From positions 1 through 34,959 of IMG/VR virus record IMGVR_UViG_3300034012_003042: 34,959 bases of DNA. One strand, written 5' to 3'. The notes under the pieces were generated by a model that saw only the letters and a list, made by a program, of their open reading frames with translations, made no database searches and had not been told where the DNA came from. This DNA is from a virus. A program made the position numbers and the translations under genes. Positions 1-34,959 of this stretch are shown piece by piece. Numbering within the stretch: the stretch's first letter is position 1; the number at the start of each line of letters is the position of its first letter.

Positions 1-381
1 ATCCCAGACCGCGCGGATCTCGTCGACCTCGAAGAACTTCCGCACCTCCGCGGCATCGGCCGCGAACGCAACATCGGGCTTCTCGGGGTCCACCAGCGCG
101 CGAGTCAGCGTCTGCACCATGACCTCGAGGTTGAGGATGGCGTCGCCCGCGTCGCCGATGAGGTCTTCGCGCTGCCAGCCGCCCGTGCTGACCAGCCACT
201 TGATGGCGTCAGCGTGAGCTCGCGCCGCATCGTCAGCGGTGAGCGACCGCACCGCGAGCGGGAGCGTCGTGCGCCCGTCGTTGCGGGCGATCTCGATGGA
301 GAAGAGCTTGTGTGGGCGCACTCGCCCGGCGAGGAGCTTGGCGAGGGGAGAACCAACGCGGAACTGGTCGAGGGCGCTCAC
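1..381 (-). CDS. Putative tail assembly chaperone, 3' end cut off by the window
   Basis: An open frame of 127 codons runs from a GTG at 379-381 to the window edge without a stop. It begins 19 nt downstream of the tail tube gene. The product is soluble and mixed-charge (starts MSALDQFRVGSPLAKLLAGR) and resembles no enzyme I know. In contractile-tailed phages the gene between tail tube and tape measure encodes the tail assembly chaperone that coats the tape measure during tail polymerisation, often with a programmed frameshift near its end. The function is assigned from position only. Any frameshift site would lie outside the window. Confidence 0.55.
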   Translation of the reverse strand, partial: MSALDQFRVGSPLAKLLAGRVRPHKLFSIEIARNDGRTTLPLAVRSLTADDAARAHADAIKWLVSTGGWQREDLIGDAGDAILNLEVMVQTLTRALVDPEKPDVAFAADAAEVRKFFEVDEIRAVWD

Positions 382-400
382 GCCCGCGACCGTACCACGT

Positions 401-772
401 TCAGGCGATGGAGGTGATCTTGCCGTGGAACTCCCACGACACGCTGTTGGCGTCGGCGACCTTGGTGCCGATCTTCGCGGTGCGGATGTCGCCCGTGCAG
501 GTGTACATCTTCCCGGCGATCTTGAAGCCGAGCGTCACCACCGCCTGGGCGAGCGCGATGCCGACCCAGTCGAACTCCAGCCCGCTCTGCGGGACGGCGT
601 TCTCGACGCGCACCATCACCTTCTGCGGGCCGACGGAGAACCCCGCCGTGCCGAGGAGGAGCGTCTGGACGTCCTTGTTCTGGGTGTCGACGTCGAAGTC
701 GATGCTGGACGACTGGAGCACCGGCACGGCGTTGACCGTCACGAAGCCGGGGCCGCTGTAGATGGTTGCCAT
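401..772 (-). CDS. Phage tail tube protein
   Basis: A 123-residue protein immediately follows the sheath gene (2-nt gap). It is beta-rich, with motifs such as GPGFVTVNAVPVL near the N-terminus and a repeated pattern of short strands, as expected for the inner tube of a contractile tail. Length matches the Mu gpM / FII-like tube class (about 115-180 aa). Sheath followed by tube is the standard order in Mu-like and P2-like tails. Called on position, length and composition; no diagnostic motif was used. Confidence 0.75.
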   Translation of the reverse strand: MATIYSGPGFVTVNAVPVLQSSSIDFDVDTQNKDVQTLLLGTAGFSVGPQKVMVRVENAVPQSGLEFDWVGIALAQAVVTLGFKIAGKMYTCTGDIRTAKIGTKVADANSVSWEFHGKITSIA

Positions 773-774
773 GA

Positions 775-2385
775 TCAGAGGCTCGCGATCTGCCGGACGT
801 TGCCAGCGATGATGTGGAGCCCAGACACGGGCTCGCAGGGGATCTCACAGTTGAGTCGACCGGACACGACCGGGTCGGCCGCGACCACCAGCAGCGAGAC
901 GTTGGCGGTCACGTCGCGCAGGATGCTCCGCGCCTCGTAGGCCGAGAGGCGGTCGAGGATGACCGCGCGCACCAGCGACGGCGTGGTCACGCGAGGCGAC
1001 AGCGGCGGGTTGCCGTTGGCGCTGTCGGCCCCGAGCTTGAAGCCCGCGTAGGTCGTCGCGAGGTAGCCCTGGAGGTCGTCGGCGACGTAGTCGCAGGCCG
1101 TGACGAACTCCGTGTCGATGACCGCGAAGTTCGGCACGTTGTTGGCGAGCGACCTCGAGGTGACCGACCGCGCGAGGGCGCAGAAGCCGGGGCGCGCGGT
1201 CGAGGGGACCAGCACCGCGAGGCCGTTGTTGAGCGCGCTCTCGACCTCGGTGGCCGTGGGCTGATCGAGGGCCGCGGTTTGCGCTAGGATGGTGGCGAGC
1301 TGGCATCCGTCGAGGTTGGCCGCGGGGTCCGCGCTCTCGCCGACCAGCGACCCGCCGACGCTGCCGTCACCCGCGAGCCGCGCCGCCGCGAGCACCGCGG
1401 CGACCTCGGGGCCAGGCACCTTGGAGGCGAAGTGGAAGCCCACCTGCAGGCGCGCGGCGTTCTGCCCCGTCGCGAGGGTGATGGCGTTCGCCAGCGTGTC
1501 GATGGTCGCGCCGATGCCCTGCTGACGAAGGCCGACCGTGACGCCCGCGAGCGCGTCGAGGTGCGTGGCCAAGCGGGTCAGGTTGGTGCCGTCGTTGGAC
1601 GACACCACGATGCGGTTGTACCGCTGCGACGCGATGGCGGTGATGACGTTGGCGATGCTGTCCGCGGTCGTGCCGCCGGACAGCGGGAACTCGGTCCCGA
1701 TGACCGACCCGATGGACGTCCACTGGCCCGTGGTCGCGCCGGGCGAGGTGGTCGATGACCCGGTGATGCGGAGGGACACGGTGCCCAGCACGAAGTACGC
1801 GTCGACGATCAGGCTGTTGCCGCGCAGGCCCGCCATCTTGGCGGTGAAGGTCACGACGCCCGCCGCGAACTGCGCGTAGTACGGCAGATCGGCGGCGTCG
1901 TTGACGGCGGTGGCGACGGCGGTGGCGATGACGGTCGGCGTGTCGCCCGTCGAGACAGCGACCTCGATGGCCTGGTCGCAGAGGAGCAGCCGCACCGTGA
2001 ACGCCGCGGTCGCGGTCGTCGCGAACGTCAGGTCGGCAGTCGCGGCCGAGCCCGCGCTCACGGCGTTGGCCGCGAGGAAGAGGTTAGCCGCGGGGTACTG
2101 CGCGAAGACCGCGCGCGCCATGCGGTGAAGCTCGGAGCCCTGGCCGCAGAGGGTCAGCGCATCGTCGACCGACGCGCAGAACGTCGGGGTCGCGAGGGGC
2201 ATCGTGCCGTCCGAGACGTCGATCGTGGGCGCCGAGTCGCTGATGGCGACCTCGAGCTTGTTGCCGATGAGGAGGATGGACTCCGGTGCAGCGCCCGCGC
2301 TGGTGCCGGGGCCGCCGAGGATGACGTTGAGGTAGACGGCCGGCGTCTTGGTGGACGCGCTAAGCCCGGGGATGCTGATGCTCAT
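775..2385 (-). CDS. Contractile tail sheath protein
   Basis: A 536-residue protein begins MSISIPGLSASTKTPAVYLN, the short N-terminal strand-plus-proline pattern seen in Mu gpL-type sheaths. It contains an Ala/Thr/Val-rich variable central region (about residues 100-230) and a C-terminal part rich in invariant-looking segments such as YVADDLQGYLATTYAGFKLG and a DVTANVSLLVVAADPVVSGR stretch near the end. The length fits Mu-type sheaths (about 500 aa). It overlaps the upstream DUF2635-like gene by 4 nt and directly precedes the tube gene. The sheath polymer contracts around the tube during DNA injection. Confidence 0.85.
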   Translation of the reverse strand: MSISIPGLSASTKTPAVYLNVILGGPGTSAGAAPESILLIGNKLEVAISDSAPTIDVSDGTMPLATPTFCASVDDALTLCGQGSELHRMARAVFAQYPAANLFLAANAVSAGSAATADLTFATTATAAFTVRLLLCDQAIEVAVSTGDTPTVIATAVATAVNDAADLPYYAQFAAGVVTFTAKMAGLRGNSLIVDAYFVLGTVSLRITGSSTTSPGATTGQWTSIGSVIGTEFPLSGGTTADSIANVITAIASQRYNRIVVSSNDGTNLTRLATHLDALAGVTVGLRQQGIGATIDTLANAITLATGQNAARLQVGFHFASKVPGPEVAAVLAAARLAGDGSVGGSLVGESADPAANLDGCQLATILAQTAALDQPTATEVESALNNGLAVLVPSTARPGFCALARSVTSRSLANNVPNFAVIDTEFVTACDYVADDLQGYLATTYAGFKLGADSANGNPPLSPRVTTPSLVRAVILDRLSAYEARSILRDVTANVSLLVVAADPVVSGRLNCEIPCEPVSGLHIIAGNVRQIASL

Positions 2386-2585
2386 GAGTGCTCCTGCTCT
2401 GCGACGAGCGTGATGTCGCCGCGCAGAATGGCGCGGCGGTAGTGTGTGTGGTCGCGGACTAGCTCGCCGCCGGGGAGCGCCACGCCGCTCTTGTCGCGCG
2501 CCGCGAAGCGACCGCGGACAGCGATGCCGCGAGCGTCCACCAGCGAGAAGAGACGGCCCTCTATGGCCTGGATGAGTAGCATCAT
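2382..2585 (-). CDS. Small DUF2635-like tail-neck protein (Mu gp38 position)
   Basis: A 67-residue protein lies between the tail terminator and the sheath and overlaps both by 4 nt. Its C-terminal half (GGELVRDHTHYRRAILRGDI) resembles the DUF2635 signature G-x-x-V-(P)-x-x-x-Y-x-R-R-x-x-x-GD. DUF2635 proteins occupy this position in Mu-like phages; their role is not established. The assignment rests on this short motif and on synteny. Confidence 0.6.
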   Translation of the reverse strand: MMLLIQAIEGRLFSLVDARGIAVRGRFAARDKSGVALPGGELVRDHTHYRRAILRGDITLVAEQEHS

Positions 2586-3199
2586 GGGTTGGGCTCCGAG
2601 GTGAACGGCGAGAGCGGGTTGGACGTGTAGCCGGTGCCCGTCAGGTTGACGTCCCCGACGATGGGGTCGAGCAACGGAAGCGCCGCGCCGGGGTCCGCGT
2701 TGGCTGCTAGCGGGAGGTCGCGCATGGCCTCGACCCGCGCGGCGTAGGCGTACACCACGCCCGCCTCGACGAGCTCGGGGGTGATCGAAGAGACTCGCGT
2801 CGGGCGCTCATTGTAGAGCCCTACGACCAACAACCCGTTGGTCGCGCCCATCGCAACGTCCAGGAGTTGGAGGATGCCCGGTGCGCCGACCGCGCTGGCG
2901 TTGATCGCATCGTCGATCTCGCGAGGCTCCTCGCTCACAACGATGACCGACCACGTTGCGACGCCGCGGTCCTCGATGCCCGCCATGAGGGTGTTCACGA
3001 TGCGCGTCGGCACCTCGCCGTCGAAGCGGAGCAACACCGCAGGGTACTGCGACCCGCACACGCGCGACAGCCCCTCCCGGGTCACTGGACCGGCGTAGCG
3101 GGTGGCGACGGCGAACGGGAGGATCGCGGTCTGCGGGGCCGCTACGCACGCCGTCAGAGCGGCCAGGAGGGCGGTGTCGATGGATGCGAGCGTAGTCAC
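2582..3199 (-). CDS. Mu gp37-like (DUF1834) tail terminator candidate
   Basis: A 205-residue protein starts MTTLASIDTALLAALTACVA and has the alternating helix/strand layout of the gp37/DUF1834 family, including a central RFDGEVPTRIVNTLMAGIED segment followed by a WSVIVVSEEPRE strand. In Mu-like phages this gene sits just upstream of DUF2635 and the sheath and caps the finished tail at the neck. Overlaps of 4 nt on both sides show translational coupling. Assigned from synteny plus overall similarity. Confidence 0.6.
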   Translation of the reverse strand: MTTLASIDTALLAALTACVAAPQTAILPFAVATRYAGPVTREGLSRVCGSQYPAVLLRFDGEVPTRIVNTLMAGIEDRGVATWSVIVVSEEPREIDDAINASAVGAPGILQLLDVAMGATNGLLVVGLYNERPTRVSSITPELVEAGVVYAYAARVEAMRDLPLAANADPGAALPLLDPIVGDVNLTGTGYTSNPLSPFTSEPNP

Positions 3200-3603
3200 A
3201 GGTTCTCGATGGCGCCCACCATGGACGCCTCTACGATGCGGGCGACAGTATCACCCTCCGCGGCCCACGGGGGGGAGACGCGGTAGGAACCCTGCCTCGT
3301 CTTGTCCGAAAGGAACGGGTACGGCCTGTTGGGCCTCCCAGTGCGGTGGTTGATGCTCGTGCCCTGGTCCACGTAGGACCCGTAGTGCATGCCGCCGTCG
3401 ACGCGGATGGTGTACCCGCCCTCGAAGCTGCCAGCGGTGAACTGGTACTCGGTGTTTCGCTGCAGCCGGTACGTGCGGTTGGTGTACGGGTGGTTGGCGC
3501 GGGCGTACCACGCGACCAGACGACCGCCGCCCGCGAGCGCCGGGGGGAGCGAGCGCACGACCGCGGAGCGCATCGCGTCGATGCTAGCGGCGAGGCCGAG
3601 CAT
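3196..3603 (-). CDS. HK97 gp10-like head-tail joining / tail completion protein
   Basis: A 135-residue protein with the motif MHYGSYVDQGTS...GRPNRPYPFL around residues 70-97. This resembles the Y-x-x-Y-V-E-x-G-(T/S) followed by R-P-x-x-x-(P)-F-L signature of gp10/gpG-type neck proteins. It sits between the gp36-like and gp37-like genes, where Mu-like phages carry their tail-completion gene. The ATG at 3601-3603 overlaps the upstream stop. Role in the head-tail connector is inferred from the family and the position. Confidence 0.6.
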   Translation of the reverse strand: MLGLAASIDAMRSAVVRSLPPALAGGGRLVAWYARANHPYTNRTYRLQRNTEYQFTAGSFEGGYTIRVDGGMHYGSYVDQGTSINHRTGRPNRPYPFLSDKTRQGSYRVSPPWAAEGDTVARIVEASMVGAIENL

Positions 3604-4085
3604 CAGAACATGCCCGTGACTTTGTAGTCGGCGACGCGGCCCCAGACGTTCGTCTCTTGCCCATCGGGCGCGAGCGCGTTGTTGACCCGCGCTCGAGGGT
3701 TGGGCGGCGCGTTGGTCGAGCCCGCGGCGCGGGCGTCGGCATCGCGGTTGAGTTGCTTGATGAGCTCGCGGGCGCGCTTGCCCTGCTCGGCGAATGCGCC
3801 CGACTCATCCCAGACTCCGTGACGGCGCGCGGCGATCTCGCACGCGAGGTCCACCACGCACCCGACCATCGCCGGGTCGAGGGTGTCGGTCGTCGTGTAG
3901 ATGCCCGCCGGGAAGGCCACGCGCGTCATCGTGCGGAAGAGGCTGTTGGCCTCGGCCAGGCACAGGTCGCGAAAGCTGGTGTCGGGGGTCGCGCCGCCGT
4001 TCTTCGCGAACAGCCTCGCATACATGGCGGTAGACAGCCGCGCCGTCAGGTCGGTGGAGGTCGCGATCGTAGTCTGTTCAGCCAC
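3603..4085 (-). CDS. Mu gp36-like (DUF1320) head completion candidate
   Basis: A 160-residue, largely alpha-helical protein (e.g. SFRDLCLAEANSLFRTMTRV, residues about 37-56, then a DLACEIAARRHGVW helix) with a proline-rich, probably flexible C-terminus. Genes of this type (DUF1320/gp6-like adaptor) follow the capsid gene in Mu-like phages and form the adaptor ring below the portal. It starts at a GTG at 4083-4085, 8 nt inside the end of the preceding small gene. The call is based on position and helical architecture. Confidence 0.5.
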   Translation of the reverse strand: MAEQTTIATSTDLTARLSTAMYARLFAKNGGATPDTSFRDLCLAEANSLFRTMTRVAFPAGIYTTTDTLDPAMVGCVVDLACEIAARRHGVWDESGAFAEQGKRARELIKQLNRDADARAAGSTNAPPNPRARVNNALAPDGQETNVWGRVADYKVTGMF

Positions 4086-4275
4086 AGTCGTACTCCCTGC
4101 CCTGGACGAAGCCGTCTAGTGCCACGCGCTCGGGGATCTCTTGCCCCGGCTCGTAGGTCACGCCCGCATGGATGGTCACGCGAGCGAAGTAGCGCACCTG
4201 CGCCAGAGGTGTCTCTACCTCTGGCGCGGGCGCGACGACAAGCGCCGCCACTGGCTGTGCACGGCGCTTGCTCAT
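4078..4275 (-). CDS. Small hypothetical protein downstream of the major capsid gene
   Basis: A 65-residue protein starting MSKRRAQPVAALVV at an ATG one nucleotide after the capsid stop codon. It has a basic N-terminus and a C-terminal segment (ARVTIHAGVTYEPGQEIP) that looks like a single small beta module. Mu-like phages often have a short gene here (gp35 position), but I see no convincing match to gp35. Function unknown; its tight spacing implies co-expression with the capsid. Confidence 0.55.
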   Translation of the reverse strand: MSKRRAQPVAALVVAPAPEVETPLAQVRYFARVTIHAGVTYEPGQEIPERVALDGFVQGREYDCG

Positions 4276-4276
4276 G

Positions 4277-5305
4277 TCAGGACACGCAGGTGGTGTAGAG
4301 GAAGCCGGTGGTGGCGCCACCGATCACGAACTCCGAGTCGGAGTGCGAGGTCTTGATGAACACGCCGCCGCGCACGCCGCGGAGGCTGTCGACGATCTCG
4401 GTGGTCTCCATCGAGCCGAAGCGGAAGGTGTAGCCGAACGTGCGGGTCGCGCGCGGCGACGGGGTCCGCTCCACGCGGATGAGCGCGGTGGACTTGCCCC
4501 AGAGGTAGTCGCTCGAGGCCGACGCGCCTTCGTGCGCCGAGTTGTACTTGGCGCGGCCGATCACGACGTTGTCGAGGCCGAACGCCTCCGCGAAGAGCTG
4601 CTCGTTCACGCGGAGCGGCACATCGCCCATCGTGGTCGCGGAGCGCGAGAGGATGTACTGCAGCACCTTCGGGTGGTTGCGGAGCTTGATCCAGACCTGC
4701 GCGCCGATCACCATGGTGTTGGGGCGCACGAAGCAGGACTCGATGGCGTCCTCGATCTTCTGGATGGGGTCCGAGGTCGCGACGTCCCAGCGGTCGGCGC
4801 CCGAGAGGGCGGCGGTGTTGGAGCCGTAGTTGCCCGACGCGAACGCCACGTCCGCGACCCGCTTCTCACGCGCGAGCATGAGGAAGTTCATCACGATGTC
4901 CTGCGCGTAGATTTTGGGCTGGAGCGGCGCATCGGCGTTGGCGATCTCGTCGTTGGAGACGAAGTCCATCAGCGCGTAGTCGCTGACCGCGTAGGTGAGC
5001 GACGACTCGATGTTGTACTTGACCTCGCCGGGCATGCCGCGGGGCGAGGCGACCGCGGAGGCCGCGACCTCCTGCATCGTGGTCACCGGGAACGAGAAGA
5101 TCTTGTCCGAGCGGTGCTTGACGCTCAGGACGGGCAGCACGCTGTCCGCGATGTACTCGCGGTTGTTGTACTGCACCGCCAGGTTGGTCAGCGCGCGGTC
5201 GATGTGGACGGCGCTCGGGGAGAGCGACATCAGGTGGGCGGCTTCGGCGGCGCCGATGCCGTGCGATGCGAGCATCGCGGCCTGGAGGTTTTGGATGGAG
5301 GTCAT
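4277..5305 (-). CDS. Major capsid protein (HK97 fold, gpE/Mu gp34-like)
   Basis: A 342-residue protein lying between the decoration protein and the head-completion genes. Recognisable features of gpE/Mu-type capsid proteins are the N-terminal arm, a VQYNNREYIADSVLPVLSV segment (about residues 43-61), a central spine helix region (MNFLMLAREKRVADVAF) and a C-terminal FRFGSMETTEIVDSLRG. Length matches the family (about 305-345 aa). It forms the capsomers of the icosahedral head. An ATG at 5303-5305 follows a 12-nt gap after the decoration gene. Confidence 0.85.
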   Translation of the reverse strand: MTSIQNLQAAMLASHGIGAAEAAHLMSLSPSAVHIDRALTNLAVQYNNREYIADSVLPVLSVKHRSDKIFSFPVTTMQEVAASAVASPRGMPGEVKYNIESSLTYAVSDYALMDFVSNDEIANADAPLQPKIYAQDIVMNFLMLAREKRVADVAFASGNYGSNTAALSGADRWDVATSDPIQKIEDAIESCFVRPNTMVIGAQVWIKLRNHPKVLQYILSRSATTMGDVPLRVNEQLFAEAFGLDNVVIGRAKYNSAHEGASASSDYLWGKSTALIRVERTPSPRATRTFGYTFRFGSMETTEIVDSLRGVRGGVFIKTSHSDSEFVIGGATTGFLYTTCVS

Positions 5306-5317
5306 GATGGTTCCTGA

Positions 5318-5728
5318 TCAGCCCTGGAGGCTACCGATGCGGATGTCGATGGCGACGCGCTCGCCCGACGAAGCGGACTCCATCGCGTAGCCGATGGTGG
5401 CCACGTTGCTGCCCGCGCTCGGGGCCGCGACGATGACGCCGCCGCTCGAGTTGCCCACGGTGAGGAGCTGCCCGCGGGTGATGCTGCCCGCGGCGACGCC
5501 GGGGAAGATGCCCGAGGTCACGACGTCCGCGCCGGTCTGGGTCGAGACGACGGCCTGGTGCGACAGGCCGAGGATGGCGATGCTGGTCGGGTCGGGGCTC
5601 GCGCCCGCGGGGAGCGCGGCGGCGTTGTCAGCGCCCGTGGCGTTGACGAGGACGGCACCCTCGACCGCGGTGAGCGAGCTCACGGCGAACGGGGCGACAG
5701 ACTGCGGGGTGCGACGAGAAGTGGTCAT
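5318..5728 (-). CDS. Capsid decoration / cement protein (DUF2190-like)
   Basis: A 136-residue Ala/Gly/Ser-rich beta protein located directly upstream of the major capsid gene and downstream of the protease/scaffold gene. The pattern GSITRGQLLTVGNSSGGVI followed by SNVATIGYAMESASSGERVA matches the layout of DUF2190/decoration proteins (capsid-stabilising cement; x-x-G-x-A-x-x-x-A-x-x-G-x-x-V). Co-expression with the capsid is implied by spacing. Assigned by synteny and composition. Confidence 0.65.
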   Translation of the reverse strand: MTTSRRTPQSVAPFAVSSLTAVEGAVLVNATGADNAAALPAGASPDPTSIAILGLSHQAVVSTQTGADVVTSGIFPGVAAGSITRGQLLTVGNSSGGVIVAAPSAGSNVATIGYAMESASSGERVAIDIRIGSLQG

Positions 5729-5733
5729 GGCGA

Positions 5734-6219
5734 TCAGCCTCCGAGTGCGGCGGTGAGGGGAGCAAGAGCCTCATCGCGGAGATCGCGCGAGGCACGGAGC
5801 AGGGCGTCCTTGTAGGTCATGCCGTGCGCCGACATGAGGGCCGCGGCGCGCGAGTCGGCGGCATCGGCGTGACGGACGGGGGTGGCCACGCGCGACACCG
5901 GGGCGCCGCCCTGGGGCGACACGCGGGCGCTCATGAGCTTGGCGTCGGACGCGGGCGCCTCGACGGCCGGGAACAGCGCGTCGAAGGTGCCGCGGTCGGC
6001 GCGGCAGAGCTTGGCGAGGCGGTCGCGCGAGGCGGCGGGGGCGCGGCCCTCGGCGATGACGCGGTCGCTGCACTGCGCGGCTTCGGCCATCTGGCTCATC
6101 TCCATGCGCTCCATCATCGCCTCGAGGGCGGCGATGATCTCGCTGTCGGGGCTGGCCGGGTCCATCTGCATCCTGGAGGCGAGGCCCGCCAGCATGCTCT
6201 TCATCTTCTCGGGTTCCAT
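5734..6219 (-). CDS. Possible internally initiated scaffold protein (Mu gpZ-like)
   Basis: An in-frame ATG at residue 288 of the protease gene (start MEPEKMKSMLAGLASRMQMD) is preceded by AAGGA about 10 nt upstream. Initiation here would give a 161-residue product holding only the helical scaffold region. In Mu (I/Z) and lambda (C/Nu3) the scaffold is made exactly this way from inside the protease gene. The start and its ribosome binding site are visible; that it is used is inference. Confidence 0.4.
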   Translation of the reverse strand: MEPEKMKSMLAGLASRMQMDPASPDSEIIAALEAMMERMEMSQMAEAAQCSDRVIAEGRAPAASRDRLAKLCRADRGTFDALFPAVEAPASDAKLMSARVSPQGGAPVSRVATPVRHADAADSRAAALMSAHGMTYKDALLRASRDLRDEALAPLTAALGG

Positions 6220-7080
6220 GGTCTTGTCTTCCTTGACCGCAGCGGCGGTCGGTACGTGGACGCTCTCGGGAGCGAGAGACGCCGCTATCGGGTCGCGTGC
6301 GGTCAGCGCCGCCATCCCGTCCAAGAACGGCCGGTTGGTCAGCGCGACAGAGGTTAGCTTCGGGCCGATGCCCTCGCCGGATGCGGGGTCGATCGCGCCG
6401 AACACCACCGCGGGCGAGCAGTACGCGTACTGCCCCATGCGGATGCGCTCTACGGCCTGCGGGTCGACCCAGTCAACGGAGGCGTACAGACCGGCCTCGC
6501 CGCGGTTCTCGAGGTGCGTGATCCACCCGACCGCGGGCGCGCCGTTCTGCATCACGCCGGGTGCCGTTGGCATCTCGCTGGCGTGCTCGTAGTCGACCGG
6601 GACGCGACGGTTCTCGGTCGCGTCGAAGTTGCGGATGATCGCGTCGAAGGTCGCCGGGTCGAAGGCGAAAGCGCCCTGCGAATGCCCATCGTAGGTGCCG
6701 CATCGCGCCACTTGGATGACGCTCTGCGAGACGGGGTCCGCGGTCATCGTGATCGCGCAAGACATCTGCCGGGAATCCATCTGCTCCACCACCTTCTTCG
6801 CCCACGCGTAGCCAGCGTCACCGCCCCACCCGTGCCAGGCTTGCCAGCCCTTGCCCTGCTCATCCCAGGTGCTGCCCTGCTTGTCGATCTCATGGCGGGC
6901 GAAGAACGAAACCATGCGCCGCACAGTCTCGGGGGAGAGCGCCTTGCCGTTGGCGAGGTCGCGGGCGCGCGCGATGCCCACGGCCGTCATCCCGCGCTCG
7001 CTCGGCGGCTTCGTGGCGCGTACCTCGAGGGCGCGGCGCGCGGCCTCCTGCGCGGCCTTGGGTGGCGTCAGGTCGATCAT
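5734..7080 (-). CDS. Head maturation protease-scaffold fusion with an extra N-terminal domain (Mu gpI-like)
   Basis: A 448-residue protein in three parts. Residues 1-105 form an extra domain rich in Trp/Gly (AWHGWGGDAGYAWAKKVVEQM). Residues about 106-265 resemble Mu gpI-type proteases, with VDYEHASE (D163, H166) and YAYCSPAV (S222) as plausible catalytic residues. Residues about 288-448 are helical and Met/Glu/Ala-rich, like a scaffold. It starts at an ATG overlapping the portal stop by 4 nt. It would act inside the procapsid, degrading scaffold before packaging. No separate MuF (gp30) head morphogenesis gene is present between it and the portal. Confidence 0.75.
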   Translation of the reverse strand: MIDLTPPKAAQEAARRALEVRATKPPSERGMTAVGIARARDLANGKALSPETVRRMVSFFARHEIDKQGSTWDEQGKGWQAWHGWGGDAGYAWAKKVVEQMDSRQMSCAITMTADPVSQSVIQVARCGTYDGHSQGAFAFDPATFDAIIRNFDATENRRVPVDYEHASEMPTAPGVMQNGAPAVGWITHLENRGEAGLYASVDWVDPQAVERIRMGQYAYCSPAVVFGAIDPASGEGIGPKLTSVALTNRPFLDGMAALTARDPIAASLAPESVHVPTAAAVKEDKTMEPEKMKSMLAGLASRMQMDPASPDSEIIAALEAMMERMEMSQMAEAAQCSDRVIAEGRAPAASRDRLAKLCRADRGTFDALFPAVEAPASDAKLMSARVSPQGGAPVSRVATPVRHADAADSRAAALMSAHGMTYKDALLRASRDLRDEALAPLTAALGG

Positions 7081-8393
7081 CGCGGCACCAGGAGGGCGTC
7101 ACCCGCGAGCGGCTCGGGCAACTGCAGCATCTCGCGTGCATCGCGCTGCGACACCTGGACGCCCGCGCGCACGGCCACGTCGAGTCGCTTGGCGAGCTCG
7201 GTGAGGTCTTGCGCCGGGTCGGTGGCGAAGACGATCCGCGGCACAGGCGTCCCGCGCCCGAACATCCTCTCGACCATCGGGCGCAGCAGGTCGCGCCGCA
7301 GGGTGCTAGCAACGGCCTCCGCATCGCCGCGGGCGATCATCAGCGTGACGCGCTCGTGCACCTCGCCGAGAGCTCTGTTGCCGCCGTTCTCGCCGACCTC
7401 CGCGGAGAGCGTCGAGCCCACGACGGCCTTGCTCATCTCGCCGTTGCAGAGCGCGACCAGGTGCTCGTGCAGCGCGTTGACGTTGGGGGCGTCGAGCACC
7501 GTCAGCTTGGTGGTGTCGGGGATGACGATGGAGACCGTCGAGCTCATCGCCTCGATGGCCTCCTGCAGCGCCGTTACGTCCTCGGGGGAGGACCGCACCG
7601 GGCTGTCCGGCGTCGAGCCGCTGGAGTACTCGCCAACGCGCAGACCGCGACCAGCCCACTCGGTCAACGCGAGGAGGTCGCGCATGCCGAACTTCTTGAA
7701 GAGCGCGTACCAGCACACCGTGCGCCCGATGCCCTCGCGGGTCGGGTAGCCGCCGCGGATGCGCGGCCGGTGCACGATAAACTTGCCGCTCGGGAACACG
7801 TCCAGCGGCACGCCCGGGAAGAGGGCGAACGCGCGCTCCGCTGCGGTCTGCTCCGCGGCGATCGCGTAGCCGCTGCCCGTCGCGTCCCAGAGGTGGATGC
7901 GCCAGTCGGTCGCGTAGGCGAGGCGCCGCGGGTGGACGAACTCGATCGCCTCGGGGCGCCGGCCGTCAGGCGACCAGATGACCTCTGCGACCGCGCGCCC
8001 GTAGTAGACCGCGGTCTGCATGTGGTGGAGGAGGTCGCGGAACGACAGCGCCATGTCGCCGCGCGACTCCAGATCGTTGAGCGCGGTCGTAACGTAGTCG
8101 GTGACGCGCTGGTCATCGCCGATGATCTGCCACGCGCTCCCGGCGACTAGCGCCTCGCGTTGGAAGAGCACCGAATGCAGATGCGGGTCGGTCTCGCGGA
8201 GCTCATCGAGCACGTCGATCCACTGCCACAGGTAGCCGATGTCGGCCTGTCGCTGGACCGCGGAGAGCGCCTGCGGGGTGAGCGCGGACCCCAGCCGGTA
8301 CTGGAAGCGGTCGTTGTACGGCGCGCGCGCCAGGAACGCCGATGGCGGCGCCTGTAGGGCGGCGTACTCAGAGCGGGAGAGGGGGGCTACCAT
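7077..8393 (-). CDS. Portal protein (DUF935, Mu gp29-like)
   Basis: A 438-residue protein beginning MVAPLSRSEY. Segments typical of the DUF935 portal family include ETDPHLHSVLFQREALVAG (about residues 65-83), FRDLLHHMQTAVYYGRAVAE, FVHPRRLAY, GKFIVHRPR and GEMSKAVVGSTLSAEVGENG. It assembles as a dodecamer at the packaging vertex. The start ATG lies inside the last codons of the large terminase gene (7-nt overlap). Its stop overlaps the protease start by 4 nt. Terminase, portal, protease is canonical head-gene order. Confidence 0.85.
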   Translation of the reverse strand: MVAPLSRSEYAALQAPPSAFLARAPYNDRFQYRLGSALTPQALSAVQRQADIGYLWQWIDVLDELRETDPHLHSVLFQREALVAGSAWQIIGDDQRVTDYVTTALNDLESRGDMALSFRDLLHHMQTAVYYGRAVAEVIWSPDGRRPEAIEFVHPRRLAYATDWRIHLWDATGSGYAIAAEQTAAERAFALFPGVPLDVFPSGKFIVHRPRIRGGYPTREGIGRTVCWYALFKKFGMRDLLALTEWAGRGLRVGEYSSGSTPDSPVRSSPEDVTALQEAIEAMSSTVSIVIPDTTKLTVLDAPNVNALHEHLVALCNGEMSKAVVGSTLSAEVGENGGNRALGEVHERVTLMIARGDAEAVASTLRRDLLRPMVERMFGRGTPVPRIVFATDPAQDLTELAKRLDVAVRAGVQVSQRDAREMLQLPEPLAGDALLVPR

Positions 8394-9700
8394 GCGCGGC
8401 CCTGCGACCGTACCAGCATTGGCCGCGCTTGCAAAGGAGCGATCGGCCTGTCCACCACGAGATCGGTGAGCGCCCACACCAGCGCATCGAGGCGGTCGGG
8501 GCTCGAGGTGTCCGTTGCCGGATCCCACCCGGCGCACTGGTCCTCGAGGCGCGCGAGCAGCCCGACGTGGGAGACGCGCCCCTGCTCGTAGAGCGCGGCG
8601 ACGGGCTCGGCCCGCAACGCCTTGCCGCGGCTCGCACGCACGGCCACGACGTGGCACGCGGGGTCGACGGTGCGCAGGACCGACGCCACAAGGTCGCCGC
8701 CGTTGTTGACCTCGGCCACGATGCGGTCGGCGCGATGGCGGCGGTACGCCTCGACCGCGCGCCGCGCCCACTGCTCCGCGGGGTAGGTGCCAGAGAGATC
8801 CTCGAGGACGTAGGCGCGCCCGTCGAGGCCGACCCCGGCCACGATGATGCCCGTCTCATCGCTGCCCTCATGCGCGGTCACCGCCGGGTCGATCGCCACG
8901 ACCACGCGCCTCATGGCGGGCGCGGAGTCCACGCGGGAGGCGTCGAACATCGCCAGCCGCCAGAGCGCGCCGGGGGCATCGTCGAGGATCTCACCGTCAA
9001 GCTCTTGGCGCCCCAGGCGGGTCGACCCATAGCGGGCTGTGAGCGCCGCCACGACGCCGGGCGCGAGGTTGCTGGCGTTGTCGGCGGTGCGCCCGCGGGT
9101 GATGGCCGTGGTCGCCGATGCGGCCAGGGCGCGGACCAGCGGCGTCGGGCGCGGCGTGGTCGTGACGCAGACCCTCGGGTCGGAGCCGAGTCGGAGGCCC
9201 ATCTGCAGCTGGTCCCACGCGTCGGGGTAGCGCCACGCCGCGAGCTCGTCGCACCACGCCGCGTCGTGCTGAGGGCCGCGGAGCTGGTCGGGCTCCTCGG
9301 CGCTGTAGGTCGTCGCGATCGCCCCGTTGGGCCAGGTCAGCCGGCGCTTGGATGGCTCCCACACCGGGCGCTCCGAGTCGGGGCAGCACGCGAGGATCCC
9401 GCTCTCGCCCTCGATCAGCACGTCCCTCACGTCGGCGGCGGTGCGCGCCACCAGGGCCACGCGGCGAGCCTTGCCCGATGCGACGATGGCGCGCACCCAC
9501 TCGGCGCCCGTGCGGCTCTTCCCCCACCCGCGCCCGGCGAGGATGAGCCAGGTCCTCCACTCACCGACGGGCGGGAGTTGATCCGGGCGCGCCCAGTAGC
9601 GCCACAGGTGGAAGGCGCGCGCCCGCTCGGCCGGGGAGAGCTCCCGGCGCAGGTCAGCGGCCCGTAAGGCGGTTGAGCTTGGCGAGCAGGGCGTCATCAT
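8387..9700 (-). CDS. Terminase large subunit
   Basis: A 437-residue packaging ATPase/nuclease. Residues 55-62 are the Walker A variant AGRGWGKS. The Walker B acidic pair is D151-E152 (AAWCDELAAW), followed by a TTTPRP coupling segment. The RNase H-like nuclease domain begins around residue 267 with AIDPAV (D271) and continues with EVNNGGD and SSPDRLDALVWAL near the end. The AAWxDExxxW motif points to the COG5323 type found in gene-transfer agents and many siphoviruses rather than to Mu gp28. The ATG at 9698-9700 lies 47 nt inside the small terminase gene and has AGAGGT just upstream. Confidence 0.9.
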   Translation of the reverse strand: MMTPCSPSSTALRAADLRRELSPAERARAFHLWRYWARPDQLPPVGEWRTWLILAGRGWGKSRTGAEWVRAIVASGKARRVALVARTAADVRDVLIEGESGILACCPDSERPVWEPSKRRLTWPNGAIATTYSAEEPDQLRGPQHDAAWCDELAAWRYPDAWDQLQMGLRLGSDPRVCVTTTPRPTPLVRALAASATTAITRGRTADNASNLAPGVVAALTARYGSTRLGRQELDGEILDDAPGALWRLAMFDASRVDSAPAMRRVVVAIDPAVTAHEGSDETGIIVAGVGLDGRAYVLEDLSGTYPAEQWARRAVEAYRRHRADRIVAEVNNGGDLVASVLRTVDPACHVVAVRASRGKALRAEPVAALYEQGRVSHVGLLARLEDQCAGWDPATDTSSPDRLDALVWALTDLVVDRPIAPLQARPMLVRSQGRAW

Positions 9701-10079
9701 CGACCTCTACCGCGACCTTCTCCGCAGCGTGCTCGCCCGTGAGCTTCGCCAGCGCCGTGCGAGCCGTGCCCGCCGCCCGGCTGGTGTCGTTGACCTGCGC
9801 CACGGCGCCCTGCGCCACCTTGGCGTCGGCGTCCGACAGCATCGGGCGCAGGCGGGCGAGGGCCACGCGTTGGAGACGGGCGGCTTCGCTCATGACGGCG
9901 TCCAGCTCACGCGCGTAGACCGTGGAACGATCTGCCTTCGACGGATGCCGCCGCAGCGCCCTCGCGACGCCCCCTGTCGTGCGCCCGATGGCCTCTGCCG
10001 CCCGCGTGAACGACCCGGTGCGTAGGTAGACGTCCAGCGCCACGGCGAGATCGGCGGGGGTGATCGGCGGTCCAGGCAT
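9654..10079 (-). CDS. Terminase small subunit candidate
   Basis: A 141-residue protein with an N-terminal helix-turn-helix (residues about 8-45: DLAVALDVYLRTGSFTRAAE then IGRTTGGVARALRRHP), a central helical oligomerisation region (ARLQRVALARLRPMLSDADA) and a charged C-terminus. This matches small terminases, which recognise the pac/cos site and stimulate the large subunit. It is the first gene of the late block and overlaps the large terminase. The gene is named from its domain layout and position. Confidence 0.7.
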   Translation of the reverse strand: MPGPPITPADLAVALDVYLRTGSFTRAAEAIGRTTGGVARALRRHPSKADRSTVYARELDAVMSEAARLQRVALARLRPMLSDADAKVAQGAVAQVNDTSRAAGTARTALAKLTGEHAAEKVAVEVDDDALLAKLNRLTGR

Positions 10080-10343
10080 CGTCCAGCCATCATGCGCCCT
10101 CCACCTCGAGGCGTCCAGCCGCTACACCCTGCTACACCGCTACGCCCGCTACGGCTGTTTTCCGTGGAGGGGGGGCACATTCTCAGAGCGCCCGCCTACA
10201 GCCCACCAGTACACTGCCCTTACATATACGCGGGAGGGTGTAGCGGTGTAGCAGTAGTGATGGAACGCTTGCGGCGTAGCCGTTTGGGCTGCTACACCCT
10301 CCCTCCGACGAGGGTGTAGCAGGGTGTAGCGGGTGTAGCGGCG
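10080..10343. promoter_or_regulatory. Non-coding region with GGTGTAGC repeats; candidate origin, operator or late promoter
   Basis: These 264 bp lie between the primase gene and the small terminase gene, both on the minus strand. Eight exact copies of GGTGTAGC are present: five in plus orientation (starting 10237, 10245, 10313, 10323, 10332) and three inverted (GCTACACC at 10121, 10131, 10291). Near copies GCTACGCC (10139) and GCTACGGC (10148) extend the left cluster. A lower-GC stretch at about 10215-10230 (TTACATATACG) lies in between. Iterons beside a primase gene suggest a replication origin. The late operon also needs a promoter here. I could not name a convincing -35/-10 pair. Confidence 0.6.
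10291..10320 (-). terminator. Perfect 11-bp hairpin after the primase gene
   Basis: GCTACACCCTC (10291-10301) pairs perfectly with GAGGGTGTAGC (10310-10320) across an 8-nt loop. The hairpin begins 24 nt beyond the primase stop codon. It lacks a U-tract on the minus strand, so it is a weak candidate for intrinsic termination. It also consists of two facing GGTGTAGC words and may equally be part of the repeat array as a protein-binding palindrome. Confidence 0.4.
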
Positions 10344-12395
10344 TCACGGATCGCGTTGCCAGATGCGCGCGTTGCGCCCGTCGACCCGCAGCACGTGGCA
10401 GCGGTATCCGAGGCGCCGCATGATGCCGCCGAGGCGGTTGCTCTCCCGCTGGCCGGCGTGCGCCAGCTCCATCGCCAGTGCTGCCGTGAGGATGCGGATG
10501 GACGTCAGCGCCTTGGCGCCGTCTCCCGCCCGCTCGGGGGCGTCTAGCCACTCGGAGACCCGTGCCTCCCATGGGTCGACCGTGCGAAACTCCTCGGCGG
10601 CTTCTCGCTGCGCGGCGTCGGCCTCGGGGGTGAGCCACCACGTTTCGCTCGCGCGGGATGCCGCCACGGCCTCCGCCCAGAGCTGGTCGCGGTCGCGCGC
10701 CAGGGCGTCCTGGTCGATGGCGCCGGGCACCCGCACGCACCAGAAGCGCCGGTCGCCGGTCGGGTCGGCCAGGAAGGCGTCTTCGTTGGTCGACCCGACG
10801 ATGACGTTGCAGCGCGGGTGGCTGCTGACCGCCCGTGCGTAGGCCGCGCGGTACTTGTCCACCTGGGAGCTGACGAACGCTTTGATGCGCCCTGCGTGGG
10901 CGCGGCCGGTCACGTGGTCGAGTTCGCCGAGCTCATAGATCCACGCATGGTTGATCTGCATCATGGCGTCCTTCGATTCGAGGTCGACGGCGGTGTCGGC
11001 GAACCACTCGCCCCCGAGGATGCGGAAGAAGCTCGACTTGCCGACGCCCTGCGGGCCGACGAGGACCAGGCACGTGTCGACCTTGCAGCCGGGCGTGAGG
11101 GTGCGCGCCACGGCGCTGACGAACCACGCCCGGATGCACGTGACATTGATCGGCGTGGCTTCGGCGCGGAGGTAGACCTGCGCCACGGTGTCCAGCCGTT
11201 GGACGCCGTCCCAGACCAGCCCCTCGAGGTACTGACGCACCGGGTGATAACTGCGCTCGCTGGCAACGGTGACGATCGCCTGGCACAGCGCGTCGTTAGC
11301 GGGCGAGAAGCCGTAGCGGTTCTCCATGTCCTCGCGGATGGCGCCCAGGCGAGCGTCGGAGAGCATCGCGCCCTCGATCTCAGGCGCGACGGTCATCGCG
11401 TTGAATCGGAGCGTCGCGTACTCGGGAGCGTGTCGCAGGAGGCAGCACACGTTGGCGAAGGTGTTCTTGATCGCGCCCTTGGCGGTGCGGTGCAGCTTGT
11501 CCATCCAGTCCGCTTCGTCGGTCGTGGTCTGCAGGACGTCGATCATCGCCGCTACCGCCGGGGGTTCGAGCTGTCGTCGGACCTTCGCGGCGTACTCCGG
11601 CGACAGGCCCGGCGCGACGGAGCAGGCGCTCCTGGCGATGGTCTCGACCTCGGCATCGTCCAGCGGGGGTACGCAGGCGACGGCGTTGTGCGCGGTGAGC
11701 GTGGCGAGGATCACGCCGGCGTCGAGTCCCTTCGCCCGGAGCGACCGTCCGAGGGAGAAGAGCGCGTTGTTGCGCCCACCCTCGCCCACGACAGCGGCAA
11801 CGGCTTCGACCGGCGCGGCGGAACGCTTCGGCGTGGCAATCCGCGCGAGCCAGGCGGGGGGCATCTCGCCCAGCGCCACGCCGTCGGTGGGGTCGCTGGA
11901 TGCCTCCCAGGAGTACACCCCGCCGGAGACGTGGTTGGACGGCGGGGCCACGACGTAGCCGCCCTCGCCGCGGATGTCGACGCCGGGGGCAAGCGTCGAA
12001 GCGGAGTTGCGAACGGTCGTCCCCTCGGGCTCTTTGAGATAAACGTGTCGGCCGCTGCCGCCGGTCTGGGCCTCGACGGTATCGGGCAACGGCCCGAGCT
12101 CTTCGACCAGGGCATCCCAGCTCTCGTCGCCACCGTGCCGCGGGTCGATGTCCGCCACAACCAGCCCCTTGCCCGTGGCGATGCCGATGTTGGCGCTGGG
12201 CCACTGCCGCCACCAAGCACGGATCTGCGTGGCGTCGAGGGTAGCTTCCTTAAGGCCGGTCTTCGTGCGCGGATGCTTCCCGGGGGAGCTGCACTTCCGG
12301 TTGCCACACGAGCACTGGGTGCCCGTGGCGCGGCACTCGTAGATGGGGAACACCCGCCAGCCGCGCGCCGCGTAGGCGAGAGCGTGTTCGATCAC
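10344..12395 (-). CDS. Bifunctional primase-polymerase / VirE-type helicase
   Basis: A 683-residue replication protein. Residues 1-190 form a prim-pol domain: ARGWRVFPIYE, a Cys cluster (C21, C28, C30, C35), KHPRTKTG, the catalytic VVADIDP (D82/D84) and GGSGRHVYL. Residues about 195-265 look like a primase C-terminal linker helix domain. Residues about 385-600 form a virulence-associated E / D5-like SF3-type helicase with Walker A GPQGVGKS (447-454), acidic Walker B WIYELGEL, then VGSTNEDAFLADPTGDRRFW. It would prime and unwind phage DNA at the fork. The ATG overlaps the PC4-like gene stop by 4 nt. Confidence 0.85.
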   Translation of the reverse strand: MIEHALAYAARGWRVFPIYECRATGTQCSCGNRKCSSPGKHPRTKTGLKEATLDATQIRAWWRQWPSANIGIATGKGLVVADIDPRHGGDESWDALVEELGPLPDTVEAQTGGSGRHVYLKEPEGTTVRNSASTLAPGVDIRGEGGYVVAPPSNHVSGGVYSWEASSDPTDGVALGEMPPAWLARIATPKRSAAPVEAVAAVVGEGGRNNALFSLGRSLRAKGLDAGVILATLTAHNAVACVPPLDDAEVETIARSACSVAPGLSPEYAAKVRRQLEPPAVAAMIDVLQTTTDEADWMDKLHRTAKGAIKNTFANVCCLLRHAPEYATLRFNAMTVAPEIEGAMLSDARLGAIREDMENRYGFSPANDALCQAIVTVASERSYHPVRQYLEGLVWDGVQRLDTVAQVYLRAEATPINVTCIRAWFVSAVARTLTPGCKVDTCLVLVGPQGVGKSSFFRILGGEWFADTAVDLESKDAMMQINHAWIYELGELDHVTGRAHAGRIKAFVSSQVDKYRAAYARAVSSHPRCNVIVGSTNEDAFLADPTGDRRFWCVRVPGAIDQDALARDRDQLWAEAVAASRASETWWLTPEADAAQREAAEEFRTVDPWEARVSEWLDAPERAGDGAKALTSIRILTAALAMELAHAGQRESNRLGGIMRRLGYRCHVLRVDGRNARIWQRDP

Positions 12396-12667
12396 TTCGC
12401 ACTCTCCATCGCGTCACACAGCCACGCCACGATTTCGGCCAGCTCGGACTCGCGGATGGAGACCTGCTTGCCCTTCTCCGGCCACAAGCCATCCCAGATC
12501 GCGAGGCGGTAGTACGGTCGGCCGTTGTACTCGTGCTTCGACAGGCGCAGCTCGCCCTTGTCGGGGCGCTTGCGACGGCCGATGATGACGCCCTGCTCGG
12601 GCTCTTGGCGCGGTGCGGCCGCGGGGTGTGCGGCCGCGAACTTCGCGGCGATCTCGCGGGGGGTCAC
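12392..12667 (-). CDS. PC4/YdbC-like ssDNA-binding protein candidate
   Basis: A 91-residue protein. After a Pro/Ala-rich N-terminus and a basic patch (GRRKRPDKGELRLSKHEYNG), residues about 45-85 read RPYYRLAIWDGLWPEKGKQV then SIRESELAEIVAWL. This resembles the PC4/Sub1/YdbC fold: a basic beta sheet with a (D/E)-R-x-W-pattern strand followed by G-K-x-(I/V)-S-L and a C-terminal helix. Such proteins bind single-stranded DNA as dimers. It lies between the RHH gene and the primase, fitting a replication accessory role. Its GTG start overlaps the RHH stop (GTGA). The homology is a motif-level guess. Confidence 0.45.
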   Translation of the reverse strand: MTPREIAAKFAAAHPAAAPRQEPEQGVIIGRRKRPDKGELRLSKHEYNGRPYYRLAIWDGLWPEKGKQVSIRESELAEIVAWLCDAMESAK

Positions 12668-12810
12668 TGCGCGGACCCCTTCGTCGGGGCCGATAGGTGC
12701 TCTCGGATCAACCGTCGGATGATGGCGGCTCGAGACGTCCCCAGCCGCTCGGCTTCGGCACTGAGGCGGTCACGGTCAATCTGGTCGAGGAGAACGGGGG
12801 TAGGCTTCAT
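12664..12810 (-). CDS. Ribbon-helix-helix (CopG/Arc-type) regulator, 48 aa
   Basis: A 48-residue protein (MKPTPVLLDQIDRDRLSAEA, then ERLGTSRAAIIRRLIREHLS). It has the RHH pattern: a short beta strand with alternating residues (PVLLDQ), helix A (DRDRLSAEAERLG), then TSRAAIIRRLIREHL as helix B. RHH proteins dimerise and insert the paired strands into the major groove of operator DNA, usually at tandem sites. It heads the three-gene operon RHH, PC4-like, primase and probably autoregulates it. Stop and next start overlap (GTGA at 12664-12667). Confidence 0.75.
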   Translation of the reverse strand: MKPTPVLLDQIDRDRLSAEAERLGTSRAAIIRRLIREHLSAPTKGSAQ

Positions 12811-12850
12811 GCGCTAGACCTACGCCGGACCTATGCAGGTTGTCAACAGG
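12811..12850 (-). promoter_or_regulatory. Predicted promoter of the RHH-primase operon with tandem TAGGTC sites
   Basis: On the minus strand a consensus -35 TTGACA (12841-12846) is followed after 18 nt by TAGGTC (12817-12822) as a -10 candidate. This would place the start point at or next to the A of the RHH ATG, giving a leaderless mRNA. TAGGTC occurs twice, 11 bp apart (12817-12822 and 12828-12833), overlapping the promoter. This is the spacing expected for two RHH dimers on one DNA face, so autorepression is plausible. The -10 match is weak. Confidence 0.4.
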
Positions 12851-13051
12851 TCAGCGTAGCCACGCCCTGATGGCTTCGACCGTCTCGGGGCGCGCGATGC
12901 CTGCGTAGGCGGCGGTTTCCAGCGCGATCTCGTCCACGCCGATGCGGCTGCACATCGTCGCGAGGCCGTGGTCACGGATGGCCCTGGCGATCGTGTCCGA
13001 CACGCCCGGGTGCAGCCGCCAGCGGTTGCCGTAGGACTCCCACGCGATCAT
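12851..13051 (-). CDS. Small hypothetical protein (66 aa)
   Basis: The 66-residue product begins MIAWESYGNRWRLHPGVSDT and continues as helices (IARAIRDHGLATMCSRIGVD, ETVEAIRAWLR). Its ATG overlaps the VRR-NUC stop codon (ATGA at 13048-13051), so it is translationally coupled and the last gene of the helicase operon. The segment HPGVSDTIARAIRDHG has a helical, possibly DNA-binding look, but I recognise no family. Confidence 0.6.
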   Translation of the reverse strand: MIAWESYGNRWRLHPGVSDTIARAIRDHGLATMCSRIGVDEIALETAAYAGIARPETVEAIRAWLR

Positions 13052-13362
13052 CGGCGCGCCTCTGCGATGGCGGCGCGCGCTTCGGCGACCGACCGCACCG
13101 TCGCGACGAAGCCGCCGCGTGCGCGCACCAGGTCGGCCCAGCGCCGCTGGTCGGGCGCGAGCCTCCCCGTGGGCGTCTTGACCTCGAGGGCGACAAAGCG
13201 CCCGTCGAGGCACCCGATGAGGTCGGCGCTACCGACCGCCAGGCCGTACACCACGCGCGCGCCGCGATGCATGGCGACCCCGACGTTGTTGCGCCACAGC
13301 ACCAGCCCCGGCTCCTCCGACAGTGCCAGCCGGATCTCGTCCTGAATCGCGCCTTCGCTCAT
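13048..13362 (-). CDS. VRR-NUC domain nuclease
   Basis: A 104-residue protein consisting of a single PD-(D/E)xK VRR-NUC domain. Motifs in order are EGAIQDEIRLALS (helix with E10), LWRNNVGVA, GSADLIG (D47), FVALEVKTPTGRLAPDQRRW (E60, K62, Q72) and a closing GGFVATVRSVAEA. The family cleaves branched or structured DNA; phage members often sit beside an SF2 helicase, as here. Starts at the ATG at 13360-13362, overlapping the helicase stop by 4 nt. Could process recombination or replication intermediates together with the helicase and RecT. Confidence 0.85.
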   Translation of the reverse strand: MSEGAIQDEIRLALSEEPGLVLWRNNVGVAMHRGARVVYGLAVGSADLIGCLDGRFVALEVKTPTGRLAPDQRRWADLVRARGGFVATVRSVAEARAAIAEARR

Positions 13363-14627
13363 TGTCCTACTCCCTTCGGCCAGAAGCCAAACTGCTCTTT
13401 GAACCTGACGCCCACCCACCCGGGCTTATACCCTCTGGCCCGTGCCGTGGCGGTCAGCGCGTCCAGCACCGTCGCCCGCTCGCGCCGGGTCGCGACCGCG
13501 GCGACCGCTACCACGGGGCGCTCCTCGATGGCCGTCGCCGGGGGCGGGGGCCACGGCGCGCCGCAGCGGCACGCAGGGCCTCGCGCGACGCCACGCACGA
13601 CCGCGCCACAGGTGCGGCACTGGCAGAGCCACTCCCGGTCGTCCGCGGCCCGGCGGTGGATGCCGTCCAACGTGAATTCGCGGTCCTCATCCGGCATCCC
13701 ATGCTCCCTGACCACGCCCGCGAGGTCGACCACCAGGGCGCGCTCATCGCCGTGGCGTCGCAGCACACGCCCGACCATTTGCAGGTAGGTGCCCTCCGCG
13801 CCGCAGCCGCGGGCGAGCAAGCACACCTTTGCTCGAGGTGCGTCCCATCCCTCAGTCAGCACGTAGACGTTCGAGAGCACGACGAGCTCGCCCGCCGCGA
13901 ACGCGGCCAGCGCGGAGTCGCGCTCGCGGGAGTGCGTCTCGCCGTCGATGTGCGCGGCCATCGGCCCGAGGCGCGAGGCGAACTCTTTGCTCTCGGCCAC
14001 CAGCCTGTGGAACGCCACGGTCGGCCGGCCGCCCGCGTACTCGCGCCACGCGTCGACCGGGTCCATGGCGAGCGCGGACTCTCGCGTGGTCGCGGCGATG
14101 ACGTCGCACTCGGCCAGGTAGCCACCCGCCTGCAGCTCCTTGACGGTCGCCCCGACGATGATCTCGTCGAACGCATCCCGCAGCCCGACGCCGTCGGCGC
14201 GCTCTGGGGTTGCGGTCAGGCCGAGGTGCCATGCGCCGGGGTACTGCGCGGCGATCTCGCGGTAGGTGTCGGCGGCGCAATGGTGGGCCTCGTCCCAGAT
14301 GAGCAGGTCGGCCGGCGGGCTTGCCTCGCGTGCGACCAGCGTCTGAATGCTGCAGACCTGCACCGGGGCGTCGGTGCGCGGATGGCCCGCCATCACGACG
14401 CCCGCGCCGGGGATGCGCCGCGCGGTGTCCAACACGATCTCGCGACGGTGCACGACGAAGACCACGCGCCGCCCCTTCGCAACGGCCCAGCGGATGAGCG
14501 CGGCGGCGGTGGCCGTCTTGCCGAAGCCCGTGGGCGCGACCAGCAGCACGCGGCGGTGTTTGCGGTAGGCCGCTCGCACACTGGCGATGGCTTGCTCTTG
14601 GTACGGTCTGAGGGTAATGTCGGTCAT
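13359..14627 (-). CDS. SF2 DEAH-type helicase (RadD/UvsW-like) with C-terminal zinc ribbon
   Basis: A 422-residue helicase. Motifs: Q-like LRPYQEQA (6-13), motif I APTGFGKT (31-38), Ia VVHRRE, motif II WDEAHH (DEAH 112-115), motif III LTATPER (137-143), motif V TEGWDAPRA and motif VI QMVGRVLRR. After the two RecA-like domains comes a Cys cluster (CQCRTCG...CRCG), a small zinc ribbon, then a basic tail ending FKEQFGFWPKGVGQ. Phage relatives are annotated as DEAD/DEAH or RadD-like helicases acting on branched DNA. A 14-codon reading frame at 14624-14665 ends on its ATG (TGA/ATG overlap) and could couple its translation. Confidence 0.88.
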   Translation of the reverse strand: MTDITLRPYQEQAIASVRAAYRKHRRVLLVAPTGFGKTATAAALIRWAVAKGRRVVFVVHRREIVLDTARRIPGAGVVMAGHPRTDAPVQVCSIQTLVAREASPPADLLIWDEAHHCAADTYREIAAQYPGAWHLGLTATPERADGVGLRDAFDEIIVGATVKELQAGGYLAECDVIAATTRESALAMDPVDAWREYAGGRPTVAFHRLVAESKEFASRLGPMAAHIDGETHSRERDSALAAFAAGELVVLSNVYVLTEGWDAPRAKVCLLARGCGAEGTYLQMVGRVLRRHGDERALVVDLAGVVREHGMPDEDREFTLDGIHRRAADDREWLCQCRTCGAVVRGVARGPACRCGAPWPPPPATAIEERPVVAVAAVATRRERATVLDALTATARARGYKPGWVGVRFKEQFGFWPKGVGQ

Positions 14628-14665
14628 CGGCTGCGCTCTCCCCGGCGCAATAGTCGGTCACTCAT
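14624..14665 (-). other. Possible 13-codon leader ORF of the helicase gene
   Basis: ATG at 14663-14665 opens a frame MSDRLLRRGERSR whose TGA (14624-14626) overlaps the helicase ATG (14625-14627). It has no evident function as a peptide. It may simply couple translation into the helicase gene, or may be chance. The rest of the 82-nt gap to the upstream gene (14628-14709) holds nothing else I can name. Confidence 0.25.
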
Positions 14666-14709
14666 CCGAGCGGTTGCACCCGCTGCGGATGGCTATGGTA
14701 CCGCGGCCG

Positions 14710-14907
14710 CTAGCGCGCTGCAAGGGGCGCCGACACAGCGACCACGGCCCACCCACGCGAGCGGCCATGCGCGGCGACGGCTTCGGCGACGGGGACGTCC
14801 AGCGGGTAGCGGTCGCCCTCGACGTAGCGCGCCCCGCCCTCGACGCGCACCCGCACGCGCCGCACGCCACCGTCAGCGAGGTGCACGCGGTAGAGGTGCA
14901 CGCTCAC
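14710..14907 (-). CDS. Small hypothetical protein (65 aa)
   Basis: GTG start at 14905-14907 overlapping the upstream stop (GTGA). The product starts VSVHLYRVHLADGGVRRVRV and is a short basic beta-type protein with a following helix (PVAEAVAAHGRSRGWAVVAV). Small proteins of this sort are common in phage early regions; I recognise no family. It is followed by the 82-nt gap before the helicase. Confidence 0.5.
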   Translation of the reverse strand: MSVHLYRVHLADGGVRRVRVRVEGGARYVEGDRYPLDVPVAEAVAAHGRSRGWAVVAVSAPLAAR

Positions 14908-15086
14908 GGCGCACCGTCCCGCGCGATCAGATCCAGCGCCCTCGTCCACCAGCGCGGCTCGCCGTCGCCGGTCGCGTCGAGGTACTCCCCGACGCGGCGC
15001 GACGAGGGCGTCCAGCCGGCGGCGAGGAGACAGGCGCACTGGTCGTCGTCGGGGAGGCGCATCGGGCACCGCACCCGACGCGTCAC
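14904..15086 (-). CDS. Small hypothetical protein (60 aa)
   Basis: A GTG at 15084-15086 preceded by GGAGG (7 nt upstream) overlaps the stop of the zinc-ribbon gene (GTGA). An alternative ATG lies at residue 9 (MRLPDDDQCACLLAAGWTPS). The protein has a short helix-rich body with a WTPSSRRVGEYLDATGDGEP segment and one CxC motif. The coupled start with a good ribosome binding site favours the longer form. Function unknown. Confidence 0.5.
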   Translation of the reverse strand: MTRRVRCPMRLPDDDQCACLLAAGWTPSSRRVGEYLDATGDGEPRWWTRALDLIARDGAP

Positions 15087-15436
15087 CGCACACCTCCGCC
15101 CAGGTACGCGGCGACCGTCTCGCGTGTGGCGCGGCGGCGGATCATTGCGACGTGCCCGCGGTGACGGCACTGCGGGCAGTAGGGCTCCAGCTCCCGATAG
15201 CGGCTCGCGCGCATGGGCCTCGCGACGCCCGCGCACCCGGCCGCGGCGCATGGCTGCGGGCCAGCGGGCACGCGACACGCCATGCACAGGGCGAGGGCCG
15301 CGGGGGGGTCGCCGGGGCGGGGCTTGGGCGGGCGCCCGGCGCACCCGCGAGTAGCGCAGTGATCGCGCGGCGGGAGCGACAGCACCCACGGCCAGAGCGC
15401 GGGGACGCCGGTCGCGTCGGGGACGTAGGCGCTCAC
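15083..15436 (-). CDS. Cysteine-rich, probably zinc-binding protein (117 aa)
   Basis: The protein contains eight Cys in paired positions: CATRGC (27/32), CMAC (51/54), CAAAGC (63/68) and CPQC (87/90). The linkers are Pro- and Arg-rich and the tail is basic and helical (RRRATRETVAAYLGGG). The arrangement suggests two zinc ribbons or knuckles. The GTG start overlaps the stop of the D12 methylase gene (GTGA). It might bind nucleic acid or partner with the methylase, but no family was recognised. Confidence 0.55.
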   Translation of the reverse strand: MSAYVPDATGVPALWPWVLSLPPRDHCATRGCAGRPPKPRPGDPPAALALCMACRVPAGPQPCAAAGCAGVARPMRASRYRELEPYCPQCRHRGHVAMIRRRATRETVAAYLGGGVR

Positions 15437-16644
15437 GCGACACCGCCGAAAAGGGAGCCCTGCCGCGCGACGGTAGCCCCGAGGCAGTGCGGCGACAGCC
15501 ACAGCCGCTCGCGCCCCTGCTGGTGACCGTCCTCGCCTTGCTGCGCCATGCCCCCCTTCAAGAACCCGGTGCGGAACCACTCGACCTCTCGCCACCCGGC
15601 GCGCGCGAGATCGCCGTGCTCCGCGTCGTATCCCGCGAGCACGATTCTGTACCGCGGGTTGGCGCCGTTCTCGACGCACCACGCGCGCGCGTCGGCGGCG
15701 GGTGTGCCGCCGTCCTCAGTGTAGAGGTCCGCGTTTCGCACGGCGTTGTCGTAGGGCGGGTCGAGGAAGACACCGCAATGCCCGCCCTGTCGCACCGGGA
15801 GCGATTGAAGCGCGCCGCTTGTGCACGCCCGCTCCCACTTGCCGTTGAGTATCCTGACGTGCCGAAGGCGGGCGCTGAGGAAGCGCAGCCACCGCGTGAG
15901 CTCCGGCATGGTCATCGGGTGGTAGTCGCCCACCCCCGGCTCCCTCGCGTTCGCGTGCGACACGCCCTGCCCGTTGTTCCCGAGGTGCGGGATCTTGCGG
16001 TGCACCCCCGGCTCCCTCGCGTTCGCGTGCGCCACGCCGCGCCCGTTGTCGCTGACGTGCGGGATCTGCCGCGCCACCCCCGGCTCCCTCGCGTTCGCGT
16101 GCGCCACGCCCTGCCCGTTGTTCCCGAGGTGCGGTATCTGCCGCTTCACGCCGACGGCGCCGTCCGTGCGCTTCGTGATACGCCCGTCCGCGCCGACGAC
16201 CCACGGCCCGCGGCCTGAGCACCAGCCCGCGCCGATCCATGCGCTCTGCCCCCATGCCCACCACCCGGCCATGCGCGCGTCGTAGAAGTCGGGGTCGGCC
16301 ATGAGCCTCTCGGCGTTGCCCGCCGCCCGCCACGCGAGCAGGGCGAGGTGCCTCGCGTGGAGGTCGGCCTCACACACTGGCCACGACGCCGCTTCGGCCA
16401 CCGCGTCAGGGTCGCGTGCGATTGCCCGCCACGCATTGCAGAGCAGCGCGTCGAGGTCGTTGACCGTCTCGCTGTGGTAGGTGCGATTGGCCTCGTGCGG
16501 GCGGCGCAGGAGCACCGCGAGGCTCCCGGCGAACGGCTCGACGTAGTGGTCCACATCACCGAGCGCGGCCCATACCGCCTCTGCCGCGTCGGCCTTGCCG
16601 CCGAACCAGGGCCACGGCGTTTTGCACAGGTTTTCGAGCGTCAC
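15433..16644 (-). CDS. D12-class DNA adenine N6-methyltransferase with internal 24-residue repeats
   Basis: A 403-residue methylase. N-terminal WPWFGGKADA (FGGK 14-17) and YVEPFAGS (35-41) form the SAM-binding motif region; VFLDPPYDN (DPPY 295-298) is catalytic motif IV. The target-recognition region (about 60-260) contains three near-identical 24-residue units (166-237) of the type GVxRxIPHLGNNGQGVAHAN. Function: transfer of methyl from SAM to adenine N6 in a specific site; phage orphan enzymes of this type protect against host restriction or regulate. No partner endonuclease is nearby. The GTG start overlaps the upstream stop (GTGA at 16641-16644). Confidence 0.85.
   Translation of the reverse strand: MTLENLCKTPWPWFGGKADAAEAVWAALGDVDHYVEPFAGSLAVLLRRPHEANRTYHSETVNDLDALLCNAWRAIARDPDAVAEAASWPVCEADLHARHLALLAWRAAGNAERLMADPDFYDARMAGWWAWGQSAWIGAGWCSGRGPWVVGADGRITKRTDGAVGVKRQIPHLGNNGQGVAHANAREPGVARQIPHVSDNGRGVAHANAREPGVHRKIPHLGNNGQGVSHANAREPGVGDYHPMTMPELTRWLRFLSARLRHVRILNGKWERACTSGALQSLPVRQGGHCGVFLDPPYDNAVRNADLYTEDGGTPAADARAWCVENGANPRYRIVLAGYDAEHGDLARAGWREVEWFRTGFLKGGMAQQGEDGHQQGRERLWLSPHCLGATVARQGSLFGGVA
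15934..16149 (-). repeat. Three tandem 72-bp repeats inside the adenine methylase gene
   Basis: Units 15934-16005, 16006-16077 and 16078-16149 are exactly 72 bp each, so the reading frame is kept. Units 1 and 3 differ at few positions; unit 2 differs more (VSDNGR for LGNNGQ). Each encodes one 24-residue repeat with a PH(L/V)xxNG core and a C-terminal HANAREP. Confidence 0.9.
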
Positions 16645-17066
16645 GGCGTCACCCGAGCGGCCACGCGTGCGGCGAGTCGGAGCACGTCGGCGGGGCCGTA
16701 GCCATGCGCGCCCGGCGGCACGCGGCACCGGCCCCAGCGGAACGACGACACGGCGCCCTCGTCGGTCTGCCCGCAGCGCCGGTAGCCCAGCGCGAGGGCC
16801 GACGCCGCGCGGTCGGGGCCGCCCGCGACGCCTCGACGGGTGCGGCTGATCGGCGCGCCCCAGCACCCGCCCGACCGCGCGGCGCACCCGAGGTGCGACT
16901 CCAGGTAGGCGACCGAGAGGAGCAGGGCGACGGGTACGTGGTGCGCGGCCGCGGCGGCGTCAGCAGAGGCGGCGATTGCCTCGCGACGGGCGAGAATACA
17001 GGCGCGCTCGCGAGCGGGCACAGGCACCGCCAGGAGCAGCGCGGTGAGCCATGCGGCGGCGGTCAC
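16641..17066 (-). CDS. Secreted lytic transglycosylase-like protein
   Basis: A 141-residue protein with an N-terminal hydrophobic segment (AAAWLTALLLAVPVPA) followed by ARE, a likely signal peptide. Residues 42-75 (HHVPVALLLSVAYLESHLGC...GGCWG) match the SLT/goose-lysozyme type active site: a helix ending in catalytic E56-S57 and a Gly-rich loop. The later HGYGPADVLRLAARV fits the closing part of the fold. It would cut peptidoglycan glycan strands in the periplasm. It sits in the repressor operon, far from the late lysis genes. It lacks the length of full SLTs, so activity is uncertain. Confidence 0.6.
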   Translation of the reverse strand: MTAAAWLTALLLAVPVPARERACILARREAIAASADAAAAAHHVPVALLLSVAYLESHLGCAARSGGCWGAPISRTRRGVAGGPDRAASALALGYRRCGQTDEGAVSSFRWGRCRVPPGAHGYGPADVLRLAARVAARVTP

Positions 17067-17230
17067 GACTCACCCCGGCGCGCGGCGTGGCGCACGGCGT
17101 CGAGGACGTCGCACGCGCGAGCGACGAGGCGCACGGCGTCGGGGTGGACGACGGGGGGCAGGTCGTGGGCGATCGCGATCGCGAGGCGCGCGAGGCGTGC
17201 CAGGGCGGCGACGAGAGCAGGGCGGCTCAC
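17063..17230 (-). CDS. Small hypothetical helical protein (55 aa)
   Basis: A GTG at 17228-17230 overlaps the stop of the upstream membrane-protein gene, and its own stop overlaps the next GTG (GTGA on both sides). The product starts VSRPALVAALARLARLAIAI and is Ala/Arg/Leu-rich and helical, with one long amphipathic or weakly hydrophobic helix at residues 5-22. The double overlap supports it as a real gene. Function unknown; given its neighbours it could belong to a small envelope-acting module. Confidence 0.5.
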   Translation of the reverse strand: MSRPALVAALARLARLAIAIAHDLPPVVHPDAVRLVARACDVLDAVRHAARRGES

Positions 17231-17379
17231 GCGCCAGCCCCGTCCGCGGTCAGGGCGCAGGCGACGCAGCCCGCGCCCGCGAGGAGCAGCCCGGCGACGA
17301 CGGCGCCGACGAGCACCAGCGCGCCGCCGGTCGTGACGACCAGCAGCGACAGCGCGTAATCGCGTGACGCGCGGCTCAC
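17227..17379 (-). CDS. Small membrane protein (50 aa)
   Basis: The product begins VSRASRDYALSLLVVTTGGA and continues with LVLVGAVVAGLLLAGAGCVA, giving one long or two short transmembrane segments between residues 8 and 42, with positive charge at the N-terminus. The GTG at 17377-17379 overlaps the repressor stop codon (GTGA). Two genes downstream lies the transglycosylase-like gene. The size and topology would fit a holin-like protein, but many small phage membrane proteins act in exclusion instead. Confidence 0.6.
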   Translation of the reverse strand: MSRASRDYALSLLVVTTGGALVLVGAVVAGLLLAGAGCVACALTADGAGA

Positions 17380-17567
17380 AGGCACCCCGCGAAGAGGCTC
17401 TCGACCGTGGCGTCGAGGGCGCGAGCGATCCGCAGCGCGGAGCGGACGCTGACGCCCAAGCCGCTCTCGGCGCGCTCAATGGTGCCGCGGCGCACGGCCG
17501 CGCGCAGGGCGAGCTCGGTGCGGGAGAGGTGCTGTCTGGTGCGGAGGGAGGCAATCGGGTGGTCCAT
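17376..17567 (-). CDS. XRE/Cro-CI family transcriptional regulator
   Basis: A 63-residue single HTH protein: MDHPIASLRTRQHLSRTELA, LRAAVRRGTIERAESG, then VSVRSALRIARALDATVESL. These are the classic HTH_3 elements (helix 2 LSRTELALRAAV, recognition helix RRGTIERAESG, and helix 4-5 IARALDATVESLF). A GTG at 17574-17576 would add three residues; I prefer the ATG. It is transcribed divergently from the early operon and is the likely repressor or Cro-like switch protein. It has no C-terminal oligomerisation or cleavage domain, so it is not a full CI-type repressor. Confidence 0.8.
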   Translation of the reverse strand: MDHPIASLRTRQHLSRTELALRAAVRRGTIERAESGLGVSVRSALRIARALDATVESLFAGCL

Positions 17568-17699
17568 GCGCTGCACAGTACACAGACCGCGCGTTGGTGC
17601 AAAGTTATTATCCGTTTACTTTTTTCTTGCACGCCGTCGCGGGAGGGCCTACTCAATGGTCACCGCAGCGGATCAACCCCCCGCCGCGGCAGGATCACC
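17568..17699. promoter_or_regulatory. Divergent promoter/operator region between repressor and early operon
   Basis: This A+T-richer stretch contains two facing promoter candidates. Rightward: TTGGTG (17594-17599), 17-nt spacer, TACTTT (17617-17622). Leftward: TTGCAC (rc of 17597-17602), 16-nt spacer, TACTGT (rc of 17575-17580), with the start point at about 17568 and hence an almost leaderless repressor mRNA. An inverted repeat GTGCAA (17597-17602) / TTGCAC (17627-17632) flanks the rightward core promoter, and its left arm overlaps both -35 elements. This is the natural operator candidate for the adjacent HTH protein. Confidence 0.6.
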
Positions 17700-17963
17700 G
17701 TGTACGCAGCTCAGCACTTCGTCGCCCCCCACACCGGCCCCTCCTACGACGCCCCGGCGATCGACCCGAAGCTCGCGGCCCTTCGCGCCATCGCCGCCGC
17801 GTTCGGCAACGCCGCTGCGCGCCAGACCCGCGCCGCCTGCGTCAACGCCCCGGCGACCATCCGGGAGTGCGACCGGCTCCTGGCGACCGACCTCCCCACC
17901 GACGTGCGGACGGCGGTCGAGGCCCTGCGCAGCGCCCGCAGCGCGATGCTGGTGTCGGCGTGA
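17700..17963 (+). CDS. Small hypothetical early protein (87 aa), first gene of the plus-strand operon
   Basis: A GTG start at 17700 is preceded by AGGA at 17691-17694. The product begins VYAAQHFVAPHTGPSYDAPA and is mostly helical and Ala/Arg-rich (LAALRAIAAAFGNAAARQT, IRECDRLLATDLPTDVRTAV). Its stop overlaps the next start (GTGA at 17960-17963). As the first gene after the rightward promoter it should be expressed earliest. No family recognised. Confidence 0.55.
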   Translation: MYAAQHFVAPHTGPSYDAPAIDPKLAALRAIAAAFGNAAARQTRAACVNAPATIRECDRLLATDLPTDVRTAVEALRSARSAMLVSA

Positions 17964-18310
17964 GCGCCCCGATGCCCCTGCTCACCCCGTACCGCCTCGG
18001 CGCCCTTCGCCTCCTGGAGGCCGCTGACCTCGCCATCGGCCCGACGCTCGCCGGCTGGGCCATCACCGACCCCGAGCAGCCCGCCGCCACGGCCCTGATC
18101 GCGTCGGGCGAGACGCTCGCCGCTGCGATCGACGCGGCGCTCCCGGTGGCGCTGGCCGATCACTACGTCACCGCCGAGGACGTGGAGGCGCTCGACGGCC
18201 CCGCGGAGCCCGGGTACTGCGGCTGGTGCGCGGGCACGGGCGAGGGCGTGACCGATCGCCACACCTGCATCGCCTGCCGCGGGTCGGGCGTAGAGCAGGT
18301 GCAGGCGTGA
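17960..18310 (+). CDS. Early protein with DnaJ-type CxxCxGxG zinc-binding motif (116 aa)
   Basis: The N-terminal 70 residues are helical (LGALRLLEAADLAIGP, IASGETLAAAIDAAL). The C-terminus carries CGWCAGTG and CIACRGSG, two CxxCxGxG motifs that together form one zinc centre as in the DnaJ cysteine-rich domain. Phages use such modules in small nucleic-acid or protein-binding factors. There is no J-domain. GTG start overlaps the previous stop, and the next GTG overlaps its own stop. Function unknown beyond zinc binding. Confidence 0.6.
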   Translation: MSAPMPLLTPYRLGALRLLEAADLAIGPTLAGWAITDPEQPAATALIASGETLAAAIDAALPVALADHYVTAEDVEALDGPAEPGYCGWCAGTGEGVTDRHTCIACRGSGVEQVQA

Positions 18311-18561
18311 GTTTGGAGCCGCCCGACGGGTGCGAGGCGTACCCGCGCTGTGGCCTGGACGTCCAGGGGTACTGCCTGTGTCGCCCGCGCATCACGGCGC
18401 GAGTGCCGCCGCCCGACCCGGTGATGGCGTTGGACACACTCTCGATCGCGGCCGACGAGGCGCTGGCGCGCTACCTCGCGGCGCGACGCGCCTCGACGTC
18501 CGAGGCACGCACGACTCACGATTTGCGCGAGGCCGCACGGATGCGCGCCCGCAAGCCCTGA
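18307..18561 (+). CDS. Small hypothetical early protein (84 aa)
   Basis: Coupled GTG start (GTGA at 18307-18310). The product begins VSLEPPDGCEAYPRCGLDVQ and has four Cys in the N-terminal 40 residues (C9, C15, CLC), so possibly a zinc knuckle. A helical, basic C-terminus follows (ARYLAARRASTSEARTTHDL). No family recognised. A 25-nt gap then leads to the recT-like gene. Confidence 0.5.
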   Translation: MSLEPPDGCEAYPRCGLDVQGYCLCRPRITARVPPPDPVMALDTLSIAADEALARYLAARRASTSEARTTHDLREAARMRARKP

Positions 18562-18586
18562 CCAGAGACACCAGGAGGAGACGACG

Positions 18587-19567
18587 ATGATCGACAGCGA
18601 GAAGTTTTCGACGATGGAGAAGGTCGCGGAGAAGCTCTACCGCGCGGGTGTTTTCAGCGGCGAAGTGAAGAGCGCCGACACGGCCTTTGCAATCATCCTC
18701 GCGGGTGACGAGTTGGGCTTCTCGCCGATGGCCAGCGCGCGCAACATCGCGCTGGTCAAGGGCAAGGTCAGCCTCTCTGCCGACGCCATGGTGGGCCTCG
18801 TGAAGCGGGCGGCGGTGTGCGCGGAGTGGCACGTGGTCGACTCGACCGCGGCGGAGTGCACCATCACCACCACGCGCGTCGGTGACGCCACGCCCACGTC
18901 GCTCACCTACACGATCGCGATGGCGACGCGCGCCGGACTCACCGGGTCGCAGACCTGGCGCGCCCACCCCGAGGCGATGCTCCGCGCCCGCTGCGGTGCC
19001 GCCCTGGCCCGCGCGGTGTACCCGGACGTCTGCGGCGGTCTGTATGAGCCCGATGAGGCCGAGGAGATCCGGCGCGGTAGCGCGCCCGCTCGCGCCGAGG
19101 TGCCTGACGTCTCCCTCGCCGCGCTGGAGGCGTGGCGCGCGACGCTCGATGATGTCGCCTCGCTGCGCGACCTGCACGCCGCCTGGGCGCTCGCGGCGCC
19201 GTCGCTACACGCCACGGGGCGCGCGGACCACGGGCGCACGCTAGCGTCGGAGCGGCTCACGGAGCTGGGCTACGCGCTGACGATCGCGGAGGTGCAGTCG
19301 GTGCTGTCGGGCGCCATCGACCCGCCCCTCGCGACGGCGCTGGACGCGCTCTCCGAGATCACCCGCCACGCGGACGACGAGGACGGGGACGGCGTGGTTG
19401 CCGACGCGGTGCGCGTGCTGCGCTCGATCTCGACGGCCGCGGTTCACTCGAAAGTCACGGCCTTTCGCGCGGCGATCAAGCGCGCGACGGCGCTCGGTGT
19501 GCCCGACGCCAAGGGGCGGCTCACCGCCGCGCTGACGCCCCCGGCGGCGCCCGCGGCCGAGGCCTGA
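18587..19567 (+). CDS. RecT-family single-strand annealing protein
   Basis: A 326-residue protein. The N-terminal half shows the RecT-like signature found in phages: AEKLYRAGVFSG, then TAFAIILAGDELGFSPMASA, NIALVKGKVSLSADAMVGLV and a WRAHPEAMLRARCGAALARA helix followed by DVCGGLYEPDEAEE. The C-terminal third is Ala-rich and variable. RecT proteins anneal complementary ssDNA and drive phage recombination, usually with an exonuclease partner; none is adjacent, the only nuclease here being VRR-NUC in another operon. Start ATG is preceded by AGGAGGAG. Confidence 0.75.
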   Translation: MIDSEKFSTMEKVAEKLYRAGVFSGEVKSADTAFAIILAGDELGFSPMASARNIALVKGKVSLSADAMVGLVKRAAVCAEWHVVDSTAAECTITTTRVGDATPTSLTYTIAMATRAGLTGSQTWRAHPEAMLRARCGAALARAVYPDVCGGLYEPDEAEEIRRGSAPARAEVPDVSLAALEAWRATLDDVASLRDLHAAWALAAPSLHATGRADHGRTLASERLTELGYALTIAEVQSVLSGAIDPPLATALDALSEITRHADDEDGDGVVADAVRVLRSISTAAVHSKVTAFRAAIKRATALGVPDAKGRLTAALTPPAAPAAEA

Positions 19568-19664
19568 CACGCGGGGCGGGCTACGGCCCGCCGCTGCCTC
19601 GACGCCCCCCGAGGGGGGCGCGGAGGGAGCGGCGCACGAACGCGACGATCCGAGGGAGACGACG
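19562..19664 (+). repeat. Intercistronic double-hairpin element, copy 1
   Basis: The first 42 nt (19562-19603, from the Ala-stop codons of the recT gene) are identical to 20553-20594. Hairpin A: GGCGGGC-TACG-GCCCGCC (19575-19592), a 7-bp stem with a C(UACG)G tetraloop. Hairpin B: CGCCCCC-CGAG-GGGGGCG (19603-19620). Downstream lie GGAGGGAGCGGCG and GAGGGAGACGACG leading into the next ATG. No U-tract follows, so it is not a standard terminator; mRNA-end protection, attenuation or translational control are possibilities. Confidence 0.75.
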
Positions 19665-20558
19665 ATGACGACGACGAAGAAGACCGAAAAGACCCTGCAG
19701 TTCACGACGCACAAGCCGACGACGCCCGCGGCTGCGGTCACCCGCGCCGTGATGCTGGTGACGCCCGCGCTCGCGGCTGAGTGGCTCAAGAGCAACACCA
19801 ACAACCGACAGTTGAGGAAGAACGTCGTGGAGACGCTCGCAAACATCATCCGTCGAGGCGAGTGGCACACCACGCATCAAGGGATTGCGTTCGGAACTGA
19901 CGGCGCTCTCTACGATGGGCAGCACCGGCTTCGCGCGATCGTTGAGGCTGGCATCGGGGTACACATCGAGGTGACCCGAGGGTTGCCTATGATCGCCGTG
20001 GATGCGATCGACACCGGGGGGACCGTCCGCAGTGCCCGCGACGTCCTGGCTATCAGCGACGGGTTAAAGCTGACGTGCACGCAGAACGCCACGTACGCGA
20101 TGGCGGCCTGCCTGATGGACTTCTCGCGGGTCGACGCGCGACGCCTGACCGCCGATCGTCTGCGTTCTGCGGTTCGTGACCACAGCGCAGCTACGACCGC
20201 GATCTGGTCTGCCGTAGGGACGGTGCATCACACCCTGCGCGCGCTCCCCGCAGCCGTCACCGGCAGCCTTGTGGTGTCGTGGCACTCTCAGCCCGCACGC
20301 GCGTGCGAGTTCGCGCTGATGCTGCGGACTGGCGAGAATCTCAGCAAGTTTCACCCCGCGCTCATGCTGCGGAACTACATCGCGAGCCGCGCCAACCACG
20401 CAGGCTTGATGGGGCAGGGAGCACTCGTATCTCGCACGTTTGCGGCCTTCGATGCCTTCGTTCGCGGCGGCACGCTCCAGGTTCTGAAGGCCAACGATGG
20501 CGCTCGCGACAAGTACGTGATCGCGGCCCGCCGTGCGGTCGAGACGGCCAACGCCTGA
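19665..20558 (+). CDS. DGQHR/ParB-like domain protein
   Basis: A 297-residue protein. After a Thr/Lys-rich N-terminus comes [20 protein letters not shown] (31-50), then [20 protein letters not shown] followed by [10 protein letters not shown]. The DGQHR box (84-88) and the preceding G-x-I-x-x-x-x-x-G-x-L-x-D pattern identify the ParB/Srx-like fold of DGQHR proteins. The remaining two thirds are helical. Phage members are widespread; proposed roles include DNA partition-like binding or nuclease/NTP hydrolysis, none proven for this type. Flanked on both sides by copies of the same double-hairpin element. Confidence 0.6.
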
Positions 20559-20649
20559 CACGCGGGGCGGGCTACGGCCCGCCGCTGCCTCGACTGCACC
20601 CGAGGGCGCAGCGGAGGGAGCGGCGACGACTCCGAGGGAGATGACGACG
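20553..20649 (+). repeat. Intercistronic double-hairpin element, copy 2
   Basis: Nucleotides 20553-20594 repeat 19562-19603 exactly, including hairpin A (20566-20583). Hairpin B differs in sequence but keeps the fold: CTGCACC-CGAG-GGCGCAG (20594-20611), seven positions with one A/C mismatch and two base-pair changes that preserve pairing relative to copy 1. GGAGGGAGCGGCG and CCGAGGGAGA motifs follow as in copy 1, ending in the start region of the pentapeptide gene. Confidence 0.75.
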
Positions 20650-21174
20650 ATGACGACGATCACAGAGCGATACGCGACGGGCGAACGGGATTTCGCCCGC
20701 GCGTACCTCTACGGCGCGGACCTCACCAGCGCGAACCTCAGCGGCGCGAACCTCAGCGGCGCGAACCTCCGCGGCGCGTACCTCAGCAGCGCGAACCTCT
20801 ACGGCGCGGACCTCAGCGGCGCGGACCTCTACGGCGCGTACCTCCGCGGCGCGGACCTCAGCGGCGCGGACCTCAGCTGCGCGAACCTCAGCTGCGCGTA
20901 CCTCAGCAGCGCGAACCTCAGCTGCGCGAACCTCAGCGGCGCGAACCTCAGCGGCGCGGACCTCTACGGCGCGGACCTCCGCGGCGCGAACCTCACCGGC
21001 GCGAACCTCAGCGGCGCGAACCTCCGCGGCGCGTACCTCAGCTGCGCGAACCTCAGCTGCGCGAACCTCAGCGGCGCGAACCTCCGCGGCGCGGACCTCA
21101 GCGGCGCAAGGCGCTTGTCGACGGACGCGCCCGTCGCGGGCTACGCGCTAGTGACCGTGCTGGAGCGCGCGTGA
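20650..21174 (+). CDS. Pentapeptide-repeat protein
   Basis: A 174-residue protein. After [15 protein letters not shown] there are 28 consecutive A(D/N/Y)L-type pentapeptides (about residues 16-155), the last degenerate, then a short tail ending ALVTVLERA. This composition folds as a right-handed quadrilateral beta helix. Some family members (MfpA, Qnr) mimic DNA and bind gyrase; most are uncharacterised. Here the outward positions are Ser/Gly/Arg/Tyr/Cys. The ATG at 20650 has GAGGGAG 9 nt upstream; the ATG at 20641 is an alternative but sits directly against it. Its stop overlaps the next GTG. Confidence 0.9.
20701..21105 (+). repeat. Array of 27 tandem 15-bp units coding for pentapeptides
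   Basis: Each unit is GCG-(A/G/T)AC-CTC-xxx-xGC or close. Ala is always GCG and Leu always CTC through the 27 units, and Gly is always GGC. This DNA-level uniformity goes beyond what the protein repeat requires and indicates recent expansion or gene conversion by 15-bp steps. Confidence 0.9.
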
Positions 21175-22028
21175 GCGCCGCCGACGGGGGCGCGGCCCCG
21201 CCGCCGGACGTGGCCACAGTCGTCGGGACGTGGGCTGCGTCGCGGCCGAAGCGCGGGCTGATCGACATGACGGGCGTGCGCTCAGGGCGTCTCCTCGTCG
21301 TGGCGCGCGACGTCGTGATGGGCGTCGACCACCACGGTGGCGCGCGGTGGCGCTGCCTGTGCGACTGCGGCGGCGAGACGATCGCCACCGGGTCGCAGCT
21401 CCGCGGTCCGCGCGCGCGGCAGTCGTGCGGCCGCTGCGGGCGCTCACCCGCGGCAGAGGCGCGGCAGCACCGCAGCGGCCCGAGGGCGCGCACGCTGTCG
21501 ATGTCCCGCGCCTCGAAGCGCCTCCTGGTCGTCGGCGCGACGCTCTACCCCGTCGCGGAGCACGCGCTCTACGAGCGCCCGGCGACTCGCGGCGACTGCC
21601 TCGCGGGCGGGAGCAACGCCGCGCGGCCCTGCCCGTGGGTGTCGTGCGCGCAGCACCTCGCGCTGGACGTGCACGAGGGCACCGGCAACCTCAAGGTGAC
21701 CGTCCCCAGCGGCGACGGCGAGCCCGACCTGGACGCCATGCGCGACACCTGCGCGCTGGACGTGGCCGACCGCGGCGGCGAGACGCTGGACGAGGTGGGG
21801 GCGAGCATGAACCTGACGCGCGAGCGCGTACGCCAGCTCGAGGCCGTGGCGCTGAGGGCGCTCGCTCTCGACTCGCTGACGTGCGAGCTCGCGGACGTCG
21901 AGCACGTCGACAGCCGCGGCGAGATCGACCACGCCGATGACGGGAGCGGCGCGCTGTCGACGGCCGACGCGGTGGCGGGGCTGTCCATGCTCTGCGGCGG
22001 CGGCGGCGCGTGGGGGTGGGTGCGGTGA
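21171..22028 (+). CDS. Sigma-70 region 4-like HTH protein fused to an N-terminal zinc domain
   Basis: A 285-residue protein. Residues 30-90 form a phage-type zinc module: [10 protein letters not shown], then WRCLCDCGG (C62, C64, C66) and SCGRC (C86, C89). Residues 139-200 hold RPCPWVSC and [13 protein letters not shown]. Residues 205-233 ([20 protein letters not shown] plus AVALRAL) match region 4.2 of primary sigma factors, the -35 binding HTH. There is no region 2, so it is not a complete sigma factor. A role in transcription control, perhaps redirecting host polymerase, is inferred. GTG start overlaps the previous stop. Confidence 0.75.
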
Positions 22029-22126
22029 TGGCGCTCTACTGCCGACGACGCGGCGGGTGGTACGTCGCCCGCGTCGAGGGCGACGCGTGGCGCTGGGTGC
22101 GGGTCGACGGGCCGGGGGTGATTTGA
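22028..22126 (+). CDS. 32-aa basic, Trp-rich mini-protein
   Basis: ATG at 22028 overlaps the TGA of the sigma-like gene (TGATG), and its TGA (22124-22126) overlaps the ATG of the methylase. The sequence starts [20 protein letters not shown] and continues [12 protein letters not shown] directly before the ATG is also in frame. Overlaps on both sides suggest a real coupled gene; no family recognised. Confidence 0.45.
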
Positions 22127-23574
22127 TGGGCTTCGACTACATTGGTGGCGCTCTCGACGAGATCGACGTGGACAACTTCGCAGGCGGCGGTGGTGCCTCG
22201 ACAGGCATCGAGCGCGCGACCGGGCGACCCATCACCATCGCGGTGAACCACTCGCGCGCCGCGATCGCGATGCACGCGGCCAATCACCCGCACACGCACC
22301 ACGAGTGCGAGGACATCTGGGCGGTCGACCCGCGGACCGTGTGCGCCGGGCGCCGCGTGCGCCGCGCCTGGTTCAGCCCCGACTGCACGCACTTCTCGAA
22401 GGCGAAGGGCGCTCAACCCCGCTCACGCGAGGTGCGCGGGCTCGCCGGCGTCGTCGTGAAGTGGGCGCGCGAGGTGCAGCCCGAAGAGATCTTCCTTGAG
22501 AACGTCGAGGAGTTTCAGGACTGGGGTCCGCTCGACGAGAACGGCAAGCCCGACCGCTCCGTGCGCGGGGCCGACTTCCGCGCGTGGCTCGCGGCGCTGG
22601 TCGACTGCGGGTACGACGTCGAGTACCGGGTACTGGTCGCGGCCAACTACGGCACGCCCACGACCCGCAAGCGCCTCTTCCTGAAGGCCGTCCGCAAGGG
22701 TCGCCCGATCGTCTGGCCCGCGGGCTCGCACGGCAAGGGCCACGCGCAGCCGTGGAACACCGCGGCCTCCATCATCGACTGGTCTCTGCCGTGCCCGAGC
22801 ATCTTCGACCGCAAGCGCCCGCTCGCGGAGGCCACGCTGCGCCGCATTGCCGCCGGGCTGCGGCGCTACGTGATCGAGAGCGCCCGGCCCTTCATCGTGC
22901 CTCTGACCCACCAGGGCGGGGACCGCGTGTACTCCCTCGACGTGCCCATGCGCACGGTGACCTGTGCCAACCGCGGGGAGCTCGCGCTGGTCGCGCCCTC
23001 GCTGGTGCAGACGGGCTACGGCGAGCGGGAGGGCCAGACGCCCCGCGCACTCGACATCGGGAAGCCGCTCGGCACGGTGGTGTCGGGCGGCAAGCACGCG
23101 CTCGTGAGTGCGTTCCTGTCGAAGCACTACACGGGCGTCGTCGGCCAGCAGATGGGCCTCCCGCTCGGCACGGTGACGACCATTGATCACCACTCCCTCG
23201 CGACCGTGACCCTGTCGCCCGAGCGCGACCGACGCGAGTCGGTGCGTGCCTTCCTCGTCGCGTACTACGGCTCGGAGCGAGAGGGGCAATCGCTCTTCGA
23301 CCCGATCCGCACTGTGCCGACGAAGGACCGATTCGGCCTCGTAACGATCCACGGGCAGGACTACGCGATCACCGACATCGGGATGCGGATGCTCTCGCCG
23401 CGCGAGCTCTTCAACGCCCAGGGCTTCCCCGCGGACTACATCATCGACCTGGAGTGCGACGGGAAGCGCCTCACCAAGACGCAGCAGATCGAGCTCGCGG
23501 GCAACAGCGTGTGCGGCCAGGTGGCCGAGGCGCTGGTGAGCGCCGGCGGACGCGCGCTGGCAGGTGCCGCGTGA
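22126..23574 (+). CDS. C5 cytosine DNA methyltransferase
   Basis: A 482-residue enzyme. Motif I is [13 protein letters not shown] (17-29). The catalytic motif IV is [14 protein letters not shown] with C87, in the S-P-D-C variant common in phage enzymes rather than the classical P-C-Q. ENVEEF (126-131) is motif VI, and TPTTRKRLF resembles motif VIII. Motifs IX/X lie at the end ([16 protein letters not shown] and [16 protein letters not shown]). The long middle is the target-recognition region. It methylates C5 of cytosine; with no nuclease partner it most likely protects phage DNA from restriction. TGATG coupling to the mini-gene upstream. Confidence 0.88.
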
Positions 23575-24026
23575 GGGCCGCGCTCCTACGCCAGCGGCTC
23601 GCGGTCGTCGTCCCCTCGCCTGCGGCCATCGAGCGCGTGCTGTGGCTCGCGGCGGTGGACCGCTGCCTCCGCTGCGGGCCGAGGGACGCCGACGAGGTCC
23701 GCGCGGCCTACCGCGTCCTGCGGGCGCTCATCGACCGTGCGGCGCCGTCGCTGTACGCGCAGACGCCCATCGACGCCGTGCGCGAGTCGCGCTGGCTCGT
23801 GGCCGCACGCGGCGCGCTGCCCGAGGGGACGCCGGCCGAGCGCGCGGCGACGGTCGTGTGGGCTGCGGTCGGCGCGTGGACCGACGCGTCGCATGGGCGG
23901 TGGGGCGATCTGGCCGACGCGGCGCTGGCCCTCGGGGACGCGCTGGATGCGGGCGGGACGGTGACGCTGCGGAGCGCAACGGCGCTGCGTGAGGTGATGG
24001 TGGACGTGTGGGAGGCAGGACGATGA
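23571..24026 (+). CDS. Hypothetical helical early protein (151 aa)
   Basis: GTG start overlapping the methylase stop (GTGA). The product begins [20 protein letters not shown] and is almost wholly helical, with a CLRCGPRDADEVRAAYRVLR segment and several Trp residues (RWLVAARGAL, TVVWAAVGAWTDA). No motif allows a functional call. Its stop overlaps the next ATG (ATGA at 24023-24026). Confidence 0.55.
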   Translation: MRAALLRQRLAVVVPSPAAIERVLWLAAVDRCLRCGPRDADEVRAAYRVLRALIDRAAPSLYAQTPIDAVRESRWLVAARGALPEGTPAERAATVVWAAVGAWTDASHGRWGDLADAALALGDALDAGGTVTLRSATALREVMVDVWEAGR

Positions 24027-24508
24027 CGGACTACGCAGCAGAGATCATGGGCGGCGCCCTCGCTGAGGCGGTGCGTGCCGCGGTCGCAGCGGAGCGCGCC
24101 CGGCGGGAGGCCGCGGAGGCAGAGTGCGCCCGGCTACGGGAGTGTCTCGCGCGCGCGAACTGCTCGCTGGAGGCGACGGAGCGCGCACGGTACGCAGCCG
24201 AGGAGGAGCGCGACGCCGTCCTGGAGCTGGTCGCCCCCGACGCCATGGAGGCCGCGCGGGCGCGGGACGATCGCGACGCTGAGCGCCTCGCCGCGCTGGT
24301 GGTGACGCGGGTGGATCTCGCGGACGCCCGCGCCTCGCACGCTGCGCTCGCGGCGGCGGTGCGTGCGGAGCGGGCGGTGCGCGAGCAGCACGACGCGGCG
24401 TGGGCCGATTACATCACGGCCGATGCGGGGGCCGCTGAGGTGCACGCGATCAATGCTCGCCTCGACGCCGCACGCGCAGCGCTCGACGCGGCCCTGGAGG
24501 CGCTGTGA
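24023..24508 (+). CDS. Hypothetical coiled-coil protein (161 aa)
   Basis: Starts MTDYAAEIMGGALAEAVRAA. Nearly the whole length is charged heptad-like helix (e.g. AAERARREAAEAECARLREC and ERARYAAEEERDAVLELVAP), ending INARLDAARAALDAALEAL. Coiled-coil proteins of this type are common in phage early regions with unknown roles. Coupled by ATGA to the upstream gene and GTGA to the downstream one, which encodes a related-looking helical protein. Confidence 0.6.
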   Translation: MTDYAAEIMGGALAEAVRAAVAAERARREAAEAECARLRECLARANCSLEATERARYAAEEERDAVLELVAPDAMEAARARDDRDAERLAALVVTRVDLADARASHAALAAAVRAERAVREQHDAAWADYITADAGAAEVHAINARLDAARAALDAALEAL

Positions 24509-24837
24509 TCGCCGTCGCGCGGCTGCGGGCGGCGACGCGCGACAGGGCCATGCGTGCCGTCGTCGTCGAGGCCGAGGACGTGCGAGCGGTACTCGCGGCT
24601 ATCGCCGATGCCCGCAGCCTCGCGGACTACTGGCGCGAGCAGGCGACCGCGGCGGCGCCGTGCGTCGACGAGATCCTGCGCCTCACCTCACGCGCTATTC
24701 CCGGTGGCACCGGGTGCGCGCTTGAGCCGCAGCGCGTAGCGGACGCCCTGATCGCGGCGCACGACGCCCTCGACGGCGAGTGCGCCCGGCTGCGCGTCGA
24801 GGTCGCAGCCCTCGCGGCGCTGCTCGAAAACGCCTAG
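24505..24837 (+). CDS. Hypothetical helical/coiled-coil protein (110 aa)
   Basis: The GTG start lies in the stop codon of the preceding gene. Starts MIAVARLRAATRDRAMRAVV and contains DVRAVLAAIADARSLADYWR, then a final helix GECARLRVEVAALAALLENA. It shares the E/R/A/L heptad style and the ECARLR motif of its neighbour, so the two may interact or stem from duplication. It is the last gene before a 128-bp non-coding gap. Confidence 0.55.
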   Translation: MIAVARLRAATRDRAMRAVVVEAEDVRAVLAAIADARSLADYWREQATAAAPCVDEILRLTSRAIPGGTGCALEPQRVADALIAAHDALDGECARLRVEVAALAALLENA

Positions 24838-24965
24838 ATATCCAGCGGTTTGCAGAATAATGCGCGGCGCGTGGTCGAAGAGCTTGCGTCTATCTTCGTC
24901 CGGGCATAGTCTAGGTTTGTCAGCAGGGCACTAGACGCCGCAGCCGACGAAGGAAGACCACCGCC
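24838..24965 (+). promoter_or_regulatory. Internal early promoter region
   Basis: The gap before the next gene is A+T-richer than its surroundings. It contains TTGCGT (24884-24889), a 17-nt spacer and TAGTCT (24907-24912), a good sigma-70-type promoter in plus orientation, with a predicted start near 24919. The leader ends in GAAGGAAGACCACCGCC before the ATG; nearly the same leader end (GAGGAAGACCACC) precedes the gene at 25328. Confidence 0.5.
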
Positions 24966-25238
24966 ATGACGACCCGCAACCCGACCATCTGCCTCAGCCC
25001 CTCCGCCCCCGAGAGCTTCCGCGTCTACGGCACCGTCAAGACTCTCCACGGCGTGCGGGTCGTCGAGGTGCACACCGGCTTCTACGTGTCGGCCGACCTC
25101 GCGTGGGAGGCGTCGCGCACCGAGAGCGGTCGCGAGTGGGTCGTGACGAGCCGCGACGGCCGGATCAGCAGCGCCAGCTACATCACGACGCGACGCGACG
25201 CGATCGAGACGATGGCCTCGATGGCGGCGATGGCCTGA
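24966..25238 (+). CDS. Small hypothetical protein (90 aa)
   Basis: Starts MTTRNPTICLSPSAPESFRV, followed by beta-type sequence (GTVKTLHGVRVVEVHTGFYV) and a C-terminal helix (TRRDAIETMASMAAMA). Good upstream Shine-Dalgarno AAGGAAG. Driven by its own predicted promoter, so it may be expressed on a schedule different from the rest of the operon. No family recognised. Confidence 0.6.
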   Translation: MTTRNPTICLSPSAPESFRVYGTVKTLHGVRVVEVHTGFYVSADLAWEASRTESGREWVVTSRDGRISSASYITTRRDAIETMASMAAMA

Positions 25239-25261
25239 TCGCCACCGCCCCGCTCGCCCAC

Positions 25262-25288
25262 AGCCCGTACCCCGCGAGGGGGCGGGCT
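25262..25288 (+). other. Hairpin with GNRA loop in the leader of the next gene
   Basis: AGCCCG (25262-25267) pairs with CGGGCT (25283-25288). Inside it CCCC (25270-25273) pairs with GGGG (25278-25281) closing a GCGA tetraloop, with TA/G as an internal loop. It lies 24 nt after the previous stop codon and about 40 nt before the next ATG. No U-tract. It resembles in placement and style the hairpins after recT and after the DGQHR gene. Confidence 0.45.
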
Positions 25289-25327
25289 TGCGGCCGTGAG
25301 GGCACCTGACGCCCGAGGAAGACCACC

Positions 25328-25684
25328 ATGCTCAACACAATCGCGCTCACCTACTCGCTCTCCATCAGCGCCGCCGACCTGCTCGGCGACGACGCCCTCG
25401 GCACCTACGAAGACGCCCTCTCCGCGGCGCTGGAGAGGGCGTATCCCACCGCCGTGGTCTTCGTCGACGCGAGGCTCGCGCGCTGCGACGAATCGACCTA
25501 CCGCGCGACGTGCACGACGGTCGACGGCGTCGAGCTCCAGGTGTGGCGCGACGGCGTCGGCCGCGTGGAGATCGGCGTCGACCCCGCGGCGCTGGACTAC
25601 GCGGCGCAGGAGTCCATCTGCGAGAGCTTCCGGCACGCCGACGAGACGGCCTGGGAGCGCGCGTGCGAGGCGGTGGAGGCGTGA
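25328..25684 (+). CDS. Hypothetical early protein (118 aa)
   Basis: Starts MLNTIALTYSLSISAADLLG. An acidic alpha/beta protein with strands AVVFVDARLARC and VDGVELQVWRDGVGRVEIGV and a C-terminal helical part rich in Glu. Preceded by GAGGAAG. The overall acidity (net negative) is notable among the mostly basic early proteins, but no family was recognised. Its stop overlaps the next GTG. Confidence 0.6.
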   Translation: MLNTIALTYSLSISAADLLGDDALGTYEDALSAALERAYPTAVVFVDARLARCDESTYRATCTTVDGVELQVWRDGVGRVEIGVDPAALDYAAQESICESFRHADETAWERACEAVEA

Positions 25685-25914
25685 GCAGCACCCTCGCCCA
25701 GCTCCGACGCGAGGGCGGCGCCGAGGCCGTGCGCGCTGCGATCGTCACGGCCCTCGCGGCCGGTACGCCCGCCGACGCCGCTCGCGCCCTCGGGTGCACC
25801 TGGGCGTCGCTCCGTCTCGCCGCGCGACGCACGGGTGTGCCGTGGCCGGTCCCCGGTGAGGCCACGCGTACCGCTCGCGCCGCTGCTCTCGCACGCTACC
25901 GCGCCGCCCGCTAA
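25681..25914 (+). CDS. Small HTH-like DNA-binding candidate (77 aa), last early gene
   Basis: Coupled GTG start (GTGA at 25681-25684). The product begins VSSTLAQLRREGGAEAVRAA. Residues about 28-52 (GTPADAARALGCTWASLRLA ARRTG) have the spacing of a helix-turn-helix of the MerR/resolvase-like or homeodomain-like type, followed by a basic tail ending ALARYRAAR. As the last gene of the early operon it might regulate the early-to-late switch, but that is speculation. Confidence 0.5.
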   Translation: MSSTLAQLRREGGAEAVRAAIVTALAAGTPADAARALGCTWASLRLAARRTGVPWPVPGEATRTARAAALARYRAAR

Positions 25915-25920
25915 AACGAA

Positions 25921-25949
25921 CGCCCACCCGGCAGAGGACCGGGTGGGCG
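25921..25949. terminator. Terminator hairpin between convergent early and late operons
   Basis: CGCCCACCCGG (25921-25931) and CCGGGTGGGCG (25939-25949) form a perfect 11-bp stem with a 7-nt loop, six nucleotides after the last early stop codon. On the minus strand the stem is followed by TTCGTTTT, giving a short U-rich tail, so it terminates the late operon best. On the plus strand it is preceded by AAAACGAA and has no U-tract after it. It is most likely bidirectional. The remaining 25950-26070 holds only a possible 24-codon minus-strand frame from the ATG at 26056-26058, too weak to call. Confidence 0.75.
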
Positions 25950-26070
25950 CGCGCCTGACGAGGGAGGGGTCGACGGGCCGACTCTACTCGGTGCGCGGGC
26001 GACGGGCAAAACACCGGGGCAGTGCGGTCGCCTCGCGGCGGTCCCGGCCCCGGTCCATGGCGTTAGCCTA

Positions 26071-26175
26071 TCACGGCCACCAGCCGCGCATCGCCCACAC
26101 CAGCAGCGCGAACAGGCCGCGGCGCAGGGCCTCGACGGGGCCGTGCACCAGCAGCACGTAGAGGGCGCGGCTCAT
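26071..26175 (-). CDS. 34-aa membrane mini-protein ending the lysis cassette
   Basis: ATG at 26173-26175 overlaps the stop of the amidase gene (ATGA). The product starts MSRALYVLLVHGPVEALRRG and ends LFALLVWAMRGWWP. It has two short hydrophobic patches around a basic centre and a Trp-rich end, consistent with a membrane-associated peptide. Position in the lysis block suggests a helper of holin or spanin function; not recognisable as a family. Confidence 0.5.
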   Translation of the reverse strand: MSRALYVLLVHGPVEALRRGLFALLVWAMRGWWP

Positions 26176-26801
26176 GGCTCGACGCCCGCGTACCCCGCGG
26201 CGAGCAGCGCCAGGAAGACGGAGCTGCCGGGGTCACCGGGGCCGCGCTGGCGGGTCTGGTTGCGGTGGCCGAAGACGCCCGACCACGGCCCGTCCGTTCC
26301 CGTCAGCCGCGGCACCACGCCGACGATCGGGACGCCGGCACGCGCTGGCACCCGGCGCTCGATCGCGAGGCGGGCGCAGAGCAGGTCGCAGAGCGCGACC
26401 ACCGCGGCGAGCTGCGGGCGGTAGACCGTGCCGTCGACCTCCTGCACCAGCTCGATGCCGATCGTCCATCCGTTGACCGCCGTGGCGTGCCAGCAGGTCC
26501 AGGCTGCGACGTCTGCCGACTGGACGATGGTCCCGTCGGTGTCGACGGTGATGTGCCAGGACACCTCACGGGCGGTCCCGGCCTGATAGCGGGCGTACCG
26601 CTCGGCGCGCACGCTCGGGACGCTAGGCACGTCGCTGATCGGCCCGAGCTTGCCGTGCACGGTGTGCAGCACGATGGCCCGGGCGCTCTGCGGCACGCGA
26701 CGCCGGCCGTCCTTCACACGCGGCACCTTCGGGTCGTCCAGCCAGGAGATGGTCTCCAGGCCGGGCGTCTCAACCCGCTGGCCGTCGACAATGAGGGTCA
26801 C
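26172..26801 (-). CDS. Endolysin: N-acetylmuramoyl-L-alanine amidase (Amidase_2)
   Basis: A 209-residue enzyme. Zinc-site motifs of the Amidase_2/PGRP fold are visible: AIVLHTVHG (H46), SWHITVDTDGTIVQ (81-94), CWHATAVNGWTIGIELVQ (104-120) and GHRNQTRQRGPGDPG (H179, D190). Likely ligands are H46, H179 and D190. It cleaves the bond between muramic acid and L-alanine to lyse the host cell wall. There is no signal peptide, so it depends on the holin-like membrane proteins encoded upstream. Its ATG overlaps the stop of the HEXXH gene by 4 nt. Confidence 0.85.
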   Translation of the reverse strand: MTLIVDGQRVETPGLETISWLDDPKVPRVKDGRRRVPQSARAIVLHTVHGKLGPISDVPSVPSVRAERYARYQAGTAREVSWHITVDTDGTIVQSADVAAWTCWHATAVNGWTIGIELVQEVDGTVYRPQLAAVVALCDLLCARLAIERRVPARAGVPIVGVVPRLTGTDGPWSGVFGHRNQTRQRGPGDPGSSVFLALLAAGYAGVEP

Positions 26802-27424
26802 AGCGCCCGCCCGACGATCGCATCATTAGCTCGGAGCCACGCCAGCGCCTCGACGGCCACGCGCAGCGGCGGCGCGAGGCCCTGTGACATCGTCTCGACG
26901 TGCGACTGCAGCACGCCGCGGCCCAGCTCCACCTCGTCGGGCGCCAGGTGGTAGGTGTCGCTCGCGAGGGACGCCACCGCGGCGTCGACCGTGGGCAGCA
27001 CGCCGGTCAGCAGGTACGCCACGTACAGCCCGACAGAGTACGCGTCGGCCTCTGCGCGGGCGCGTAGCTCAGGCGATGCGACGTAGTCGATGATGACCTG
27101 GCCGAAGCCAAGCGCCTCGCGCTGCGCGGCGTGCTGGCATTCGTGCGCCGCGGTCATCGCGTACCGCACCGGGTCGGCAACGGCAGAGGGAGACAGCAGG
27201 ATGAGCGAGCCACCCGGCGTCGGGATGCAGATGCTGACCCGCTCGAGGTGCGTCTCCAGGTCGGCGGCAATCTGGTCGAGAACGGGGGACAGGTGCGCCA
27301 GCGCCGCGATGATCGCCCGCGCGCCGACTGCGGCGGGGTCGGTCGGCGCTACGATCGTCGCGCGGTGCAGACCCGCGAGATGGTCCGCGAAGGCGCGCGC
27401 CCGATCAGTCGTGAGCGGCAGCAC
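26798..27424 (-). CDS. Putative HEXXH zinc metalloprotein in the lysis cassette
   Basis: A 208-residue protein started by GTG at 27422-27424 inside the end of the lipoprotein gene (20-nt overlap). Residues 90-105 (MTAAHECQHAAQREAL) hold a clear HEXXH site, H94-E95-C-Q-H98. A later RARAEADAYSVG (E125/D127) is in the place of the third ligand of gluzincins (compare M48 EADxxA). The rest is helical. It is either a peptidase of peptidoglycan/envelope proteins or a structural relative. Phage lysis cassettes seldom carry such a protein. Not a signal-peptide protein. Confidence 0.6.
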   Translation of the reverse strand: MLPLTTDRARAFADHLAGLHRATIVAPTDPAAVGARAIIAALAHLSPVLDQIAADLETHLERVSICIPTPGGSLILLSPSAVADPVRYAMTAAHECQHAAQREALGFGQVIIDYVASPELRARAEADAYSVGLYVAYLLTGVLPTVDAAVASLASDTYHLAPDEVELGRGVLQSHVETMSQGLAPPLRVAVEALAWLRANDAIVGRAL

Positions 27425-27623
27425 AGTACGCCCTCCCCTCGAGCACAGCGCAGACCCCGCCCACGGCAGCGCACGCGAGGTCACCCGCGCGCTGCCACCG
27501 CTGCGACGCGGAGCAGACGTGCGGGGCGTCGTTGATGCAGGTCTGCGCCATCGGGCTACAGCCGGACACCGGGGGCATCCGCGGGCACCCGGTGAGCGCC
27601 AGCGCCAGCAGGGCGCGCCTCAC
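27405..27623 (-). CDS. Cysteine-rich lipoprotein (72 aa), spanin-position protein
   Basis: Starts MRRALLALALTGCPRMPPVS. The hydrophobic stretch ends in LTGC, a lipobox with C13 as the lipidation site. Six more Cys follow (22, 29, 37, 51, 58, 67) and would form three disulfides in the periplasm. GTG start overlaps the preceding stop (GTGA). Its position next to holin candidates and the endolysin is that of an outer-membrane spanin (Rz1), but disulfide-rich folds are not typical for Rz1, so an adhesion or envelope role is also possible. Confidence 0.6.
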   Translation of the reverse strand: MRRALLALALTGCPRMPPVSGCSPMAQTCINDAPHVCSASQRWQRAGDLACAAVGGVCAVLEGRAYCAAAHD

Positions 27624-27859
27624 GGCGACTCCGGCGGCGGCGCGAGCGGTCCGACGGACGGCGGCGCAGGGGCGCGCGGGCGCAGCGACGCGAGCTCGGT
27701 GACCGCGCGCACCACGTCGGGCGACAGGGCCGCGACGACCTCGACGACCGCGCGAGCACGAGGGTACGGCGCGAGCACGCGGGAGAGCGCGCGCAGCAGC
27801 GCCGTCGCGATCGAGAGGTACACCGCGATGTCGACCGCGTGGGTGGACAGCCAGCGCAT
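27620..27859 (-). CDS. Single-pass membrane protein in lysis cassette (79 aa)
   Basis: ATG at 27857-27859 overlaps the previous stop (TGATG). Starts MRWLSTHAVDIAVYLSIATA, a membrane segment from about residue 8 to 27, then a soluble helix (RARAVVEVVAALSPDVVRAV) and a Pro-rich tail. Candidate holin, antiholin or inner-membrane spanin partner of the following lipoprotein. The type cannot be decided from sequence alone. Confidence 0.6.
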   Translation of the reverse strand: MRWLSTHAVDIAVYLSIATALLRALSRVLAPYPRARAVVEVVAALSPDVVRAVTELASLRPRAPAPPSVGPLAPPPESP

Positions 27860-28074
27860 CACGGCATCCTCGGCGGCGGGATGGTCTCGCCCGCGAGTCT
27901 GCGCGCGCGCCGCTGTAGCCACGGCCGGAAGAGCTCGGTCACGAAGACCACCGCGAGGGAGCCCGCGATGGCGAAGAGCAACGCGAGCACGCGATCGGCG
28001 AGGGCCGCCCCGGTGAGCCCGGCCAGCATGGAGACGGCAGCGTGGTAGCCCAGGGCGTCGCGGTCTGTGGTCAC
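27859..28074 (-). CDS. Holin-like membrane protein (71 aa)
   Basis: Starts MTTDRDALGYHAAVSMLAGL. Two hydrophobic stretches (about residues 12-28 and 30-48: ALLFAIAGSLAVVFVTELF) precede a strongly basic C-terminus (RRARRLAG). Two membrane segments with a charged tail and first place in the lysis block fit a class II holin, which would form the pore releasing the amidase. GTG start overlaps the stop of the tail fibre gene. Confidence 0.6.
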   Translation of the reverse strand: MTTDRDALGYHAAVSMLAGLTGAALADRVLALLFAIAGSLAVVFVTELFRPWLQRRARRLAGETIPPPRMP

Positions 28075-28955
28075 GGGAGATCCCTGATGGTGAAGTCGGA
28101 GTACACCGCCTGCACCCCCGGCGCGCCCGGGTCGACGCCTTGATACATCACGAGCGCGAGCGACGGGTATGTGGTGTCAGGGCTGGACGGCGACGCCATC
28201 AACGCCCGATGGCGAAGCGTCCACGCAGCGGCGGCGTAGCTCGCGCCGACACCCGTCCAGAAAGTCATCGTCCCGGCCTGCACGCGCACGCGTAGCCACC
28301 CTGTGCCATCGACCGGGAGCGTGCCCGGCGTGTAGACGCTCCACACGGCGCCGCCGCTCACGGCGAACCCGTCGATCTCGCCGTTGCCGAAGAGCCGGAT
28401 CAAAACCACGGCGTCGTAGGTGCTGCCCGTCGAGCCGATGCCCAGCGAGGCGACTGTGTTCGCGCTCCCCGCCCCCGTGATCGCGATGCGTACCGCGGCG
28501 TCGAACGCCCACAGGCTCGCGCCGTGCGCGCCCACGAGGCGCGGATAGTCCGCCCACGCGCCGCCGGTCTGCCCGCTGGCGTAGGAGAGCGTCCCGGTGG
28601 CCGCGACCGCGGTGCCGTTGCCGTTGGTGGCGGTGAGCCCTGCGAGGCTGATGGCGCGGTCGCAGAGCGCCGACCGCATGGCCGGGGCGTCGGACGACGC
28701 AAGCAGCGCCGACACGTCCGCGGTGGTAGTGCTGACGTCGCCCGCGCCGTCGCCGATGACTGTCTGCCCGAGCGTCGCGCCGAGGAACCCGGCGAGCACG
28801 CCGCTCACCTCGGTGCTGATCGGCGACGCGGCGTAGGTGGTGCCGGCGCCCGTCGACACAGGCACCTCGCCAGCGCCGCCCGCCACGGGGAGGCCCGCGC
28901 CGCCGCCACCGTTGATCGGTGAGCCGCTGACTACCGTCGTGCCGACCGTGATCAT
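28071..28955 (-). CDS. Tail fibre / receptor-binding protein candidate (294 aa)
   Basis: Starts MITVGTTVVSGSPINGGGGA and continues with Gly/Ala/Ser-rich repeats, then a beta-rich C-terminal half (e.g. ITGAGSANTVASLGIGSTGS, GTGWLRVRVQAGTMTFWTG) resembling a concanavalin-like or laminin-G-like carbohydrate-binding sandwich. It follows the baseplate genes and precedes lysis genes, the place of tail fibres in Mu-like phages. The ATG overlaps the upstream stop (ATGA at 28952-28955). Receptor specificity cannot be predicted. Confidence 0.6.
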   Translation of the reverse strand: MITVGTTVVSGSPINGGGGAGLPVAGGAGEVPVSTGAGTTYAASPISTEVSGVLAGFLGATLGQTVIGDGAGDVSTTTADVSALLASSDAPAMRSALCDRAISLAGLTATNGNGTAVAATGTLSYASGQTGGAWADYPRLVGAHGASLWAFDAAVRIAITGAGSANTVASLGIGSTGSTYDAVVLIRLFGNGEIDGFAVSGGAVWSVYTPGTLPVDGTGWLRVRVQAGTMTFWTGVGASYAAAAWTLRHRALMASPSSPDTTYPSLALVMYQGVDPGAPGVQAVYSDFTIRDLP

Positions 28956-29284
28956 GAGCCCACCATCTCGATGCCCACGGTCGTCCCGCTGGTCGAGGTG
29001 AGGGTCAGACGCGCGGTGAGACACGGCTGCGAGCTGCCGACGATCGCGCCGAGCGACGTGACCGCCGCGAGCGGGATGCCCGTGGTGATGGACGCAGCGG
29101 CGCTGAATAGCGTGCCGAGCGACGACACCGCGATGGTCGCCGCGGTGACGGCGTTGGTCGCGCCCGTGTTCCGCAGGATGATCTGCCAGTTGGTGCAGCC
29201 GTTGATGGGGATGTCGATCGCCAGCGGCGTAGCAGCCACCAGCGTCGCGGTCGCCGAGAATTGCTGATACGTCGGGGAGGGCAT
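28952..29284 (-). CDS. Small tail/baseplate decoration protein candidate (110 aa)
   Basis: Starts MPSPTYQQFSATATLVAATP. A Thr/Ser/Ala-rich beta protein with a single Cys pair (INGCTNWQ, QPCLTAR). It is coupled on both sides (ATG in the previous stop codon; its stop in the next ATG). The all-beta composition and the location between two fibre-like proteins suggest a virion surface protein. No family recognised. Confidence 0.5.
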   Translation of the reverse strand: MPSPTYQQFSATATLVAATPLAIDIPINGCTNWQIILRNTGATNAVTAATIAVSSLGTLFSAAASITTGIPLAAVTSLGAIVGSSQPCLTARLTLTSTSGTTVGIEMVGS

Positions 29285-29784
29285 CAGGATGCGATCTCGA
29301 CCGAGATGGCAGCGTCCGCGGTCGTGGCCGACCAGCCCGAGCCGGTGCGGAACCGCACGTCCACCACATCACCCGCTACCAGCGGGTAGAGGCCGTGCGT
29401 GAAGGTCGCCTGGCCCTTGGTCTGCGACCCGGTAGAGGTGAGCGTCACGATGGCAGCGGCGTTCGCGATCGTGCCGTTGACGTAGACGCCGACGATAAGG
29501 TTGCTGCCCGCGGCGGCGGTGCTCAGGTTGACCGACAGGCCCGTGATGGAGCCCGCGCGCATCGCGACGAAGCCAGCGGTGGTGAGCCCCGTGACGCCGC
29601 ACCAGTGCGCCTGCACGGGGGTCGAGCTCGCCGGGGTGGCGTTGTCGCCCGCGGCGATGTTGGGGTGACCGAAGGGCGCGAAGGCGCGACAGCCGACGAT
29701 GCCCTTGGAGAAGGTCTGCGCCTGCTCGAAAGTGTTGACATCGACGGTCGAAGCGGAGGTGACGAACGATGCGGGGCCGCTCAT
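29284..29784 (-). CDS. Tail fibre-region structural protein (166 aa)
   Basis: Starts MSGPASFVTSASTVDVNTFE, a stalk-like N-terminus of the kind used for baseplate attachment, followed by a beta-sandwich-like body (GFVAMRAGSITGLSVNLSTA, GSNLIVGVYVNGTI, DVVDVRFRTGSGWSATTADA). The body resembles jelly-roll domains common in receptor-binding tips. Separated by 14 nt from the upstream gene. Virion location is inferred from the operon. Confidence 0.55.
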   Translation of the reverse strand: MSGPASFVTSASTVDVNTFEQAQTFSKGIVGCRAFAPFGHPNIAAGDNATPASSTPVQAHWCGVTGLTTAGFVAMRAGSITGLSVNLSTAAAGSNLIVGVYVNGTIANAAAIVTLTSTGSQTKGQATFTHGLYPLVAGDVVDVRFRTGSGWSATTADAAISVEIAS

Positions 29785-29798
29785 GATGGAGTCCTTTT

Positions 29799-30338
29799 CT
29801 ACGGGCGCAGGCCCGTGGGTGCGGTTGCGATGATGGAGAGGATCGGAGTCTTCAGCGTGCCCGCGGTGTCGTTGTACAAATACAGCGAGCCGTCGGTGGC
29901 GTTGGCGTAGAGGTAGATGTCGGTATCAATCTCCATCGCCCACGAAGCACCCGCCGCCGGCACAGGGGGGTTGCCGTTGGTCGGGTCGGCGCTGCCAGCG
30001 TCCAGACCGCCGCGGCCCGTGTAGCCCTTGCGGAGCTTGTTGATGTCGTAGTCGTACTGGTAGTCATTGGCCCCGCCCGGCTGCGTCAACGCGCCAGCAG
30101 GCGAGTAGTACGCGACGGTCAGCACACGGTCGCGCCAGTCGCGCGAGCCGTCGACCTTGACCTGCGTGGCCGTGAGCAGCGTCGCCGCGGACGACTGCCA
30201 CTCGCACCCGTCGCAGCCGTCGGCGCTCAGCACGTTGTTGGTCGAGCCCGAGATCAGGCCGACGGTCACGTCCTGGAGGTCGTTGAGCTGCGTGGATGTG
30301 ATCGGGGCGTTGGCGGTGTAGGTCGCGATGCGTTCCAT
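29799..30338 (-). CDS. Tail fibre-region protein (179 aa)
   Basis: Starts MERIATYTANAPITSTQLND. The N-terminal LNDLQDVTVGL pattern is typical of phage fibre and tip proteins that attach to the baseplate. The remainder is beta-rich with Tyr/Asp/Gly stretches (NDYQYDYDINKLRKGYTGRG) and a C-terminal ATDGSLYLYNDTAGTLKTPI. Follows directly after the gp48-like gene. Exact role unknown. Confidence 0.55.
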   Translation of the reverse strand: MERIATYTANAPITSTQLNDLQDVTVGLISGSTNNVLSADGCDGCEWQSSAATLLTATQVKVDGSRDWRDRVLTVAYYSPAGALTQPGGANDYQYDYDINKLRKGYTGRGGLDAGSADPTNGNPPVPAAGASWAMEIDTDIYLYANATDGSLYLYNDTAGTLKTPILSIIATAPTGLRP

Positions 30339-30341
30339 AGG

Positions 30342-30950
30342 TCAGCTCCCGAGGACTGTATAGTCAACGACCGAATCGAGGTAGCCGTCGCAGAAGAAAC
30401 CGACGGCGTTGGCCGTCACCCCGAGGGTGTGCGCCGGTTTCATGCGTTCGATCATGTCCACGATGCGCGCGCGCTTGGCCGTGTTCAGCAGGATCGCCAA
30501 CGGCACGACCACCACGAAGCGGAACACCGCGCCCACGTCCACCGTGGTGGACGGCGTCTCGACGACCGTGGTGCCGCCGCCCGTGAACCCGTCGACCGCG
30601 CTGGCGATGGCCTGCGGGGAGCCCGCGCCGCTCGAGCGGATGAACGCCAGCAGCCGCGCCTGGCGGTCTGCCAGGGTCAGCGAGGAGTCAGGGAGCAGCC
30701 CATACGCCGCCTCCCACTCCGCGATCATCGATGTGACCGTGTTCGCGAACGCCTGGTCGAGGAGGTCGAGCAGCATCAGCCGCGCATCGTCCAGCGAGGC
30801 CCCGAACGCGAGCGCGTCGGCGGCGGTGAGCGAGTCCTGCGGCGCCTGCCATCCCGCGCCGATGACGCGGAGCGCCTGCCGTGCAATCGCCAGCGTCGAG
30901 GCGCGCCCTGTGGTGGACGAGGTCGGCAGCGATTGCAGCGCGCGGGTCAT
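30342..30950 (-). CDS. Mu gp48-like (DUF2313) baseplate/tail protein
   Basis: A 202-residue protein starting MTRALQSLPTSSTTGRASTL at an ATG inside the stop of the J gene (ATGA at 30947-30950). Family-type segments are LMLLDLLDQAFANTVTSMIA, WEAAYGLLPDSSLTLADRQA (the W-E-x-x-x-G-L motif of DUF2313) and a C-terminal RIVDMIERMKPAHT, the P-A-H-T motif also seen in baseplate wedge proteins. In Mu-like phages this protein follows gp47 and links wedges to fibres. Confidence 0.75.
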   Translation of the reverse strand: MTRALQSLPTSSTTGRASTLAIARQALRVIGAGWQAPQDSLTAADALAFGASLDDARLMLLDLLDQAFANTVTSMIAEWEAAYGLLPDSSLTLADRQARLLAFIRSSGAGSPQAIASAVDGFTGGGTTVVETPSTTVDVGAVFRFVVVVPLAILLNTAKRARIVDMIERMKPAHTLGVTANAVGFFCDGYLDSVVDYTVLGS

Positions 30951-32452
30951 GCGTGCACCCAGAGCGAATACAGCGTGTGGATCTCCTTCGGGAAGCCCGC
31001 GAGATCCGTGGCCGGCGTGTTCACGACGCACGACAGCACGCCGGGAACGGCGATCACAGCAGCAGCGAGGGAACTGCGGAACAGCGCGCCGCTCTGCCCG
31101 TCCGCGGGCCAGCGCGAGGCCGGGGAGGTGTCGCCGGGCGCGAGCGAGTCGAAGAACCCAAAGACCGCGATGCGGATGGCCTGCCAGTTGGGCGGCGCCG
31201 GGTAGACGTAGGTGTAATCCGCGGGAGATCCGACCGGGTCGAGGGTCTGGTCGAAGGTCGTGTTGGGCGCGCTGTAGGTGGCGTTCCCGAGCGTGACCTG
31301 CCGATAGTTGCCGCGCGCGTCAGGAGTGACGGGCAGCACCAGCGCGGACAGCCCCTCCTTGGCGGTCTGGTCACCGAGGACGACCAACGAGGTGTTGGTG
31401 GACGTGGGCTGCGTGAACATCGTCCCCGACCACGGGAACGCGAACGGGGCAGACATCACCAGCGTCAGGTCGGCGTTCGTGAACGTCTCCACGAACGTCT
31501 CGACGGTCCAGTTGTCGCCATCCGGCCCCATCGTCACGGGGCGAAGCTGGTAGCCGTCGGCGGTCGGTACGCCCGCGATAGTGCGGTCACCGTTGATGTA
31601 GTCGATGATCCGCGGAAGCGGAGTCCCCGCCGTGCGGGTCGAGAGATCGTCGGAGGGCACGAGACGCGTGTTGACGAAGTTGTCGCCCTGCGCGGGGCCG
31701 ACCGCGACCACGGTAACGCATCCGAGCGTGTCTGTGGTGCCGACGCCGGGGGGCGTCACGGGCGGCTTCAGGAGCGGGTAGACGTAGGCTTCGGCGACCG
31801 GCGTCCCGAGGTAGCCCGTGACCCACGATCGCCAGTCGCTGCGGTTGCCCGAGGCGGGGCGGTCCTGCAGCCGGTCGAGCAACACCGCGCGGTATTCGTC
31901 ATCCGTCGCGGGACCGACCGCGGGCACGCACGACAGCACCGTCATCGTGGCGTTGAGGCCCGCCGGGGCGGTCTGGAACGTCAGCGTGGCGCCCACGCTC
32001 CGGTTGCCGCCGACGCCGATGGCGACCGCCGTGAGGGCGATGGTCGCGTGCTTGCTGCCGTCGGTCGTGACGCTGGTCGTCGTGACGTCATACAGCGTGC
32101 CGTCAGTGGCCGATGCCTGGGTGAGCGCCGGGATAGCGTAGTTAGTCGCAGCCGCGAAGCCCGTGACCTGCGCGGTGAGCTGCGCGTAGGTGCCCACGGG
32201 GCGCGGGATGCCGTACACGACGCCGAACCGCTCGAGCGCCGCGGTCGATGCCTGGTCTGGGAGGATGTCGCGCGAGACCTGGACGGCCTGCGCGTCGAGG
32301 GCCTCTTGGATCACGCCGATCTGCGATGCGAGGAGGTACGCGTCCGACCCCTCCGAGGTCAGCAGCGTCTCGCCGCGGACGGAGTACTCCGCGGACCAGT
32401 AGCCGAGGAGCTGGTCCCTGATCTGCGAGCGGGTGCGGGCGGTGAATGCCAC
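30947..32452 (-). CDS. Baseplate J-like protein (Mu gp47)
   Basis: A 501-residue protein starting MAFTARTRSQIRDQLLGYWS. Typical elements are an N-terminal helix followed by SEGSDAYLLASQIGVIQEAL and TAALERFGVVYGIPR (the A-G-x-L-x-x-x-A-x-x-x-G-I-x-R-x-x-A pattern), then DDEYRAVLLDRLQDRPASGN and GYLGTPVAEAYVYPL, characteristic of the J/gp47 wedge family. The rest is beta-rich. It builds the ring of baseplate wedges. Downstream of the gp46-like gene as in Mu. Confidence 0.85.
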   Translation of the reverse strand: MAFTARTRSQIRDQLLGYWSAEYSVRGETLLTSEGSDAYLLASQIGVIQEALDAQAVQVSRDILPDQASTAALERFGVVYGIPRPVGTYAQLTAQVTGFAAATNYAIPALTQASATDGTLYDVTTTSVTTDGSKHATIALTAVAIGVGGNRSVGATLTFQTAPAGLNATMTVLSCVPAVGPATDDEYRAVLLDRLQDRPASGNRSDWRSWVTGYLGTPVAEAYVYPLLKPPVTPPGVGTTDTLGCVTVVAVGPAQGDNFVNTRLVPSDDLSTRTAGTPLPRIIDYINGDRTIAGVPTADGYQLRPVTMGPDGDNWTVETFVETFTNADLTLVMSAPFAFPWSGTMFTQPTSTNTSLVVLGDQTAKEGLSALVLPVTPDARGNYRQVTLGNATYSAPNTTFDQTLDPVGSPADYTYVYPAPPNWQAIRIAVFGFFDSLAPGDTSPASRWPADGQSGALFRSSLAAAVIAVPGVLSCVVNTPATDLAGFPKEIHTLYSLWVHA

Positions 32453-32455
32453 GGG

Positions 32456-32830
32456 TCAGATTGCTCCGGTGATGCGCGTGCGTAGCAGCGTGGTCGCCCG
32501 CGGATCGCGGTAGGCGACAGCATACTCCAGCCGGTCGCCCGATGTCACGGTCACGTCCACGGACAGCCCGGTGATCTGGCCCGATCGCACGTACTGCCCG
32601 AGGCCCGCGAGGATCGTGGCGCGCGCGGTCGTCGCCGCGCCGGTCCCGAGCTTGGCGATGCGCGCCCAGTCGATGCCCAGCGTCGGCAGCACCAGGCACG
32701 ACCCGAGTTGGGTGCGAAGCGCCATCGCGATGACCTCGGCCATCGGCGCGGTCGACCTGCGCCAGTTGTTGCCAGTCATCATCACCTCGCCCGTCGAGGG
32801 GACGCGCGCACGGGTCACTGCGTAGGTCAT
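32456..32830 (-). CDS. Baseplate wedge protein, gp25/gpW-like (Mu gp46)
   Basis: A 124-residue protein starting MTYAVTRARVPSTGEVMMTG. The body matches the GPW/gp25 fold: LRTQLGSCLVLPTLGIDWAR (the R-T-x-x-G-x-x-x-x-P-x-x-G-(S/I)-x-(W) motif), then an alanine-rich helix (ATTARATILAGLGQYVRSGQ) and C-terminal strands. gp25 starts the sheath assembly and forms the wedge core with J. The ATG overlaps the preceding stop (ATGA at 32827-32830). Confidence 0.75.
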   Translation of the reverse strand: MTYAVTRARVPSTGEVMMTGNNWRRSTAPMAEVIAMALRTQLGSCLVLPTLGIDWARIAKLGTGAATTARATILAGLGQYVRSGQITGLSVDVTVTSGDRLEYAVAYRDPRATTLLRTRITGAI

Positions 32831-33381
32831 GCCTTCACCTGTGGGGCGCCGCTAGAGATGGTGCCAGTGATTGTGATCGGGCCACCCGTGCACGGCCCGC
32901 CGCCGGGGGGCGCGATGATGGTCGCGATCTGGAGTGCTGTGAGCGTGACGGATACCGGGTCGGACGACCTCGCCACGCTCAGCGAGCCGCCCGCGAGCAC
33001 CACGGCGGTCCCCGCCTTCGGGGTGATCTCGATGCTCCCATCGGCGCGGATGCGGATGACCGCCGTGGCGTTGGATGACCCCGGCCCGTAGAGCCGCACC
33101 TCGCCCGCCTCGACGGCCTGCGACGGCGCGCCCTTGTCGACCACGGCGAGCGCGATGACCTGGTCGCCGATGCGAACGAACGCCGCCTCTGCGGTCGACG
33201 ACAGCGACGGCGCGGCCATGAGCCCCGCGGGCTGCATCACCTCGACGGCGTCGATGCGCTCGGCCCCATCGTCGTCGCCCGCCTGGCCCACCGCGGCGAG
33301 CTGCACCGTGGTCGCGCGGCTGTTGCTGCTGACCGTCACCCCGAGCACCTGCCCGAACTCAATCGCGCCGAGGTCATCCAT
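32827..33381 (-). CDS. Baseplate spike / gpV-like protein (Mu gp45)
   Basis: A 184-residue protein starting MDDLGAIEFGQVLGVTVSSN. It has an OB-like N-terminal part and a C-terminal series of short strands with Gly/Asp turns (GEVRLYGPGSSNATAVIRIR, ADGSIEITPKAGTAVVLAGG) forming the trimeric beta helix of the central spike. The Mu gp45 family includes the E-V-R-L-Y-(S/G) element. The spike tip punctures the outer membrane. Starts 8 nt inside the end of the gp44-like gene. Confidence 0.75.
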   Translation of the reverse strand: MDDLGAIEFGQVLGVTVSSNSRATTVQLAAVGQAGDDDGAERIDAVEVMQPAGLMAAPSLSSTAEAAFVRIGDQVIALAVVDKGAPSQAVEAGEVRLYGPGSSNATAVIRIRADGSIEITPKAGTAVVLAGGSLSVARSSDPVSVTLTALQIATIIAPPGGGPCTGGPITITGTISSGAPQVKA

Positions 33382-34600
33382 TGGTTGGCTCTATCACAAG
33401 CGCGCCGAGGGGGAGCAGTCGCAGCCGGCTGAGGGTGCCGCCCGACCGCGATCGTCGGAACTCAAGGCCGACGATGAGCATGTCCTCGTCCAGCGGGGAG
33501 CCGTCGGCCGCGAGGCAGACGTCATCGCGTACGCGGGCGATCGTGTTGAGCGCGTAGAGGGTCTGCACGCCGTCCAGAGTCTGCCCGTGGCCTCGCACGG
33601 TGCATTCGTAGGTGCGGAAGTTCCGCATCGCCTCCATGACCACGCGAGCGCCTTCCTGCGCGGCCCGTGCACGGGTGCGCGCCTTCTGCGACCGCTGGTG
33701 GCGCGGCTGCGGGGGGAAGGGGTCGAGGGTCAGGCCGCGGGAGATCGCCGGGTTGGTCAGCCCGACGTTCTCGGTGATGCTCGCGGACCTCGAGGAGACG
33801 CCAGCGCCGCGGGCGCCGCCCGTGTAGACCGCCACCGTGGTCGGCACGCCCTTGATGCTGATCGTCTCGCCGCCCGTGAGGACGTTGCCCTCGTACTCCT
33901 CCGACCCGGTGATCTGGCGTCGGAGCAGGACGTAGGACGGCGTCCCGTTGGTCACGGGGACATCGACCACCAGGGCGATGCCGCGCTCCGCATCGGGCGC
34001 CACCCAGATGAGATACCCCAGCCGGGCGACGATGCTGGTCGCGAATGCCCACACCTTATCCCCAGGCTGCGGGTGCGCGGCGTCCACGCGTACCGTGCGC
34101 GCCGAGGTGCGAGCCGTCCCTCGAGGGCCATGCGCGCGACCCGAGGTGACCCGCACGTTGGCGATGCTGTCCACCACGCGGCACGGCACCCCGAGCGGGC
34201 CGAAGACCTGCGGGAGCGCCTCTCCCAACGACATGCTGGCGATGGACAGCGTGGGGTCGGCGTCGAAGTCCATCGCGGGACCAGCGAGGTCGCGACCCGA
34301 GAGGATCACCGTCGCGCCGTCCTTGCGGCTGGCCTCGGTGCGGATCGTCTCGATGCGGCCGGTGAGCTGCGTGGCGTTGTCGATGGACAGCGAGACGTCA
34401 TCGCCCGCGCGCACGAGGGTCTTGATGATGTCCCAGGTCGTGCGCCGCGCGGCTGATCGAAAGAACGCGAAGGTCCACGCGTTGCCGCTCTGCAGCATGT
34501 CCAGCGTGATGACGTACTCGTCCCACACATCGATGGCCGTGCCCGATGTGCAGAGCAGGAGGTCGACGGTGTGGTCGTATGGCGTCGGGTCGATCGTCAC
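33374..34600 (-). CDS. Baseplate hub protein (Mu gp44/gpP, late control D-like)
   Basis: A 408-residue protein. It starts MTIDPTPYDHTVDLLLCTSG and contains TLVRAGDDVSLSIDNATQLT, ATVILSGRDLAGPAMDF, GYLIWVAPDAERGIALVVDV, then a long DNA- or strand-rich middle and a C-terminal FRRSRSGGTLSRLRLLP. The pattern (D-x-V-x-x-x-x-D, then V-x-G-R-D-L) is that of gp27/gpD hub proteins, which trimerise to join the tube to the spike. Located directly upstream of the spike gene as in Mu. Confidence 0.8.
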   Translation of the reverse strand: MTIDPTPYDHTVDLLLCTSGTAIDVWDEYVITLDMLQSGNAWTFAFFRSAARRTTWDIIKTLVRAGDDVSLSIDNATQLTGRIETIRTEASRKDGATVILSGRDLAGPAMDFDADPTLSIASMSLGEALPQVFGPLGVPCRVVDSIANVRVTSGRAHGPRGTARTSARTVRVDAAHPQPGDKVWAFATSIVARLGYLIWVAPDAERGIALVVDVPVTNGTPSYVLLRRQITGSEEYEGNVLTGGETISIKGVPTTVAVYTGGARGAGVSSRSASITENVGLTNPAISRGLTLDPFPPQPRHQRSQKARTRARAAQEGARVVMEAMRNFRTYECTVRGHGQTLDGVQTLYALNTIARVRDDVCLAADGSPLDEDMLIVGLEFRRSRSGGTLSRLRLLPLGALVIEPTNG

Positions 34601-34956
34601 GACGGCAGCACCGTCACGACGGTCCCTGCGGGCACTAGCAGCGGGTCGGGGAAGCTGTTGGCGGCGTAGAGGAGCGAGGTCTTGCTGATGTCGTTGTAGA
34701 CGCTCGCGGCGATCTCACACACGCCCATGTCGGCGGGGACGACGAAGTACCGCACGCCTGCGATGCCCGGTGCGAAGCGCGCGTAGTAGCCCTGCGTGGC
34801 AACCCGCAGCGTCAACAGCGCCGCGTAGGCGGCGGCGGCGTCGAGGCCCGTCATCGAAGGCAGCGAGAGCGCGTAGGCGATCGCCCCGAAGAGCACCGAG
34901 AACGCGCCCTGCACCTCGGAGTAGGGCAGCACCAGCGACGACTCCAGCAGCGTCAT
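34597..34956 (-). CDS. LysM-like baseplate/tail protein at the window edge
   Basis: A 119-residue protein starting MTLLESSLVLPYSEVQGAFS at an ATG 3 nt from the window end; the true start could lie further right. The first half is hydrophobic and helical (GAIAYALSLPSMTGLDAAAA). The last 45 residues (FVVPADMGVCEIAASVYNDI, then SKTSLLYAANSFPDPLLVPA) have the LysM shape: a G-(D/V)-x-x-x-x-I-A-x-x-x-Y-x-(D)-x-x-x-x-x-x-L-x-x-x-N pattern ending P-x-G. Such small LysM proteins lie between the tape measure and the hub gene in Mu-like and P2-like phages. Confidence 0.65.
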   Translation of the reverse strand: MTLLESSLVLPYSEVQGAFSVLFGAIAYALSLPSMTGLDAAAAYAALLTLRVATQGYYARFAPGIAGVRYFVVPADMGVCEIAASVYNDISKTSLLYAANSFPDPLLVPAGTVVTVLPS

Positions 34957-34959
34957 CGT

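Follow-up and report, generated by a model that had tools for sequence, protein, structure and literature searches.

An iteron array directly 3' of a primase-helicase gene as the putative replication origin of a tailed phage

The alpha protein of satellite phage P4 is a primase-helicase initiator that reads short iterons, the type I iterons of ori and crr. In PICIs, the origin lies immediately 3' of rep and has an AT-rich region with an iteron set on either side (PMC6092414). The Cch2 protein of SCCmec specifically recognises direct repeats located shortly after its own gene, and the C-terminal domain by itself also binds this putative origin (PMC7581432). An essential element is also located 3' of the replication gene in pRN1, where it takes the form of a 100-nt stem-loop (PMC4234260). 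The locus described here belongs to a viral record of 34,959 nucleotides (IMG/VR IMGVR_UViG_3300034012_003042), which was analysed over its whole length and is called the window below. Its layout is that published for the origins of PICI/SaPI and of SCCmec Cch2, here found in the genome of a tailed phage.

The window encodes a large terminase, a tail sheath and baseplate hub proteins, and it therefore derives from a tailed phage and not from a PICI. Its ends (1-400 and 34597-34956) are not closed, with tube and sheath genes on the left and the baseplate hub on the right, and as no tape-measure gene is seen between the tail genes at the two ends, the break is probably in the tail region. A candidate lysogeny switch lies at 17376-17630, beside an HTH_3 repressor-like gene and between the minus- and plus-strand operons, where GC content over 50 bp falls to its minimum for the contig (40%).

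The window contains nine exact copies of the word GGTGTAGC, where 0.55 copies are expected by chance. Eight of these fall within 10121-10339, for which a rough Poisson estimate (eight copies in 219 bp) gives 5e-25, and the sole copy outside the array is at 4427. Exact copies are present on the minus strand at 10121, 10131 and 10291 and on the plus strand at 10237, 10245, 10313, 10323 and 10332, and the two one-mismatch iterons, both GGCGTAGC, lie at 10139 (minus) and 10273 (plus). An earlier note on this DNA had described eight exact copies plus near copies of an 8-mer in about 220 bp, in both orientations, in a gene-free gap between primase and terminase, and each of these points was borne out (primase stop at 10344, small-terminase-like start at 10079). 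Its expectation that the 8-mer would be confined to this region also holds within the phage. Its perfect palindrome is also real, but the arms are 13 bp long and not 11. The neighbour spacings of 8, 10 and 9 bp, from which it had placed the sites on nearly the same DNA face, are correct inside clusters and keep the iterons there in phase, but helical phasing does not extend over the entire array (vector strength 0.35-0.42). A cluster of 8-mers denser than the array, and the densest in the contig, is made up of the coding repeats of a pentapeptide-repeat gene (20533-21174). The features of the region are collected in Table 1.

Table 1. Features of the region between the primase-helicase and small-terminase-like genes, with both neighbours
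Feature	Coordinates	Strand	Remarks
Small-terminase-like gene	9654-10079	-	start 40 bp from array
Intergenic region, proposed replication origin	10080..10343		primase-helicase stop to small-terminase-like start; conserved in place in L011, L091/L233
Primase-distal iteron set	10121..10155	-	GGTGTAGC at 10121 and 10131, GGCGTAGC at 10139, two-mismatch GCCGTAGC at 10148
Conserved non-iteron element TTTTCC-n-GGGGGGGCACATTCTCAGAG	10158..10192	+	also in L011, L228, L232
Spacer between iteron sets	10193..10236		with start of next set, the region's least GC-rich part
Two abutting iterons	10237..10252	+	spacing 8 bp
One-mismatch iteron GGCGTAGC	10273..10280	+	block nearly identical in L011
Inverted iteron pair (hairpin)	10289..10322		13-bp perfect arms (10289-10301 / 10310-10322), 8-bp loop
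Three tandem iterons	10313..10339	+	spacings 10 and 9 bp; end 4 bp from primase stop codon
Prim-Pol + PriCT_1 + VapE/SF3 helicase with C-terminal winged helix; proposed iteron-reading initiator	10344..12395	-
Predicted winged-helix domain, codons 600-683; proposed iteron reader	10347..10598	-	pLDDT 85.7; word covariation

The array is conserved in relatives. In L011, whose primase is 79% identical to that of the window, seven exact copies of GGTGTAGC are found with their spacings of 9, 10, 22, 46, 8 and 106 preserved. Identity between the two is 94% for the iteron bases (75/80) and 73% for the rest of the region (113/155; Fisher p 1e-4), and the part of the hairpin stem that lies outside the iterons is not preserved, unlike the iteron words. 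The earlier note had held that homologous phages with both neighbours and no array would count against it; none was seen, and L011, the sole relative with both neighbours, keeps the array. In L091 and L233, whose primases are 56% identical to that of the window, an array of GGTGTAGC again lies 3' of the primase stop; its iteron sets are separated by AT-rich DNA, and the downstream genes differ from those of the window. Such AT-rich spacers are clear in L230, L231 and L233. The gene behind the array in L232 and L091 had been read by eye as ParB-like, a reading that was dropped as there was no Pfam match. The element TTTTCC-n-GGGGGGGCACATTCTCAGAG is found in only five IMG/VR contigs and sits inside putative origins with differing iterons (L011 at 4278, L228 at 6160 and L232 at 5005, in the last inverted relative to the primase).

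Arrays were also sought blindly, using only DNA and requiring three GGTGTAGC in a row. This search recovered L091 with its 56%-identical primase, L050 with a VapE gene and L108 with a Prim-Pol/D5 gene, each of these genes near an array. In bacterial genomes the same search returned at least 120 stretches, many of them one-orientation tandem repeats of period 12 or period 9, which look unrelated to the array. Two inverted tandem sets of GGTGTAGC about 120-200 bp apart are present in six bacterial contigs (L129 at 728-963, L166, L183, L206, L226 and L114) from Prevotella/Hallella and relatives and from an alphaproteobacterium; the spacer is AT-rich in L129, the one contig of these that was read. 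In L106 (7238-7397), an array of GGTGTAGC follows an AAA_25 (RepA-like) gene without Prim-Pol, beginning 5 bp past its stop codon, so that a similar word apparently serves, or was met by, a different type of initiator.

The recurrence of arrays 3' of homologous helicases was surveyed in loci gathered by protein search alone, and not by motif, after dereplication at 85% identity. Each 400-bp window of a locus was scored by the count of its commonest 7-mer on either strand, using exact words, and the 400 bp after the helicase stop were compared with all other windows of that locus. The post-stop window ranked strictly first in 35 of the 87 loci, where 2.4 would be expected (binomial 2e-31). As controls, the 400 bp before the gene came top in 0/80 and those after other long ORFs in 3/464. 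About half of the homologous loci have no array by the exact-word test. Where arrays are found, the words vary by phage and include TGTGATG (L228), GGTAACA (L236), GACCGTC (L240), CGGAACA (L241), CTTCCAA (L244) and CCTCCCA (L250), among others; most of the arrays have both orientations, and many contain direct repeats at varied spacings. A universal TGT anchor in all iterons was considered and set aside, as TGT occurs in about 19 of 43 words, by a rough estimate only mildly above chance.

Sixteen cultured phages were put through the same test, and seven have a strong array: P. aeruginosa LPPA36, S. pneumoniae 040922, S. thermophilus P738, Paenibacillus Lena, Staphylococcus phiSP15-1, Corynebacterium Troy and Rhodobacter RcDora. 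The exact-word test is negative for most of the remaining phages, including Dorea NatCom, Bacteroides BT50, Caulobacter BL94, Leuconostoc phiLM0121, Pseudoalteromonas PY6, E. coli ECOO78 and Cellulophaga phi3ST:2. Taken together, the survey and the cultured phages indicate a feature that is common and not universal, at least with exact words. The Streptococcus PICI Javan339, used as the positive control, scores with the word TGTAGCC. The word of this array (L356, 4366-4722) nearly equals that of the window, although the initiators of the two are only distantly related. A literature search for iterons with VapE phages found nothing, although subscription journals were thinly covered and earlier reports are possible.

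The protein encoded next to the array has 683 residues and contains Prim-Pol, PriCT_1 and a VapE/VirE helicase domain (Pfam VapE and DUF5906). Its AlphaFold2 model has a mean pLDDT of 90.8. Residues 295-683 match the structure of PriRep1 bound to dsDNA (7pds) with a Z of 32.3 over 386 residues, and residues 1-190 match the Prim-Pol of pRN1 ORF904 with a Z of 13.9. By sequence, 7pds was the sole match of the family profile in the PDB (E 2e-96). The last 84 residues, modelled alone, form a helix-helix-helix-wing arrangement, and their best structural neighbours are mostly winged-helix domains at a modest Z of 5-6. By these domain and structure matches, the initiator is of the self-loading D5/VapE helicase kind with a predicted C-terminal DNA-binding domain. 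The candidate for binding the iterons should be the primase-helicase itself, which is not among the RHH, HTH and PC4-like proteins that the earlier note had named for a binding test.

Judging by the sequences compared, the word appears to change along with the enzyme between phages. The natural chimeras L227 and L228 share Prim-Pol domains that are 97-98% identical while their winged helices are 28-35% identical, and their words are TGTAAC and TGTGATG, respectively. The pair L230 and L232 also has 97-98% identical Prim-Pol domains, with winged helices 31-33% identical and the words GTAGC and TGTTACC. Both pairs differ in the helicase as well as in the winged helix; the word changes with the C-terminal half of the protein. 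Within the close clade, the AUC for a shared word is 0.51 for Prim-Pol, 0.84 for the helicase and 0.89 for the winged helix, values drawn from pairs that are not independent and from words that were read by eye in L227, L230, L231 and L232. The helicase core is nearly as good a predictor of the word as the winged helix, and in the distant set the winged helix has no lead over it. The word TGTAAC is also shared by L266 despite a dissimilar winged helix. These observations count against the explanation preferred below. We would put at about an even chance the broader proposal that the Prim-Pol/VapE modules of tailed phages are widespread, movable initiator-origin pairs. Under this proposal, the downstream word would be swapped along with the C-terminal winged helix and possibly also the helicase core, so that near-identical primases use different origins; the pairs would form a readable recognition code, and the origin would be predictable from gene position alone.

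Conservation in relatives, recurrence 3' of homologues, covariation of the word with the C-terminal half and the published precedents all support the reading of the array as an origin. We infer that it is very probably the iteron replication origin of this phage, bound and served by the adjacent primase-helicase. Copies of the primase-helicase would use their C-terminal winged helix to bind the GGTGTAGC iterons and, once bound on the two oppositely oriented iteron sets, would assemble as helicase hexamers. DNA melting by the hexamers may follow, either between the two sets or next to them, with the Prim-Pol domain priming synthesis, which would lead to theta replication with a presumably bidirectional start. 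The spacer flanked by the two sets is a tentative candidate for the melting site, and its GC content is 52% at best (50 bp from 10220) compared with 71% for the contig. That this spacer is only relatively AT-rich counts against an origin, as do the roughly half of loci that are array-less by the exact-word test. The same is true of the cumulative GC skew, for which the earlier note had predicted a minimum at the array; the curve instead keeps rising across the array and has a weak local maximum near 12.9 kb. DnaA boxes (TTWTNCACA, one mismatch allowed) are absent near the array, which is a further point against an origin. A DnaA-dependent iteron plasmid origin was set aside on the same ground.

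The array also lies upstream of the terminase and structural genes on the same strand, and a regulator bound to the iterons could in principle control their transcription as a late-gene operator. Initiator binding could itself repress transcription, as in autoregulated plasmid replicons. Alternatively, with the small-terminase-like gene starting so close by, the iterons might be a pac site read by its product. Either function would tie the array to the terminase, whereas in relatives it is tied to the primase. An additional ORF separates array and small terminase in L011, and in L232 and L091 the array remains 3' of the primase with other genes behind it and the packaging genes at least 2 kb further on. 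The TGTAGC word is present in L091, in just such a packaging-distant setting. The recurrence of the array goes with the primase-helicase family, and no sigma-70 promoter-like or terminator-like site was found in 9900-10500, in a scan that is weak for a 71% GC phage. An operator is very improbable, and a pac site even more so. The earlier note had offered origin or late-gene operator, and the origin has held up; the operator has not, since in relatives the array stays with the primase as the gene behind it changes.

A different kind of origin, in which a hairpin or stem-loop and not the iterons is the essential element, has been suggested for the replication proteins of pRN1 and phage BIP-1, whose architecture is similar (PMC4234260). 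The 13-bp perfect inverted repeat at 10289-10322 fits such a stem-loop, as does the match of the Prim-Pol domain to pRN1 ORF904, and the minimal replicon of pRN1 requires a stem-loop 3' of orf904. This reading is weakened because the stem is lost in L011 outside the iterons, while the words themselves are kept, and the direct repeats, dual orientations and varied spacings of many homologues do not suit it. A conserved stem-loop origin of the pRN1 type was accordingly rejected and has very little probability here. The preferred reading remains an iteron origin served by the primase-helicase.

To our knowledge, replication origins have been assigned in only a minority of the phages that are known from metagenomes alone. 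A simple rule, to look directly 3' of the primase-helicase stop, yields a strong origin candidate for about 40% of such loci and extends to phages of laboratory hosts. The natural swaps between L227 and L228 and between L230 and L232 make the specificity of initiator for origin directly testable. The survey suggests that tailed phages share the PICI/SaPI-type layout, which bears on the source of satellite replication modules. The locus itself is of a known type, and it is the survey and the natural swaps that form the part of specialist interest.

Compared with the described systems, the locus is like the PICI/SaPI origins in having iterons immediately 3' of the primase-helicase gene, arranged as two sets around a spacer, in an initiator whose helicase half matches PriRep1 in fold and sequence, and in a word close to the TGTAGCC of Javan339. 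It differs in that the array sits in a tailed-phage genome that has terminase, sheath and baseplate genes of its own and not in a satellite, that Prim-Pol is fused to the helicase and that the spacer is not strongly AT-rich. SCCmec Cch2 shares the short repeats just downstream of the helicase gene; its iteron is the 5-nt AAGTG in three copies and it has no fused Prim-Pol, whereas the iterons here are 8 nt long and number ten. The P4 word, which we take to be GGTGAACA, appears to resemble GGTGTAGC. P4 alpha has a different primase domain, and its iterons are split between ori and crr. With pRN1 of Sulfolobus, the locus shares an initiator (ORF904) that combines Prim-Pol, SF3 helicase and winged helix, and an element 3' of its gene, but the essential element is a 100-nt stem-loop in pRN1 and a set of iterons here.
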